Positions 1 through 64,000 of a DNA stretch of 64,000 nucleotides are shown here, in pieces. The stretch lies in assembly GCF_000058485.1 (NCBI RefSeq), contig NC_008278.1, forward strand, positions 2,288,962 through 2,352,961, given 5' to 3'. This DNA is from Frankia alni ACN14a. GTDB taxonomy: Bacteria > Actinomycetota > Actinomycetes > Frankiales > Frankiaceae. A program made the translations under genes and the position numbers. The stretch's first letter is position 1, and each line of letters opens with the position of its first letter. The notes under the pieces are model-generated. The model did no database searches. It was given only the letters and a program-made list of their open reading frames with translations, and was not told where the DNA came from.

Positions 1-143
1 AAGGCGACCGGACCCGTCCCGGCCGCGAGCCGAACGGCCGCGGCGGCGAGCGCTGCGGCGTCGACGATGACCGGTGGGACGCCGTCCACAGGAGCGAGCA
101 GCGGGATGGGCTCGCGGGCGCTGGTGCTGGGCTCTCCCTCCAC
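1..143 (-). CDS. rnd: Ribonuclease D, N-terminal fragment (cut by window edge)
   Basis: Reading leftward from a GTG at 143, the frame stays open to the window edge. It encodes about 47 residues including LLAPVDGVPPVIVD and AAGTGPVA. This matches the opening of actinobacterial ribonuclease D (a 3'-5' exonuclease of the DEDD family), where GPVA is normally followed by the first catalytic FD or VD. The catalytic residues lie outside the window. In actinobacteria this gene commonly follows the DUF3000 gene, as it does here on the same strand. No good ribosome binding site precedes the GTG, so the exact start is uncertain. Confidence 0.6.
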   Translation of the reverse strand, partial: MEGEPSTSAREPIPLLAPVDGVPPVIVDAAALAAAAVRLAAGTGPVA

Positions 144-262
144 CTTTGCGCTTACACCCCCGCTGACCTGCTGTGTTGGTTCAGGAACCGTCGACGTCAC
201 GATCGGCGATCGTACGTCTGAATCCTCGCGGAGGCAGCCGCGCTGTTCAGCGAATCACGCTA

Positions 263-268
263 ATTATA
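263..268 (-). promoter_or_regulatory. Candidate -10 box upstream of rnd
   Basis: A perfect TATAAT lies on the minus strand about 120 bases before the ribonuclease D start, inside a locally AT-rich patch (ctaattatacgcatcg) that stands out in this GC-rich DNA. The -35 region at about 17 bases is not convincing, so this is only a plausible promoter. Confidence 0.35.
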
Positions 269-372
269 CGCATCGTGACACCGCCACCGGGTAGGGTGGC
301 CGGCTCCCGAGCCGAACGGGGTAGCGCGAATCCCCTGGCTGTGGTCCCGCGGCGGGGCCGCGACCGGCGGAT

Positions 373-1032
373 TCAGCTCCGGCGCTGGGGCAGCGGCACG
401 ACGCCGGACAGTGCCGGTGGCAGGCCGGCCATGGCGGCCAGCAGGTCGCCGAAGGCCAGCAGGTGGGCCGCCGCCCCGGCGGGACTCCAGGCTGGTCGCG
501 CCGGCTCCGGGCCGTGCGGGCCCGCGGCGCCCGGGCCGGCGCCGAGCGCGGTCTCGGCCCAGTCGGGCGACCAGGAGCAGCGCAGCTCGACGTCGAAGCT
601 GTCCCCCTCGGCCCGCAGCAGGCCGAACCGCCGCGACGAGGTCGTCGTCACCGCGCCGCCGAGCGCACGGACCTGCGCGCCGTGCGCGTCGAGGGACTCC
701 CGCAGCCACGACCAGGCCACGTCGGCCAGCAACGGATCGGTGGCGATCTCCGGGTCGACACTCGCCCGGGCGTAGCAGACGATGCGGGCGCTGCCCTGCC
801 AGGCCGGCTGTCCCTCCGGATCCATCAGGACGATCAGCCGGCCGGCGGCGAGGTCGGCGGCGTCGCCGGTCAGGCCGCCGGCGAGCGCGAAGGCGTGGGG
901 CGCGAGCCGGGTCGGCGCGGCGACCTCGTGCACGCTGATCTCCGGTCGCAGCCGCGCGATCCCGTCGCGCAGGGCGTCGGTGCTGGCGAGAAAGATCGGC
1001 GGGCTTGCCTCGTACGACTGCGCCGCCCCCAT
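373..1032 (-). CDS. DUF3000 family protein
   Basis: A 219-residue protein starting MGAAQSYEASPPIF. The segment ALRDGIARLRPEISVHE followed by LAPHAFALAGG is typical of DUF3000, a family found almost only in actinobacteria, with no known biochemical function. No signal peptide or membrane helix is visible. The open frame extends about 150 codons further upstream, but that part is Arg/Pro/Gly-rich shadow sequence, so I chose the ATG at 1032, which gives the usual family length. It lies between a zinc-ribbon gene and ribonuclease D on the same strand, and across a divergent interval from the heme genes. That arrangement is familiar in actinobacteria. Confidence 0.85.
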   Translation of the reverse strand: MGAAQSYEASPPIFLASTDALRDGIARLRPEISVHEVAAPTRLAPHAFALAGGLTGDAADLAAGRLIVLMDPEGQPAWQGSARIVCYARASVDPEIATDPLLADVAWSWLRESLDAHGAQVRALGGAVTTTSSRRFGLLRAEGDSFDVELRCSWSPDWAETALGAGPGAAGPHGPEPARPAWSPAGAAAHLLAFGDLLAAMAGLPPALSGVVPLPQRRS

Positions 1033-1271
1033 GACGGCAACGTTAGGACGTCGACCTTGATCGCGCTGGGTAGACGCCGGAGCGTGGGGCTTCGACCCCG
1101 TTGCGTGCGGACGGACGCCGATGAGGCGATGGCCGGAACGGTGCGCCGTGTCCCGCAGGACCGGAACCTCCCGGGGCCCGGGGACCGCCTCCGCCGCGGC
1201 GGGCTCGCCGAAGGGTGCGGGACGGCCCGCGGCGGCGCCGTAGTCGGGACGCGGGGCGGGACTGTGCAGAC

Positions 1272-1577
1272 TCACGCCGGGATCCGGGCGGCGGCGCGCT
1301 CGCGGCCGCGATGATCCCGCGCCCCGGCGCCGGCCTCCCGGCCCGCTCGCGGGTGCGCCGCCGACCTGGCCGCCGGGACCTGCCCTCCGGCCGGGGCCTG
1401 CGCCCCGAGCGGGACCGGTCCCAGGAGTACCGCCGCACCGCACTCGGTGCAGGCCCACTCCGGGCAGTCCGCTCCGTGCCCGTCGGCGCACGGCGGCTGC
1501 TCGAACGGCCGCTCGTCACCGCATTCTGTGCAGGTCAGAACGATGAGATCGTCGGCGCCCACCCGGACCAGTTCCAC
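1272..1577 (-). CDS. Small zinc-ribbon protein, function unknown
   Basis: About 101 residues from a GTG at 1577, with GGGGAG about ten bases upstream. The N-terminal half is convincing as protein: VELVRVGADDLIVLTC, then two CTEC knuckles (CxxC) some 25 residues apart with two further cysteines (PPC and DCPEW) between them. This looks like one or two structural zinc sites. The C-terminal half is low-complexity Ala/Arg/Gly-rich sequence. I do not recognise a family. Earlier in-frame codons exist, but they add only Arg/Pro-rich sequence. It probably shares a transcript with the DUF3000 gene downstream. Confidence 0.55.
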   Translation of the reverse strand: MELVRVGADDLIVLTCTECGDERPFEQPPCADGHGADCPEWACTECGAAVLLGPVPLGAQAPAGGQVPAARSAAHPRAGREAGAGARDHRGRERAAARIPA

Positions 1578-1879
1578 TCGAACACCACTCCCCGCGCACG
1601 GCTGCTGCGTGTTGCGTCCCCTCGGATGCGGTGGGCGCTGCACCACGGATCCCGCGCCCCCGCGACTGCCGGCCGAGGGGGAACGCGGACGACGCGCACC
1701 CTCTGCCCTCATTCCGACCGGACTGACGGTGCCACGGGACGGACAGATGTCCGCGCATTCCCTCCGGCGTGTCGCGTGCGCCCGTCTCGAGGGGGTGTGG
1801 GCGGGAGATCCCTGGTCGCGCGACTCGCCCCGCTTGGGTGCGCAGCGCGCAGCCGCGCGGGGCAGCCGCGCCCGGGGCG
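1578..1879. other. Intergenic stretch, nothing recognised
   Basis: About 300 bases between the DUF3817 gene and the zinc-ribbon gene. Open frames here are Arg/Ala-rich on both strands and have no start context. I see no convincing gene, RNA or repeat. Confidence 0.4.
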
Positions 1880-2266
1880 TCAGCTCCGGCGGGCGGCGGG
1901 TCGGGAGACCGGCCGCGAGCCCGGACCGGCCGGCGGGGTCGTGCCGCCCGCGAGGCCGGCGTCACCGCGCAGCCAGTGCCGTTCCACGAAGAACGGTGCC
2001 ACCGGCAGCACGGAGGCGATCAGGGCCAGCACGGTGCGCCGGCGGGGCCAGCGCCCGGCGAACGCCAGGTAGCCGATGAGTGCGCAGTAGGCGAGAAAGA
2101 GCGTGCCGTGGATCGGGCCGAGGATCTTCACCCCCTGGGGATGGTCGGCGCCGTACTTGATCCCCGTGGCGATGAGCAGCAGGAGGAACGACGTCGCCTC
2201 GGCGAACGAGACGGCGCGGGCCGCGGTCAGGACGCGGGATCCGCCGTGCGGGGCCTGATCGGTCAT
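1880..2266 (-). CDS. DUF3817 family integral membrane protein
   Basis: 128 residues from ATG 2266. Three hydrophobic segments are visible: FAEATSFLLLLIATGIKYG, GPIHGTLFLAYCALIGYLAF and TVLALIASVLPVAPFFVE. The spacing and the IKYG, GPIHG and PFFVERH signatures are those of DUF3817, a small actinobacterial membrane family of unknown function. The C-terminal 25 residues are Pro/Ala/Arg-rich and probably cytoplasmic. It is transcribed away from hemE across a 355-base divergent interval. Confidence 0.85.
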   Translation of the reverse strand: MTDQAPHGGSRVLTAARAVSFAEATSFLLLLIATGIKYGADHPQGVKILGPIHGTLFLAYCALIGYLAFAGRWPRRRTVLALIASVLPVAPFFVERHWLRGDAGLAGGTTPPAGPGSRPVSRPAARRS

Positions 2267-2621
2267 CTCAAGTCCTCAATCGTCGTGGCGGTCGGACGGT
2301 CGTCATGGCGAGATCGTGACCATCGCCGGACCTGAGGTGCCGCCCGGACACGCCGGCCGCTCACCTGGGCGGACAGCGGATTTCGTCACATCCGAGTGGT
2401 CTGCGGTCGGCCTGGTCAGCCCGGCTGTTCGGGCTGGTCCGGACCGGCGGGCACCGGCTGGACCAGCAACTTCTTCTACTGAAAGTAGAAGATAGCTGAC
2501 GCCGGAGGACCCGATCGGCCCGGACCGTGACCACCCCGACGCCGGTCATCACCCGCCCGTGCCGATCGGAGTGACCCCGGTCGCACCGGCACAGGTGCGG
2601 CGGGCATGCAACGATCGAGGC
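2267..2621. promoter_or_regulatory. Divergent intergenic region (DUF3817 / hemE)
   Basis: About 355 bases that must contain the promoters of both divergent genes. The only clear element is the AT-rich palindrome listed separately at 2473-2491. A further inverted motif (cagcccggctgttcgggctg) lies near 2418-2437. Confidence 0.4.
2473..2491. promoter_or_regulatory. Perfect 8-bp palindrome, candidate operator
   Basis: CTTCTACT-GAA-AGTAGAAG is a perfect inverted repeat with a 3-base centre. It sits in an unusually AT-rich patch about 130 bases before the hemE start. Size and symmetry fit a dimeric HTH repressor site (TetR, MarR or PadR type). The cognate regulator cannot be named from sequence. 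Confidence 0.45.
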
Positions 2622-3917
2622 ATGTCTGTCGTCCACATCGACGCCGGGCCCGGGTCCGGGTCGGCCAGCGTCCAGACCGCGCCGAGCGGCGTCGCGGTCG
2701 CCTCGGCGCGGGTCGCGCCCTCGCGGGACGGCGACACCCTCCACCGCCCCGGTCGGCTCGCCTCGGCCACCGGCCTCCCGCTCACCGACGCCGCCCTGCG
2801 GGCCGGTGCCGCGGACCCGTGTGCCGAGGCGGCCGATCCGCGCGCCGGCGTCGCACCCCGTTGCGCCGCCGCGCGCTCGGCGGACGCGCGCCGGCCCGGC
2901 CTCGCCAGCACCGCCCCGTTCCTGCGGGCCTGCCGACGGGACCAGCCCGAGACCACCCCCGTCTGGTTCATGCGCCAGGCCGGTCGCGTCCTGCCCGAGT
3001 ACCGGGCGCTGCGCGCCGACGTGCCGATGCTCGACTCGTGCCGCGACCCCGCGATGATCACCGAGATCACCATGCAGCCGGTGCGTCGCTTCCGGCCGGA
3101 CGCGGCGATCTTCTTCTCCGACATCGTCGTGCCGCTGGTGGCGATCGGGCTCGACATCGACATCGTCGCCGGGGTCGGGCCGGTCGTCGCGGAGCCGGTG
3201 CGCGACTCCGCCCGGCTCGCGGCACTGCGTGCGCTCGAACCGGACGACGTCCCCTACGTCACGCAGGCGGTCCGCGACCTGCTCGGCGAGCTCGGCGGCA
3301 CCCCGCTGATCGGTTTCGCGGGCGCGCCGTTCACCCTGGCCAGCTACCTCGTCGAGGGCGGCCCGAGCCGCAACCACCTGCGTACCAAGGCGATGATGTA
3401 CGGCGAGCCGGAGCTCTGGCACGAGCTGCTCGACCGGCTGGCCACCATCACCACCGCCTTCCTGCGGGTCCAGGTCGACGCCGGCGTCGACGCGGTGCAG
3501 CTGTTCGACTCCTGGGCCGGTGCGCTCAGCGAGGACGACTACCGGCGTTACGTCGCACCGCACAGCGCGCGCGTGCTGGCGGCCTTCGCCGGCGAGGTGC
3601 CGCGTATCCACTTCGGCGTCAACACCGGCGAGCTGCTCGCCGCCATGGGCCAGGTGGGTGCCGACGTCGTCGGGGTCGACTGGCGGGTTCCCCTCGACGA
3701 GGCCGCGCGCCGGATCGGGCCGGGCCGGGCGGTGCAGGGCAACCTCGACCCGGCGGCGGTGTTCGCGCCCGAGCCCGTGCTCGCCGCCAAGGTCGGCGAC
3801 GTCCTGGCCCGCGGCGCGAAGGCGGAGGGGCACGTGTTCAACCTCGGCCACGGCGTCCTGCCGGAGACCGACCCGGGCGTGCTCGCGCACATCGTCGACC
3901 TCGTCCACGCCGGTTGA
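2622..3917 (+). CDS. hemE: Uroporphyrinogen III decarboxylase
   Basis: 431 residues. HemE removes four acetate carboxyls from uroporphyrinogen III to give coproporphyrinogen III in cytoplasmic heme synthesis. The diagnostic [10 protein letters not shown] is at residues 113-122 and is followed by LPEYR. The catalytic aspartate region reads [13 protein letters not shown], and the [17 protein letters not shown] and FDSWAGALS motifs are intact. Compared with the usual length of about 350, there is an extra N-terminal segment of roughly 85 residues rich in Ala, Arg and Ser. I start at ATG 2622, which is preceded by a weak CGAGG, but no better internal start is visible. It is the first gene of a heme cluster with the oxidase and HemQ genes downstream. 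Confidence 0.95.
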
Positions 3918-4080
3918 TCCGGCCGGCGACCGACGGCCGGTTACAGCTCCACCACCATCGGGGCCCGGTCCGCCACCACAGCGTGATCCGCCGCCGGGAC
4001 GCGGCCCGCCTGCGGGCGGGCGCGACGCGATGGTGAATCCTGGTGGAACGGCACCACTCATCGTGAAGGGCGGCAGGAAC

Positions 4081-5568
4081 GTGCGGGTTGTCATCGTCGG
4101 TGGGGGAGTCGCCGGGCTCGCCGCGGCCCATGCCCTGTCCGGCCACGCCGAGGTGACCGTCCTGGACGCGGGGGAGCGCGTCGGCGGCAAGCTGCGCACC
4201 ACCCCGATCGAGGGGATGGACGTCGAGGAGGGCGCCGAGTCGTTCCTCGCTCGCGTCCCCGACGGTCTGCGGCTGGCCAGGCAGATCGGCCTCGGCCACG
4301 ACATCGTGCATCCGGCGACGACCTCGGCGTCGCTGTGGATCCGGGGCCGGCTGCGGCCGATCCCGCCGAACACCATGCTCGGCGTGCCGACCGACGCCTT
4401 CGGCCTGGTCCGCTCCGGGGTGTTGTCCCCCTGGGGGCTGCTGCGGGCCGCGGCCGACCTGGCCCTGCCGCGCACCCGCTTCCCCGACGACCCCACCGTG
4501 GGCGGCTTCGTCGGCGCCCGGGTCGGGCGCGAGGTCGTCGACCTGCTGGTCGACCCGCTGCTCGGCGGGGTGTACGCCGGGCGGGCCGACGCGCTGTCCC
4601 TGCGGGCCACCGTGCCGCAGCTCGTCCCGATCCTGACCGAGGACCGGTCGCTGCTGCTCGGCGCCCACCGGGTGCGGGCCCGCACCGCCCCGGCCGCGTC
4701 GGCGTCGACGACGCCGCTGTTCGCCAGCTTGCGCGGCGGCCTGGGGTCGTTCGCGACGCGGCTGGCCGAGCGGTCCGGCGCGACCGTGCGCACCGGCGTG
4801 CTGGTGCGCGCCGTGGAACGCACCGCCGGCGGCTGGCGGGTCGTCTGCGACCGGGTCGGCGGCGGGGAGAAGCCCGAGCCGCTGACGGCCGACGCGGTGA
4901 TCCTCGCCGTGCCCGCCGGGGTGGCCCGGACACTGCTGAGCCCGCTGGCCCCGCACGCGGCGGCCCCGCTCGCCGGTGTCCCCTACGCCTCCGTCGGCCT
5001 GATCACGCTGGTCTACCGGGACGTCACCCCGCCGCCGGGCAGCGGTTTCCTGGTGCCGGCGCGGGCGGGTACGTCGGTGAAGGCGGCCACCTTCCTGACC
5101 ACGAAGTGGCCGCATGTCCGCGCCGGCCGGTTCACGGTGGTCCGGGCCAGCATCGGCCGCGCCGGCGCCGAGCACGACCTGCAGCGCGGCGACACCGAGC
5201 TCGCCGGCGTGGCCGCGGCGGAGATCGCCCAGATCACGGGGCTGACGGCGCGTCCGATCGCCACCAGGGTGAGCCGGTGGGGCGGCGCGCTGCCGCAGTA
5301 CCTCCCGGGCCATCTGAGCCGGATCGCCGGCGTGCGCCGGGCGCTGCCCGCGGGCCTCGCGCTCGCCGGCGCCGGCTACGACGGCGTCGGCATCCCGGCC
5401 TGCATCCGCTCCGGGGAGGCCGCCGCCGCCGCGGTGCTGCGCGCCGTCCGGACGGCCCAGGGCAGTCCGGCGGAGCCGTCGGGATCGACCGATCCGGTGG
5501 GATCGACCGATCCGGTGGAGCCGACCGATCCGGTGGGGCCGGTGGGTCCGCTGGGCCCGGGAGTCTGA
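4081..5568 (+). CDS. hemY: Coproporphyrinogen III oxidase (HemY/CgoX-type FAD enzyme)
   Basis: 495 residues from GTG 4081; an in-frame ATG at 4030 would add 17 residues. The N-terminus VVIVGGGVAGLAAAHAL is the FAD Rossmann motif (GxGxxG), followed by the GGK and EEGAESF motifs of the protoporphyrinogen/coproporphyrinogen oxidase family. The C-terminal FAD motif GAGYDGVGIPACIRSGEAAA is complete. In Gram-positive bacteria this HemY type oxidises coproporphyrinogen III to coproporphyrin III (CgoX), which fits the presence of HemQ immediately downstream. The C-terminal tail after about residue 465 is three 18-bp minisatellite units (positions 5481-5534) encoding GSTDPV-like hexapeptides. That tail is not part of the enzyme fold. 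Confidence 0.92.
   Translation: MRVVIVGGGVAGLAAAHALSGHAEVTVLDAGERVGGKLRTTPIEGMDVEEGAESFLARVPDGLRLARQIGLGHDIVHPATTSASLWIRGRLRPIPPNTMLGVPTDAFGLVRSGVLSPWGLLRAAADLALPRTRFPDDPTVGGFVGARVGREVVDLLVDPLLGGVYAGRADALSLRATVPQLVPILTEDRSLLLGAHRVRARTAPAASASTTPLFASLRGGLGSFATRLAERSGATVRTGVLVRAVERTAGGWRVVCDRVGGGEKPEPLTADAVILAVPAGVARTLLSPLAPHAAAPLAGVPYASVGLITLVYRDVTPPPGSGFLVPARAGTSVKAATFLTTKWPHVRAGRFTVVRASIGRAGAEHDLQRGDTELAGVAAAEIAQITGLTARPIATRVSRWGGALPQYLPGHLSRIAGVRRALPAGLALAGAGYDGVGIPACIRSGEAAAAAVLRAVRTAQGSPAEPSGSTDPVGSTDPVEPTDPVGPVGPLGPGV
5481..5534 (+). repeat. 18-bp in-frame tandem repeat, 3 units
   Basis: Units at 5481-5498 and 5499-5516 are identical (GGGATCGACCGATCCGGT), and 5517-5534 differs at two or three bases. 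They encode six-residue repeats at the HemY/CgoX C-terminus, and the array runs on into a degenerate GPVGPLGPG tail. Confidence 0.9.
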
Positions 5569-5622
5569 GGAACGACCCGCACCGGCCGGTCCGGTCGGTG
5601 CGGGGTGATGGAGGAGACGGGT

Positions 5623-6318
5623 ATGCCGGAGTCCACGAAGTCCGTTCAGGAGCTCAACGCCGAGCTCCTCTACACCGGGTGGTCGGTCTTCGCCGCCGAC
5701 CGCCCGCTGCCCGCCGATCGGACCCCCCTGATCGACGAGGCCGACGCCCTGCTGGAAGGGGCACTGGCGAAGGACGTCTACACCCGCGGAACGTACGAGA
5801 TCTCGGGCTACCGGGCCGACGCGGACCTGATGGTCTGGTGGACCAGCCCGGACCCCGACCTGCTGCAGGAGACCTACCAGCGGTTCCGCCAGACGGCGCT
5901 GGGCGGCCATCTGCGGCCCGTGTGGTCGGCCGTCGGGCTGCACCGCCCGGCGGAGTTCAACCGCAACCACATCCCGGCGTTCGTCCGCCGGGAGGACCCG
6001 CGCGGGTACATCTGCGTCTATCCGTTCAACCGGTCTCTGGAGTGGTACCTGCTGCCGGAGTACGAGCGGCGCGGGCTGCTCGCCGAGCACGGGATCATGG
6101 GCCGCGAGTTCGAGGACGTCCGGGCCAACACGGTCGCCGCGTTCGGCCTGGGCGACTACGAGTGGCTGCTCGCGTTCGAGGCCGACGAGCTGCACCGCAT
6201 CGTCGACTGCATCCGCCACCTGCGGGGGAGCGCCACCCGTCGGCACACCCGGCTGGAGACCCCGTTCTACAGCGGCGCCCGCAAGTCCCTCGCCGACATC
6301 GTCGCCGCCCTGCCCTGA
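5623..6318 (+). CDS. hemQ: Coproheme decarboxylase HemQ (ChdC)
   Basis: 231 residues, the usual family length. HemQ carries out the last step of the coproporphyrin pathway, decarboxylating iron-coproporphyrin III to heme b. The core motif YPFNRSLEWYLLPEYERR contains the tyrosine region used in radical decarboxylation, and LLAEHGIMGR carries the proximal heme histidine. LNAELLYTGWSVF at the N-terminus is also typical. I chose ATG 5623 because GGAGGAGA ends about six bases upstream; in-frame GTG/ATG codons at 5605 and 5608 are possible but lack a site. Coproporphyrin ferrochelatase (CpfC) is not in this window, so that step must be encoded elsewhere. Confidence 0.95.
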   Translation: MPESTKSVQELNAELLYTGWSVFAADRPLPADRTPLIDEADALLEGALAKDVYTRGTYEISGYRADADLMVWWTSPDPDLLQETYQRFRQTALGGHLRPVWSAVGLHRPAEFNRNHIPAFVRREDPRGYICVYPFNRSLEWYLLPEYERRGLLAEHGIMGREFEDVRANTVAAFGLGDYEWLLAFEADELHRIVDCIRHLRGSATRRHTRLETPFYSGARKSLADIVAALP

Positions 6319-7350
6319 CCCGGTGGCGGCCGCGCTGAGCCGCCCGCACAGCCCCGCCACGACGCTGCGCCGCGCGACCGTGCCGTCCCTCCGGCGCGCG
6401 GCGCCGTCGGTTCTGTCTGCGGCGCGTGCCGCCGGGGCCGGCTGACACCCGCAGCCGGCGCCTGCCTGGGCGCCCCCACCCGTCCGGCAGGCGCCGACCG
6501 TCCCGTATCCGTGCCCCCCGGCTCGCGCAGGCGCGAGCCGGATCGCACAGTTTCCACCCCGACGGCGCCCGTACGGGCCGGGCAGCCGACGGCTCCCCGG
6601 CCGGAGCCGAAGAGCCATGACGCACAGTAGCAGTCCAGCCGCTTCCTGTATACGCAGCGTGCGGCCGGCGTGTGCTGTCCGGAATTTCGGTATCCACGAT
6701 TGAACGCGGGAATTTCGCTACGGCGGGTTACCGGCGATCGACGTCATCTCTGCTACCTTGAGTCGCCACAAACGGACGGATGACGCCGCCGCAACAGTCG
6801 GCGGTCGCGGCGTCGTCCGGCACCTGCTTCGCGGGCCCCCGGTAGATCGGCTGAGGAGAGCCGGTAACGTTGCCCGTGACCAGGAGTGCCGGCCGCGTCG
6901 GTGGCCGGCGGTCCGGTTCGCACCGGTGTGCACCCCGACGCAACGCCGGGCAGTGCGCGAACAGCCGGCCCGCCGTCCGCGGTGGCCCACAGTCAGTGGC
7001 GGGGGAAGATCGCTGGAGGTCCGGTCGATGCATCACCGATGGTTGAGCTCTCGGCCGTCCACGCGAGGCATACCGAGAACCGCGGCAGGATGGGGTCGGG
7101 CCCGGACCGCACCCGAGATCCGACGCGTTGTGGCGACCACGGAGCGGTCGACGATCGGCGCAGCTCGGGGCATCGTCATGACCCCCACCATGCGACCAGG
7201 GCGGACGATTCGGACAGTTTGTTCGATTCGTACATTTCAGGCGACTGTCGCCGCGGAGGCGACGGCGGGGTGTTCCGTCGGGAGTCGTCGTTCGGGCGGA
7301 CCGGTCGGGCGGCGCTGTCCCGCGGGTCACGCTCCCGGGGAGGGCCACGC
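6319..7350. other. 1.03-kb stretch without a supported gene; leader of the sugar transferase
   Basis: Open frames exist on both strands, but their translations are Arg/Pro/Gly-rich with no recognisable domain or start signal. The stretch contains a 9-bp direct repeat GGAATTTCG at 6681-6689 and 6709-6717 in an AT-richer patch. Other AT-rich patches, such as tttgttcgattcgtacattt near 7218-7237, may carry the promoter of the downstream gene. Confidence 0.4.
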
Positions 7351-9024
7351 GTGACGGAGACGATGTCGGGGGACGCCCGCGCCTCCGCCGGGTCGAACTT
7401 CGTCCCGCGCACCCGGCCCGGCCCGTCGCCCTACCCGCCGCAGACCAGGCCCGGGGCCGCCGCACCGGCGGACCACGCCGCGACGCCCCCGGGCGGGCAG
7501 CCCGGCTGGACCGGCACCGGCGGCCGCCACAGCGTCGCCCGCGCGCACTCGGTCGCGGCGCTGGAGAACGTGGCCTACCGGGCGCAGGTCACCTGGGAGC
7601 GCCGCTACGTGCGGCTACTGATCCTGTTCGACGCGGCGGCCTGCGTGGTCGCCGCGGGGCTGGCGTTCTTCGTGCGGTTCGGCGACCTCGTCGACTTCGA
7701 GACCAAGCCGGTGTCGATCAAGCCGTACATCCTCATGACGGTGCTGCTGCCGGTCGCGTGGGTGCTCGCCATGTCGCTGAACCGGGCCTACGAGAGCCGG
7801 TTCCTCGGCGGTGGGTCGGAGGAGTTCCGCCGGGTGGTCAACGCCGCGGCCAGGTTCACGGCCGCGCTCGCGATCATCTCGTACGCGACCAAGGCCGAGA
7901 TCGCCCGCAGCTACGTCCTCATCGCGTTCCCCGCGGCGACCCTGCTGTCGGTGGCCGGCCGGGTCATCGGGCGGGGGATCCTGCATCGGATGCGCCGCGC
8001 CGGGCGCTGCCTGCACCGGGTCCTCGTGGTCGGTGCCGGCGAGTCCGCCGCCACGCTGGTCCGCCTCGCCCAGCGCGACCCGACGTCGGGCTGGTCCGTG
8101 GTCGGCGTGGTGCTCGACCGCTCGCCGGGCCGGCACAGCCACGACCGCCCGGAGCGCAGCGGGTTCGACCTGCTCGGAGTGCCGATCGTGGGCACCTCGG
8201 AGACCCTGCACACCGCCATCACCGCCACCCACGCCACCACCGTCGCGATCTGCCCGCAGATGGACGGCGAGACCCTGCGCCGGGTGCTGTGGACGCTCGA
8301 GGGCAGCGACGTCGACGTGCTCGTCTCCTCGGCGCTGACCGACGTGACCGGCCCGCGGATCTCGATCCGCCCGGTGGCCGGGCTGCCCCTGCTGCACATC
8401 GAGGAGCCGGAGCTCAGCGGGACCCGCCGGGTCATGAAGGGCGTGTTCGACCGCTGCGTCGCCGGCACGGTGATCCTGCTGTTCCTGCCGGTCCTGCTCG
8501 GCCTCGGGATCGCGGTCCGGCTCACCAGCCGCGGCCCGGCGCTGTTCAAGCAGATCCGGGTCGGCCGGGGCGGCGAGCACTTCACGATGTTCAAGTTCCG
8601 GTCCATGTACGTGGACGCGGAGGCGCGCAAGGCCGAGCTGGAGTCGCGTAACGAGCGCGCCGAGGGCCTGCTGTTCAAGATGCGCGACGACCCTCGGATC
8701 ACCCGCGTCGGGAAGTTCCTGCGCAAGTGGTCGCTCGACGAGCTGCCACAGTTGATCAATGTGCTCAACGGCAGCATGTCGTTGGTCGGGCCGCGCCCGC
8801 CGCTGCCCTCGGAGGTCGCCCGCTACGAGGACGACGTGCACCGCCGGCTGATGGTGAAGCCCGGTCTGACCGGCCTGTGGCAGATCAGCGGACGCTCGGA
8901 CCTGGAGTGGGACGAGTCGGTCCGCCTCGACCTGCGCTACGTGGAGAACTGGTCGCTGGCGATGGACTTCGTCATCCTCTGGCGGACCGTCTTCGCCGTC
9001 CTGCGCCGCGAAGGCGCCTACTGA
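7351..9024 (+). CDS. Polyprenyl-phosphate sugar-1-phosphate transferase (exopolysaccharide initiation)
   Basis: 557 residues from GTG 7351, with GGGGAGGG about seven bases upstream; the frame stays open further upstream but without support. An N-terminal Pro-rich cytoplasmic region is followed by about four membrane helices (starting YVRLLILFDAAACVVAAGLAFF). Next comes a CoA_binding_3-like region (RVLVVGAGESAATLVRLAQ), another helix (GTVILLFLPVLLGLGIAV) and the bacterial sugar transferase domain (PF02397). That domain has FTMFKFRSMYVDAE, WSLDELPQLINVLNG, MSLVGPRPP and KPGLTGLWQISGRS. The family moves a hexose-1-phosphate from a nucleotide sugar to undecaprenyl phosphate to start exopolysaccharide or glycan assembly at the membrane. 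The sugar cannot be told from sequence. No glycosyltransferases or flippase lie beside it, so its pathway partners are elsewhere. Confidence 0.9.
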   Translation: MTETMSGDARASAGSNFVPRTRPGPSPYPPQTRPGAAAPADHAATPPGGQPGWTGTGGRHSVARAHSVAALENVAYRAQVTWERRYVRLLILFDAAACVVAAGLAFFVRFGDLVDFETKPVSIKPYILMTVLLPVAWVLAMSLNRAYESRFLGGGSEEFRRVVNAAARFTAALAIISYATKAEIARSYVLIAFPAATLLSVAGRVIGRGILHRMRRAGRCLHRVLVVGAGESAATLVRLAQRDPTSGWSVVGVVLDRSPGRHSHDRPERSGFDLLGVPIVGTSETLHTAITATHATTVAICPQMDGETLRRVLWTLEGSDVDVLVSSALTDVTGPRISIRPVAGLPLLHIEEPELSGTRRVMKGVFDRCVAGTVILLFLPVLLGLGIAVRLTSRGPALFKQIRVGRGGEHFTMFKFRSMYVDAEARKAELESRNERAEGLLFKMRDDPRITRVGKFLRKWSLDELPQLINVLNGSMSLVGPRPPLPSEVARYEDDVHRRLMVKPGLTGLWQISGRSDLEWDESVRLDLRYVENWSLAMDFVILWRTVFAVLRREGAY

Positions 9025-9115
9025 GCTGGCCTGACCTGACCCGGCCGGCCGGCCGGCCCGACCGACCGACCGGCTGGCGGGCTTCCGGCCGGGAGCGGCC
9101 GGGCGGCCCGACGGA

Positions 9116-11044
9116 CTACGCGGGGGTGAGCCAGCCGGCGACGCGTAGGTGATCGAGGATGCGGTCGACGGCCTCGTCCCCGGAAAGCTGCGCGGTGTCC
9201 ACCGTGACATCGGCGTCGGTGGGTTGCTCGTACGGGTCCGACACCCCGGTGAACGCGGGGATGACGCCGGCTCGGGCCTTGGCGTAGAGGCCCTTGCGGT
9301 CGCGCGCCTCGCAGACCTCGAGCGGCGTCGAGACATGAACCAGGACGAAGCCGCCGCCGGCCGCCTGGACCATCTCGCGGACCTGCGTGCGCACCCGCGC
9401 GTAGGGCGCGATCGGCGCGCAGACCGCGGTGCCGCCCGCCCCGGCCACCTGCGCGGCGACGAACCCGATGCGGCGCACGTTGAGGTCCCGGTCGGCGCGG
9501 GAGAAGCCCAGGCCCTGGGACAGGTGGGCGCGCACGACGTCCCCGTCGAGCAGGGTGATCCGCCGTCCGCCCTGCTCGAGCAGCCGGCAGACCAGCAGCC
9601 CGGCCAGGGTCGACTTGCCGGACCCGGACAGCCCGGTGAAGAAGATGGTCAGCCCGCGCTGGGAGCGCGGGGGGATCGCCCGGGCGAGCTCCGCGGCCAC
9701 CGCGGGCGGGGTCAGCTCGGCGGGGATCGGCCCGCCGGCGTCGAGCAGGGAGGCCAGCTCCTGGCGGCCGGGCGCGCCGATCGCCGGGCCGATCAGGCTG
9801 CCGGACAGGCCGTAGCTGCTGGCCAGGTGCGCGCGTTGGGCGGTGAGCCGGGCCAGCACCTCGGCGTCTGCGTTCGCCGACGGCGTTGCGCCCGCGGCGC
9901 CGCCGTCCGGTTCGAGGGGAATGGCCGCCGGGGCCACCCCGGCCGGTGCCGGGCCAGCCGACGACAGCGCCGCCGGTTCGAGGCCGCTCGGTTCGAAGCC
10001 GCTCGGTTCGAGGCCGCTCGGTTCGAAGCCGGCCGGTTCGAAGCCGGCCGGGCCGGGGGCCAGCGGATGGCGCGTGCCGCCGGCGGGCGGCAGGACCGTC
10101 GCGCTCATCCCGGGCTCCCGGGGGGTGGCCAGCAGCGCCGAGGGGACGGCCGGGACGAGGACCAGCAGGCTGCGGTGACGCGGCGGGTGGTCGCCGGTGC
10201 CCGGGCGGCGGTAGGGATCGGGACCCGGCTCGTGGCGGCGGCCGGCGGCGCCCGCCGCGATGGCGTCGGAGGCCACCGCCTCGGAGGCCAGGGTCGCCTC
10301 GCTCGGGCGCAGCGGCGCGTCCACGGCGTCGAGCGCGGCCTGCAGGCAACGGACCCGCAGGTGATGCCCGGCATCCGCCGGGTCGGCGCCGCCCACCGGG
10401 GCGAGCACCACGCAGCGCTTGCCCTGCCGGGTCAGCGCGCGGATGCGCCCCACGTCCGCGGTGTGCAGCAGGCCATCGGCCCAGACCGCCCACGCCGCCC
10501 CGGCTCCCACCTGCGGACCGGTCCAGCCGCGGGCGCGCAGCTCGGCACGGAGCTGGTCCGGGGTCAGCCGTAGCGCCGGGTGGTCCGGGTGGTGCGGCAG
10601 GCGCACCCCGTCCAGCGTGCCGACCAGGCGCACGGTGGACCCGGCCGGGGCCGGCAGCAGGGTGCGTACGTGCAGGGCGGCGATCATCACCCCCTCCGGG
10701 TCGCGCAGGGCGACGGTGTCCCCGGCCGCCAGCGGCTCGGCGTCGGCGGCCGGCACGGCGAGGATGGGCACCGGCACGCCGGCCAGCTCCTGCGCCGCCG
10801 GGTAGCCGGGGTTCGGACCGAAGGCGCCGACGAGCAGCAGCTCCAGCTCGGCGAGCTGCACCGGCGTCAGGGTGAGCGACGGCCAGCCGAGAGAGGCCGT
10901 CGTCAGCTCCGCGGCGCGGTCCGGCGTCACCAGGCGCAGCAGCCGATCGTCGGCGGCGGGCCCGTGCGACGGGTCGGTTGCGCCCGTGGCGCCCGGCTTC
11001 GGGAGGCGGTCGGGATCGGGATCCGGATGAGAGGTGGCACTCAC
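9116..11044 (-). CDS. cysC: APS kinase with N-terminal degenerate ATP-sulfurylase domain
   Basis: 642 residues. The C-terminal 180 residues are a canonical APS kinase: the P-loop FTGLSGSGKST is near residue 471, with LLDGDVVRAHL, GFSRADRDLNVRRIGFVA, FVLVHVSTPLEVCEARDRKGLYAKARAG and PYEQPTDADVTVDT. It phosphorylates APS to PAPS. The N-terminal half resembles the PUA-like domain of ATP sulfurylase (LTPVQLAELELLLVGAF...ALRDPEGVMIAALHV). After that comes a region that should be the catalytic domain but lacks the QxRNxxHxxH nucleotide-binding motif. A 15-bp minisatellite linker joins the halves. The GTG start at 11044 faces the cysQ start only 17 bases away, so one or both starts may be misplaced or leaderless. 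ATP sulfurylase activity is presumably supplied by CysDN nearby. Confidence 0.85.
   Translation of the reverse strand: MSATSHPDPDPDRLPKPGATGATDPSHGPAADDRLLRLVTPDRAAELTTASLGWPSLTLTPVQLAELELLLVGAFGPNPGYPAAQELAGVPVPILAVPAADAEPLAAGDTVALRDPEGVMIAALHVRTLLPAPAGSTVRLVGTLDGVRLPHHPDHPALRLTPDQLRAELRARGWTGPQVGAGAAWAVWADGLLHTADVGRIRALTRQGKRCVVLAPVGGADPADAGHHLRVRCLQAALDAVDAPLRPSEATLASEAVASDAIAAGAAGRRHEPGPDPYRRPGTGDHPPRHRSLLVLVPAVPSALLATPREPGMSATVLPPAGGTRHPLAPGPAGFEPAGFEPSGLEPSGFEPSGLEPAALSSAGPAPAGVAPAAIPLEPDGGAAGATPSANADAEVLARLTAQRAHLASSYGLSGSLIGPAIGAPGRQELASLLDAGGPIPAELTPPAVAAELARAIPPRSQRGLTIFFTGLSGSGKSTLAGLLVCRLLEQGGRRITLLDGDVVRAHLSQGLGFSRADRDLNVRRIGFVAAQVAGAGGTAVCAPIAPYARVRTQVREMVQAAGGGFVLVHVSTPLEVCEARDRKGLYAKARAGVIPAFTGVSDPYEQPTDADVTVDTAQLSGDEAVDRILDHLRVAGWLTPA
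9975..10049 (-). repeat. 15-bp in-frame tandem repeat, 5 units
   Basis: Five contiguous 15-bp units (plus-strand forms GGTTCGAGGCCGCTC, GGTTCGAAGCCGCTC and GGTTCGAAGCCGGCC) encode the pentapeptide series GFEP-A/S and GLEP-S in the linker of the APS kinase fusion. Confidence 0.92.
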
Positions 11045-11061
11045 ACCCGCGACCGTAACGG

Positions 11062-11895
11062 GTGACAGACTCCGTCCCGATGAACACCGACGACACCCGC
11101 CGGCCGGCCACCGTCCCCGTCGACATCGCGACCGACGAACTCGACGACGACGTCCTGGCCCGGCGACTGGCCACGGATGCAGGCAAACTGCTGCTCAGAA
11201 TCCGGGAGGAGGTCGGGTTCGCGGAGCCCGCCACCCTGCGCGACGCCGGCGACGCGCGTTCCCATCAGCTCCTGGCCCGGGCGCTGGCCCGCCACCGCCC
11301 GCAGGACGCGGTGCTGTCGGAGGAGGGCGCCGACGACCCGGCCCGACTGTCCGCCGAGCGGGTCTGGATCGTCGACCCGCTCGACGGCACCCGTGAGTTC
11401 GCCGAACCCGGCCGGTCCGACTGGGCGGTGCACGTCGCGTTGTGGCGCGCCGGCGAGCTCATCGCCGGCGCGGTCGCCCTGCCGGCGCTGAACGTGACGC
11501 TGTCGGCCGGCGGCGATGCTCCGGCCGCGGCCCGGCCCGCCGCGGCGGGTCCGCCGCGGATCGTCGCCAGCCGCACCCGGGCGCCGCGGATCGTCGGGGA
11601 GGTCGCCGAGGCGCTGGGCGCCAGCGTCGTCCCGATGGGGTCGGCCGGGGCGAAGGCCGCGGCGGTCATCCGCGGCCGGGCGGAGATCTACCTGCACGCC
11701 GGCGGGCAGTACGAGTGGGACTCCGCGGCCCCGGTGGCGGTCGCGCGGGCGGTGGGGCTGCACACCAGCCGCCTCGACGGCTCCCCCCTGCGGTACAACC
11801 AGCCCGACCTCCTGCTGCCCGACCTGGTCATCTGTGAGGCGAGCCTGGCCCCGGCGGTGCTCGCGGCGATCCGGGCGGCCGACCCACGGCCGTGA
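11062..11895 (+). CDS. cysQ: 3'(2'),5'-bisphosphate nucleotidase (CysQ family)
   Basis: 277 residues of the inositol monophosphatase-like phosphatase fold. The metal site motif WIVDPLDGTREF is intact, with the preceding acidic pair in VLSEEGADDP. The C-terminal motif YLHAGGQYEWDSAAPVAVARA supplies the last metal aspartate. CysQ hydrolyses PAP, the by-product of PAPS-using enzymes, to AMP. Its placement between the APS kinase and CysDN supports a role in sulfate activation rather than inositol metabolism. The start is GTG 11062, without a ribosome binding site; ATG 11080 is the alternative. The gene is divergent from the APS kinase. Confidence 0.88.
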   Translation: MTDSVPMNTDDTRRPATVPVDIATDELDDDVLARRLATDAGKLLLRIREEVGFAEPATLRDAGDARSHQLLARALARHRPQDAVLSEEGADDPARLSAERVWIVDPLDGTREFAEPGRSDWAVHVALWRAGELIAGAVALPALNVTLSAGGDAPAAARPAAAGPPRIVASRTRAPRIVGEVAEALGASVVPMGSAGAKAAAVIRGRAEIYLHAGGQYEWDSAAPVAVARAVGLHTSRLDGSPLRYNQPDLLLPDLVICEASLAPAVLAAIRAADPRP

Positions 11896-12096
11896 GGCCA
11901 CCCGTGGTGGTCGCCCGGCGTCGCAGGCGGGGCGGCCGGGTGCCGACCGCGACCGGCCGGTGTCCGTCGTGTCGCCCGTGTGGCGGGATGGTGGAGTTGG
12001 GTCACGGGTGAGCCGGTTAACGTCGACGAAACCGCCGGTGGGAGAGCCGGGTCGGCTACTTTGGACTGATACATCGGCGAGACGAGGGGTTTTCGC

Positions 12097-13011
12097 GTGC
12101 CTGTGACGGGTTACGAGCTCACCCACCTGCAGATGCTCGAGGCCGAGGCCATCCACATCTTCCGTGAGGTGGCGGCCGAGTTCGAACGTCCCGCGCTGCT
12201 GTTCAGCGGCGGGAAGGACTCGATCGTCATGCTGCGGGTGGCCGAGAAGGCGTTCTGGCCCGCGAAGCTGCCCTTCCCGCTGCTGCACATCGACACCGGC
12301 CACAACTTCGACGAGGTGCTGGAGTTCCGGGACCGCCGCGCGGCCGAGCTCGGCGCCCGCCTCGTGGTCGGCTCCGTGCAGGCGGCGATCGACGCCGGGG
12401 AACTCACCGAGGACACCCGGCCCGGGGCGTCGCGCAACCAGCTCCAGACGCCCGTGCTGCTCGACTCGATCACCGACAACCGGTTCGACGCGGTGTTCGG
12501 CGGCGCCCGGCGCGACGAGGAGAAGGCCCGGGCCAAGGAGCGGGTGTACTCCTTCCGGGACGAGTTCGGCCAGTGGGATCCCAAGAACCAGCGCCCCGAG
12601 CTGTGGTCGCTCTACAACGGCCGGCACCGCCCCGGCGAGCACATCCGGGTCTTCCCGCTGTCGAACTGGACCGAGCTGGACATCTGGCGCTACATCGCCC
12701 AGGAGCGCCTGGAGATCCCGTCGATCTACTACGCGCACAGCCGCGAGACCTTCGAACGGGACGGCATGCTGCTCGCCGTCACCCCGCTGACCCAGCCGCG
12801 CGCCGGTGAGGCCGTGGTGCCGCGCCAGGTCCGGTACCGCACGGTCGGTGACATCACCTGCACCGGCGCGGTCGAGTCGACCGCGGCGACCGTCGACGAG
12901 GTCATCGCCGAGGTCGCGGCGACGCGGATCACCGAGCGGGGCGCGACCCGGGCCGACGACCGGGTCAGCGAGGCGGCGATGGAGGACCGGAAGCGGGAGG
13001 GGTACTTCTGA
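12097..13011 (+). CDS. cysD: Sulfate adenylyltransferase subunit 2
   Basis: 304 residues, the standard length. CysD is the adenylyltransferase subunit that makes APS from ATP and sulfate, driven by GTP hydrolysis in CysN. The PP-loop motif ALLFSGGKDSIVMLRVAEKAF, the HIDTGHNFDEV segment and FGGARRDEEKARAKER are all present, as is the C-terminal DRVSEAAMEDRKREGYF. The start is GTG 12097, with GAGGGG about seven bases upstream. Its TGA overlaps the cysN ATG (TGATG), so the two are translationally coupled. Confidence 0.97.
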   Translation: MPVTGYELTHLQMLEAEAIHIFREVAAEFERPALLFSGGKDSIVMLRVAEKAFWPAKLPFPLLHIDTGHNFDEVLEFRDRRAAELGARLVVGSVQAAIDAGELTEDTRPGASRNQLQTPVLLDSITDNRFDAVFGGARRDEEKARAKERVYSFRDEFGQWDPKNQRPELWSLYNGRHRPGEHIRVFPLSNWTELDIWRYIAQERLEIPSIYYAHSRETFERDGMLLAVTPLTQPRAGEAVVPRQVRYRTVGDITCTGAVESTAATVDEVIAEVAATRITERGATRADDRVSEAAMEDRKREGYF

Positions 13012-14255
13012 TGGCCGAGCTGCTGCGCGTGGCGACCGCGGGGTCGGTCGACGACGGGAAGTCGACGTTGATCGGCCGGCTCCTCTACGACACGAAGTCG
13101 CTGTTCACCGACCAACTCGCGGCCGTCGAGCGGACCAGCCGGGAGCGCGGCGACGGCTACGTCGACCTCGCGCTGCTCACCGACGGCCTGCGGGCCGAGC
13201 GGGAGCAGGGCATCACCATCGACGTCGCCTACCGCTACTTCGCCACGCCGCGGCGGTCGTTCATCCTCGCCGACACCCCGGGGCACGTGCAGTACACGCG
13301 CAACATGGTCACCGGTGCCTCGACCGCCGACCTTGCGCTGCTGCTCGTGGACGCGCGCAAGGGCGTCGTCGAGCAGACCCGCCGGCACGCGTTCCTGGCC
13401 TCTCTGCTGCGCGTGCCCCACCTCGTGCTCTGCGTGAACAAGATGGACCTCGTCGACTTCGACCGGGAGGTCTTCGAGAAGATCAAGGAAGACTTCCGGC
13501 GCTTCGCCGCCAAGCTGGAGATCGTCGACGTCGCCACGATCCCGGTGTCCGCGCTGACCGGTGACAACGTGGTGTCCCGTTCGCCGAGCACGCCCTGGTA
13601 CGACGGCAGCTCGCTGCTGCACCACCTGGAGGAGCTGCACATCGCCTCCGACCGCAACCTGATCGACGTGCGGTTCCCGGTGCAGTGGGTGGTCCGGCCG
13701 CGCAGCGAGGAGCTGCACGACTACCGCGGCTACGCCGGGCAGGTCGCCGGCGGTGTGCTCAAGCCCGGCGACGACGTCATCGTGCTGCCGTCCGGGCTGA
13801 CCTCGCGGGTCGCCGGGATCGACACCTACGACGGGCCGGTCGAGGAGGCGTTTCCCCCGATGTCGGTCATCGTCCGGTTGGAGGACGACCTCGACGTCTC
13901 CCGCGGCGACCTGATCGCGCGGCCGAACAACCAGCCGACGGTCGGCCAGGATCTCAACCTGATGGTGTCCTGGATGGTCGACGCGCCGCTGCGCCGGCGG
14001 GCCCGGGTCGGGATCAAGCACACCACCCGATCGGTGCGGGCGATGGTCACCGACGTCAGCTACCGCGTCGACATCGACACGTTGCACCGGGACGAGAGCG
14101 TCGACACGCTGGGCCTGAACGACATCGGCCGGATCGCGCTGCGGACGACCACGCCGCTGTGCTACGACCCGTACCGCCGCAACCGCACCACGGGCAGCGC
14201 GCTGCTCATCGACGAGGCGACCGGAACGACCCTCGGCGCCGGAATGATCCTCTAG
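13011..14255 (+). CDS. cysN: Sulfate adenylyltransferase subunit 1 (GTPase)
   Basis: 414 residues; an EF-Tu-like GTPase. G1 is GSVDDGKSTLIGRLLYD, G3 is ADTPGHVQYTRNM and G4 is VNKMDLVDF. Domains II and III follow (SRGDLIARPNN and the conserved C-terminal DEATGTTLGAGMI). It carries no CysC domain, unlike NodQ-type fusions; the APS kinase is a separate gene 2 kb upstream on the other strand. It overlaps cysD by one base and forms a two-gene operon with it. Confidence 0.97.
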   Translation: MAELLRVATAGSVDDGKSTLIGRLLYDTKSLFTDQLAAVERTSRERGDGYVDLALLTDGLRAEREQGITIDVAYRYFATPRRSFILADTPGHVQYTRNMVTGASTADLALLLVDARKGVVEQTRRHAFLASLLRVPHLVLCVNKMDLVDFDREVFEKIKEDFRRFAAKLEIVDVATIPVSALTGDNVVSRSPSTPWYDGSSLLHHLEELHIASDRNLIDVRFPVQWVVRPRSEELHDYRGYAGQVAGGVLKPGDDVIVLPSGLTSRVAGIDTYDGPVEEAFPPMSVIVRLEDDLDVSRGDLIARPNNQPTVGQDLNLMVSWMVDAPLRRRARVGIKHTTRSVRAMVTDVSYRVDIDTLHRDESVDTLGLNDIGRIALRTTTPLCYDPYRRNRTTGSALLIDEATGTTLGAGMIL

Positions 14256-14291
14256 CGGCGCCCGGCCCGCCGCGGCGATCCGGCGGGGCGC

Positions 14292-15455
14292 ATGGGGCAG
14301 TATCGAGCGGTGGACCTGCCCGTTGTTCCGCCGGTGAAGCCGATGTTGGCGCGTGCCGTCGCCGAGATCCCGCCGGGTCTGGTCTACGAGCCGAAGTGGG
14401 ACGGCTTCCGGGCCCTGGTGTTCCGCGACGGCGACGCCGTCGAAATCACCTCGCGGACCACGAAGTCGATGACGCGCTACTTCCCGGAGCTCGTCGCGGC
14501 CCTGCGGGCCGTGCTGCCGGCGCGCTGCGTCCTCGACGGCGAGATCGTCGTCGCCGGAGAGCACGGTCTCGACTTCGAGGCGTTGCAGCAACGGGTGCAT
14601 CCCGCGGCGAGTCGGGTCGCGCGGCTGGCCGCCGAGACCCAGGTGTCGTTCGTCGCCTTCGACCTGCTCGCCGTCGGGGACCGGGCGCTGCTCGACGAGC
14701 CGTTCGCCCGCCGCCGCGCGGAGCTCGCCGAGCTGCTGCGCCCGGGGGACGCCGCCGGCGTCCGCGTGCACGTCACGCCGGCCACCGACGATCTCGATCT
14801 TGCCCGACGCTGGTTCGACCAGTTCGAGGGCGCCGGCCTCGACGGCATCATCGCCAAGCCGCCGACAGGTGGCTACGAACCCGACCGGCGCACGATGTTC
14901 AAGATCAAGCATGAGCGGACGGCGGACTGCGTCGTCGCCGGCTATCGCCCGCACAAGTCCGGCGCCGGCGCCGTCGGCTCCCTGCTGCTCGGCCTGTACC
15001 CGGACCCGGACCCGGACGGCACCGGCACCACCGCCGACGCCGATGCCGGGCCCGGCGCCGGGGATCCGGCCGGCGGCTCGGCGCTCGCCGGAGCCGGCCT
15101 CGCCGCGGTCGGCGTGACGTCGGCGTTTGCGATGGCCCGGCGGCGCGAGCTGGTGAGCGAGCTCGCGCCGCTGGTCATCCCGATCGACGAGCATCCCTGG
15201 GCTCCCGCCGGGTCGGGCGGCACACGCACACCCTGGGACGCGGGGGAGAGCAGATGGGCGGCGGGCCGGGACCTGTCGTTCGTGCCGCTGCGCCCGGTGC
15301 TCGTCGCCGAGGTGCGCTACGACCACATGGAGGGCCCGAGGTTCCGCCACACCACCCAGTTCGTGCGGTTCCGGCCGGACCGTGACCCGCACAGCTGCAC
15401 CTTCGCCCAGCTCGAACGACCGGTGCGCGTCGACCTGGCCGACGTGCTGCGGTGA
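14292..15455 (+). CDS. ligC: ATP-dependent DNA ligase (LigC-like)
   Basis: 387 residues. The nucleotidyltransferase motif I reads EPKWDGFRAL (lysine of KxDG is the AMP-accepting residue). It is followed by SRTTKSMTRYFPEL (III-like), LDGEIVV, VAFDLLA (IIIa), GLDGIIAKP (IV) and MFKIKHERTADCVVAGY (V). A C-terminal OB fold ends with FRHTTQFVRFRPDRDPHSC. There is no polymerase or phosphoesterase domain, so this is a stand-alone LigC type used in repair or backup end joining in actinobacteria. A low-complexity insert of about 40 residues (PDPDPDGTGTTADADAGPGAG) splits the OB domain. It sits just after cysN, but the functions are unrelated. Confidence 0.85.
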   Translation: MGQYRAVDLPVVPPVKPMLARAVAEIPPGLVYEPKWDGFRALVFRDGDAVEITSRTTKSMTRYFPELVAALRAVLPARCVLDGEIVVAGEHGLDFEALQQRVHPAASRVARLAAETQVSFVAFDLLAVGDRALLDEPFARRRAELAELLRPGDAAGVRVHVTPATDDLDLARRWFDQFEGAGLDGIIAKPPTGGYEPDRRTMFKIKHERTADCVVAGYRPHKSGAGAVGSLLLGLYPDPDPDGTGTTADADAGPGAGDPAGGSALAGAGLAAVGVTSAFAMARRRELVSELAPLVIPIDEHPWAPAGSGGTRTPWDAGESRWAAGRDLSFVPLRPVLVAEVRYDHMEGPRFRHTTQFVRFRPDRDPHSCTFAQLERPVRVDLADVLR

Positions 15456-15509
15456 GGCGGGCAGCGCCCGCGGGATCGTCCTCCGCTCGATCATCCGTCC
15501 ACCTGATCG

Positions 15510-17813
15510 TCATCCGCCCGGCCGCAGGGCAGCGTCCGGCGGGATCCGCGTCTCGCCGAGCGCGACCGCCCCGGCCAGGACGGGCAGCCGGTCGTTGTTG
15601 GCGACCAGCGCCGGACTCTCCAGCCAGGCGAGGTAGGCGCCGCGCTGCGCCGGCGTCATCGCCGCGCTCGGCCGCGGACTGCCGCCCGGGTCGAGGAAGT
15701 CCGTCGTCGGACCGGTGATGTACCCGTCGAGGCGCGGGTCTGCGGTGTACACCCGGGGCCGCCCGTCGCCGCCGGTCACCGTGATCGGCCGCAGTGGGTC
15801 CCCGTCGCGGCGCGCCCAGAGCTGGCGGGCGCTCGACTCGTAGGCCGCGGCCCACCCCGGGCCGACCCGCGAGGCCTCCCGCAGCCGGGCGAGGATCCAC
15901 TCCGGCCGGGTGGTGGGTACATCGCGGTAGCGCTGCCGGACGAGGGCCTCGACCACGTCCACCGTGATCCCGACGCCGAGATGGGCGAACGTCGCGATCG
16001 GATCCGTGGGGTCGATCGACGTGGCCACCGTGCCGAGCAGATCAAGGATCACCGCCTGCCGCCGGCGGTGGGCGGACCCGGCGTCGGCGTGTTCGCGCAG
16101 CACCGCGTCGGCGGCGTCGCCGAGAGCGCCGCTGAAGAAGGCCTGCGCCCGGGCACCCCGCAGGTAGCCCAGTGCCCGTGGGCTCGACGGATAGCCGCCG
16201 GTCCCGGCGTTCCAGCCCCGCGTGCGTCTCGCCACCCGCTCGTCGAGCCCGATCGCGTAGGCCGCGGCGTCCCGCCCGAGCAGCCCGGCGAGCGCACCGC
16301 CGCGCAGGCCCTCCCGCAGCAGCGTCTGCCAGGCCGCGACCGGGATCTCGCGGCTGGCCGCCGCCGGCGGCGAAGAGACCGGCCCGGCAACGACCGCCGT
16401 CACCGCGTCGTACATCTCCTCCCGGTAGGTGTGCAGCGCCGGGACGAGGGCCGCGCGCAGGTGCGACGGCAGCGCCGGGCCGTCGGCGGCGTGCACGGCC
16501 CCGGCGAGGCGGGCGACGAACTCCGCCGAGGCGCGCGGATCCGCCCGCCGTGCCGCCGTGCCGCCGGCCGCGGCGACCAGCCCGGACCATGCCCGCGCGG
16601 TCGCGCCGACGAGGCCGACCGCCACCGGCAGAGCGAGGTCCCCGACGGCGGCGCCGGCCAGGATCGCCTCGACGTACCGGGTTGCGAACCGGGCCGCCAG
16701 CGCCGGTTCGGCGGCGATCGCCGCCAGCAACGCGACCCGGTAACCGCGGTCCGCCGTCGCCTCGCGCAGCACAGCCGCCCCGCGACCGTCCGCGGGCTCC
16801 CGCCGAGCCGCCGGTCCGGACCCCGGGCCGAAGGCCAGGCGACCCAGCCGGTCGAGCAGGGCGCTGTCGATGCGACCGGCCGTCAACAGCGGAATCAGCA
16901 GCACGGTCTCGGCCCGGTCGTGGCGGCCCTGGGTGTTGAACCGGCCGAGCCAGGAGTCGTCGAATGCCCGGCCGCGGCTGTAGGCGGCGAAGGTCCGCCC
17001 GAGAATCCCCTCGGCGTCGCGCCGGTTCACCCCGGCCGGTGGTGCCGGCCGGTTGACCATCGGCCCCCCGGAGCGTTCCGTCACCCCGGCGAGCAGGTGC
17101 GCGAGCCCGGCCGGCCCGAGCCCGTCGTAGAAGCCGGCGACGAAGTCCAGGTCGCCGCCGCGTGAGCGCAACGCGCTCAGCGCCTCCCGCAGGCTGCCCG
17201 CGGATGCGCCGCCGCCTGCCGACGCGTGGCCGCCCGGTGAACCCAGCCGCCGCCCGGCGCCCGCACCGAGAGCGCGGGCCGGACGCCCCGCCGACCCGGC
17301 GACGTCGCCGGCCGCGCCCTGCGCTCCCGCCGGGCCGCCACCGGACAGCAGCGAACGCGCCGCGGCCCGACCCGCGGCGCGCGCCGCGGGTCCGCCGCCC
17401 CCGACGGGGACGGCTCCGGTACCGGCAGCGACGTCCGCCCCGGGATCAGCCCCACCGTCGAACGACCGGGAGTGCTGTACGGCCGGCACGACGACGGCCG
17501 CCGCCGGCAGGATCGACCGTCCCGCGACGTCGGCGCTTTCGGCCAGCGCGAGCCGGCGGCGCAGCATCGCGGCATCGGCGTCGAGCTCGTCGCCGAGCCG
17601 GGCCAGCCGTGCCGCCCAGCCACCCGGGCCGCCGACCTGAGCCAGCGCGTGGGCGACGAGCCGCGCGCCGGTGTGCAGGGCCTCCCCGGCGGACCGGACC
17701 GCGGCCGCGAGCACCCGCAGCCGGGCGGGATCGAAGGACACCCGGGCGGCACTCGTGCCGTGCCCGGGAGGATGGCCCGCGGTGAGGGGGACGGAATCAC
17801 CGAAGCTCGCCAC
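15510..17813 (-). CDS. Large protein of unknown function, partner of the WXG-like protein
   Basis: 767 residues from GTG 17813, four bases after the stop of the small WXG-like gene, so probably translationally coupled. The first 100 residues look like a helical hairpin (SFDPARLRVLAAAVRSAGEALHTGARLVAHALAQ, then GGWAARLARLGDELDADAAMLRRRLALAES), similar in layout to the N-termini of WXG/LXG-type exported proteins. Next comes an Ala/Gly-rich linker, then FVAGFYDGLGPAGLAHLLAGV, a motif I associate with large actinobacterial proteins of unknown function linked to type VII substrates. A long alpha-helical C-terminal region follows. I recognise no enzyme or toxin motif, signal peptide or membrane segment. 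The frame extends upstream into the neighbouring gene, but that extension is Pro/Arg-rich shadow. Confidence 0.7.
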   Translation of the reverse strand: MASFGDSVPLTAGHPPGHGTSAARVSFDPARLRVLAAAVRSAGEALHTGARLVAHALAQVGGPGGWAARLARLGDELDADAAMLRRRLALAESADVAGRSILPAAAVVVPAVQHSRSFDGGADPGADVAAGTGAVPVGGGGPAARAAGRAAARSLLSGGGPAGAQGAAGDVAGSAGRPARALGAGAGRRLGSPGGHASAGGGASAGSLREALSALRSRGGDLDFVAGFYDGLGPAGLAHLLAGVTERSGGPMVNRPAPPAGVNRRDAEGILGRTFAAYSRGRAFDDSWLGRFNTQGRHDRAETVLLIPLLTAGRIDSALLDRLGRLAFGPGSGPAARREPADGRGAAVLREATADRGYRVALLAAIAAEPALAARFATRYVEAILAGAAVGDLALPVAVGLVGATARAWSGLVAAAGGTAARRADPRASAEFVARLAGAVHAADGPALPSHLRAALVPALHTYREEMYDAVTAVVAGPVSSPPAAASREIPVAAWQTLLREGLRGGALAGLLGRDAAAYAIGLDERVARRTRGWNAGTGGYPSSPRALGYLRGARAQAFFSGALGDAADAVLREHADAGSAHRRRQAVILDLLGTVATSIDPTDPIATFAHLGVGITVDVVEALVRQRYRDVPTTRPEWILARLREASRVGPGWAAAYESSARQLWARRDGDPLRPITVTGGDGRPRVYTADPRLDGYITGPTTDFLDPGGSPRPSAAMTPAQRGAYLAWLESPALVANNDRLPVLAGAVALGETRIPPDAALRPGG

Positions 17814-17817
17814 AACG

Positions 17818-18087
17818 TCAGCCGATCGCCCGCGGTGGGGCGCCGGGCGCCGCCGACGGCCCGGCCGGGCTGGAACAGGCCTGCTCGCAGAGCAGCAGGC
17901 ACCGGTCGAGCAGGGCGGTCGCCTCGGCGGCGAGGCGCCGAATCCGGCTGGCCCACTGCTGTGCCGCCCGGCCGTCCCACGCCCCGGCACCGGCGGCCGT
18001 CACCCGGTCCAGGGCCGTCGTCACGTCTCGCCGGGTGCGCGCCACCGCAGCGGCCGCCGTCGTCCCGGCTCCATCGAAGATCGTCAT
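17818..18087 (-). CDS. WXG100-like small helical protein
   Basis: 89 residues from ATG 18087 (a GTG at 18093 would add two). Two predicted helices surround a WDG turn: TAAAAVARTRRDVTTALDRVTAAGAGAW-DG-RAAQQWASRIRRLAAEATALLDRC. Length, the W-x-G turn and the helix pattern fit the WXG100/ESAT-6-like class, whose members are usually exported by type VII systems as dimers or with larger partners. The Cys/Ser/Pro-rich tail is unusual. It is followed four bases later by the 767-residue gene. No EccC ATPase or other secretion component is in the window, so export is an inference. Confidence 0.65.
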   Translation of the reverse strand: MTIFDGAGTTAAAAVARTRRDVTTALDRVTAAGAGAWDGRAAQQWASRIRRLAAEATALLDRCLLLCEQACSSPAGPSAAPGAPPRAIG

Positions 18088-18272
18088 CCGCACACCACCG
18101 CCGTCGGGGTCAGGTTCGGTGCGGCGACGCTAACAACTTCCCGGCGGCTCGCGCTGATCGTCCTCGGATCCTGTGGATGACGGCTGTGGGAATTGCCGAC
18201 CTGTGGATGAAGCGAGAGCCACCCCGGCCCCGCCGCACCGACCGGGCGCACACGGGCCCGGCGCCGGCGGCC

Positions 18273-19121
18273 TCAGCGCTGGTAGCGCAGGAAGAGGTTG
18301 CCGTCCTCGGCGAGCACCTGGACCAGCCTCATCGTGGCCGGTTCGGGCCAGGGAGGGCCCTCCACGATGCCCATCCGGCCGGGGCCGGCGAGCATCGGCG
18401 CCACGGTCAGGCACAGCTCGTCGAGCAGACCGGCACCGGCAAGCTGGGCGTGCAGCAGCGGCCCGCCCTCCGTGAGTACCCGGGTCATCCCCCGTTCGGC
18501 CAAGGCCGCGAGGGCCGCCGCCGGGTCGACGGTCGTCTCACCGCAGAGGACGACCTCGGCGACCGCCGCGAGCGCCTGCCGTTTGGCCGGGGGGGCGGCG
18601 TCGCAGGTCAGGACGATGGGACGGACCTCGGCGTCGAACAGTCGGGCGCCGGGATCGAGGCCAGCGGTCGCGGTGATCACGGCGATCGGGGGGACGGCGG
18701 CGAGCCCCGCGGCCTGCCGCCGATCCCGCCGTTCGGGGGGGACGATCACCGGCCCGTAGTTCTCGTGGCGTACGGTGCCGGCGCCGACGAGCACCACGTC
18801 GCTGAGCCAGCGCAGCAGCTGGAAGACCCGTCGGTCCGCCTCGCCGCCCAACGGGCCGGACCGCCCACCCACCTCGGCGGCACCGTCGACGGAGCTGACG
18901 AAGTTCGCCCGGACGTAGCTGGTCTGCCCGGCTGCGGGCGGGTAGGCGTAGGCCTCGTCGAGATCGACCTCGACCGCCTTCGCCGCGATCTCGTCGCCGC
19001 CGGCGGCGACCGGACCGTCCGTGCCGGCACCGGCACCGGCGGCATCCGCCGTCGTCGTCGCGACCGGCGCGGGCGTGCCTGGGCTGTCGGCGGGGCCGGG
19101 AACCGGAAGGATGCGTCGCAC
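18273..19121 (-). CDS. RibD C-terminal-like pyrimidine reductase
   Basis: 282 residues from GTG 19121 (VRRILPVPGPA); family members usually begin MRRxLP, so I prefer this to the ATG at 19154. The dihydrofolate-reductase-like fold is visible in YVRANFVSSVDGAAEVGGRSG, ADRRVFQLLRWLSDVVLVGAGTVRHENYGP, VLTEGGPLLHAQLAGAGLLDELCLTVAPML and the final NLFLRYQR. The family uses NADPH to reduce a ribosylaminopyrimidine in riboflavin synthesis or a related pteridine. No other rib genes are beside it, so the substrate is uncertain. A low-complexity insert (residues about 10-50) precedes the core. Confidence 0.8.
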   Translation of the reverse strand: MRRILPVPGPADSPGTPAPVATTTADAAGAGAGTDGPVAAGGDEIAAKAVEVDLDEAYAYPPAAGQTSYVRANFVSSVDGAAEVGGRSGPLGGEADRRVFQLLRWLSDVVLVGAGTVRHENYGPVIVPPERRDRRQAAGLAAVPPIAVITATAGLDPGARLFDAEVRPIVLTCDAAPPAKRQALAAVAEVVLCGETTVDPAAALAALAERGMTRVLTEGGPLLHAQLAGAGLLDELCLTVAPMLAGPGRMGIVEGPPWPEPATMRLVQVLAEDGNLFLRYQR

Positions 19122-19456
19122 CGAGCCGACTGTAGCCGGTCGGCGAGGGCTCATCCGGTTCGTCTCGTCCTGTGACGTGCGGCCGACCAGCCTGTTCCTA
19201 CTGCCCCGATCGGCGGCTCGCCCGGCCCTCGATCCCTGCCCTGAAGGGGCTGCGAGAGGGGTGGGCCCTGCCCCGAGGGGCGGCTGCGAGAGCCCTGTGT
19301 CCTGCCCTGTTGGGCGGCTCTGCGCGCCGTGCGTCCTGCCCCGCGGGCGGCGCCGTGACGACCCCTGTGCCGGCCCGATCGGCCCGGGCACTGTGAGTTC
19401 GGTCCCGGCGGCGCACGACGGGTGGCCCGATCCGGCCTGCTCCGTAGGCTGGCGGG
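19122..19456. other. Divergent intergenic region holding a palindromic repeat array
   Basis: About 335 bases between the reductase and zapE. Most of it is the 34-bp repeat array listed separately. Both genes must be transcribed from here. A TACAGT on the minus strand eight bases before the reductase GTG could be a -10 for a leaderless transcript. Confidence 0.45.
19201..19385. repeat. Imperfect tandem repeat, ~34-bp period, each unit with a short palindrome
   Basis: A CTGCC-type landmark recurs at 19201, 19236, 19268, 19302 and 19336, with a diverged unit near 19370 (spacing 35, 32, 34, 34, 34). Each unit starts with a small dyad of the form CTGCCCyG..CGGGCGG, for example CTGCCCCGAGGGGCGGC and CCTGCCCCGCGGGCGG. 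Units diverge between the palindromes, which suggests that the dyad is the conserved part. Confidence 0.7.
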
Positions 19457-20548
19457 GTGGTGCAGCGCCTCGTCGACCGCCGACCGCAGGTGCGGCCCGA
19501 GGAGCTGGTCGCCGCGCTCGTCCCGCCGCCGCGCTTCGACGCCGTCCGCTTCGCCGGCTACCTGCCCGATCCTGCGGAACCGAGCCAGAGCGCCGCCGTC
19601 ACCGCCCTGTCCGCGTTCGCCGACCGAGTGAATGCCGGCCCCGCCAGGGGCGGCGGTTCGGCCCGTAGGGCCCGCAGCGGCCGGTCGGGGCTGTTCGGCC
19701 GCGGCGTCCGCGGGGCCTGGTCGGGTGGTGCGGGCCGCGGTGCGGGGACGGCCCGGCCGGGGGTGTACCTCGACGGCGGGTTCGGCGTCGGCAAGACCCA
19801 CCTGCTCGCGTCGCTGTGGCACGCGGTGGCGGGCCCGAAGGCCTACGGCACCTTCGTCGAACTCACCTCCCTGGTGGGAGCGCTCGGCTTCGCGGCGACC
19901 GCGCGCGCTCTCGGCGGGATGCGGCTGCTCGCCATCGACGAGTTCGAGCTCGACGATCCGGGCGACACGGTGCTCATGTCGACCCTGCTGACCCGCCTCG
20001 CCGACGCCGGCGTCGCGCTGGCCGCGACGAGCAACACCCAGCCGGAGGATCTCGGCGCCGGCCGGTTCGCCGCGGCCGACTTCCTGCGCGAGATCCAGGG
20101 CCTGGCCGCCCGCTTCGACGTCCTGCGCGTCGACGGCGCCGACTACCGGCACCGGGGACTGCCGGCCCCGCCCCCGCCACGCGCGGACGGCGAGGTCGCG
20201 GCGCTTGCCGCCGCCCACGACGGGGCCAGCGAGGACGATTTCGCGGCGCTCTGCGCGCATCTCGCCGGACTGCACCCGTCGCGTTACGGGGCACTCGTCG
20301 ACGGGGTGCGGCTGGTCGCGTTGCACGGCGTGACGCCGGTCGCCGACCAGGCCGTGGCGCTGCGGGTCGTGGTGCTCGCCGATCGGCTCTACGACCGGTC
20401 GATACCGGTCGTCGCCTCGGGCGTCGGTCTGGGGGAGCTGTTCGGCGCGGAGCTGCTCGCCGGGCCGCATCGGAAGAAGTACCAGCGGGCGGTGTCGCGC
20501 CTGGCCGCGCTCGCCCGCGACGGCGCCCACCTCACCACCACCGCCTGA
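19457..20548 (+). CDS. zapE: ZapE/AFG1-type cell division ATPase
   Basis: 363 residues from GTG 19457 (or GTG 19460). The AAA+ features are clear: YLDGGFGVGKTHLLASLWH (Walker A), LLAIDEFELDDPGDT (Walker B) and a sensor region VALAATSNTQPEDL. A Pro/Arg/Gly-rich insert (about residues 60-95) precedes Walker A. ZapE modulates the Z-ring in Escherichia coli and its eukaryotic relative AFG1 works in mitochondria; the actinobacterial role is less clear. It is divergent from the RibD-like reductase. Confidence 0.85.
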   Translation: MVQRLVDRRPQVRPEELVAALVPPPRFDAVRFAGYLPDPAEPSQSAAVTALSAFADRVNAGPARGGGSARRARSGRSGLFGRGVRGAWSGGAGRGAGTARPGVYLDGGFGVGKTHLLASLWHAVAGPKAYGTFVELTSLVGALGFAATARALGGMRLLAIDEFELDDPGDTVLMSTLLTRLADAGVALAATSNTQPEDLGAGRFAAADFLREIQGLAARFDVLRVDGADYRHRGLPAPPPPRADGEVAALAAAHDGASEDDFAALCAHLAGLHPSRYGALVDGVRLVALHGVTPVADQAVALRVVVLADRLYDRSIPVVASGVGLGELFGAELLAGPHRKKYQRAVSRLAALARDGAHLTTTA

Positions 20549-20713
20549 CCCTCGCCGCCTGACCCCCGCCGTCCGCGTCCCGCCGCCCGAGTCCTGCCAC
20601 CTTCCATCCCGGACGCCGGCCTCGCGGCGCTCCCGAACCGGCTGCCCGTCAGGTGGACGGACATCAGGGACCGGACCGCCGCGATCGTCGGCGAGGCCTG
20701 CGACGATGGACGC

Positions 20714-20815
20714 ATGGGAACCTACGTCGTGCTGCTCGTCATGGTGTTGCTGGTGGGGCTGGCGGTGCTCGGCGCGCTGTACTTCCTGCTGTCCCGCGGC
20801 CGCATCCGACGATGA
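20714..20815 (+). CDS. 33-residue single-pass membrane peptide
   Basis: An ATG at 20714 opens a 33-codon frame ending TGA at 20815. The translation begins MGTYVVLLVMVLLVGLAVLG, continues into ALYFLL and ends SRGRIRR. This is a single hydrophobic helix with a basic C-terminus, the positive-inside pattern of a small N-out membrane protein. No strong ribosome binding site is visible. It ends 25 bases before the convergent treZ stop. I recognise no family; the clean hydrophobic profile argues for a real small protein. Confidence 0.5.
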   Translation: MGTYVVLLVMVLLVGLAVLGALYFLLSRGRIRR

Positions 20816-20839
20816 CCGGCGGGCCGGGCGCGGCGGCGC

Positions 20840-22603
20840 TCAGCCGGCGGGCGGCAGCAGGCGGGTGATCACGACGGACTCGCCGTCGAGCTCGACCCGG
20901 CCGGGCATGTAGGTGAAGCCGGGGGCCGAGGCCGCCGGCGCGTCGAACGGGACGCCGTCCAGCGGCACCGCCTGCCGCTGCGCCGCGAGGTTGACGACGA
21001 TCGCCACGTCCCCCCGGCGCACCACCAGCCAGCGGGCCTCCTCGTCGAAGGTGCACTCCACCGACGCCCACGCCGGATCCGTCAGCGCCGGCAGCCTGCG
21101 GCGCAGTCCGATGAGCCGGCGGTGCCAGTCGAGCAGGCTGCCGTGGCCCGGGCGGGTCGGCTCGGACCAGTCCAGCTTCGACCGTTCGAACGTCGCCGGA
21201 TCCTGCGGGTCGGGAACGTCGTCGGGCCCCCAGCCGTGCTCGGCGAACTCGGCCCGCCGCCCCTCCCGCACCGCGTCGCCGAGCCCGGGGGCGAGGTGGT
21301 CGGTGAAGTACTGCCAGGGGGTGTGCGCCCCCCACTCCTCGCCCATGAACAGCATCGGGGTCAGCGCCGAGGTGAGCAGCAGGGCCGCGCCAATGCGCAG
21401 CAGCCCGTCGCTGAGCTGCGCCGACGACCGGTCACCCACCGCCCGGTTGCCGATCTGGTCGTGGTTCTGCAGGAACGTGACGAACCGGTAGGCCGGCGTC
21501 GTCGGCGGCATCGGCCGACCGTGGGAGCGGCCGCGGAACGACGAGTAGCCACCCTCGTGCACGAAGCCCTTCGTCAGCGCGTGGGCGAGCGTCGAGATCG
21601 ACCCGAAGTCGACGTAGTAGCCCTGCCGTTCGCCCGACAGCGTCGCCCACAGCGCGTGGTGGGCGTCGTCGCACCACTGGCCGTCCAGGCCGTACCCGCC
21701 GGCCTCGGGCGCGACCACCAGCTTCGGGTCGTTGAGGTCGGACTCGGCGACGACGAACAGCGGCCGGCGCATCTGCGCCCCGAGCCGGTGCACCGACTCG
21801 GCGATCTCCTCGAGCAGGTGCATCGCCCGGCTGTCCTGGAAGGCGTGCACGGCGTCCAGGCGCAGCCCGTCGCAGTGGAAGTCCCGCAGCCAGGACAGGG
21901 CGCTGTCGAGGATGAACGCGCGGACCTCGTCCGAGCCGGGCGCGTCGAGGTTGACCGCCGGCCCCCACGGGGTGATGTACCGGTCGGTGAAGTACGGCCC
22001 GAACTGCCCCAGGTAGTTCCCGTCCGGGCCGAGGTGGTTGTAGACGACGTCCATGATCACGCCGATGCCGCGGGCGTGTGCCGCGTCGACGAACCGCTTC
22101 AGCCCCTCCGGCCCGCCGTAGGGCTCGTGCACGGCGAACAGGCCGACCCCGTCGTAGCCCCAGCCGTGATGCCCCGGGAAGGCGTTGACCGGCAGCAGCT
22201 CGACGGCGTCGATACCGAGCTCGGCGAGGTGGTCGAGCCGGCCGATCGCGGCGTCGAAGGTGCCCTCCGGGGTGAACGTCCCGACGTGCAGCTCGTAGAG
22301 CACGCTGCCGGCCAGTGCGATGCCCCGCCAGCTCGCGTCCGACCAGCGGAACGCGCCGTGGTCGACGAGCCGGGACCGGCCGTGGACCCCCGCCGGCTGC
22401 CAGACCGAGCGGGGATCGGGCAGCTCCTCGCTGCCCCCGTCGAGCTGGAACGCGTAGTCCGTGCCGTGCTTCGCGGAGGGGACGTTCACCCACCACCAGC
22501 CCCGCCGCCCGGCGGACATCTCATGGGTGGCGTCGCCGGCGGAATCCGCCACGACCAGGCTGACCGTCTTCGCGTCCGGGGCCCACAGCCGGAAGGTGCT
22601 CAT
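20840..22603 (-). CDS. treZ: Malto-oligosyltrehalose trehalohydrolase
   Basis: 587 residues from ATG 22603, typical for TreZ. It releases free trehalose from the maltooligosyltrehalose made by TreY. An N-terminal carbohydrate-binding domain (MSTFRLWAPDAKTVSLVV) is followed by the GH13 barrel. Its motifs are MDVVYNHLGPDGNYL, the nucleophile in GLRLDAVHAFQD, the acid in VVAESDLNDPKL and the stabiliser in FLQNHDQIGNRAVGD. TreZ-specific EWGAHTPWQYFTDH is present. It is the last gene of the treX-treY-treZ set, separated from treY by 279 bases. Confidence 0.96.
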   Translation of the reverse strand: MSTFRLWAPDAKTVSLVVADSAGDATHEMSAGRRGWWWVNVPSAKHGTDYAFQLDGGSEELPDPRSVWQPAGVHGRSRLVDHGAFRWSDASWRGIALAGSVLYELHVGTFTPEGTFDAAIGRLDHLAELGIDAVELLPVNAFPGHHGWGYDGVGLFAVHEPYGGPEGLKRFVDAAHARGIGVIMDVVYNHLGPDGNYLGQFGPYFTDRYITPWGPAVNLDAPGSDEVRAFILDSALSWLRDFHCDGLRLDAVHAFQDSRAMHLLEEIAESVHRLGAQMRRPLFVVAESDLNDPKLVVAPEAGGYGLDGQWCDDAHHALWATLSGERQGYYVDFGSISTLAHALTKGFVHEGGYSSFRGRSHGRPMPPTTPAYRFVTFLQNHDQIGNRAVGDRSSAQLSDGLLRIGAALLLTSALTPMLFMGEEWGAHTPWQYFTDHLAPGLGDAVREGRRAEFAEHGWGPDDVPDPQDPATFERSKLDWSEPTRPGHGSLLDWHRRLIGLRRRLPALTDPAWASVECTFDEEARWLVVRRGDVAIVVNLAAQRQAVPLDGVPFDAPAASAPGFTYMPGRVELDGESVVITRLLPPAG

Positions 22604-22882
22604 AGCTCCTGTCTACCTTCCGCCGCCGGCCGACATGCCGTGTCCGTGACAACGGCCCCCACCGAAGGTGCCCGCAGGACCCGGTTTCACCGGGCGGGAC
22701 GGCCCCCTGTGACCGGTCTCATGGCCGCGGACACGCCAGGTGAGATCCGTGATCAGCGTCTGGCGGCGCGCGCCGTCCCGCCTCGTGCGGACGTCCGTCG
22801 GCGGCGAAGGTCGATCCGTGGGAGGGGCCCGTTCGCGCCGGGTCAGGAGCGTGGTGAAGGCCTCGGGGAGCCGGGCCCGCGG
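22604..22882. other. treY-treZ intergenic spacer
   Basis: 279 bases, long for an operon spacer. Apart from a short dyad CCCGGT-TTC-ACCGGG at 22680-22694 I see no gene or clear signal. It could hold a second promoter for treZ. Confidence 0.35.
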
Positions 22883-25330
22883 TCAGGAGCGGACGAGGAG
22901 GCTGACGGGGAAGTCGCGTAGGAGGCGCAGGACGTAGGCGGTGCCGCCGTCGTGCTTGCGGCCGGTCAGGACGTCGGTCCAGCGGCCCTCGGGCAGGGGG
23001 ATGGTCGTGTCGCGCCAGCCGCCGCCGCGGCGCAGGCCGAGGACCAGGCGCGGCACCACGGTGACCACCGACTCGGAGCGGGCGAAGGCGACCACGTTCT
23101 CCGCGGCCGAGCCGGACGCCCACAGCGGCCGGTAGGTGGCCCGGTCGCCGAACCACTCGGGGTGCTCGCGGCGGGTCCGCAGCGTCCGGGCGACGACGAG
23201 CAGCTTCGCGGCGCCGGAGTCGTCGAGCAGCGGCGGGCGGCGTGGCCCGCCGGTGTCCGCGCCCGGCTCGGCGCCGAGCTCGGCGAGCAGCTTCGTGCGG
23301 TCGCCGTAGTTGACCGGGCGGCGGTTGTCCGGGTCGACCAGGGACAGGTCCCACAGCTCCTGACCCTGGTACACGTCCGGCACGCCGGGGACGGTGAGCT
23401 GGAGCAGCTTCTGGGCCAGCGAGTTCTGCCGGCCGAGCTCGACGAGGGTGGCGACGTAGCCGGTGAGCACGGCGAGGAACTCCTCGTCCTCCAGCACCGA
23501 CTCGATGTAGTTCGTCAGCGCCGCCTCGTAGGCGGGGTCCTGGTCGGTCCAGCTCGTGTAGACCTTCGCCTCGCGGACGGCCTTGACCATGTACTGGGTC
23601 GCCCGCTCGGTGGACAGCGGCCAGGCGCCGACGAGGGTCTGCAGCAGGAAGTAGGCGGTGGACCGGTCCGGCCAGCCCTGCTCGGTGTCGCGGTGGCGCT
23701 CGCCGAGGCGGACCAGCCGGCCGGCGACCTCCGCCCAGCCGCGGGGGTCCTCCGACAGGACGGCGAGGCGGGCGCGGACGTCCTCGGAGCGCTTCGTGTC
23801 GTGCGTGGACAGGGTGGTCATCGTCAGCGGCCAGTTGCGCTGCACGGTCAGGTTCGCCTCGTGGAACTCGGTGACGGCGCTGCGCGGATGCCCGGTGGTG
23901 AACGCCGGGAAGCGCGCCGGGTCGCCGCCGACCTCGTTGAGGGCGATGAGCCGGGAGTAGCGGTAGAACGCCGTGTCCTCGATGCCCTTGGCCATCACCG
24001 GGCCGCAGGTCTGCTGGAAGCGCGTGACGAACTCGGGCGGGCCGCTGAGGGCCAGGTCCTCGATCAGGTCGACCTCGGTGGAGCGGCCGGGCAGGTACGA
24101 GCGGGCCTGCTCGCAGGCGCGCACCACGTGGCCGCGTGCCTCCAGGCTCGGGGTGCCGTCCGGGCGGATGTAGGCCCGGTAGACGTCGAAGGCGGCCAGC
24201 ACCTCGCACAGCGCCTCGCGCAGGCCGGTGCGGGTGAGGTCCGCGCGGGCCTCCCGGGCCTCGCCGAGGGCGAGCGCGGTCAGCCGGTCGACCTCGGGCT
24301 GCAGCACGCCGGCGAGCACGTCGAGCTTCGCGGCCCGGGCCTCGGCCTCGTAGTCCGGATCGGCGCGGGTGATCTCCTGGTAGAGCGCGGCGAGGGGATG
24401 CCCGGCGACGGGGTCGAGGAACAGCCGGGTCAGCCGGGCGATGCCCTCGTAGCCGGTGGTGCCGTCGCAGGCCCAGGTCTCCGGCAGGTCCTCGTCGTTC
24501 TCCAGGATCTTCTCGACGACGGTCCACACCCCGCCGGAGGCGTCGGCCAGCCGCCGCAGGTAGCCCTCCGGGTCGGCCAGGCCGTCCGGATGATCGATGC
24601 GCAGCCCCTCGAACGTGCCCGCCCGAACCTGCTCGATGAGCAGCCGATGGGTGGCGGCGAAGACGTCGGGTTCCTCCTGGCGCAGCCCGGCGAGGGTGGT
24701 GATGTCGAAGAAGCGGCGGTAGTTCAGCTCGCTCGCGGCGACCCGCCACCAGCACAGCCGGTAGTACTGGGCGTCGAGGGTCGCGGCGACGTCGTCGGGG
24801 TCGGCGGTGCCGGGCGCGGTCGGCAGCACGTGGTCGTAGTAGACGACGACCCACGCGCCCTCGGTGTCCTGTTCGACGGAGATCTCCCCGGCGGCCAGGC
24901 AGTCCGCGAGGCCGGCGCCGAGGATCGGCACGAGCACCCGGCCCGGGTTGTCGGGGGCGGCCCAGTCGATGTCGAACCAGGTCGCGTAGGGGGAGTCGGG
25001 GCCCTCCCGCAGCACCGACCACCAGGCCGCGTTCGCCGCCGCCGGGGTGACGGACATGTGGTTCGGGACGACGTCGACGACGATCCCGAGGCCGGCCTTG
25101 CGGCAGGCGGCGGTCAGCCGGCGCAGGCCGCCCGTCCCACCGAGCTCGGGGTTGATCTGGCCGTGCTCGACGACGTCGTAGCCGTGCGTCGAGCCGGGGG
25201 CGGCCTCCAGCACCGGCGACAGGTACAGGTGCGACACGCCGAGCGCCGCCAGGTAGGGGACGATCACGGCCGCGTCGGTGAGGGAGAAGTCCAGATTGAG
25301 CTGCAGCCGGTAGGTCGAGGTCGGGACCAC
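22883..25330 (-). CDS. treY: Maltooligosyl trehalose synthase
   Basis: 815 residues from GTG 25330 (VVPTSTYRLQLNLDFSL), the usual start of the family. TreY rearranges the reducing-end alpha-1,4 bond of maltodextrins to the alpha-1,1 bond of trehalose. GH13 landmarks: VVPNHMSV, the nucleophile in FEGLRIDHPDGLADPEGYLR, the acid in TVVEKILENDE, and STHDTKRSEDVRARL. Also characteristic are PDVYQGQELWDLSLVDPDNRRPVNY and the C-terminal PLPEGRWTDVLTG. It lies 40 bases downstream of treX on the same strand. Confidence 0.96.
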   Translation of the reverse strand: MVPTSTYRLQLNLDFSLTDAAVIVPYLAALGVSHLYLSPVLEAAPGSTHGYDVVEHGQINPELGGTGGLRRLTAACRKAGLGIVVDVVPNHMSVTPAAANAAWWSVLREGPDSPYATWFDIDWAAPDNPGRVLVPILGAGLADCLAAGEISVEQDTEGAWVVVYYDHVLPTAPGTADPDDVAATLDAQYYRLCWWRVAASELNYRRFFDITTLAGLRQEEPDVFAATHRLLIEQVRAGTFEGLRIDHPDGLADPEGYLRRLADASGGVWTVVEKILENDEDLPETWACDGTTGYEGIARLTRLFLDPVAGHPLAALYQEITRADPDYEAEARAAKLDVLAGVLQPEVDRLTALALGEAREARADLTRTGLREALCEVLAAFDVYRAYIRPDGTPSLEARGHVVRACEQARSYLPGRSTEVDLIEDLALSGPPEFVTRFQQTCGPVMAKGIEDTAFYRYSRLIALNEVGGDPARFPAFTTGHPRSAVTEFHEANLTVQRNWPLTMTTLSTHDTKRSEDVRARLAVLSEDPRGWAEVAGRLVRLGERHRDTEQGWPDRSTAYFLLQTLVGAWPLSTERATQYMVKAVREAKVYTSWTDQDPAYEAALTNYIESVLEDEEFLAVLTGYVATLVELGRQNSLAQKLLQLTVPGVPDVYQGQELWDLSLVDPDNRRPVNYGDRTKLLAELGAEPGADTGGPRRPPLLDDSGAAKLLVVARTLRTRREHPEWFGDRATYRPLWASGSAAENVVAFARSESVVTVVPRLVLGLRRGGGWRDTTIPLPEGRWTDVLTGRKHDGGTAYVLRLLRDFPVSLLVRS

Positions 25331-25370
25331 CCGCTCGCCTCGGGAGCCGCCCGGCGGCGGGGCGGTCGGC

Positions 25371-27590
<2,220 letters not shown>

Positions 27591-27678
27591 ACGAACGAAG
27601 CCTACGGCCAGGACGGATGCTCTGATCCGGGGGCGCACGAAATGTGAGGTCAGAGCTTTGGTGATCATTGAGGTTTCA

Positions 27679-27709
27679 TTGATCGGCGGCTGACGGCCGG
27701 GCCTAGCAT
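27679..27709 (+). promoter_or_regulatory. Candidate promoter for the nfeD-like gene (leaderless type)
   Basis: TTGATC at 27679-27684 and TAGCAT at 27704-27709 are 19 bases apart. The -10 ends six bases before the ATG at 27716, so transcription would begin at or next to the start codon. Confidence 0.5.
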
Positions 27710-27715
27710 GGACTC

Positions 27716-28150
27716 ATGGCCGACTGGGCGATCTGGGTCGTCGTCGCCGGCGCCCTGCTCGTCGGCGAGCTGCTCACGCTGGATCTGACGCTGGTGATGT
27801 TCTCGCTGGCGGCGCTGGTGGGCGCCGCCGTCGCGGTGCTGGGCGTCGATGTGGCCTGGCAGATCGTCGGGTTCGTCGTGGCGGCCGGTGGCTTCGGCCT
27901 CGGGCTGCGCCCGGTGGCCCGCCGGCACCTGCAGCGCGGCCCCGAACTGCGCACCGGCACGGAGGCGCTCCTGGGGGAGCAGGCCCTGGTGGTGGAACAG
28001 GTCAGCGGCGACGGCGGCCGGGTCAAGATCAAGGGGGAGGTCTGGTCGGCCCGGTCGTACCCGACCACGACCGTGCTGGAGGTCGGCAGCCAGGCGCACG
28101 TCCTGCGCATCGACGGAGCGACCGCCATCGTGCATCGATTCGAGATCTGA
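27716..28150 (+). CDS. NfeD-like membrane protein
   Basis: 144 residues from ATG 27716. Two or three N-terminal membrane helices (IWVVVAGALLVGELLTLDLTLVMFSLAALVGAAVAVLG and WQIVGFVVAAGGFGLGL) are followed by a soluble OB-fold domain (LLGEQALVVEQVSGDGGRVKIKGEVWSARS). NfeD proteins pair with SPFH/stomatin proteins to organise membrane microdomains or proteolysis, and the next gene is indeed an SPFH protein. A short -10 type box lies just before the start codon and no ribosome binding site is visible, so the mRNA may be leaderless. Confidence 0.9.
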   Translation: MADWAIWVVVAGALLVGELLTLDLTLVMFSLAALVGAAVAVLGVDVAWQIVGFVVAAGGFGLGLRPVARRHLQRGPELRTGTEALLGEQALVVEQVSGDGGRVKIKGEVWSARSYPTTTVLEVGSQAHVLRIDGATAIVHRFEI

Positions 28151-28224
28151 CCCCACGGCCCGGCGCTCCCGGCGTCGGCGGGGTCAGGCACAAGGCCCGC
28201 GGGTCCGACTGGGAGGGGTTCGTC

Positions 28225-29187
28225 ATGGCAGGTGTCATCGTCGCCGTGGTGGTCGCGGCGGTATTGCTGATCTTTCTGGCGCGGGCGGTGCGGATCGTGC
28301 CGCAGGCGCGGGCGATGGTGGTGGAACGCCTCGGCCGGTACCACCGCACCCTCACCCCGGGGCTGGCGATCGTCGTCCCGTTCGTCGACCGGGTGCGCGA
28401 CCGCATCGACCTGCGCGAGCAGGTGGTCAGTTTTCCGCCGCAGCCGGTGATCACCGAGGACAACCTCGTCGTCGGGATCGACACGGTCATCTACTTCCAG
28501 GTCACCGATCCGCGGGCGGCCACCTACGAGATCGCCAACGTCATCCGCGCCATCGAGCAGCTCACCGTCACCACGCTGCGCAACGTCATCGGCGGGCTGA
28601 ACCTGGAGGCCACGCTCACCTCCCGCGACCAGATCAACGGACAGCTGCGCGGCGTGCTCGACGAGGCCACCGGCAAGTGGGGTATCCGGGTCAACCGGGT
28701 GGAACTGAAGGCCATCGACCCGCCGCGGTCCATCCAGGACTCGATGGAGAAGCAGATGCGGGCCGAGCGGGACCGTCGCGCGGCGATCCTGACCGCCGAG
28801 GGCGTGAAGCAGAGCGAGATCCTGCGGGCCGAGGGGGAGAAGCAGGCGGCGATCCTGCGGGCCGAGGGCGAGCGCGAGGCGCAGATCCTCACCGCCGAGG
28901 GCGAGGCGAAGGCCATCGGCACGGTGTTCCGGGCGATTCACGAGGGCGACGCCGACCAGAAGCTGCTGGCCTACCAGTACCTGCAGACGCTGCCGCAGAT
29001 CGCCCAGGGCCAGGCGAGCAAGCTGTGGATCGTGCCGAGCGAGCTGACCGGCGTGCTCGGCGGCCTCGGCAGCGGCCTCGGCGGTCTGCTGGGCACCGGC
29101 GGGCCGGCCACCGGCCAGGACGGCGCGCCCGCCCGCGGCGGGCCCAACGGCGCCGCGCCGCAGCGGCCTCATGCCGCGTCGGACTGA
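28225..29187 (+). CDS. SPFH/band 7 (stomatin-like) membrane protein
   Basis: 320 residues from ATG 28225, with GGGAGGGG about six bases upstream. One N-terminal membrane helix (VIVAVVVAAVLLIFLARAV) is followed by the band 7 domain (RIVPQARAMVVERLGRYHRTLTPGLAIVVPFVDRV ... LRNVIGGLNLEATLTSRDQIN). Then comes a long heptad-like segment with repeated AEGExxAxIL (AEGVKQSEILRAEGEKQAAILRAEGEREAQILTAEG). The tail is Gly-rich. Such proteins form ring or cage oligomers at the membrane and partner with NfeD, encoded 74 bases upstream. Confidence 0.93.
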   Translation: MAGVIVAVVVAAVLLIFLARAVRIVPQARAMVVERLGRYHRTLTPGLAIVVPFVDRVRDRIDLREQVVSFPPQPVITEDNLVVGIDTVIYFQVTDPRAATYEIANVIRAIEQLTVTTLRNVIGGLNLEATLTSRDQINGQLRGVLDEATGKWGIRVNRVELKAIDPPRSIQDSMEKQMRAERDRRAAILTAEGVKQSEILRAEGEKQAAILRAEGEREAQILTAEGEAKAIGTVFRAIHEGDADQKLLAYQYLQTLPQIAQGQASKLWIVPSELTGVLGGLGSGLGGLLGTGGPATGQDGAPARGGPNGAAPQRPHAASD

Positions 29188-29377
29188 CTCACCCGGATGA
29201 ACCATCCACGAGGCGGGGAGCGTGGTTGCCCCGAACCGGGGTTCCGCCCAATTAGTCATACTTCCGGAGGGGGGTGGGGCTAGTCCGCCGAGCCGGACCA
29301 TGGGACGATTTGTTCAGCCATACGGGGGCGGGTCGACAGGCGCAGGGGAAGGCGTCCCTCGTCGACGGAGGTCCCGC

Positions 29378-29920
29378 GTGGTCGCAATGTCCTCGACAGC
29401 TCGTGAGCTGTCATCCGGCTCGTCGTCCTTCGCCGTGCCGGGCAAGCTGGCGGTGCTCGCCTGTCCGCCGGCCCTGTGCCCGCATCTGGAGTTCGGCGTG
29501 TCCGGCGTGTTGTCGTCGCCGGTGTCGCTGACCTGGACGGCGCAGCCCGGCATGCCCGGATTCCTCTTCGCCGGGCTGGAGTGGCGCGCGTCCCCGGGTA
29601 CGGCGGGCCGAGTCGCCGGCGCCCTGCGCAGGCTCGGTCACATCACCTTCGAGACCGTCGAGGGGCCCTCGCCCGGGTGTGACGCCGAGCGCTATTCCTA
29701 TACCCCCGATCTCGGCCTGCACCGCGCCGCGATCGCCGCGAACGGTGACGTGGTGGTCGGCGAGGCCGCCCTGCGGGCGCTGCTGGAACGGGGCGAGGCT
29801 CGGGAGACCCTCGCCCGTGGCCTGCACCGCCTGCTCGGGACGGCGTGGGACGACGTCCTCGAGCCGCTGCGCCGGGGCGCCCACGGGGCCCCGGTCACCT
29901 GGCTGCGGCGCACCGGCTGA
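29378..29920 (+). CDS. DUF3145 family protein
   Basis: 180 residues from GTG 29378, with ACGGAGG six bases upstream. The core PPALCPHLEFGVSGVL, SLTWTAQPGMPGFLFAGLEWRASPGTAGRVAGALR, EGPSPGCDAERYSYTPDLGLHRAAIAANGDVVV matches DUF3145, a conserved actinobacterial family of unknown function. No membrane segment is visible. The neighbouring DUF4193 gene is on the same strand. Neither is biochemically understood. Confidence 0.88.
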   Translation: MVAMSSTARELSSGSSSFAVPGKLAVLACPPALCPHLEFGVSGVLSSPVSLTWTAQPGMPGFLFAGLEWRASPGTAGRVAGALRRLGHITFETVEGPSPGCDAERYSYTPDLGLHRAAIAANGDVVVGEAALRALLERGEARETLARGLHRLLGTAWDDVLEPLRRGAHGAPVTWLRRTG

Positions 29921-30081
29921 AGACCCGCCGCCGACCGGCCCGCGGGGCCCCGGACCTGCACCGGGTGGGCGCGCGTCGCGGATGGTCAGAGCCCTACGAC
30001 GCATCGGCGCGGAGATGGTTGCGAGGGTGTGGTGAAGCCCACACCCGGGTAGCGCGGGTCTGACGGGCACATACCCCGGCG

Positions 30082-30117
30082 GTCGTGCGTTGTGGCTTGC
30101 GCACGACCTCGCACAAC
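30082..30117 (+). promoter_or_regulatory. Two overlapping alternative hairpins in the DUF4193 leader
   Basis: GTCGTGCG (30082-30089) can pair with CGCACGAC (30100-30107). GTTGTG (30089-30094) can pair with CACAAC (30112-30117). The two stems share sequence and cannot form together. They lie just before the ribosome binding site TGGGAG at 30122-30127, so leader control of translation is conceivable. Confidence 0.4.
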
Positions 30118-30135
30118 CATTCTGGGAGTTATTCA

Positions 30136-30429
30136 GTGGCCACCGATTACGACACACCTCGTACGGCTGACATAGAGGACGCCTCCGAGCAGAGTCTCGA
30201 AGCCCTCAAGGCACGGCGGGCGGACGCGGCGGCTGATCTCGGTGACGATGTCGACCCGTTCGAGACCGAGCTCGGCCTGCCGGGTGCCGACCTGGCCGGA
30301 GAGGAACTGAACGTCCGGGTGCTGCCGCGGCAGGCTGACGAGTTCACCTGCACGCAGTGCTACCTCGTCCACCACCGCAGCCAGCTCGTGGACGAGCGCC
30401 GGATGGTCTGCCGGGACTGCGCGGCCTGA
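30136..30429 (+). CDS. DUF4193 family zinc-ribbon protein
   Basis: 97 residues from GTG 30136, with TGGGAG nine bases upstream. It begins VATDYDTPRTADIEDASEQSLEALKARR and ends with a treble-clef-like zinc site, CTQCYLVHHRSQL...CRDCAA. NVRVLPRQADEFTC is the family signature. DUF4193 is widespread and single-copy in actinobacteria, but its function is unknown. The strong N-terminal acidic segment and C-terminal ribbon suggest a small regulator or RNA polymerase/ribosome-associated factor, which is speculation. Confidence 0.93.
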   Translation: MATDYDTPRTADIEDASEQSLEALKARRADAAADLGDDVDPFETELGLPGADLAGEELNVRVLPRQADEFTCTQCYLVHHRSQLVDERRMVCRDCAA

Positions 30430-30545
30430 GGAACCGCGTTCGGATGTTCCACCGCATGGCCTCTGGCGTGGGCTCGCAACACGCCACGGCCGTGGCGGGG
30501 GCCCGCTGACGGCACGCCCCGACCGGCCCGACCGACGGGGTTGCC

Positions 30546-31133
30546 TCAGCCGACCAGCACGCCCGCGTCCCGCATCGCCGCCACGGCCCGCTCCCCGTCG
30601 CCCGGATGCAGGTTGACGAATCTGGTTCGAGCCAGCGGCAGCACCACCGTGAGACCCTGCAACCGCGCGTCCAGCGCGCTCTCCCGGACGCAGTGGTCGC
30701 CGGCCAGGCCGACGACGACGAGCGTCGACACCCCGAGCTCGGCGAGCCGCTCCCCGAGCACGGTCGCCGACCGGTGCCCCGAGGCCGGGTCGCGCACGGA
30801 GAAGGCGGAGTAGCCGTCGGCCCCGTCCACCCCCTTGCGGATCACCTCGCCCGACACGACCAGGTCGGGATGGAAGCCGGCTCCCGCGGTTCCCGCCACG
30901 CAGTGCGGCGGCCAGACACCGCCGTCGGTGACGAAGTGCGGGGTGCGCGCGGGGTGCCAGTCCTGGCTGTAGAACACCGGGGAGCCGGCGGCCACCGCGG
31001 CCGCGACCTCGGCGTTCACCCCCTCGACGATCTGCTCGCCGCCGGCCACGTAGAGGCTGCCCGCCGGGTCGGCAAAGTCGTTCTGGACGTCCACGACCAG
31101 CAGGGCGATTCCCGGTCCGTAACGCGCAGTCAC
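30546..31133 (-). CDS. pncA: Nicotinamidase (isochorismatase superfamily)
   Basis: 195 residues from GTG 31133, with GGGGAG about nine bases upstream. The catalytic triad is readable: Asp in LLVVDVQNDF, Lys in VIRKGVDGADGYSAF and Cys in VVGLAGDHCVRESALDA. The metal-site segment YSQDWHPARTPHF and WPPHCVAGTAGAGFHP also match. PncA deamidates nicotinamide to nicotinate for NAD salvage. It is convergent with the DUF4193 gene and divergent from DUF3097. Confidence 0.93.
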   Translation of the reverse strand: MTARYGPGIALLVVDVQNDFADPAGSLYVAGGEQIVEGVNAEVAAAVAAGSPVFYSQDWHPARTPHFVTDGGVWPPHCVAGTAGAGFHPDLVVSGEVIRKGVDGADGYSAFSVRDPASGHRSATVLGERLAELGVSTLVVVGLAGDHCVRESALDARLQGLTVVLPLARTRFVNLHPGDGERAVAAMRDAGVLVG

Positions 31134-31306
31134 CGTCGCAGCTCCCCTTGCCTCATGCTGCCATCCTCGTGCCGGCCCGGCCGCCGGGCGGGAGCGGGCC
31201 GCCGGCGATATGACCCCACCTGGTCCCACCTGACCCCACTGTCGCATCCCGACACGCCCGCGTCGATATCCCTGATCATGGCGTTCTGGCGGCCTAGGTT
31301 CGGGGC

Positions 31307-32116
31307 ATGCGCAGCCGCGATTATGGCCGAGATGTCCTGGCGCCCGCCGCCCGGACCCGCCCGGTTCCGCCGCCGGAGGTCGAGCTCGAAGCCGATCTGG
31401 TGGTCGAGGAGGTCGCGACGGGCTTCTGCGGCGCGGTGGTCGGCACCGAGCGCGGCGCCGTCACGCTGGAGGACCGCCACGGCGCCCGCCGGGTCTTCCC
31501 GCTCGCACCCGGGGCGTTCCTGCTGGAGGGGCGCCGGGTCACACTCGTGCGGCCCCGTCGGGCGGGGCCTGCCGCCCCGGCACGCACCGCGTCCGGCTCG
31601 CTCGCCGTCGCCGGTCATCGGGCCCGCGTCGCCCGTGCCAGCCGCATCTACGTGGAGGGCGTGCACGACGCCGCCCTCGTCGAGCGGGTGTGGGGTGACG
31701 ACCTGCGCGTCGAGGGCGTGGTGGTGGAGAGCCTCGACGGGGTCGACGAGCTGCCGGGGGTCGTCGAGGCGTTCCGGCCGGGGCCCGGCCGGCGGCTGGG
31801 CGTCCTCGTCGACCATCTCGTCCCCGGCTCGAAGGAGAGCCGCATCGCCGCCGCCGTCACCGGCGAGCACGTGCTGGTCACCGGCCATCCCTACATCGAC
31901 ATCTGGCAGGCGGTGAAGCCGGCGTCGATCGGCATCCCGGCCTGGCCGACGGTGCCCCGCGGCGAGCCGTGGAAGGAGGGGGTGTGCCGGGCGCTGGGCG
32001 TTGCCGAACCCGTCGATCTGTGGCGCCGGGTACTGGCCTCGGTCGACAGCTACACCGATCTCGAGGTGGGCCTGCTGGGAGCCGTGGAGCGGCTGATCGA
32101 CTTCGTCACGGCCTGA
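31307..32116 (+). CDS. DUF3097 family protein, Toprim-like core
   Basis: 269 residues from ATG 31307. The N-terminal half is a small beta domain (LVVEEVATGFCGAVVGTERGAVTLEDRHG). The C-terminal half has RIYVEGVHDAALVERVWGDDLR and LGVLVDHLVPGSKESRIA, the acidic pattern (E, then DxH/D) of Toprim-like nucleases and primases such as RNase M5. It ends HPYIDIWQAVKP...WKEGVCRALG. DUF3097 is actinobacterial and uncharacterised; the Toprim reading is my inference. TAGGTT at 31295-31300, six bases before ATG, suggests a leaderless transcript. Confidence 0.87.
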   Translation: MRSRDYGRDVLAPAARTRPVPPPEVELEADLVVEEVATGFCGAVVGTERGAVTLEDRHGARRVFPLAPGAFLLEGRRVTLVRPRRAGPAAPARTASGSLAVAGHRARVARASRIYVEGVHDAALVERVWGDDLRVEGVVVESLDGVDELPGVVEAFRPGPGRRLGVLVDHLVPGSKESRIAAAVTGEHVLVTGHPYIDIWQAVKPASIGIPAWPTVPRGEPWKEGVCRALGVAEPVDLWRRVLASVDSYTDLEVGLLGAVERLIDFVTA

Positions 32117-32247
32117 CACCGCCCCCCGCGCCGCCCCGGGGAGCCTGCCGTGCTGCCGTGACGCCGCCCTGTTCTGGCGGGGTTCGGGCGTTCGCATACG
32201 GTGAGTGCGGACGGGGCAGCTCGACTCCTCCGTAGGTGGGAGACACG

Positions 32248-33102
32248 ATGCCGGTGTGGGTCAGGCCGTCGATGCTCGCCCAGATCGTCGGCGTGGTCGC
32301 CGTCGCCCTGGTGGCCGGGTTCGGTCTGCGGTTCGCGCTGACCGGCTCGGACCAGCACGGCGCCCCGGTCCCCAGGCCCGTCGACTCGCCCGTCGCCGCC
32401 GGCCCGGCGGCGCTCGCCGGCCGCACCGTCGTGCTCGATCCAGGGCACGACGGCGGCAACAGCCGAGCGAGCGCGGCCATCAACCGACTGGTGCCCGCCG
32501 GGGGTTTCGACAAGGAGTGCGACACCGTCGGGGCGCAGACCGACGGCGGGTACCCGGAGCACGCCTTCACGTTCGATCTCGCCCAACGGGCCGCCGTGAT
32601 CCTGCGCTCCCGCGGCGCCAGGGTCGTGTTGACCCGGCCGGGCGACGACGGCGTGGGCCCGTGCATCGACGACCGGGCGAAGATCGGCAACAGCGCCGGC
32701 GCGGCCGCGGTCGTCTCCGTCCACGCCGACGGCGGGCCCGCCGAGGGGCGCGGCTTCCACGTGATCGCGCCCGCGCTGAGTCCCGACCGGGCCAACGCGG
32801 CGATCCTCACCCCGTCGAGCCGGCTCGCCGGGGCCCTGCGGTCGGCGTTCGGCCGCGCCACCGGCCAGCCGCTGGCCGACTATCTCGGCAAGGAGGGGAT
32901 GACGATCCGGTCCGACCTGGGGGGCCTGAACCTCTCCCGTGTCCCGAAGGTGTTCCTCGAATGCGGGAACATGCGCAACCGGACCGACGCCGCGGAAATC
33001 ATCGATCCGGCCTGGCGGGCCCGGGCGGCGAGCGGCATCGCCGACGGTGTGACCGCGTTCCTCCTGGCCTCGGGTTCGCCGTCGGCGGCGCCGACCCGCT
33101 GA
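32248..33102 (+). CDS. N-acetylmuramoyl-L-alanine amidase (Amidase_3)
   Basis: 284 residues from ATG 32248, with GTGGGAG five bases upstream. An N-terminal helix (MLAQIVGVVAVALVAGFGLRFAL) is a signal or anchor. The zinc amidase domain starts TVVLDPGHDGGN (first His ligand), continues EHAFTFDLAQRAAVILRSRGARVVLTRPGDD, VVSVHADGG (second His) and VPKVFLECGNMRN (catalytic Glu). It cleaves the amide between MurNAc and the stem peptide outside the cell. It resembles the mycobacterial Rv3717 type, without visible wall-binding repeats. Confidence 0.9.
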   Translation: MPVWVRPSMLAQIVGVVAVALVAGFGLRFALTGSDQHGAPVPRPVDSPVAAGPAALAGRTVVLDPGHDGGNSRASAAINRLVPAGGFDKECDTVGAQTDGGYPEHAFTFDLAQRAAVILRSRGARVVLTRPGDDGVGPCIDDRAKIGNSAGAAAVVSVHADGGPAEGRGFHVIAPALSPDRANAAILTPSSRLAGALRSAFGRATGQPLADYLGKEGMTIRSDLGGLNLSRVPKVFLECGNMRNRTDAAEIIDPAWRARAASGIADGVTAFLLASGSPSAAPTR

Positions 33103-33207
33103 TCCGGCTCCTCGCGATCGTGCCGCGGCGGGGCCGTCCGGCCTGGGTAGCAGCGGATCCGGGCGGGCGGTGGTTGGGAAACGACCGCGCGACCGCGCCC
33201 GAACATG

Positions 33208-33233
33208 AAAACGGCCACTCCAGGGAGTGGCCG
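33208..33233 (-). terminator. Rho-independent terminator of the tRNA operon
   Basis: A 9-bp stem CGGCCACTC/GAGTGGCCG (33212-33233) with a CAGG loop. Read on the minus strand it is followed by TTTTCATGTTC. It lies 31 bases beyond the tRNA-Val 3' end. Confidence 0.75.
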
Positions 33234-33263
33234 GCCAAAACAGAAAAAACACCGTACTGCGGG

Positions 33264-33335
33264 TGGGCGATACTGGGATTGAACCAGTGACCTCTACCGT
33301 GTCAAGGTAGCGCTCTCCCACTGAGCTAATCGCCC
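33264..33335 (-). tRNA. tRNA-Val (GAC)
   Basis: 72 bases on the minus strand. Acceptor stem GGGCGAT/ATCGCCC with discriminator A, D arm TAGCTCAGTGGGAGAG, anticodon arm CTACC-TTGACAC-GGTAG with anticodon GAC, and T arm CACTGGTTCAATCCCAGT. No CCA is encoded. Last gene of a three-tRNA operon. Confidence 0.97.
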
Positions 33336-33348
33336 GCAATGGATCCAG

Positions 33349-33420
33349 AGGCGGAGGCGGGAATCGAACCCGCGTACAGGGCTTTGCAGGCCCTTGCCTA
33401 AACCACTCGGCCACTCCGCC
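33349..33420 (-). tRNA. tRNA-Cys (GCA)
   Basis: 72 bases on the minus strand. Acceptor GGCGGAG/CTCCGCC with discriminator T, D arm TGGCCGAGTGGTTTAGGCA, anticodon loop CTGCAAA (anticodon GCA), and T arm CGCGGGTTCGATTCCCGC. Thirteen bases separate it from tRNA-Val. Confidence 0.97.
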
Positions 33421-33462
33421 GCGGGAGGCCGCTGGTACGGACCTCAAGCCCCTCTGTTCCCG

Positions 33463-33535
33463 AGCGGACGACGGGATTCGAACCCGCGACCCTCACCTTG
33501 GCAAGGTGATGCTCTACCAACTGAGCCACGTCCGC
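33463..33535 (-). tRNA. tRNA-Gly (GCC)
   Basis: 73 bases on the minus strand. Acceptor GCGGACG/CGTCCGC with discriminator T, D arm TGGCTCAGTTGGTAGAGCA, anticodon arm CACCT-TGCCA-AGGTG with anticodon GCC, and T arm CGCGGGTTCGAATCCCG. First gene of the Gly-Cys-Val operon. Confidence 0.97.
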
Positions 33536-33866
33536 GCTGCACCAGGAGTTCTTGGCGGTGCAGGTAGCACTCTAGCGGACGAACGGCCCCTGCGTCGAAT
33601 GGCCCGCCAGACGTCGCGGAGATGTTGCGTTGGGTCAAGGTGTCCCACGTGAACATCGGGTTTCGCCCACGGCACGTCCACCGAGCCGGTCGACCCCCCG
33701 GGCTCGGTCTCCATCCGTGGCCCGCGGGTCACGCGTTCGCCCGCGGCAGCGTTCGCGGCACGTCTCGCGGGCGTGGACGACCGCCTGCGGGGCAGGGGAT
33801 CCACGGCCGGGCAGACCGATCGGGAAGCCCGTGGGAGGGAGGTGTCGATCCGGGAGGGGCGGTAAC
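33536..33866. other. Divergent region between the tRNA operon and pabB
   Basis: About 330 bases without a supported gene. It holds the tRNA operon promoter listed separately and, before pabB, the ribosome binding site GGGAGGGG (33852-33859). Confidence 0.45.
33569..33574 (-). promoter_or_regulatory. Candidate -10 box of the Gly-Cys-Val tRNA operon
   Basis: TAGAGT on the minus strand, 34 bases before the 5' end of tRNA-Gly. A weak TTCGAC lies 19 bases upstream. Position and direction fit the tRNA operon promoter. Confidence 0.5.
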
Positions 33867-34976
33867 GTGATCGGAATGAGCCGGACGAACCTGGGCGCTC
33901 CGGAACCGGTCGTCCGCGGGTCCGCGGCGGTCCCGCGGTCCAGGCCACCGTCGTACCTGCTCGCGGGCGAGCGGCTCGCCACGGGCGTGGTGGAGATCAG
34001 CGACGATCCCGCGGTGCTGGAGCGCGGCGGCTTCTGGGCCGTGGTCGTCGACTTCGAGGGGGCGCTGCGGTGCGTCCGGTTCGCCGACGTGCGTCCGGCG
34101 CCCGCCGCGGGTGCCGCGGCGCTGAGCCGCGGCCCCTGGCGCGGCCCGGACGCGCGATCCTGGGCCACCAGCCTCGACCGCGCCGCGTACGTGGCCGGCG
34201 CGACGACCATCCGGGAGCGCATCGCCGCCGGCGACGTCTACGAGGTCAACCTCTGCCGGCTGCTGTCCGCGCCGCTGCCTCCGGCCGGCCCCGGCGGCGA
34301 GCCGGTCGAACCCGACCCCGCCGCGCTCGCCGCGATCCTCGCGGCCGGCAACCCGGCGCCGTACGCGCTCACGCTCGACGTTCCCGAGGCCGGCCTGCGG
34401 ATCGCGGGGGCCTCGCCGGAGCTGTTCCTGGCCCGGGACGGCGACGTCGTCCATTCCGGCCCCATCAAGGGCACCGGCCGGAGCGTGCGCGACCTGCGGG
34501 ACAAGGACGTCGCCGAGAACATCATGATCGTCGACCTGGTACGCAACGATCTCGGGCGGGTGGCTCGGACGGGCAGCGTCGCCGTGCCGGCCCTGTGCGC
34601 CGTCGAACATCATCCCGGCCTGGTGCACCTCGTCTCGACGGTGCGCGCCCGGCTGCGGTCCGGGGTGGGCTGGCCGGAGCTGCTGGAAGCCGCCTGCCCG
34701 CCCGGCTCCGTGTCCGGCGCGCCCAAGTCGAGCGCGCTGCGGATCATCGGTGAGCTGGAGCCGGGGCCGCGCGGTCCCTACTGCGGCGGCATCGGCTGGG
34801 TGGACGCCGACAGCGGCCGGGGATGGCTCTCGGTCGGCATCCGTACCTTCTGGTTCGGCGCGGACCGGCTGTGGTTCGGCACCGGCGCCGCCGTGACCTG
34901 GGGCAGCGACCCGCTGGGGGAGTGGCATGAGACCGAGCTCAAGGCCCACCGGCTGGTGGGCCTGGCGAGCGGCTGA
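33867..34976 (+). CDS. pabB: Aminodeoxychorismate synthase component I
   Basis: 369 residues from GTG 33867, with GGGAGGGG seven bases upstream. The chorismate-binding domain motifs are clear: GDVYEVNLCRLL, ASPELFLARDGDVVHSGPIKGTGRSV, IMIVDLVRNDLGRVAR, CPPGSVSGAPKSSAL and the final LGEWHETELKAHRL. It converts chorismate plus glutamine-derived ammonia to aminodeoxychorismate for folate or for p-aminobenzoate-derived metabolites. The length is short for TrpE and the motifs fit PabB. No glutaminase partner (PabA) or lyase (PabC) is adjacent. Confidence 0.88.
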   Translation: MIGMSRTNLGAPEPVVRGSAAVPRSRPPSYLLAGERLATGVVEISDDPAVLERGGFWAVVVDFEGALRCVRFADVRPAPAAGAAALSRGPWRGPDARSWATSLDRAAYVAGATTIRERIAAGDVYEVNLCRLLSAPLPPAGPGGEPVEPDPAALAAILAAGNPAPYALTLDVPEAGLRIAGASPELFLARDGDVVHSGPIKGTGRSVRDLRDKDVAENIMIVDLVRNDLGRVARTGSVAVPALCAVEHHPGLVHLVSTVRARLRSGVGWPELLEAACPPGSVSGAPKSSALRIIGELEPGPRGPYCGGIGWVDADSGRGWLSVGIRTFWFGADRLWFGTGAAVTWGSDPLGEWHETELKAHRLVGLASG

Positions 34977-35014
34977 GGTCGAGCGGCCGGCCCGCGCCGG
35001 CGCACCAACGACGA

Positions 35015-35047
35015 CCCGCCTGGCCGGAGGGTCTCCGACCAGGCGGG
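35015..35047 (+). terminator. Hairpin terminator after pabB
   Basis: A 9-bp stem CCCGCCTGG/CCAGGCGGG with an inner GGAG/CTCC pairing. It lies 38 bases after the pabB stop, without a T run, as is common for actinobacterial terminators. Confidence 0.65.
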
Positions 35048-35156
35048 TGGGTGCTCGTCAGGCAGGTGGATGCTCGGCATGCGATGGATGGGAACTGCCT
35101 CGGATGCAGGAGGCGATGGGGGAGGAGCTCCCCCTGTCGAACAGTGCCCGCACCGG

Positions 35157-35193
35157 CTGACCGGGGTCGGGCAGCGATCCCGACCCCGGTCAG
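35157..35193 (-). terminator. Hairpin terminator after ssgB
   Basis: A perfect 15-bp stem CTGACCGGGGTCGGG/CCCGACCCCGGTCAG with loop CAGCGAT. It begins one base after the ssgB stop codon on the minus strand. It may work in both directions between the convergent pabB and ssgB. Confidence 0.8.
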
Positions 35194-35194
35194 A

Positions 35195-35626
35195 TCACCG
35201 CTCGGGACCGCCCCAGATCAGCAACGCGAGCTCCGCATCGAGATCGATGATGTCGCTCTCGCCACCGAGGGGCACGGCGGAGTACGTCCGCCGTAGGAAG
35301 GCCAGCACCTCGGAGCGCGGCATCTCGAACAGCGCGTGCCCCGACGGACTGGACAGGGACAGGCAGACGATCCGCCCACCGGACTGGGCGGCCGGCCACA
35401 CCTGCACATCGCCGTCCCCGGCGGGACGACGCACGCCGTCGCTCAGGAGCTGGCGTGCGAAGGTCCACTCCACGACCTCGTCCGCTCCCGTCCGGAAGCC
35501 GATGCTGATCGCGTAGGGGTCGGCCGGCTCGTACCGGACCGTCGCGGCAACCGGCACAGGAGCGCCGCCGGGCACGACGAGACGAAGGGCGAGTTCGGCG
35601 GTGATCGAATCGTGACGAATAGTCAT
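35195..35626 (-). CDS. ssgB: SsgA/SsgB-family sporulation and cell division protein
   Basis: 143 residues from ATG 35626, with GAGAGG about eight bases upstream. The family pattern is clear: ITAELALRLVVPGGAPVPVAATVRYEPADPYAISIGFRTGADEVVEWTFARQLLSDG, then GDGDVQVWPA and LSLSSPSGHALFEMPRSEVLAFLRRTYSAVPLG. SsgB recruits FtsZ to future septa in sporulating actinomycetes and is the member found most widely outside Streptomyces. This points to a spore-forming host such as Frankia. The IDLDAELALLIWG C-terminus is slightly longer than in Streptomyces SsgB. Confidence 0.88.
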   Translation of the reverse strand: MTIRHDSITAELALRLVVPGGAPVPVAATVRYEPADPYAISIGFRTGADEVVEWTFARQLLSDGVRRPAGDGDVQVWPAAQSGGRIVCLSLSSPSGHALFEMPRSEVLAFLRRTYSAVPLGGESDIIDLDAELALLIWGGPER

Positions 35627-36062
35627 CGGGCGGCCTCTCATGGTGCGTGGTGCGGGCGAGCACCCGTGTAACGGGATAGTTCCCTCTCCGAGTCCCGTTG
35701 GAAACAAGATTATGCCAAGACAACATCCGTTACGGCAGTTCGGGCGAGTTGACCGGCCCGGAAGGGTGACCCTTTCCCGGGTAGATCGTAGATCGGACGG
35801 CCGCGAGATGTACCCCCACCGCAGGCGGGCGGATGGTTACCATCCGTAGCGTCCGAACGTCCCCCGAGCGTCAGGCCAACCTGCCAAGGCCGTTCCACTT
35901 TGAGCCTTCCCCGTCCGGGTGGTTCTCAACCTTGGCCAGTCGCGGCGAACCTGACCCAGTCCACCCACCGGACGGGACGGCGGACATCGGTGTATCCGTC
36001 CGCCGGGACCCCCCTGCATCGACCCGGATCGGTGCCGTGTAAGGTGGTCCCACCACCCGCAA
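35627..36062. other. ssgB upstream region and tRNA-Val leader
   Basis: About 435 bases without a supported gene. An inverted repeat AACGGGA (35670-35676)/TCCCGTT (35693-35699) lies 44-73 bases before the ssgB start and may be part of its control region. Near the other end TAAGGT (36040-36045) is a plausible -10 for tRNA-Val, 17 bases before the mature 5' end. Confidence 0.4.
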
Positions 36063-36134
36063 GGGCGTATAGCTCAGTGGTAGAGCGCTGCCTTCACACG
36101 GCAGAGGTCCGTGGTTCGAAACCACGTACGCCCA
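36063..36134 (+). tRNA. tRNA-Val (CAC)
   Basis: 72 bases. Acceptor GGGCGTA/TACGCCC with discriminator A, D arm TAGCTCAGTGGTAGAGC, anticodon arm CTGCC-TTCACAC-GGCAG with anticodon CAC, and T arm CGTGG-TTCGAAA-CCACG. No CCA is encoded. Partial copies of its 3' and 5' ends recur about 1.3 kb downstream. Confidence 0.97.
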
Positions 36135-36200
36135 CGCGATCTGGCTTGTCATGCTGCGCCCCCTTCCGAGGGGCTTGCCGCGGTCCCGCGTGATGTCTGC

Positions 36201-36219
36201 CCGGGGGGCGACCCCCCGG
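36201..36219 (+). terminator. GC hairpin after tRNA-Val(CAC)
   Basis: Perfect arms CCGGGGGG and CCCCCCGG around a CGA loop, 67 bases after the tRNA. There is no T run. It probably terminates or processes the tRNA transcript. Confidence 0.6.
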
Positions 36220-37365
36220 ACCCCCCGCGATGGGTGTGGTGGTGGGTTGGGGTGGATGGGCGGGTGTGGGTGGGAGTCTGGCTCTGAGCGCATGGGATCC
36301 CTTGGTGGGTGGGCCTTGGCGCTGGTTGTCGGTGGGGCGGCTCGGGCTGGTGTCGATCTTGCCGCCATGTCGAATCTTCGCGCTGGGCGGGGGCTTGGCC
36401 TGGTGAGCGCTGGTGCCCGGGGGATGGCCCCAGGTGCGCTCGCGATGGGCCTGGAGGCACGTCTGACCAGGGGCTCGGACGGTGGTGTTCGGGTCGTTGG
36501 TCGGGGGGTTGGTCCCGGGGCGGCTCGGTGGAGACGGGCGGGTGGCGCGGGAAGCGTCCGGTGCGGGTGGGTCGTGCTCATGCTCGCGCCTTTGAGTTCC
36601 GGTCGTCGGTGATCCGCTGCGGTTTCCCCTTTGGTGTCGGTTCCCGGGGCTGCCAGGCACCGCCGCGTCGGTGAGTTCGCTGGGGGCGGACCGGCGGCGG
36701 GCCATCGGATGGAGATCGTCCTGTCCGGCGTTGGCGCGCTTCCTGCCAGCACAAATGCCGCTTTCTTCGCGATACGCCCGCCCGCTTCGGGCGTCGGTCG
36801 GACCGGAACAATCTCCTCGCGACCCCACTTTGGTGCCATGCCGGTGGGGGTCCTCGACGTCGGGCCCGCGGACGGGGCGCCCGCACCGCGCCGGGCGCCT
36901 TCCGGCGGACGGTGACGGAGAGTGAGCATCGCCGAGGGTGGGCCGGTGTGGTCCGCCGATCTGGCCAGCCGAAGGGCGATCGCTTTTCTGGTTCCGCCGG
37001 TCGAGATGAGTGGCCCAGACCGCGAAAGACCGTCCGGGTTCGGACGATCGAATTCACCTGGGTGGGCTACCCCGGGTGGTCCGGGGTGGACGGTGCGCCT
37101 CGTCGGTCGCCCGGCAGCGGCGCGCGAGGATCGCCGTCGGCCGGAGTCGAAGGTGACGGGGCGGGGTGGGCCGACCGCGGTGGCCGATGACGTCGCCGTT
37201 GGCCCATCGTGGATCGCCATCGTTGTGCGTCCCGCCCCTTCGGTGAGATCGTTGGTGTGCCCACGGGTTCAGGTCCGGCGCCGGCGATGTTCGTCGGGAT
37301 AGTTCCGGTCGGCATGAGACCGGCCCTGTACAGATCGGCTGAACACCCGCTAAGCTGATCCGGTA
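36220..37365. other. 1.15-kb gene-poor stretch between tRNA-Val and the tRNA-like element
   Basis: No frame here has a convincing start, codon pattern or domain. Minus-strand frames that look protein-like run through the tRNA in antisense and are artefacts. From 36241 to 36274 the plus strand is strongly G-rich (six or more GGG runs), so a G-quadruplex is possible. Position between a tRNA and a partial tRNA copy is compatible with a degraded integrated element. Confidence 0.45.
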
Positions 37366-37497
37366 GGGCGTAGCGGGTCCCTTTTGTCGGTGCGGCGCCG
37401 CGCAGGATGCGTCGGGAGATCTCTCCCGTTTCGTACGTTTCCTTCGGGCGTGCCGCCGCGGCGGCCGGGACGCCGTGGTTCGAAACCGAATACGCCA
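37366..37497 (+). ncRNA. Degenerate tRNA-like element (tRNA-Val ends, foreign middle)
   Basis: The 5' end GGGCGTA (37366-37372) equals the acceptor arm of tRNA-Val(CAC). The 3' end repeats its T-loop region CGTGGTTCGAAACC (37474-37487) and TACGCC (37491-37496), so six acceptor base pairs are kept across 132 bases. The T stem is broken, because ACG is replaced by GAA. The middle has no D or anticodon arm; it contains CGGGAGATCTCTCCCG, a perfect small hairpin. TAAGCT at 37351-37356 could be a -10. It is either a decayed tRNA or attachment-site copy, or a structured RNA. Confidence 0.4.
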
Positions 37498-37500
37498 CTC

Positions 37501-37543
37501 GAGGGAGACTGGCGGCGACCCCCCCACGCCGTCAGTCTCCCTC
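37501..37543 (+). terminator. Very strong 17-bp hairpin after the tRNA-like element
   Basis: GAGGGAGACTGGCGGCG pairs with CGCCGTCAGTCTCCCTC through 17 positions, one of them a G-U wobble, around the loop ACCCCCCCA. It starts three bases after the tRNA-like 3' end. Only a weak T-containing run (ttcat) follows. A rho-independent terminator is the simplest reading. Confidence 0.7.
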
Positions 37544-37777
37544 TTCATCTGCGGGTACGCACCTGCGCGTGGGCGTCATCGCCCTCGCGGGAGCCCCTCA
37601 TCGGTCCACGTCCTGATAAATTGGCGGGATGATGGCCACCCTTCGAGGGGGATCGTCCGATGCAGGTGGCAGGGTTGTCCCCGGTGGGCAGGCCCGGTCG
37701 GCCATGTCCCGTCCAGTCGCTCCCACCTGCGGGCTCCCCCGGCCAGGCCGGGACGGCGAGCTCACTGTGACCACCCG

Positions 37778-38380
37778 GTGAGCGCCGAGGTCTCGCCTGG
37801 CGGGGTTCCGCTGGAGGAGCAGGCCGGGGTCGGCGGCCCGGATGCCTTCCAGCGGCTTTACACCCCGCACCGGATGGCCTACATCAAAGGCGAGGGGCGC
37901 GGGCGCGACGACGAATGCCCCTTCTGCTCCATCGTCGACATGTCCGATGAGGACGGGCTCGTCGTCGCCCGCGGGAAAACCGTCTACGCCGTCCTCAATC
38001 TCTATCCCTACAATGCCGGGCATCTGCTCGTCGTGCCTTACCGGCATGTGGCCGACTATGCCGACATGGAATCCGAAGAAATCGTGGAGATGGCCTTTTT
38101 CGTGCAGCGGGCCCTGCGCGCGCTGCGCACCGCCAGCGGAGCCCACGGTTTCAACACGGGCATGAACCTCGGCCACGTCGCCGGGGCTGGGATCGCCTCC
38201 CATGTGCACCAGCACGTGGTGCCCCGGTGGGGCGGCGACACGAACTTCATGCCGGTGGTGGGGGCCACCCGGGTCCTGCCCGCCCTGCTCGGGCAGACGC
38301 GGGAGATGCTCGCCGACGCCTGGGCGGCCGCCGCGGCCGCGGCCACGTCCACGTCCACGGCCGAGGCCGAGGCCGAGTAG
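37778..38380 (+). CDS. HIT family hydrolase/phosphorylase
   Basis: 200 residues from GTG 37778. The HIT core is complete: DECPFCSIVDM, VVARGKTVYAVLNLYPYNAGHLLVVPYRHVADYADM, and the catalytic triad GIASHVHQHVVPRWGGDTNFMPV. The CxxC near the start and this length fit the actinobacterial Ap4A phosphorylase/hydrolase type that often lies next to thrS or pgsA. Here pgsA is 2.4 kb away, beyond the EF-G-like gene. The last 20 residues are an Ala-Thr-Ser-Glu tail. No good ribosome binding site is seen. Confidence 0.9.
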   Translation: MSAEVSPGGVPLEEQAGVGGPDAFQRLYTPHRMAYIKGEGRGRDDECPFCSIVDMSDEDGLVVARGKTVYAVLNLYPYNAGHLLVVPYRHVADYADMESEEIVEMAFFVQRALRALRTASGAHGFNTGMNLGHVAGAGIASHVHQHVVPRWGGDTNFMPVVGATRVLPALLGQTREMLADAWAAAAAAATSTSTAEAEAE

Positions 38381-38410
38381 GTCGACGCCGAGGAGGCCGC
38401 CGCAGGCGGC

Positions 38411-40663
38411 TCAGCCGAGCAGCGAGTCGGCGAGCTGCGGCGGCATCGGCTCGTAGCCGTGCGGCTGGCGGTGGAAGCTGCCCGTTCCGTGACTCAGAGA
38501 GCGCAGCTCGATGGCGTACCGGGACATCTCGCTCTCGGGCACCTCGGCGTGCACGACGGTGCGCGTCGCCGCGAACGAGCTCGCGCTGCCCGGCGGCGGC
38601 GGCACCGGATCCATGCCGACGACCCGTCCACGCCGGGTCGACAGGTCGCTGACCACCGTCCCGACGAACTCGTCGGGCACCGACACGTCGACCGCGAGCA
38701 CCGGCTCGAGCACGACGACGCCGCCGCTGCGGACGGCGTCGCGCAGCGCCAGCCCGCCGGCGATCTGGAAGGCCATGTCCGAGGAGTCGACGCTGTGCGA
38801 CTTGCCGTCGACCAGGCGCACCCGCAGGTCGGTCAGCGGGTGGCCGGCGCGCACTCCCTGGGCCATCTGCGCCCGGACCCCCTTCTCGACCGAGGGGATG
38901 AACGAGCGCGGGATGGCGCCGCCGACGACCTCGTCGACGAACTCGAAGCCGCTGCCCGGCGGGAGCGGCTCGACCTCGATCTGGCAGACGGCGTACTGGC
39001 CGTGCCCACCGGACTGCTTGACCTGACGACCCAACCCCCGCGCCGGGGCCCGCAGCGTCTCCCGCAGCGGGATGACGGTCGGCACCCGGTCGACGGTGGC
39101 GCCATAGCGCTGGGCGAGGCGCTCCAGCACGGACTCCGCGTGGGCCTCGCCCATGCTCCACAGGACGAGCTGGGCGGTCTCCGGGTCCTGAACCACCCGC
39201 AGGGTCGGATCCTCGACCGCCAGCCGGGACAGCGCCGTGGCCAGCCGGTCCTCGTCGGCCCGGCCGCGGGCCCTGATCGCGATCGGCAGCAGCGGCTCGG
39301 GCATCGTCCAGGCGGGCAGGTGGCGCGGATCATCGAGGTTCGACAGGGTGTCGCCGGTCTCGGCGGTCGCGAGCTTCGTCACCACGCAGATGCCGCCCGC
39401 CGGGCAGTCCGGCACGCTGTGCAGCACCGAGCCGTACGGCCGGGACAGCGCGCCGACCCTCTCGTCGTCGTCGTGGTCGGCGTGGCCGGCCGCCGCCCGG
39501 CCGTGCCCGCTGACGTGGACGTGATCGTCCGGGTGCAGCGTCCCGCTGAACACCCGCACGACGGACATCCGGCCCACGTACGGGTCGGTGGTCGTCTTGA
39601 CGACCTCGGCGACCAGCGGCCCGGCGGGATCGCCGGTGGCCGGGTCGCAGGCCGTGCCGTCGGGCCGGGTCAGCACCGGGAGGGGATGCTCCGCCGGCGC
39701 GGGGAAGCCCTGGACGAACAGGTCGAGCAGCTCCGTCGAGCCGAACCCGCCGGCCAGCGCCGGGCCTCGGTCCTCCGCGACCCGTTCGTTCCTGTCCCGT
39801 CCGTTCCTGTCTCGCTGGTTGCCGTCCCGCTGGTTGCCGTCCCGTTCGCCCCGGTCGTGGTCCGCGCGCCGCTCGGTGAGCAGGCCGATCGGCAGCACTG
39901 GGAAGAACGTGCCGTGGGCGACCGCCTTCTCGAGGTCGGCCAGCAGCAGGTCCGGATCGGGGTCGGCGCCGGCCAGGTAGCGGTCGAGCAGGGTCTCGTC
40001 CTCGCTCTCGGCGATGATTCCCTCGACGAGGGCCGCCCGGGCGGCGGCGTGGCGCACGTCGGAGCGATCCGACTCCGCCGCCGACTCGCGCCGCCCGCCG
40101 GGGCCGTACTCGACGATCCGGCCGCTGAGCAGTCCCGTCATGCGCACCCCGCCGCCCGCCGCGCGGCTGGGAAGCCAGGCTGGCAGCACCCCGGTGCCGA
40201 AGGCGCGCTGGCACTCCTCGACCGCCGCGGTGAAGTCGGCCCGGGCCTGGTCCAGGTGGGTGATCGCGATGGCGCGCGGCATGCCGACCTCGGCACACTC
40301 GCTCCACAGCAGACCGGTCGCGCCGTCCACCCCGTCGACGGCGCTGACGACGAACAGGGCGGCGTCGGCGGCGCGCAGACCCGCGCGCAGCTCGCCGACG
40401 AAGTCGGGGTACCCCGGAGTGTCGAGCAGATTGACGGTGAGCCCGCGGTGGCTGACCGAGCACAGGGAGAGACTGACCGACCGGGACGGTCGGTGATCGG
40501 GGTCGGCGTGCCCGACGTAGCTGGTGTGGGCGAGCTGATGGTCGCCGTTCTGACGCTCGGGCGGCCCGGCGGTGGCGAGCAGTCGGTCCACCAGGGCCGT
40601 CTTGCCCGCGCCGGTGTGCCCCACCAGAACGACGTTGCGTACATCGCACGAGGCTGTCGACAT
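38411..40663 (-). CDS. fusA2: EF-G-like translation factor GTPase (EF-G2/FusA2 type)
   Basis: 750 residues from ATG 40663, with AAGGAGG about six bases upstream. G1 is VGHTGAGKTALVDRLL and G3 is DTPGYPDF, with Y-P in place of the H-V of true EF-G. G4 is ITHLDQARADF, replacing NKxD; both changes are known in EF-G-like paralogues. Domain IV has GGHGQYAVCQIEVEPLPPGSGFEFVDEVVGG and domain V ends SYAIELRSLSHGTGSFHR-like (RYAIELRSLSHGTGSF). It is not the main elongation factor, and its role is unsettled (ribosome recycling or stress has been suggested for relatives). A charged insert near the domain I/II junction is five 15-bp repeats. Confidence 0.88.
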   Translation of the reverse strand: MSTASCDVRNVVLVGHTGAGKTALVDRLLATAGPPERQNGDHQLAHTSYVGHADPDHRPSRSVSLSLCSVSHRGLTVNLLDTPGYPDFVGELRAGLRAADAALFVVSAVDGVDGATGLLWSECAEVGMPRAIAITHLDQARADFTAAVEECQRAFGTGVLPAWLPSRAAGGGVRMTGLLSGRIVEYGPGGRRESAAESDRSDVRHAAARAALVEGIIAESEDETLLDRYLAGADPDPDLLLADLEKAVAHGTFFPVLPIGLLTERRADHDRGERDGNQRDGNQRDRNGRDRNERVAEDRGPALAGGFGSTELLDLFVQGFPAPAEHPLPVLTRPDGTACDPATGDPAGPLVAEVVKTTTDPYVGRMSVVRVFSGTLHPDDHVHVSGHGRAAAGHADHDDDERVGALSRPYGSVLHSVPDCPAGGICVVTKLATAETGDTLSNLDDPRHLPAWTMPEPLLPIAIRARGRADEDRLATALSRLAVEDPTLRVVQDPETAQLVLWSMGEAHAESVLERLAQRYGATVDRVPTVIPLRETLRAPARGLGRQVKQSGGHGQYAVCQIEVEPLPPGSGFEFVDEVVGGAIPRSFIPSVEKGVRAQMAQGVRAGHPLTDLRVRLVDGKSHSVDSSDMAFQIAGGLALRDAVRSGGVVVLEPVLAVDVSVPDEFVGTVVSDLSTRRGRVVGMDPVPPPPGSASSFAATRTVVHAEVPESEMSRYAIELRSLSHGTGSFHRQPHGYEPMPPQLADSLLG
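39781..39855 (-). repeat. 15-bp in-frame tandem repeat, 5 units
   Basis: Five contiguous 15-bp units on the plus strand, for example CCCGTTCGTTCCTGT, CCCGTCCGTTCCTGT and CCCGCTGGTTGCCGT. On the coding strand they give the pentapeptide series RDGNQ, RDGNQ, RDRNG, RDRNE inside the EF-G-like protein. Confidence 0.92.
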
Positions 40664-40830
40664 CCTCGCCTCCTTGATCGGCAGGTGGGATCCTGTCCGT
40701 AACGGCAGAGTCCTCCCAGGTGACGTGGGGCACAAGCCCGAGGGGGGTCGTGGTCGGGAATGCACGGATCGTGGCGGCGGTACTGTGAAGACCGCCCGAA
40801 GCCGGGTACACGCGGGACGACGGGACGGAC

Positions 40831-41520
40831 ATGCTCGCTAGCAAGGCACGACCGCAGATCCAGAAGGTGCTCGACCCGGTGAGCCAGTGGGCCGCCCGGT
40901 CGTCGGTGTCGCCCGACGTCGTGACGATCATCGGTACCGTCGGGGTGGCCGGCGCCGCGCTGGGGTTCTTCACCCGCGGGGTGTTCTTCCTCGGCACGAT
41001 CGTGATCACCCTCTTCGTCTTCTCGGACCTGATCGACGGGGTGATCGCCCGAGCCCGCGGCATCTCCTCCAAGTGGGGGGCCTTCCTCGACTCGACCTCC
41101 GACCGCGTCGGCGACAGCGCGATCTTCGGTTCCCTGATCGTCTGGTACGCCGGTGACGGCGACTCGCTGCCGCTCGTCGTGGCCGCGTTGATCTGCCTGG
41201 TGGCGGGCTCGATCACCTCCTACGTCAAGGCACGTGCGGAGGGGCTCGGCTTCACCTGCGACGTCGGCTTCGCCGAGCGCGGCGAGCGGCTGCTGGTCCT
41301 GCTGGTCGCCGCCGGGCTGTACGGCCTCGGCGTGCCCTACCTGCTGCCCGCCGCCCTGTGGTTCCTCGTCGGCGCGACCTCGCTCACCGTCGTGCAGCGC
41401 GTGGTGCACGTGTACCGGCAGTGGTACCGCGCAGGTGACCCGCCGTCGCCGTCCGCGTCGACCGCGGCCCCCACCGTCCCCTCCGGGGCCGCGCCGGCCG
41501 GGCCCGCGCGGCGGCCGTGA
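40831..41520 (+). CDS. pgsA: CDP-alcohol phosphatidyltransferase (phosphatidylinositol phosphate synthase)
   Basis: 229 residues from ATG 40831. The family signature is complete: SDLIDGVIARARGISSKWGAFLDSTSDR, that is D-x2-DG-x2-AR-x8-G-x3-D-x3-D. About six membrane helices follow the pattern of the family. In actinobacteria with downstream patA and pimA genes, this enzyme joins inositol-1-phosphate to CDP-diacylglycerol to make phosphatidylinositol phosphate. The 40-residue C-terminal tail is Pro/Ser/Ala-rich. It is divergent from the EF-G-like gene. Confidence 0.93.
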   Translation: MLASKARPQIQKVLDPVSQWAARSSVSPDVVTIIGTVGVAGAALGFFTRGVFFLGTIVITLFVFSDLIDGVIARARGISSKWGAFLDSTSDRVGDSAIFGSLIVWYAGDGDSLPLVVAALICLVAGSITSYVKARAEGLGFTCDVGFAERGERLLVLLVAAGLYGLGVPYLLPAALWFLVGATSLTVVQRVVHVYRQWYRAGDPPSPSASTAAPTVPSGAAPAGPARRP

Positions 41521-41531
41521 CCGTGGTCCAA

Positions 41532-41619
41532 CCGTCCTCGGGCTGCGCACCGTCCTCGGGCTGCGCACCGTGACCGGACTTCGACGGTGACCGGACTTCG
41601 GTCGTGACCGGGGCTCGGC
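41532..41619 (+). repeat. Intergenic 17-18-bp tandem repeat between pgsA and patA
   Basis: Units CCGTCCTCGGGCTGCGCA at 41532-41549 and 41550-41567 are identical. Three degenerate units built on CGTGACCGGACTTCG follow, up to the patA GTG. The array fills the whole spacer, and the patA start codon falls within the next partial unit. Confidence 0.85.
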
Positions 41620-41620
41620 C

Positions 41621-42478
41621 GTGAGCGAGGGGCGGCTCACGGATCTCGGCTACGCGCTGGGCTGGCGCGGCGTGCGGCTGCTGCCGGAACCGGTCGCCGC
41701 CGCGGCGTTCCGGCTGGGCGCCGACGCGGCCTACCGGCGCGGCGGGCGGGGGGTGCGCCGGCTGCGGGCAAACCTGAGCCGGGTGGCACCGCCCGGCACC
41801 GACCTGGATCGGCTCACCCGGGCGGCGATGCGCTCCTACGCGCGCTACTGGCTCGAGGTCTTCCGCCTGCGCGAGCTCGGTACCGAGCGGATCGTCGGCC
41901 GGATGCGGGTCCTCGACGAGCACCTGCTGCGTGACGCGCACGCCCGCGGCACCGGCACGATCCTGGCGCTGCCACACATGGGCAACTGGGAGCAGGCCGG
42001 CGCCTGGCTCGCGGCGACGGGCGTCCCGTTCACCACGGTCGCCGAGCGGCTGCGGCCCGAGTCGCTGTTCGAGCGCTTCGTCGCGTTCCGCTCCGAGCTC
42101 GGGATGGAGGTCATCCCGCTGACCGGCGGTGAGAGCCCGCCGTTCGGCCTGCTGGCCGACCGGCTGCGGGCCGGCGGAATGCTGTGCCTGCTCGCCGACC
42201 GCGACCTGTCCCGCGCGGGCATCGGCGTGCGGTTCTTCGGCGCCCCGGCGACGATGCCCGGCGGACCCGCCGCGCTCACGCTGGCCACCGGGGCGACGCT
42301 GCTGCCGGTCACGCTCTGGTTCGACTCGGACGGCTGGAGCGCGCGGATCCACCCCCCGGTGCGGCCGAGCGACGTCGCGACGATGACCCAGGACCTCGCC
42401 GACGCCTTCGCCGCCGGCATCGCCGCCCACCCCGCCGACTGGCACATGCTCCAGCGCGTCTGGCGCGACGAGGCGTGA
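41621..42478 (+). CDS. patA: Phosphatidylinositol mannoside acyltransferase
   Basis: 285 residues from GTG 41621. It is of the lipid A acyltransferase (HtrB/LpxL) type: LALPHMGNWEQAGAWLAATG holds the HxxxxE catalytic pair, followed by TVAERLRPESLFERFVAFRSELGMEVIPL and CLLADRDLSRAGIGVRFFGAPATMPGGPAALTLATGA. PatA puts an acyl chain on the mannose of PIM1/PIM2 at the inner membrane face. Between pgsA and pimA, the substrate assignment is firm by context. The start region overlaps a tandem repeat, so initiation context may vary between strains. Confidence 0.92.
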   Translation: MSEGRLTDLGYALGWRGVRLLPEPVAAAAFRLGADAAYRRGGRGVRRLRANLSRVAPPGTDLDRLTRAAMRSYARYWLEVFRLRELGTERIVGRMRVLDEHLLRDAHARGTGTILALPHMGNWEQAGAWLAATGVPFTTVAERLRPESLFERFVAFRSELGMEVIPLTGGESPPFGLLADRLRAGGMLCLLADRDLSRAGIGVRFFGAPATMPGGPAALTLATGATLLPVTLWFDSDGWSARIHPPVRPSDVATMTQDLADAFAAGIAAHPADWHMLQRVWRDEA

Positions 42479-42506
42479 GCCCGCCCGGTCGCGCCACGGC
42501 GGCGCC

Positions 42507-43634
42507 GTGAAGATCGGCCTGGCCTGCCCCTACACCTGGGACGTCCCCGGCGGGGTCCAGGTCCACGTGCGGGACCTCGCCGAGACCCTGCTCGCGGCGG
42601 GGCACGAGGTCTCCGTCATCACCCCCGTCGACGACGAGCAGACCCTGCCGTCCCACGCCGTCGACGCCGGTCGGGCACTGCCCGTGCCGTACAACGGCTC
42701 GGTCGCCCGGCTGCTGATGGGCCCGGTCTCCGCCGCCCGGGTCCGCCGCTGGCTGCGCGAGCACGACTTCGACGTCCTGCACGTGCACGAGCCCAGCGCG
42801 CCGAGCGTCAGCCTGCTGGCCTGCATGCTCGCCGACGGGCCGATCGTGGCGACCTTCCACACCGCCAACCCCCGCTCCCGGTTCCTGACCGCCGCGCAGG
42901 GCGCGCTGCAGCCGTCCTTCGAGAAGCTGCGTGCCCGCATCGCCGTGTCCGAGGCGGCGCGGCGCACGCTGGTGGAGCATCTCGGCGCCGACGCCATCCT
43001 GATCCCGAACGGGGTCGCGGTGCAGCACTTCGCCGACGCCCGGCCGCTGCCCGGCTACGACGACGGGCGGCCCACCGTCGCCTTCCTCGGCCGCATCGAC
43101 GAGCCGCGCAAGGGCCTCGACGTGCTGCTGGCCGCGATGCCGGCGCTCGCCGCCCGGATCGACGACGTGCGCCTGCTCGTCGCCGGGCCCGGGGACGCCG
43201 CGGCGGTGCGCGCCCGGCTGGATCCGCAGCTGCGGTCCCGGGTCGAGCTGCTCGGCCTCGTCTCCGATGCGGACAAGCCGCGGGTGTTCGCCTCCGGCCA
43301 GGTGTACTGCGCCCCGAACACCGGCCAGGAGAGCTTCGGAATCGTCCTGCTGGAGGCGATGGCGGCCGGGACCGCCGTGGTGGCCAGCGACATCGACGCG
43401 TTCCGCCGGGTGCTCGACGACGGCCGCGCCGGGCGGCTGTTCGACGTCGGCGATCCCGCGCAGCTCGCCGCCACCCTCGCCGACGTGCTGACCGATCCCG
43501 TCGGGGCCGCGGGGCTCATCCGGCGGGGCCGGAAGGTCGTCGAGACGTACGACTGGCGGACCATCGCCGAGCGCATCGTCGGCGTCTACGAGATGGTCTC
43601 CGGGGACCGGCGGGTGTCGCTCGCGCCGGCCTAG
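42507..43634 (+). CDS. pimA: Phosphatidylinositol alpha-mannosyltransferase
   Basis: 375 residues from GTG 42507. A GT-B fold, family GT4: KIGLACPYTWDVPGGVQVHVRDLAETLLAAGHEV at the N-terminus and the donor-site NTGQESFGIVLLEAMAAGTAVVASDIDAFRRVL (E-x7-E) at the C-terminus. HVHEPSAPSVSLLA and FHTANPRSRF are typical of PimA. It adds the first mannose from GDP-mannose to phosphatidylinositol. Twenty-eight bases separate it from patA, so it belongs to the pgsA-patA-pimA operon. Confidence 0.95.
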   Translation: MKIGLACPYTWDVPGGVQVHVRDLAETLLAAGHEVSVITPVDDEQTLPSHAVDAGRALPVPYNGSVARLLMGPVSAARVRRWLREHDFDVLHVHEPSAPSVSLLACMLADGPIVATFHTANPRSRFLTAAQGALQPSFEKLRARIAVSEAARRTLVEHLGADAILIPNGVAVQHFADARPLPGYDDGRPTVAFLGRIDEPRKGLDVLLAAMPALAARIDDVRLLVAGPGDAAAVRARLDPQLRSRVELLGLVSDADKPRVFASGQVYCAPNTGQESFGIVLLEAMAAGTAVVASDIDAFRRVLDDGRAGRLFDVGDPAQLAATLADVLTDPVGAAGLIRRGRKVVETYDWRTIAERIVGVYEMVSGDRRVSLAPA

Positions 43635-43721
43635 CCGGGTGGGCGGCGACGAGTCCGGTGCCGAGCCCGGTGGCCGGTACCGGCGCCAGGTCACATCCGC
43701 CCGTTGACTACGCTGCGCGAG

Positions 43722-44447
43722 ATGACCGTCCTCGTGGTGGTGGTTGCCCTGGTGGTGGCGACTGCGACCTATCTGACCTGGCTGGCCCGCCGGCTCGATC
43801 GGCTCGCCGCCCGGGTGTCGGACGCCGGCGGCGGTCTGGTCACCCAGCTCGTCGCTCGCGCCGACGCCGCGGCGCGGCTCGCCGAGCGCTGCGGTCTCGA
43901 CGAGCTGGCGGCCAGCGCCGCCCGCGCGCGCGCCACCTACCCGGCCCTGCTCGCCGGCGCCCCCCTGGACGCCGCGGTCGAGCTGACCGAGAACGCGCTG
44001 AGCCGGGCGCTGCGCTCCGCGGAGGTCGCGGCGGCCGGGCAGCGCTTTCCCGTCGAGCTGCACGCGGTCGACTCCGGGGCGGCCCGGGTGGCGCTGGCCC
44101 GCCAGTTCCACAACGACGCGGTCCGGGACCAGCGGGCGCTCGCGGGCCGCCGGGTGGTCCGGGTGCTCCACCTGTCCGGCCGCCGCCCGCCGCCCGGCTA
44201 CTTCGAGATCGACGACGCCCTGCCGGCTCGCGAGGAACCCTGGCCGCGCCTCGTCGAGGGCGGCTCGGCGGATGACGCCGACCCCTCCGTCCGCGACGCC
44301 CCCGTCGGCGACGCCCCTGGCCGCGATGTTCCTGGCCGCGACGCCTCCGTTCGCGACCTGCCCGGTCGCGACATCCCCGGCCGGGAGGACCGGTCGGGGC
44401 GCGACGGGCCGCTCGGGCACGGCGACCGGCCGGGCCTGGCCTCCTGA
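43722..44447 (+). CDS. Membrane-anchored protein of unknown function downstream of pimA
   Basis: 241 residues from ATG 43722; a TTG at 43704 is in frame but less likely. One N-terminal helix ([22 protein letters not shown]) anchors a soluble domain with long amphipathic helices ([57 protein letters not shown]) and [32 protein letters not shown]. The helical part recalls LemA-like proteins; genes of this kind commonly follow pimA in actinobacteria. The tail is a 15-bp minisatellite (44289-44378). TACGCT seven bases before ATG suggests a leaderless transcript. Confidence 0.75.
44289..44378 (+). repeat. 15-bp in-frame tandem repeat, 6 units
   Basis: Six consecutive five-codon units encode [25 protein letters not shown] and GRDIP, in the hydrophilic tail of the membrane protein after pimA. 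Confidence 0.85.
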
Positions 44448-44599
44448 GCCGCCCGGTCGGCGCGAGCTGCGCCGTACGATGGGGAACCGACCCACCCGCA
44501 CGGGATTCACCTGGCTGGGTATCCGACATGCAGGTGTCCCTGACATGGCGGAGCCGGCCGGCCGTGGCGCCCGACTGGAGCGAAAAGAGACGGCACATC

Positions 44600-45532
44600 A
44601 TGTCCCAGGGCCAGACTGCCGCCGCCACCGGCCCGGCGACCGACTCCGCCCGGCACGCCGGCACCGCCCGCGTCAAGCGCGGCATGGCGGAGATGCTCAA
44701 GGGCGGTGTGATCATGGATGTGGTCACGGCCGAGCAGGCGCGCATCGCCGAGGACGCCGGCGCCGTGGCGGTGATGGCCCTGGAGCGGGTGCCCGCCGAC
44801 ATCCGCGCCCAGGGTGGCGTCGCCCGGATGAGCGATCCGGACATGATCTCGGAGATCATCGAGGCGGTCTCCATCCCGGTCATGGCCAAGGCGCGGATCG
44901 GGCACTTCGTCGAGGCCCAGGTGCTGCAGGCCCTCGGGGTGGACTACGTCGACGAGTCCGAGGTGCTCACCCCGGCCGACCCGCACCACCACATCGACAA
45001 GGGGTCGTTCACGGTCCCGTTCGTCTGCGGGGCGACCAACCTCGGCGAGGCGCTGCGCCGCATCGCCGAAGGCGCGGCGATGATCCGCTCCAAGGGGGAG
45101 GCGGGTACCGGCGAGGTGTCCAACGCGGTGGTGCACATGCGCACCATCCGCGCCGAGATCGGCCGGCTCGCCGCGCTGCCCGCGGAGGAGCTCTACGCCG
45201 CGGCCAAGGAGCTGCGCGCCCCCGTCGACCTGGTCGCCGAGGTGGCCCGGCTCGGCCGGCTGCCGGTCGTGCTGTTCACCGCCGGCGGCATCGCCACCCC
45301 GGCGGACGCGGCGCTGATGATGCAGCTCGGCGCGGACGGGGTGTTCGTCGGCTCGGGGATCTTCAAGTCCGGGGATCCGGCGCGGCGTGCCCGCGCGATC
45401 GTCGAGGCGACCACGATGTTCAACGACCCCGACGTGCTGGTGAAGGTGTCGCGGGGCCTGGGCGAGGCGATGGTCGGCATCAACGTCGCCGAGCTCCCGT
45501 CGGCGGCCCGCTACGCCGACCGCGGCTGGTGA
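44600..45532 (+). CDS. pdxS: Pyridoxal 5'-phosphate synthase subunit PdxS
   Basis: 310 residues from ATG 44600. PdxS builds PLP from ribose 5-phosphate, glyceraldehyde 3-phosphate and ammonia. Highly conserved segments: [85 protein letters not shown] (active-site lysine region), [13 protein letters not shown] and [29 protein letters not shown]. An extra 20-residue N-terminus is low complexity. It overlaps pdxT by four bases, which couples the two subunits. Confidence 0.98.
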
Positions 45533-46128
45533 GCGGCCCGCGGATCGGCATCCTCGCGCTGCAGGGGGACGTGCGGGAACACGCCCGGGGGCTGACGGAC
45601 GTCGGCGCGCAGCCGGTGGAGGTTCGCCGCGCGGCGCAGCTCGCCGAGGTGGACGGTCTGGTCCTGCCCGGCGGCGAGTCCACGACGATCGGCCGGTTGC
45701 TGCAGGTGTTCGAGCTGCTGGAGCCGCTGCGGGCCGCGGTCGTGGCGGGGCTGCCCGTGTTCGGCTCGTGTGCTGGCATGATCCTGCTTGCGCGGGACGT
45801 CGTGGACGGTCGGCCGGACCAGCCACTGATCGGTGGGTTGGACATGGTCGTCCGGCGCAACGCCTTCGGCCGGCAGGTCGACTCGTTCGAGGTCGACCTC
45901 GACGTCGACGGGGTGGAGGGACCGCCTGTGCACGCGGTCTTCATCCGAGCACCATGGGTAGAAAAGGCGGGCGATGCGGTCGAGGTCCTGGCTCGTGTCG
46001 CCGAGGCGCCGGTGGCGGTCCGTCAGGGCTCGCTGCTGGCCACCGCGTTCCATCCGGAGCTGACCGGAGACTCCAGGATGCACCGGCTATTCGTCGACAT
46101 TGTGCGATCTTCCGGATCCGGTCGGTGA
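45529..46128 (+). CDS. pdxT: Pyridoxal 5'-phosphate synthase glutaminase subunit PdxT
   Basis: 199 residues from GTG 45529; GTGA overlaps the pdxS stop. A class I glutaminase that feeds ammonia to PdxS. The triad is present: Cys in [12 protein letters not shown] and His/Glu in [24 protein letters not shown] and [16 protein letters not shown] are family signatures. Note that the His-x-Glu motif reads HPE, as expected. Confidence 0.98.
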
Positions 46129-46150
46129 TCGCGAGTAAGAGGGGCAGGAC

Positions 46151-46906
46151 ATGAGCGGTCACTCCAAGTGGGCGACCACGAAGCACAAGAAGGCGGTCAT
46201 CGACGCCCGACGGGGCAAGCTGTTCGCCAAGCTGATCAAGACGGTGGAGGTCGCCGCCAAGACGGGCGGCGGCGACCCGGCGGGCAACCCCACGCTGGCC
46301 GACGCCATCGCGAAGGCCAAGTCGCAGTCCGTGCCGAACGACAACATCGAGCGGGCGGTCAAGCGCGGGTCCGGTGAGCTCGCCGGCGGGGTGAACTACG
46401 AGAACATCACCTACGAGGCGTACGGGCCGAACGGCGTCGCGATCCTCGTCGAGTGCCTGACCGACAACCGCAACCGGGCCGCCTCCGACGTCCGGGTGGC
46501 GATCACCCGCAACGGCGGCACGGTGGCCGATCCCGGCTCGGTGTCGTACCTGTTCAACCGCAAGGGCGTCGTGCTGCTCACGAAGGCCGCCGGGCTCACC
46601 GAGGACGACGTGCTGCTCGCCGTGCTCGACGCGGGCGCCGAGGAGGTCAACGACCTCGGCGACGTCTTCGAGGTCATCTCCGAGGCCACCGACCTGCATG
46701 CGGTGCGGGTGGCGGCCGGTGACGCCGACCTGGAGATCACCTCGGCGGACATCTCCTGGCTGCCGAGCGTGAGCGTGCCGCTGGACGCCGAGCCCGCGGC
46801 CAAGGTGCTCAAGCTCGTCGAGGCGGTCGAGGACCTCGACGACGTCCAGAACGTGTGGTTCAACGGCGACATCTCCGACGACGTCATGGAGCTCGTCAGC
46901 AGCTGA
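46151..46906 (+). CDS. yebC: YebC/PmpR family regulatory protein
   Basis: 251 residues from ATG 46151, with GAGGGGCAGG just upstream. The family signature [37 protein letters not shown] is followed by [36 protein letters not shown] and [12 protein letters not shown]. YebC proteins act as transcription regulators or, as recent work suggests, help ribosomes through difficult proline stretches. In actinobacteria yebC usually lies between pdxT and ruvC, as here. Confidence 0.97.
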
Positions 46907-46982
46907 CGGGCCGCACGCCACCGCGCCCGGGACGATCTGTTGGGCGTGTCGTGGATGTCCGGTTGCGCCGACCGATCTACCA

Positions 46983-46998
46983 TCGAACGAGTGTTCTT
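46983..46998. promoter_or_regulatory. LexA (SOS) box upstream of ruvC
   Basis: TCGAACGAGTGTTCTT matches the actinobacterial/Bacillus type SOS box TCGAAC-N4-GTTCGA in 14 of 16 positions, with both GAAC and GTTC half-sites exact. It overlaps TACCAT (46978-46983), a candidate -10, and lies 57 bases before the ruvC start. LexA binding here would block transcription of ruvCAB until DNA damage. Confidence 0.75.
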
Positions 46999-47054
46999 GC
47001 GGGCGAGCGGGCCCGTGAGCGAGCGGGCCTGCGGGCGCGTGGTCGGGAGGGTGG

Positions 47055-47648
47055 ATGCGGGTGCTGGGCGTCGATCCGGGGCTGACGCGGTGCGGCCTGG
47101 GGGTCGTCGACGGCGCCCTGGGTTCCCGCGCCCGACTGGTCGAGGCGGGAGTGGTGCGCACGCCGGCCGGCGCCGAGGTGGCCGACCGGCTGCGGGCCGT
47201 CGCCGACGGCATCGACGCCTGGCTGGACCGCACCCGCCCGGACGCGGTCGCGGTCGAGAAGGTCTTCAGCCAGGCCAACGTGCGCACGGTGATGGGCACG
47301 GCCCAGGCCGGCGCGGTGGCGATCATGCTCGCCGCCCGGCGCGACCTGCCGGTGGGCCTCTACACGCCCAGCGAGGTCAAGGCCGCGGTCACCGGCAGTG
47401 GCCGGGCCGACAAGGCCCAGGTCGGGTTCATGGTCACCCGGTTGCTGGGGCTGGCCGAGGTGCCGCGGCCGGCCGACGCCGCCGACGCGTTGGCGCTGGC
47501 GTTGTGTCACCTCTGGCGGGGCCCGGCGTTGGCCCGGCTGCGCGCGGCGGCTCCCGCAGCGCCTGTCAGCCGCCCGGCTCCCGCAACGCCCGCTCGCCGC
47601 TCGCCGCGGCCCGCCGCGCCTGCCCGCCGCCCGGCGGGGGCGTCATGA
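47055..47648 (+). CDS. ruvC: Holliday junction resolvase RuvC
   Basis: 197 residues from ATG 47055, with GGGAGG five bases upstream. The four catalytic acids are readable: D7 ([12 protein letters not shown]), E68 ([17 protein letters not shown]), D141 and D144 ([10 protein letters not shown]). It cuts Holliday junctions in concert with RuvAB. The last 30 residues are Pro/Ala/Arg-rich. The stop overlaps the ruvA start (ATGA). An SOS box precedes the gene. Confidence 0.97.
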
Positions 47649-48403
47649 TCGCCTCGCTGGCCGGCACCGTCCGGGCGCTCGGGCCGCTGTCCGCCGTCGT
47701 CGAGGTGGGTGGCGTCGGCCTGCTCGTCCAGTGCACCCCGGCGACGCTGGCCCGGCTGCGCATCGGTGAGCCGGCCAGCCTCGCCACCACCCTCGTCGTG
47801 CGCGAGACGGAGCTGACCCTCTACGGATTCCCCGACGCCGACGCCCGCGACGTCTTCGAGATCCTGCAGTCCGCCGCCGGGGTGGGGCCCAAGCTCGCCC
47901 AGGCCGTCCTCGGCGTGCACGAGCCGGACGCGGTCCGCCGGGCGGTCGCGGAGGAGGATCTCGCCGCGCTCACCAAGGTGCCCGGGATCGGGCGCAAGGG
48001 CGCCCAGCGGATCGTCCTCGACCTGCGCGACCGGCTCGGCCCGCCGCGCGGCGCCGCCGTGCCCGGGCCCAGGTCGGGCGGCGCCGATCTCGGCGCCGGC
48101 GGGGTCGGGGCGGCCGGTCCCGGCGAGGCCGGCGCGGTCGCGGACACGGTGCGTGAGGCGCTGATCGGCCTGGGCTACTCGGCGCGGGAGGCCGACGACG
48201 CGGTGTCCCGCGCGCTGGCCGTGCTGGCCGCGCCTTCGGGCGACCCCGGCGGTCCGGACCGGCCAGGCGGGAACGCGTCAGCCGTTGCCCCGTCCGCGGT
48301 GGCGCCGTCTGCGGCGGCCCCGTCCGCGGGTGCAGCGCCGATCGAGGGCGCGGCCGACGCGGCGACGCTGCTGCGGGCGAGCCTGGCAGTGCTGCGCCGA
48401 TGA
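47645..48403 (+). CDS. ruvA: Holliday junction branch-migration protein RuvA
   Basis: 252 residues from ATG 47645, overlapping ruvC by four bases. The N-terminal OB domain ([28 protein letters not shown]) is followed by tandem helix-hairpin-helix motifs ([18 protein letters not shown] and [23 protein letters not shown]) and the RuvB-binding domain III ([21 protein letters not shown]). It is longer than usual (about 200) because the flexible linker and the tail carry Gly/Ala/Pro-rich inserts, including a 15-bp-type repeat [15 protein letters not shown]. Confidence 0.96.
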
Positions 48404-48474
48404 CCGCGCCGGAGCAGGCCGCGCCGGAGCAGGCCGCGCCGGCCGCGGGCCGGGCGCCCGGGGGTGGCGCGTGA
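48400..48474 (+). CDS. 24-codon ORF bridging ruvA and ruvB
   Basis: ATG 48400 overlaps the ruvA stop as ATGA, and its TGA (48472-48474) overlaps the ruvB start as GTGA. The translation is [14 protein letters not shown] followed by [10 protein letters not shown]. The sequence itself is low complexity, including a 15-bp duplicate PEQAA unit. Its value is more likely as a translation relay that carries ribosomes from ruvA to ruvB than as a functional peptide. Confidence 0.4.
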
Positions 48475-49571
48475 GCGCCGACGGGCTCGTCTCGGCCGCC
48501 GCCAGTGCCGAGGAGCAGGCGTTCGAGGCCGGGCTGCGCCCCCGCACGCTCACCGAGTTCGTCGGTCAGCGCAAGGTCCGGGAGCAGCTCTCGATCATGC
48601 TGGAGGGGGCGCAGGCCCGAGGGCGCCCGCCGGACCACGTCCTGCTGTCCGGCCCGCCGGGTCTGGGCAAGACCAGCCTCGCGATGATCATCGCCGAGGA
48701 GCTGGCGGTGCCGCTGCGGATGACCAGCGGGCCGGCGATCGAACGGGCCGGCGACCTCGTCGCGATCCTCACCGCGCTGTCCCCCGGGGAGGTGCTGTTC
48801 CTCGACGAGATCCACCGGATCGCGCGTCCCGCCGAGGAGCTGCTCTATGCCGCGATGGAGGACTTCCGGGTCGACGTGATCCTCGGCAAGGGGCCCGGCG
48901 CGACCGCCATCCCCCTCGACGTCGCCCCGTTCACCCTGGTGGGCGCCACGACCCGGTCGGGGCTGCTCACGGGGCCGCTGCGCGACCGCTTCGGGTTCAC
49001 CGCCCACCTGGACTTCTACGCCCCCGACGAGCTCGCCCGGGTGCTGACCCGGTCGGCGGGCCTGCTCGGCGTCAGCCTCACCGAGGACGGCGCCGCCGAG
49101 GTCGCCGGGCGCTCCCGGGGCACCCCGCGCATCGCCAACCGGCTGCTGCGCCGGGTACGCGACTACGCGGAGGTGCGCGCCGACGGCGTGGTCACCCGCG
49201 ACGTCGCCCGGGCCGCGTTGCGGATCTACGACGTGGACGGGCTGGGGCTCGACCGCCTCGACCGTGCCGTGCTGGAGGCGCTCGTGGGTCGCTTCGGCGG
49301 CGGCCCGGTCGGGCTCACCACGCTGGCCGTCTCGGTGGGGGAGGAGCCGGAGACGGTCGAAGATGTGGCCGAGCCGTTCCTGCTGCGGGCCGGTCTGTTG
49401 ATCCGCACCTCCCGCGGCCGGATCGCCACCCCCGCCGCCTTCGAGCACCTCGGGCTCGAACCGGTCGCCGATCCGCTCGGCCGCAGCCAGGCCCCGCTCT
49501 TCTCGAACACCGGCCTGCTCGCCGAGGGCGGCCTGCTTCCCGAGGACGGCCTGCACCCCGGGGGCGGCTGA
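48471..49571 (+). CDS. ruvB: Holliday junction helicase RuvB
   Basis: 366 residues from GTG 48471. AAA+ motor of branch migration. Motifs: [42 protein letters not shown] (Walker A), [24 protein letters not shown] (Walker B), [18 protein letters not shown] (sensor 1 region) and the arginine finger region [19 protein letters not shown]. The C-terminal winged helix has [30 protein letters not shown]. The tail repeats [19 protein letters not shown]. Third gene of the SOS-controlled ruvCAB operon. Confidence 0.98.
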
Positions 49572-49709
49572 GCGGCGGCCCACCGGGCGGCCCACCCCCG
49601 CCCACCGCGCGGCGCCACGGCGCCGGTATAAAGCGGACACCACGGCCCTGCCCACCGGCGGCATCCGCTCGATACGTACGATCGCCGCAACACATCAGGA
49701 GGGCAGGAC

Positions 49710-50225
49710 GTGCGCGGACTTGTGACGGCGGCGACGGCAGCCGACGGTAACGGCGGCAGTTCCATCGGCGGTTTCCTGATTCCGCTACTTCTCGTCCTGG
49801 CGGTCGTCTACATCTTCTCGATGCAGCGTCGCCGCGCCAAGGCTCAACAGCAGCAGGTGTCCCAGCTCCTGCCCGGCACCCTCGTGATCACCACCGCCGG
49901 GCTCTACGCGACTGTCGTGGAGCTGGAGGACGGCGACGTCCTGCTCGAGATCGCCCCCGACGTGGTCTGCCGGTTCACCCGCAGCGCCATCGCCCGGGTG
50001 ATCAGCTCGCCGGACGCCGACGAGACGCACGACGACGGGTCGGCGGACGGCGCCGCGCACGACGGTCCGGCCGACTCCGCGATCGCCACCGGCGAGACGG
50101 CTCCGGGGACGGCACCCGGCGCGGGCACCGCCGTCGGCGAGGAGGGCGCCGGGGGGCCGTCCGCGACCGACGGTTCCGACGGCGAGGGCAAGGGCGTGCC
50201 CCACCCGCCACGCAAGGAGCTGTAG
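49710..50225 (+). CDS. yajC: Preprotein translocase accessory subunit YajC
   Basis: 171 residues from GTG 49710, with AGGAGGG eight bases upstream. One membrane helix (GGFLIPLLLVLAVVYIFSMQRRRAKAQQQQ) is followed by the small beta domain (LLPGTLVITTAGLYATVVELEDGDVLLEIAPDVVCRFTRSAIARVI). The C-terminal 75 residues are an acidic Asp/Gly/Ala-rich tail, longer than usual. YajC joins SecDF at the Sec translocon. TACGAT near 49676 may be its -10 box. Confidence 0.93.
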   Translation: MRGLVTAATAADGNGGSSIGGFLIPLLLVLAVVYIFSMQRRRAKAQQQQVSQLLPGTLVITTAGLYATVVELEDGDVLLEIAPDVVCRFTRSAIARVISSPDADETHDDGSADGAAHDGPADSAIATGETAPGTAPGAGTAVGEEGAGGPSATDGSDGEGKGVPHPPRKEL

Positions 50226-50266
50226 CAGGTCGACGGACCACCGGAGCGTCACCAGCGGGGGTTTGG

Positions 50267-50300
50267 AACGTACCCTCGGTGACATTCGTTCGGGTACGTT
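50267..50300 (+). promoter_or_regulatory. Perfect 9-bp inverted repeat upstream of secD
   Basis: AACGTACCC (50267-50275) and GGGTACGTT (50292-50300) are separated by 16 bases, in the 147-base yajC-secD spacer and 73 bases before the secD start. It can be an operator for a dimeric protein or a hairpin in the transcript. Confidence 0.5.
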
Positions 50301-50372
50301 GGGCACCGCCGGTCCGGGCAACGGCGAGACGAACGAGCGCCGGCCTCCGGCGCGTGAGGAAGGGACTCGCAC

Positions 50373-52346
50373 GTGGCACGCGGCTCGGCACGGGCATCCA
50401 CGGGAAGCTCCGTCTGGACCCGGCTGGGGGTACTCGGCGGTCTGCTCGTCGTCCTCTACAGCCTGATGGCCGCCACCGGGAACTGGACCCCGCGGCTGGG
50501 GCTGGACCTGCAGGGCGGCACGAGCGTGATCCTCACGCCTCGGGCGACCACCGGTAGCAGCGTCGACTCCGGCGCGGTCGACCAGGCGGTGGAGATCATC
50601 CGCCAGCGCGTCGACGGGCTGGGCGTGGCCGAGTCCGAGGTCCACCGCACCGGCAACCAGATCGAGATCTCGGTCCCCGGCCGCGGTCGCAGCGACGTGG
50701 TCGACCTGGTGGGGCAGACCGCGGAGCTGCGCTTCCGGGAGGTCTACGAGGCCGCCGCGGCGACGCCGGCGAAGACGGTCCCCTCGCGCACCCCCGCCGG
50801 CACGGCCGCACCGACCCCCGCGTCCGGCGCGACGCCGTCGCCGGCGGCTGGGAGCACACCGTCCGCGACGCCGTCGGCGGCCCCCTCCGTGGCGCCGAGC
50901 CCCTCGGCGTCGAACCGCCCGGCCGCTCTCGGCGACGGCGCGCGGCCGGCCGCGAAGCCGGTGGCGCTCGGGGATGGCTCCGGGCTGGTCGCGCAGCCGG
51001 TGGCGCTCGCCGCGAGCACGGGTAAGGCCGCAGGCACGGGCAAGGCGGTCACCGCCGCCGGCGTCCTCACCGCGGCCTCGGCGGCTCCCCCCGCGCCGGC
51101 CTCTCCCGCCGCGGCCTCCCCTGCTGCGGCGTCCTCCGCGGCTCCGGCCGCGTCGGCGTCCCCGGCGCCGTCGTCTCCGGCGCCCGTCGCCGGCGCCGCC
51201 GCCGCCGCGGACACGCCGCCTGCCGCCGCGGTCGCCCAGTACGACGCGCTGACCTGCGCGGCCACCGACGTGCGCAGGGCGGCGGTCAGCACCGACCGGC
51301 CCCAGGACTGGACCGCCGCGTGCGACCGGGACGGGGCGACCAAGTACCTGCTCAAGCCGGCGTCCGTCGTCGGGACCGACGTGAAGACGGCCTCCGCCGG
51401 CCTGCAGGGCGGCGGCGGCACCACCGGCGTCACCACCGGCCAGTGGGTGGTCAACGTCGACTTCACCGGCTCCGGCCAGAACAAGTTCACCAAGCTCACC
51501 GAGAAGACGATCGGCAAGCAGGTCGCGATCGTGCTCGACGGCGTGGTGCAGTCGGCGCCGCAGACCAACGAGCGCATCGCCGGGACCGCGCAGATCTCCG
51601 GGTCCTTCGGCCAGTCCGAGGCTGAGGACCTCGCCAACGTCCTGCGCTACGGCGCGCTGCCGCTGGCGTTCGAGCGTTCTCAGGCCGAGTCGATCTCGCC
51701 GACTCTGGGCCGCGACTCGCTGCGCGGCGGGCTGCTCGCCGGGGCCATCGGGCTGGTGCTGGTCGTCGCCTACTCGTTCCTGTACTACCGGGCGCTGGGC
51801 ATCGTGGTGGTCGCCTCGCTGGCCGTCAGCGGGGCGATCATCTATGCCTCGGTGGTGCTGCTGGGCGCCGCGATCGGCTTCACGCTGACCCTCGCCGGCA
51901 TCGCCGGTCTGATCGTGTCGATCGGCGTCACGGCGGACTCGTTCGTCGTCTACTTCGAACGGATCAAGGACGAGGTGCAGGCCGGCCGGACGGTGCGTGC
52001 CTCCGCCGACCGGGCCTGGCCGGCCGCGCGGCGCACGATGCTCTCGGCGGACACGGTCTCGTTCCTCGCCGCCGCCGTGCTGTACATCCTCTCGATCGGC
52101 TCGGTGCGCGGGTTCGCGTTCACCCTCGGGCTCTCGACGTTGAGTGACGTGCTGATCATGTTCATCTTCACCCGCCCGATGGTGGCCCTGCTGGTGCGGC
52201 GCAGACTGTTCTCCGTCAGCCGGTTCTCCGGCCTGAGTCCGAAGACGATCGGTGGTCGGGCCGCGGCCGGGCCACCGGCCGCGGCCCCCAGCAGGCCGCG
52301 GCTGGCCAAGCGGCCGGCGCCGGCCGGGCAGAAGCGGGAGAGCTGA
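50373..52346 (+). CDS. secD: Protein translocase subunit SecD
   Basis: 657 residues from GTG 50373, with AGGAAGGG eight bases upstream. First helix WTRLGVLGGLLVVLYSLMAATG, then the conserved LGLDLQGGTSVIL (D1) and VEIIRQRVDGLGVAESEV of the periplasmic P1 region. The translocase core has VNVDFTGSGQNKFTKLTEK, RIAGTAQISGSF, and five C-terminal helices with GLIVSIGVTADSFVVYFERIKDE. SecDF uses the proton gradient to pull secreted proteins out. A Pro/Ala/Ser/Thr insert of about 160 residues (residues 129-288) interrupts the external domain, a feature of actinobacterial SecD that is large here. Confidence 0.95.
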   Translation: MARGSARASTGSSVWTRLGVLGGLLVVLYSLMAATGNWTPRLGLDLQGGTSVILTPRATTGSSVDSGAVDQAVEIIRQRVDGLGVAESEVHRTGNQIEISVPGRGRSDVVDLVGQTAELRFREVYEAAAATPAKTVPSRTPAGTAAPTPASGATPSPAAGSTPSATPSAAPSVAPSPSASNRPAALGDGARPAAKPVALGDGSGLVAQPVALAASTGKAAGTGKAVTAAGVLTAASAAPPAPASPAAASPAAASSAAPAASASPAPSSPAPVAGAAAAADTPPAAAVAQYDALTCAATDVRRAAVSTDRPQDWTAACDRDGATKYLLKPASVVGTDVKTASAGLQGGGGTTGVTTGQWVVNVDFTGSGQNKFTKLTEKTIGKQVAIVLDGVVQSAPQTNERIAGTAQISGSFGQSEAEDLANVLRYGALPLAFERSQAESISPTLGRDSLRGGLLAGAIGLVLVVAYSFLYYRALGIVVVASLAVSGAIIYASVVLLGAAIGFTLTLAGIAGLIVSIGVTADSFVVYFERIKDEVQAGRTVRASADRAWPAARRTMLSADTVSFLAAAVLYILSIGSVRGFAFTLGLSTLSDVLIMFIFTRPMVALLVRRRLFSVSRFSGLSPKTIGGRAAAGPPAAAPSRPRLAKRPAPAGQKRES

Positions 52347-52349
52347 CAG

Positions 52350-53603
52350 ATGGCACTGCTCGGGCGGATCTACCGCAGCGACTTCCACGTCGATTTCGTC
52401 GGCCGCCGCCGGGTCTGGTACGCGGTCTCCGGCGTCATCCTCGTGATCTGCGCCGTGAGCATGATCTTCCGCGGCTTCACCCTGGGCATCGAGTTCTCCG
52501 GCGGCGCGGTCTTCCAGCTACCCAGTCACGGCGGCACCGTCGAACAGGTCGAGCAGACCCTCTCCAGCGTCGGCATCGACCCGGCGGACGGCGTGGTCCA
52601 GCAGCTCGAGACCTCCAAGCAGTTCCGGGTGCAGACCCCCACCCTGACCGACGCCCAGACCGACAAGCTGACCGACGCGCTGGCCAAGCGGTTCTCCGTG
52701 ACCGACCCGGACCGCGACATCGCCGTGTCCACCGTCGGCTCCTCGTGGGGCTCGACGATCACCAGCAAGGCCATCCAGGGGCTGGTCGTCTTCCTGGTGC
52801 TCGTGATGATCTACCTGTCGGTGCGCTTCGAGTGGAAGATGGCGGTGGCCGCGATGGCCGCGCTCATCCACGACCTCGTCGTCACCATGGGCGTCTACTC
52901 CCTCGTGGGGTTCGAGGTGACGCCGTCGACGGTGATCGCCGTGCTGACGATTCTGGGCTTCTCGCTCTATGACACGGTGGTGGTGTTCGACCGGGTGCGG
53001 GAGAACACCGCGGGGATGGCGACCTCCCACCGCCGTACCTATGCCGAGGCGACGAACGACGCGCTGAACGAGACGCTGGTCCGTTCGCTGAACACGTCCC
53101 TCATCGCCCTCATCCCGGTGGCGTCGCTGCTGTTCGTCGGCGCCGGGCTGCTGGGCGCGGGCACGCTGAAGGACCTCGCGCTCGCCCAGTTCGTCGGGAT
53201 CGCCTCCGGCACCTACTCGTCGCTGTTCTTCGCCACGCCCCTGCTGGTCGACCTCAAGCGGGGTGAGCCGGCGGTGCAGGCCCTCGATGCGCGGGTCGCC
53301 CGGGAACGGGGCAAGCGTGCCCGCGCCGTCGCGTCGACCGCGGCCGGCCCGGGGGCGCCGGTGGGCTCGCCGGCGCCGGACGAGCCGGTATCGGGGGAGG
53401 TCGCGGCCCTGTCGGCGGGCGGTGCCGCGCTGGCGGACGATCCGGTCGGTCGGCCCGGCGGCCCCGGTGCCCGCGAACCGGTTCCCGCCGGGGCGGGACT
53501 CGGCGGGCCCGGCCGGCGACCCCCCACGGCGGGTGCCGCGCGACGCGCCGGTGGCCGCAAACCCGGCCGGCGGGGGCGGCCGAGCGGTAAGAAGCGTCGG
53601 TGA
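52350..53603 (+). CDS. secF: Protein translocase subunit SecF
   Basis: 417 residues from ATG 52350, three bases after the secD stop. IDFVGRR-like start (VDFVGRRRVWYAVSGVILVICAVSMIF), the GIEFSGGAVFQL motif, then SVRFEWKMAVAAMAALIHDLVVTMGVYSLVGFEVTPSTVIAVLTILGFSLYDTVVVFDRVREN, which is the signature of the SecF membrane domain. The last 120 residues are a cytoplasmic Ala/Gly/Pro/Arg-rich tail ending in a basic cluster (GRKPGRRGRPSGKKRR). It forms the SecDF heterodimer with the preceding gene. Confidence 0.96.
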   Translation: MALLGRIYRSDFHVDFVGRRRVWYAVSGVILVICAVSMIFRGFTLGIEFSGGAVFQLPSHGGTVEQVEQTLSSVGIDPADGVVQQLETSKQFRVQTPTLTDAQTDKLTDALAKRFSVTDPDRDIAVSTVGSSWGSTITSKAIQGLVVFLVLVMIYLSVRFEWKMAVAAMAALIHDLVVTMGVYSLVGFEVTPSTVIAVLTILGFSLYDTVVVFDRVRENTAGMATSHRRTYAEATNDALNETLVRSLNTSLIALIPVASLLFVGAGLLGAGTLKDLALAQFVGIASGTYSSLFFATPLLVDLKRGEPAVQALDARVARERGKRARAVASTAAGPGAPVGSPAPDEPVSGEVAALSAGGAALADDPVGRPGGPGAREPVPAGAGLGGPGRRPPTAGAARRAGGRKPGRRGRPSGKKRR

Positions 53604-53627
53604 ACCGGGCGTCAGGGACACACCTGC

Positions 53628-53663
53628 GTACCCGCGCCCTGCGGTGTACCCGTGCCCTGCGGC
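53628..53663 (+). repeat. 18-bp intergenic tandem repeat, 2 units
   Basis: GTACCCGCGCCCTGCGGT and GTACCCGTGCCCTGCGGC are adjacent and match at 16 of 18 positions, between secF and apt. Confidence 0.75.
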
Positions 53664-53702
53664 GCCCGGGGACGGATCTGGCGGACTAGCCCCGAAAGTG
53701 GG

Positions 53703-54284
53703 ATGAGCAGGACGATGACGAGCATCGACGAGGCGGCACCCGGACGGTCCGCCGCGAGCGACGCGGCCGCCGACGTGTTGCGTGGCCACATCCGGGACAT
53801 CCAGGACTGGCCGCAGCCCGGGGTCGTGTTCAAGGACATCACCCCGCTGCTGTCCACGCCCGCCGCTTTCGGCGTGGTCGTCGGGGCCCTGGTGGACGTC
53901 GCCCGCGAGCGCGGCGCGACCACGATCGCGGGGATCGAGGCCCGCGGCTTCCTGCTGGCCGCGCCGGTCGCCGACCGGCTCGGCGCCGCCCTGGTGCCCA
54001 TCCGCAAGCAGGGCAAGCTGCCGGGCCCGACCCGCAGCGCGACCTACGACCTGGAGTACGGCACCGCCACCATCGAGATCCACGCCGACGCGGTGCGCCC
54101 GGACGAGCGGGTGCTGCTGGTCGACGACGTGCTGGCGACCGGCGGCACGGCGGCCGCCGCGCACGGCCTGCTGGCCGGCGTGGGGGCCGAGGTGGTGGGC
54201 CTCGCGGTCCTCATGGAGCTGTCGTTCCTGCCCGGGCGGGAACGGGTCGCTCCGCTGGATGTCGTCCCACTTCTGACGATTTGA
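53703..54284 (+). CDS. apt: Adenine phosphoribosyltransferase
   Basis: 193 residues from ATG 53703; ATG 53715 (MTSIDEAAPG) is the alternative. HIRDIQDWPQPGVVFKDITPLLSTPAAF is the family opening, GIEARGFLLAAPVADRLGAALVPIRKQGKLPG forms the adenine/flexible loop region, and VLLVDDVLATGGTAAAA is the PRPP loop. It salvages adenine to AMP. It commonly lies between secDF and relA, as it does here. Confidence 0.96.
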   Translation: MSRTMTSIDEAAPGRSAASDAAADVLRGHIRDIQDWPQPGVVFKDITPLLSTPAAFGVVVGALVDVARERGATTIAGIEARGFLLAAPVADRLGAALVPIRKQGKLPGPTRSATYDLEYGTATIEIHADAVRPDERVLLVDDVLATGGTAAAAHGLLAGVGAEVVGLAVLMELSFLPGRERVAPLDVVPLLTI

Positions 54285-54366
54285 CCTACCCTCGGCCGGG
54301 CCTGCGGAAGGCTTCCGGGCGGCGCGGCGTTAGGCTCGGTGTCTAGTCCTCACGCAGGAGCGGCCC

Positions 54367-56949
<2,583 letters not shown>

Positions 56950-56967
56950 CGGGACAAAGGGGGCGCC

Positions 56968-59256
56968 GTGGATGCTGAGACCGTAGGTGCGGGTCTGCCG
57001 GCGGGCGGCGGACTGACCCCGGCGCTGTCCCGGGCCGACTCCCGGGGCGACTCCTCCGACGACGCCTCCCGGGCCCTGTCGGCGGCGCGGCAGGCGAGCG
57101 TGCGCCTGGCGCACCTGGCCCGCCGGATGGCCACGCCGCGCATGTCGCAGGTGCCCCCCGAGCTGCGGGACATCGTCGAGGCCCACCGCGACTACCACCC
57201 GCGGGCCGACATCGGCGCCCTCGTGCACGCCTACGGGGTCGCCGAGCGGCTGCACGCCGGCCAGATGCGCCGCAGCGGGGACCCGTACATCAGCCACCCG
57301 CTCGCCGTCTGCGAGGCCCTCGCCGAGCTCGGAGTGGACACGACCACGCTGATCGCGGCCCTGCTGCACGACACCGTCGAGGACACCGGCTACACCCTCG
57401 ACTCGGTCGTCGAGGAGTTCGGCGGCGAGGTCGCCAACCTCGTCGACGGGGTCACCAAGCTGGACAAGATGCGCTTCGGTGAGGCGGCCGAGGCCGAGAC
57501 GCTGCGCAAGCTGATCGTGGCGCTCGCCCAGGACTACCGGGTTCTCGTTATCAAGATCGCCGACCGGCTGCACAACATGCGCACCCTCGACTTCATGTCC
57601 CCACCCAAGCAGGTGAAGATCTCCCGGGTCACGTTGGAGATCCTGGCGCCGCTGGCCCACCGGCTCGGCGTCAGCGTGATCAAACGGGAGCTGGAGGACC
57701 GGGCGTTCGCCGTGCTCCATCCGGCCGAGCATGCGCGCACCGCCCGGATCGTGGACGAGTTCACCGCCGCGGAGCAGGCGTCGGGTTCGCTTGCGGGCCT
57801 GGTCGCGCGGCTGCGGGCGGGCCTGGCGGGCGCCCGCATCGACAGCGAGGTCTCCGTCCGCGCCAGCCACCTGTTCTCGATCTACAAGCGGGGGCAGGAA
57901 CGGGCCCGCGCCCCGCAGGACTACACCGACATCGTCCGCGTCCTCGTGCTCGTCGACGAGGTGACTGACTGCTACGCCGCCCTCGGGGTGATTCACGCGC
58001 TGTGGCGCCCGGTGCCGGGCCGGCTGCGGGACTTCGTGGCGACGCCGAAGTTCAACATGTACCAGTCGCTGCACACCACCGTCGTCGACGACACCGGGCG
58101 CAGCATCGACATCCAGATCCGGACCCCGGCGATGCACCGGCTGGCGGAGACCGGCATCGTCGCGCGCCCGGTCGGCCCCGGCGCCGACGGCGCCCGGCTG
58201 GAGGGCCTGTCCTGGCTGCACAGCCTGCTGGACTGGCAGGAGGACACGATCGACTCCGACGAGTTCCTGGAGTCGCTGTCGTCCGATCTGGACTCCGACG
58301 AGGTGCTCGCCTTCACCCCCAAGGGGCGGATGATCGCCCTGCCGCCCCGGTCGTCGCCCGTCGACGTCGCCTACGCCGTGCACACCGACATCGGTCACCG
58401 GGCGATCGGCGCCCGGGTCAACGGGCGGCTCGTCCCGCTGCACACCCGGCTGCGCAACGGTGACGTCGTCGAGATCCTGACCTCCAACCTGCCCGGTGCC
58501 GGGCCGTCGGAGGACTGGCTGCGGTTCGTGAAGACCTCGCGGGCCCGCGTGCGCATCCGCCGCCGGCTTGCCCGGCAGCGCCGGGACGCCGCTGCCGGCC
58601 CCGGCCTGCCCGAGGGACCGGAGCAGTCCGGCCCGGCGGCCGGGACGGACGCCGGCGCCCGCGGCGGCCCGACCGGCGACCCTGGCGGCGGTCCGGGGGG
58701 CGCTGCGGGCGGCACCTCCGCGGCACCGGCGCGGCAGCTGGCCCGGCGCGGGGTGCCCAGCCTCGCCGCCGTGGCCGACGACGGGTCGGGCGCGAGCATG
58801 CCCGTCCGGCTGGCCCGATGTTGCCTGCCGCTGCCCGGTGACGCCGTCGTCGGCTTCACGACCCATGGCAGCGCTGTGTCGCTGCACCGGCGCGAGTGCG
58901 GCAACGCCGCCGAGGCGAGTGCCGACCGGGAACGGGTCGTGGTGACCGCGTGGTCCGCTCCCGATGTCCAGATTTTTCCCGCCGAGATCGCGGTCGAGGC
59001 GTTCGACCGTTACGGCCTGCTGGCCGACATCACCGAGGTCCTGTCCGAGACGTCGGTGTCGGTCCGGGCCGCGTCGACGACCACCTCCGAGGACCGCGTC
59101 GCCCACGCCCGCTTCACCATCGAGGTCACCGGGCCCGAGCAGCTCGACAGCGTGCTCTCGGCGGTCCGCCGGGTGGGTGGCGTGTACGACTGCTACCGCG
59201 TGTGTCAGTCCCAGGCGTCGCCGACCGTCGACCCGCCCGCCCGCGCCGCCACCTGA
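56968..59256 (+). CDS. RelA/SpoT homologue 2, hydrolase-biased by motif
   Basis: 762 residues from GTG 56968. Same domain order: HD, synthetase fold, TGS (AFTPKGRMIALPPRSSPVDVAYAVHTDIG), ACT. The HD motif is canonical (HDTVED: H134, D135, E138, D139), with SGDPYISHP and [10 protein letters not shown]. The synthetase half has several changes relative to its neighbour: [12 protein letters not shown] becomes RASHLFSIYKRG (S300 for the lysine), YDLVGIR becomes TDIVRVL, and the catalytic Glu of ExQIRT is D381. The TDIV aspartate is retained. Synthetase activity is doubtful, hydrolase activity likely. A 55-residue Gly/Ala/Pro linker precedes the ACT domain. Confidence 0.9.
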   Translation: MDAETVGAGLPAGGGLTPALSRADSRGDSSDDASRALSAARQASVRLAHLARRMATPRMSQVPPELRDIVEAHRDYHPRADIGALVHAYGVAERLHAGQMRRSGDPYISHPLAVCEALAELGVDTTTLIAALLHDTVEDTGYTLDSVVEEFGGEVANLVDGVTKLDKMRFGEAAEAETLRKLIVALAQDYRVLVIKIADRLHNMRTLDFMSPPKQVKISRVTLEILAPLAHRLGVSVIKRELEDRAFAVLHPAEHARTARIVDEFTAAEQASGSLAGLVARLRAGLAGARIDSEVSVRASHLFSIYKRGQERARAPQDYTDIVRVLVLVDEVTDCYAALGVIHALWRPVPGRLRDFVATPKFNMYQSLHTTVVDDTGRSIDIQIRTPAMHRLAETGIVARPVGPGADGARLEGLSWLHSLLDWQEDTIDSDEFLESLSSDLDSDEVLAFTPKGRMIALPPRSSPVDVAYAVHTDIGHRAIGARVNGRLVPLHTRLRNGDVVEILTSNLPGAGPSEDWLRFVKTSRARVRIRRRLARQRRDAAAGPGLPEGPEQSGPAAGTDAGARGGPTGDPGGGPGGAAGGTSAAPARQLARRGVPSLAAVADDGSGASMPVRLARCCLPLPGDAVVGFTTHGSAVSLHRRECGNAAEASADRERVVVTAWSAPDVQIFPAEIAVEAFDRYGLLADITEVLSETSVSVRAASTTTSEDRVAHARFTIEVTGPEQLDSVLSAVRRVGGVYDCYRVCQSQASPTVDPPARAAT

Positions 59257-59566
59257 CCCGAGCCGCGGCCGGGTCGGGCGACCCCGTACGGGCACGACCC
59301 GCCGACCCGACCGTCGAAGGGGGCCCGGTCGGCGAGAACCGCCACCGATACCGGCGCGCAGCGTGGCGATTCCACCCCGGAAAGTGCCCTCCGCATCCAC
59401 CGGTGGTAAACGGAAGGTGCCTAAAACTGCCCCATCCGGGCCGATAAGGGTGGATTGTCGCCGGGAGAATACCCGCCACCCTTCCGGGCGCCGTAAATTC
59501 AACGGCGACCGCCACTGATCGATGTAGAGTATCTCGCGTATCCCTCGTTTCCAGATGGGAGTGCGC

Positions 59567-59896
59567 GTGGGTCACCTTCAGGTCATCGTGAGTATCGACT
59601 CCCGGGAAGGCGCCGAGCGTGTCGGCCGTGCGCTCGTGGAGGCGCGCCTGGTCGCCTGTTTCCAGGTGATCGGCCCGATGAGCAGCATCTACCGCTGGAA
59701 GGGTGAGATCGAGCAGGCCGAGGAATGGCTCTGTCTCGCGAAAACCACCACCGAGCGATTCGACGAGCTACGCGAGCGGCTGGTCGTCCTGCACCCGTAC
59801 GAGAATCCCGAGATCATTGCCACGCCGATAGTTGCGGGCCACGCCGACTATCTGCAGTGGATCAGTGCGGAGACCGCGCCCGCCGTGCGGAGCTGA
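59567..59896 (+). CDS. cutA: CutA1 divalent-cation tolerance protein
   Basis: 109 residues from GTG 59567, with TGGGAG five bases upstream; ATG 59555 would add four residues. Ferredoxin-like trimer family: LVACFQVIGPMSSIYRWKGEIEQAEEWLCLAKTTTERFDELRERLVVLHPYENPEIIATPI is a near-consensus CutA1 core. It is named after copper tolerance, but the cellular role is uncertain. TAGAGT at 59525-59530 may be its -10 box. A 20-bp hairpin begins in its stop codon. Confidence 0.95.
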   Translation: MGHLQVIVSIDSREGAERVGRALVEARLVACFQVIGPMSSIYRWKGEIEQAEEWLCLAKTTTERFDELRERLVVLHPYENPEIIATPIVAGHADYLQWISAETAPAVRS

Positions 59897-59947
59897 CGTC
59901 CGGTCGCCGCCCCGACTCTGGCGGGGCCGGGGCGGCGACCGGACGTC
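59895..59947. terminator. 20-bp perfect hairpin between convergent cutA and the HTH-TPR regulator
   Basis: GACGTCCGGTCGCCGCCCCG (59895-59914) pairs perfectly with the complementary arm at 59928-59947 around a 13-base loop. The left arm starts inside the cutA TGA. No T run follows on either side. As a bidirectional terminator it would serve both genes. Confidence 0.8.
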
Positions 59948-60001
59948 ATGTCGGCGGCGGTGACGTCTCCGGCCGGCGGCGTCGGACCCGGGGAGCCGCG
60001 C

Positions 60002-61513
60002 TCAGACCAGCACGCGTAGCTGGTCGTCGAGGTCCCGCACGGCCTGGGTGTGCTGCCAGGGCCGCAGGTGCTCCCGGGTCCGCCGGACCCGGGCCAGGCC
60101 CAGGGAGAAGTCCGTCTGGGCCACGATCGACAGCGCCTCGGCGGCGAAGTGGCAGGCCGCCTCGATCTCCCGTCGCTGGATGTGGACCTCGGCGATGTCG
60201 CTCATCAGCAGCGACCGCTTCTTCGTGGCGCCCGGCGCCGTGGCCCGCAGGGCCTCGGTGGCCGCCGCGTAGGCCGCCGCCGGTCGGCGCAGCCGGGTGT
60301 AGGTGGTGACCTTGAGCCCGTCCAGCCGGCCCCGGTCGAAGAACTGGGTCCAGACCCGGTCGCCGTCGCTCTCGCCCCGCTCGAAGGCCTCCTGCGCGCG
60401 GTCGAGCGCGGCCAGCGCCGCCCGGCCCTCGCCCCGCGCCGCCTGCTCCTCGGCCTCGCGGGCGGCCAGCCACGCCCGGGTCATGACGGTGCTGCCCGTC
60501 GCCGCGCGTCGCTGGGCCTCGCCGAGCAGCACGCACGCCTGGTCGTGACGGCCCTGGCTGGCGGTCTGATAGCTCTCGTAGCCGAGCACGCACGCCCACA
60601 GCGCGTTGTCGTCGGCCTCGCGGGCGGCCTCGATGGCCACCCGGTAGTACGCCACCGCGGCGGGCAGGTCGTTCATGTCGAAGGCCAGCCAGCCCGCCAG
60701 CGCCGCGGTCTCGCCGGCGGTGGAGGTCAGGTCGCGGCGCACCGGCGTGCGGTTCGTCGACTCCAGCAGCTGGGTGAGCCGCCCGAGGTGGTCGGTGACC
60801 CGCTGCATGAGGATCCGGGCGGGAACGCGCTCCTCCAGGCCGTACAGGCCCGCGGTGCGCTGCCCCAGCTCCTCGGCGAGCTCCGGGGTGACGCTCGCCC
60901 GCCGGCGCAGCGCCGAGGACAGCCGCTCCCAGGGCGGGGTGGTGTCCGCGGCCGCGGCGATCGGCACCACCGCGACGCCACCCGCCGCGGCGAACAGCCG
61001 CAGAAAGTCGCGCCGCTCCACGGGAATGCCATTCGGGTCGATCACTTCGGCGTCCGCCTGCAGGACCAACGTTCCGCCGGGTACCACCTCGCGGCCGGCC
61101 TGCTGCGGACCGCCGGGCCCGGCCGGGGCGATACCCCGACCCATTCCCGTCCGCATTGCTCCGGCGACGGAGGGAAGCGTCTCGTCGTCCACGAAACCCA
61201 GTTCCACCGAAGATCGGCCGAATAGAGCCCGCAACAGCCGCTGATAACGCAGGCTCGGTTTCTTGTCGCCCTTCTCCCACTTACAGATCATGTTTCCGGT
61301 CACCCCGGCCTCGCGACCCTCGTGGATGACGGAGAAGCGCCGGATCTCGGTGGCAAGGCGTTCCTGCGACCAGCCCCGCTCCTCCCGGCTCAGCCGTAGT
61401 CGGGCGTTCGGTGTGCGGGTCGCGGGCGCACGGCTGGACTTCGACACGTCAGGTGATGGTCCGGAGGCCGCAGGTGCCCGGGAAGCTGCCGAGGGACCGG
61501 TCGTGAGCTGCAT
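60002..61513 (-). CDS. HTH (XRE-type) regulator with TPR-like helical repeats
   Basis: 503 residues from ATG 61513, with GGAGG five bases upstream. An XRE helix-turn-helix spans roughly residues 40-95 (ARLRLSREERGWSQERLATEIRRFS ... MICKWEKGDKKPSLRYQRLLRALF). A linker with an RRDFLRLFAAAGGVAVVPIAAAA hydrophobic stretch follows, then TPR-like helices to the end (WLAFDMNDLPAAVAYYRVAIEAAREADDNALWACVLGYES). This architecture is common in Streptomyces and Frankia regulators of development and secondary metabolism (NsdA-like). Its targets cannot be read. It is divergent from the helicase gene. Confidence 0.85.
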   Translation of the reverse strand: MQLTTGPSAASRAPAASGPSPDVSKSSRAPATRTPNARLRLSREERGWSQERLATEIRRFSVIHEGREAGVTGNMICKWEKGDKKPSLRYQRLLRALFGRSSVELGFVDDETLPSVAGAMRTGMGRGIAPAGPGGPQQAGREVVPGGTLVLQADAEVIDPNGIPVERRDFLRLFAAAGGVAVVPIAAAADTTPPWERLSSALRRRASVTPELAEELGQRTAGLYGLEERVPARILMQRVTDHLGRLTQLLESTNRTPVRRDLTSTAGETAALAGWLAFDMNDLPAAVAYYRVAIEAAREADDNALWACVLGYESYQTASQGRHDQACVLLGEAQRRAATGSTVMTRAWLAAREAEEQAARGEGRAALAALDRAQEAFERGESDGDRVWTQFFDRGRLDGLKVTTYTRLRRPAAAYAAATEALRATAPGATKKRSLLMSDIAEVHIQRREIEAACHFAAEALSIVAQTDFSLGLARVRRTREHLRPWQHTQAVRDLDDQLRVLV

Positions 61514-61681
61514 CGGGGCCTCCGAAGTCAATCGGTTGACTCCTGGAGCTTAACCCTCTGTGAGATAAGACGGTCATAGTCACTGTGGTCCCTTCGAGAC
61601 CAGCTAGGGCAAAAATGTGGTCTTCCCGGCGCGCGGGTGGCCTGCGTTCCGCCGACGGGCGTCGCCTTCTAGAGTGAGGGC

Positions 61682-63472
61682 GTGAGAGCCGGACCCCTCG
61701 ACCGACGTCCTCGACCGCCCGGATCCGGTGCCCCGAGCCGTCCGCTGCGCGCGTGGCAGCGGGCGGCCCTCGACGTCTACCGGTCCCGCTCGTCGTCCGG
61801 GGCCCGGGACTTCCTCGCGGTGGCGACGCCGGGCGCCGGCAAGACCACCTTCGCCCTGCAGGTCGCCACCGACCTGCTGGGCACCGGCGAGATCAGCCGG
61901 ATCACGGTCGTCGCGCCCACCGAGCATCTCAAGCGGCAGTGGGCGGTCGCCGCCGCGGAGGTCGGGGTGGACCTCGACCCGGACTTCCGCAACTCCGCCG
62001 GCGCGACGTCGTCCGACTACACCGGCGTCGCGGTGACCTACGCCCAGGTCGCGGCCCACCCGGCGCTGCACCGGGCGCGGACCGCCGCCCGGCGCACCCT
62101 GGTCATCCTCGACGAGATCCATCACGCGGGCGACGCGTTGTCCTGGGGCGAGGCGACCCGGGAGGCGTTCACTCCCGCGGCGCGACGCCTCGCCCTGACC
62201 GGGACGCCGTTCCGCTCCGACGTCAACCCGATCCCGTTCGTCACCTACCTGCCGGGACCCGACGGCGTCCTGCGCAGCATCTCCGACTCCTCCTACGGCT
62301 ACGCCGAGGCCCTGCGCGACGGCGTCGTGCGCCCGGTGCTCTTCCTCGCCTACTCCGGCGAGATGTCCTGGCGGACCAGCGCCGGCGCCGAGCTGTCGGC
62401 CCGGCTCGGCGAACCGCTGACGGGCGAGCAGACCGCCGCCGCCTGGCGCACCGCCCTGGACCCGGGCGGGGACTGGATGCCGGCCGTGCTCGCCTCGGCG
62501 GACACCAGGCTGTCGCAGGTGCGCGCCGGCGGCATGCCCGACGCCGCCGGGCTGGTCATCGCCACCGACCACGCCGCCGCGCGGGCCTACGCGGGGCTGC
62601 TGGCCCGGATCACCGGCACGTCGCCGGTGCTCATCCTGTCCGACGACCCGACCGCGTCGGCGAAGATCGCCAACTTCCGGGAGTCCGCGGACCGGTGGAT
62701 GGTGGCGGTGCGGATGGTGAGCGAGGGTGTCGACGTGCCCCGCCTCGCCGTCGGGGTCTACGCGACCTCGGCCTCGACGCCGCTGTTCTTCGCCCAGGCC
62801 GTCGGTCGGTTCGTCCGGGGTCGGGGTCGGGGGGAGACCGCCTCGGTGTTCCTGCCGAGCGTGCCCACCCTGCTCGCCCTCGCCGGGGAGATGGAGATCC
62901 AGCGCGACCACGCGCTGGAGAAGCAGCCGCGCGACCCCGACGCCTTCGACGACGACGCGCTGCGCGAGGCCAACCGGCGCAGGGACACCCCCGACCAGCC
63001 CGACACGCTGTTCACGGCGCTGGGCTCGTCGGCCCACCTCGATCGGGTGATCTTCGACGGCGGCGAGTTCGGTACTCCCGCGGCGCCCGGTTCGGTGGAG
63101 GAGGAGGACTTCCTCGGCCTGCCGGGCCTGCTGGAGCCGGACCAGGTCGCGACCCTGCTGCGCCAGCGGGAGGCCGCCCAGCAGGCGGCCGCGCGCCGCG
63201 GGGCCGCCGCCCGGGCGGCCGGGCAGCCCGAGCCCGAGGTGCCGGCGGCCCGCGACGGTGCGCAGCCGACGACCCGACCGGTCCACGAGGTCATCGCCGA
63301 GCTGCGCAAGGAGCTCAACCGGCTGGTCGGGGCGCACTTCCACCGCACCGGCAAGCCGCATGGAATGATTCACGCCGAGCTGCGCCGGTCCTGCGGTGGT
63401 CCGCCGAGCGGGCAGGCCAGCGCCGCGCAGTTGCAGGCCCGCATCGACACGATCCGCCGCTGGGCCGGCTGA
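61682..63472 (+). CDS. SF2 DEAD/DEAH-type helicase
   Basis: 596 residues from GTG 61682. Motifs: PLRAWQRAALDVYRS (Q-like), ATPGAGKTTFALQVA (I), VVAPTEHLKRQW (Ia), VILDEIHHAGD (II, DEIH), LALTGTPFRSDV (III), VRMVSEGVDVPRLAVGVYA (V) and FFAQAVGRFVRGR (VI). The C-terminal 150 residues are charged and Ala-rich, with no nuclease motif that I recognise. The layout resembles RadD/XPB-like repair helicases of actinobacteria. TAGAGT (61670-61675), six bases before GTG, indicates a leaderless transcript. Confidence 0.9.
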   Translation: MRAGPLDRRPRPPGSGAPSRPLRAWQRAALDVYRSRSSSGARDFLAVATPGAGKTTFALQVATDLLGTGEISRITVVAPTEHLKRQWAVAAAEVGVDLDPDFRNSAGATSSDYTGVAVTYAQVAAHPALHRARTAARRTLVILDEIHHAGDALSWGEATREAFTPAARRLALTGTPFRSDVNPIPFVTYLPGPDGVLRSISDSSYGYAEALRDGVVRPVLFLAYSGEMSWRTSAGAELSARLGEPLTGEQTAAAWRTALDPGGDWMPAVLASADTRLSQVRAGGMPDAAGLVIATDHAAARAYAGLLARITGTSPVLILSDDPTASAKIANFRESADRWMVAVRMVSEGVDVPRLAVGVYATSASTPLFFAQAVGRFVRGRGRGETASVFLPSVPTLLALAGEMEIQRDHALEKQPRDPDAFDDDALREANRRRDTPDQPDTLFTALGSSAHLDRVIFDGGEFGTPAAPGSVEEEDFLGLPGLLEPDQVATLLRQREAAQQAAARRGAAARAAGQPEPEVPAARDGAQPTTRPVHEVIAELRKELNRLVGAHFHRTGKPHGMIHAELRRSCGGPPSGQASAAQLQARIDTIRRWAG

Positions 63473-63501
63473 CGGCTGCCCGGGCCGGCCCAGCCGCCGC
63501 G

Positions 63502-64000
63502 TCAGCCGCCCTGGGAGATGGCGATCGACAGGATCTTCGCCTTGCTGGCCGGGGCGCCGTCGGAGCCGCCGCCCTGCACGCCGGGCTTGGTGAGCTTGTC
63601 GAGGACGTCCAGCCCCGTGGTGATCTTGCCGAAGACGGTGTAGCCGCCGGCCAGCGCCGCCGCCCCCTGCTGCGTCGGGTTGGCGTAGTTGATGAAGAAC
63701 TGGCTGCCGTTGCTGTTCGGCGCGGAGCTGTGCGCCATCGCGAGCACCCCGCGGTCGTAGGTGACGCCCTCGGTGTTCTCGTTGGCGTACCCGTAGCCGG
63801 GGCTGCCGCTGCCGGTGCCCGTCGGGTCGCCGCACTGCAGCACGGAGATGCCCGCCTCGGCACCGCCGGTCTGCCGGTGGCACAGCGTGTTGTCGTAGTA
63901 CTTGGCGTCGGCGAGCGTGCGCAGCGCGTGGACGGTGCACGGCGCCTTCTGTGCGTCCAGGCTCGCCGTCATCGTCCCGGCGTCGGTGGTGATGGTCATG
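63502..64000 (-). CDS. ppiB: Cyclophilin-type peptidyl-prolyl isomerase, C-terminal part
   Basis: At least 165 residues, running off the right edge; the ATG at 63999 is probably internal. The cyclophilin core is clear: TVHALRTLADAKYYDNTLCHRQ, VLQCGDPTGTGSGSPGYGYANENTEG, YDRGVLAMAHSSAPNSNGSQFFINYANP and GYTVFGKITTGLDVLDKL. It speeds cis-trans proline isomerisation. In actinobacteria the relatives near relA are often exported lipoproteins with an N-terminal extension, which would lie outside the window. Confidence 0.92.
   Translation of the reverse strand, partial: MTITTDAGTMTASLDAQKAPCTVHALRTLADAKYYDNTLCHRQTGGAEAGISVLQCGDPTGTGSGSPGYGYANENTEGVTYDRGVLAMAHSSAPNSNGSQFFINYANPTQQGAAALAGGYTVFGKITTGLDVLDKLTKPGVQGGGSDGAPASKAKILSIAISQGG

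Follow-up and report, generated by a model that had tools for sequence, protein, structure and literature searches.

A probable small-RNA gene conserved in Frankia, with a tRNA-like end and a C-rich hairpin loop

The window analysed here is a stretch of 64,000 nucleotides from Frankia alni ACN14a, whose genome is a single contig of 7,497,934 bases. Between a gene for tRNA-Val(CAC) and a gene for a HIT-domain protein lies an element, the features of which are collected in Table 1; an elongation-factor-G-like gene is also found near it on the opposite strand. An earlier note, made from the sequence alone, had described tRNA-like ends around a foreign middle with a hairpin directly behind them, and had proposed a transcription unit for a structured RNA, holding a decayed tRNA or an old attachment site to be equally likely.

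Table 1. Features of the element and its surroundings, in window positions.
Feature	Position	Strand	Remarks
tRNA-Val(CAC), from which the tRNA-like end probably derives	36063-36135	+	ARAGORN and Rfam
Promoter-like pair	37327-37356	+	TGTACA 37327-37332, 18-base spacer, TAAGCT 37351-37356
Proposed small-RNA gene	37366-37543	+	Conserved in 13/13 genus genomes; folding z -6.23; strand by G-U bias
Probable ends of the small-RNA gene	start ~37363-37366; 3' end at or just past 37543		
Closing (acceptor-like) stem, 5' strand GGCGTA	37367-37372	+	Partner 37491-37496
Helix 2, 5' strand	37373-37380	+	Partner 37468-37476
Variable arm replacing D and anticodon arms	37381-37467	+	Includes the CGGGAGATCTCTCCCG hairpin at 37413-37428
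Mini T-arm GGTTCGAAACC	37477-37487	+	GGTT/AACC in 13/13
Closing stem, 3' strand TACGCC (37491-37496), and A in the discriminator position	37491-37497	+	
3' hairpin, 17 bp	37501-37543	+	Loop ACCCCCCCA at 37518-37526; terminator and pairing loop, both presumed
HIT-domain protein gene, conserved downstream neighbour	37778-38380	+	Pfam HIT, 1.4e-12

The ends of the element read as the earlier note had given them, with GGGCGTA at 37366-37372 and TACGCC at 37491-37496. They do pair, as had been suggested for an acceptor stem, but the resulting closing stem has 6 bp (37367-37372 with 37491-37496) and not 7, because G37366 faces an A. The stem of the T-arm is broken in the way that had been described, running through G-C, G-C and one G-U pair before the mismatches G.A and C.A, and three bases (GAA) separate the T-arm from the closing stem. 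The A in the discriminator position (A37497) is kept in all 13 genomes of the genus, and CCA is not encoded. The D and anticodon arms are indeed absent, a variable arm standing in their place in 13/13 genomes, and the small CGGGAGATCTCTCCCG hairpin noticed before lies within that arm. The 17-bp hairpin was likewise recovered right after the element's tRNA-like part (37501-37517 with 37527-37543), beginning four bases past TACGCC and consisting of 16 Watson-Crick pairs and one G-T pair. The predicted fold of the tRNA-like part was more stable than 197 of 200 shuffles (z -2.97), and that of the tRNA-like part together with the 3' hairpin was more stable than all 200 (z -6.23).

The comparison across Frankia genomes that the earlier note had recommended revealed a strong copy of the element in each of the 13 genomes of the genus, at one locus per genome (BLAST). 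The tRNA-Val(CAC) gene lies 0.9-1.3 kb upstream at nine of these 13 loci, and contig ends cut the other four sooner. Over eight other species, identity to the window is 95% at 37480-37519 and 91% at 37520-37559, and 65-74% per 40-base block in the 5' and middle parts of the element, where the variable arm differs in length by up to ~65 bases among species. On the same scale, the tRNA reaches 91-100% and the HIT gene 82-93% except in its tail; from the tRNA to the promoter-like pair, most 40-base blocks fall between 22 and 66% and three at 72-82%, and the promoter block stands at 83%. This profile along the locus makes a decaying tRNA or an attachment site unlikely, and conservation across the genus speaks strongly against a decayed tRNA as the identity of the element.

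RNAalifold, run on the 13 genus sequences aligned without structure, returned a consensus made up of the closing stem, helix 2, helices in the variable arm, a GGUU/AACC mini T-arm and the 3' hairpin. Both the conserved pairing of the ends in relatives and the compensatory changes that the earlier note had asked for are present. In the 13 genomes, 97.4% of the cells of the closing stem are paired, its last pair being A-U in nine, U-A in one, U-G in one and broken in two. For helix 2, the value is 98.1%, with UA changed to CG in 5/13 at one pair and CG to UA in 1/13 at another. Taken together, these two stems pair in 97.8% of cells, as opposed to 26-56% when the partner strand is slid by one to three columns. 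Eight of their cells are changed on both sides, a number reached by none of 500 shuffles (mean 2.6) that ignore the relatedness of the genomes; their three doubly changed pairs were reached by 30/500 of these shuffles and their pair types by 234/500. Over the whole structure, changes on both sides affect 14 pairs and 25 cells, numbers reached by 0/500 shuffles in each case. The 3' hairpin could be compared over 18 genomes of two genera: 98.7% of cells are paired, and four pairs and 17 cells are changed on both sides, the cell count being reached by 0/500 shuffles, whereas the pair and pair-type counts were not above them (313/500 and 461/500).

The middle of the element is looser. Its helices are paired in 84-91% of cells, with 75 G-U, 13 A-C and 29 other mismatches among 333 cells, so that the "foreign middle" of the earlier note is variable but retains its own helices in the majority of species. 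The mini T-arm has no support from covariation because its four pairs never vary. The closing stem, helix 2 and the 3' hairpin together hold 32 G-U against 2 A-C cells, an excess favouring an RNA made from the + strand. This strand test is not independent, since the fold was predicted from the same alignment read as + strand, which itself favours G-U, and we regard the pairing statistics and the strand bias as supportive and not as independent proof.

The -10-like TAAGCT pointed out previously stands nine bases ahead of 37366. The sequence CTGTAC[A/G]GATCGG occurs at one spacing to this second hexamer in 13/13 genus genomes, the hexamer itself reading TAAGCT in eight, TACTCT in two, TAGGCT in two and TGCGCT in one. 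Between the hexamer and the closing stem, 12 of the 13 have a gap of equal length, and the remaining one has an extra base. Owing to this fixed spacing, transcription probably starts at or within ~3 bases of the closing stem. Looked at as a possible regulon motif, the upstream CTGTACAGATCGG matches the genome exactly at a single place and, with one mismatch, at five other sites, compared with two for a control. The pair is weak relative to the sigma-70 consensus and is not called by a generic sigma-70 scan; similarly, a consensus scan calls no U-tract terminator after the 3' hairpin, which is not followed by a U-tract. A protein encoded on the minus strand (ORF 37054-37548) was considered and rejected, as it has no Pfam match and its alignment contains single-base indels, and the alignment of the element holds indels of lengths not divisible by three, which argues against coding. 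Genus-wide conservation, the fixed promoter-like layout, compensatory changes and the G-U bias all speak, at the level of sequence, for the proposed transcription unit of a structured RNA with tRNA-like ends, and we consider it very probable that 37366-37543 is an RNA gene.

With the 3' 87 bases as the BLAST query, 18 of 35 family genomes gave a match, one each, namely all 13 of the genus Frankia and 5/5 of a second genus, g6. A covariance model of this 3' part, built from the 18 genomes, recovers the same 18/35, and neither method finds the 3' part in the other 17 family genomes, which belong to five genera. None was found in 358 further genomes of the class, the same 18 being the matches among 393 genomes searched; these searches beyond the genus scored the best first-look candidates of each genome (two each in the class search), and divergent copies could escape them. 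A degenerate pattern of the hairpin top applied to GTDB species genomes yielded 15 records, ten from the genus Frankia and five from the g6 group, which includes Protofrankia coriariae and Candidatus Frankia californiensis; the pattern missed or lacked three of the 18 known genomes (G000, G002 and G010).

The g6 copies differ from those of Frankia in their upstream half. Their promoter-like block is another one, and GCGACACGCYGAATGATTCYGGTCATAGT stands directly upstream of the shared 3' part in 5/5, a position that suggests a shorter transcript there. Four g6 sequences folded singly gave small 5' domains differing from one another, and a matching closing stem is at most putative in this genus. 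In the g6 genome CIT1/G025, the T-arm sequence has been lost and the 3' hairpin kept. The loop of the 3' hairpin is C7 in 18/18 genomes (C8 in one), while the sequence of the stem differs between the genera.

The tRNA-like end has the GGGCGTA and TACGCC acceptor ends and the A in the discriminator position in common with tRNA-Val(CAC). The identity in the T region is real as well, although it covers 15 bases (CCGTGGTTCGAAACC) and not 14 as first stated. The 14-mer CGTGGTTCGAAACC has two exact copies in the 7.5-Mb genome, one in tRNA-Val(CAC) and one in the element, as opposed to ~0.03 expected from base composition; two further sites appear at one mismatch. In contrast to tRNA-Val(CAC), the element lacks D and anticodon arms and has an arm of ~90 bases, a closing stem of six pairs and a broken T stem. 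It thus has neither the 7-bp acceptor stem nor the 5-bp T stem of a tRNA, although the T-loop is mostly kept, being the same as in tRNA-Val(CAC) in 10/13 genomes, with one substitution in G011 and insertions in G007 and G001. Neither ARAGORN nor a covariance search with the tRNA model (RF00005), which had been suggested as a check, found a match at 37366-37543, the latter even at E up to 5. Most simply, and in our view probably, the tRNA-like end goes back to a duplication of part of the tRNA-Val(CAC) gene nearby, the copy having been taken up into a small RNA. This end now seems to be a closing and protecting structure and not a true tRNA mimic, because its T stem has not been maintained and the T-arm sequence is missing from one g6 genome. 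At two g6 loci (L120 and L117), a tRNA-Val(CAC) gene precedes the element on the same strand by ~2.6-3.1 kb, and its acceptor and T-arm sequence is equal to that of Frankia.

RNAs of other function that bear an acceptor/T-arm-like end are known, such as tmRNA, YrlA and the mascRNA/TMER-type RNAs, and in TMERs a hairpin follows that end directly. These RNAs keep a full T stem or have a proven processing site, whereas the T stem of the element is broken and its processing putative. No Rfam family reached its gathering threshold for the element, and nothing credible emerged at E up to 5. The seven matches found at permissive thresholds, among them microRNA stems and Pxr, all scored far under the gathering scores and were discarded. 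The Pxr small RNA of Myxococcus (RF01812) resembles the element in having a C-rich loop in its first hairpin, and aligned weakly over 37501-37601 (E 1.2), its 16.7 bits falling far short of the cut-off of 80.

To our knowledge, neither 6C RNA nor B11 carries a tRNA-like end. 6C RNA (RF01066) was rejected as the identity of the element, as it has no match in the window and requires two C-run loops, of which the element has one; the host genome holds a separate 6C match outside the window (G000:C1:7144301-7144387; 48.5 bits against a cut-off of 47). The element and 6C/B11 are alike as actinobacterial RNAs with a C run in a hairpin loop. According to the excerpted text of a study of the mycobacterial small RNA B11 (PMC10470900), 6C/B11 RNAs have two C-rich loops, as opposed to the one C-loop hairpin here, and those of B11 target G tracts and ribosome-binding sites.

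We read the element as a standalone small RNA that acts through its C7 loop on G-rich mRNA and bears an end resembling tRNA-Val(CAC), and we give this full reading a probability of roughly 0.6. The C7 loop is the best-conserved unpaired part, with the exposed C run typical of C-rich-loop small RNAs conserved in 18/18 genomes, and together with the action of the C-rich loops of B11 it leads us to infer a trans-acting small RNA. RNA polymerase would start at or ~3 bases from the closing stem, and transcription would end at the 3' hairpin, probably without the help of a U-tract. Pairing between the 5' and 3' parts would form a tRNA-like three-way junction of the closing stem, the long variable arm and the mini T-arm, which may shield the 5' end and display the 3' hairpin. 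The active part would be the unpaired C7 loop on top of the rigid 17-bp stem, and its pairing with G-rich stretches of mRNAs, for example ribosome-binding sites, would lower translation. We give even odds to this pairing mechanism, which draws on the analogy with B11. In a search confined to one strict pattern, ATG starts and three genomes, TGGGGGGGT was found 2-9 bases ahead of ATG at 1, 0 and 1 sites, compared with 0, 0 and 2 for the reversed control, which is no enrichment.

6S and Ms1 RNAs fold into a long bulged hairpin, the central bubble of which binds RNA polymerase. The hairpin and the tRNA-like end of the element could similarly bind a form of RNA polymerase, or else a tRNA enzyme, instead of mRNAs. 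A rigid and very conserved hairpin would suit this role, but the predicted three-way junction differs from the long bulged hairpins of 6S and Ms1, no Rfam family matches the element, and a long C run in a loop would be more typical of base-pairing small RNAs. We consider a protein-binding RNA unlikely. In the excerpt of a study on Ms1 (PMC9130861), this stand-alone RNA is widespread in actinobacteria, has a HAD hydrolase gene as its neighbour and was undetected in Frankiales, so that the lists may lack a counterpart; the gene neighbours of the element differ from those of Ms1/6S.

The element might also act in cis, as the 5' leader of the HIT mRNA with the 17-bp hairpin as a regulated terminator. 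It lies on the same strand as the HIT gene and 234 bases upstream of its start (the start codon at 37778 was picked by eye), and HIT is the downstream neighbour at the loci inspected. The HIT gene was found in 34 of 35 family genomes, however, including 16 of the 17 genomes without the element, the seventeenth of which is 63% complete. Among 14 HIT loci from g5 and g7, two of the five genera without the element (the others being g2, g3 and g4), the hairpin or promoter motif is present in none, and tRNA-Val(CAC) lies upstream of HIT in 11. Moreover, the AT-rich TCCTGATAAATTG at 37611-37623, between the hairpin and HIT, is identical in 9/9 aligned genomes and may be a separate promoter, perhaps a promoter or operator of HIT. 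A leader or attenuator is in our estimate distinctly unlikely.

In another scheme, the tRNA-like end would be a precursor in which RNase Z or RNase P cuts after A37497 and frees the C7 hairpin as the mature regulator. The order of the parts would permit it, with closing stem, T-loop, the A in the discriminator position (13/13) and the hairpin three bases later. The T stem is broken, however, the GAA insert and a closing stem one pair short depart further from a substrate resembling tRNA, the tRNA model gives no match at E up to 5, and G025 has lost the T-arm. We regard such a precursor as improbable. The same doubt attaches to a bolder scenario, in which a duplicate of tRNA-Val(CAC) shed the D and anticodon arms and acquired a new arm as well as a promoter, and had its C7 hairpin freed by tRNA enzymes, as a bacterial counterpart of viral tRNA-miRNA units. 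The tRNA-like part would then be a module for processing or stability, cut right behind the discriminator-position A, and the freed hairpin would silence G-rich ribosome-binding sites. If this were true, a tRNA gene would have become the precursor of a regulatory RNA within one bacterial family.

A DNA element with no RNA of its own, either a bidirectional terminator or a protein-binding palindrome, is very improbable: the hairpin doubles as an inverted repeat in DNA and could terminate transcription coming from tRNA-Val, but the conserved closing stem spans 130 bases, and a function in DNA or on the minus strand would not favour G-U over A-C, with the reservation that it was the + strand that was folded. 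A decayed tRNA gene or an old attachment site of an integrated element is scarcely credible and not the equal choice it had been taken for. Integration would leave a partial tRNA 3' end downstream of the intact tRNA, and the T stem is broken, but throughout the genus the 3' part is about as conserved as a tRNA, compensatory changes occur and a promoter-like sequence is present. An att repeat would keep neither the loop of the hairpin nor the GGCGT strand at the 5' end, and no match to the element was found by blastn among 50,697 records of phages and 72,556 of plasmids or by exact pattern in viral contigs.

Bacteria of the genus Frankia are nitrogen-fixing symbionts of alder and other actinorhizal plants, and their regulatory RNAs seem hardly described. 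The standalone small RNA that we favour, conserved and with a near-invariant loop, would offer a good entry to regulation in these symbionts, and it presents a case of an RNA end that apparently came from an adjacent tRNA gene. The gene appears to be undescribed: no study of Frankia small RNAs was found in the open-access literature, judged by titles and the starts of abstracts among the matches listed, and the excerpted text of a transcriptome study of Frankia strain CcI3 (PMC3188489) does not mention the locus.

Other conserved non-coding blocks were observed nearby. At 36820-36885, CCCCACTTTGGTG, exact in seven of nine aligned species, faces GGTGGGGGT and is followed by GGGCCCGCGGACGGGGCGCCC; this block is possibly another structured RNA or a terminator, and TTCCCCTTTGGTG at 36624-36636 resembles it. 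Closer to the element, upstream of the promoter-like pair, 37200-37250 is conserved around CATCGTTGTGCGTCCCGCCCCTTCGGTGAG, with 82% identity over eight other species at 37200-37239.
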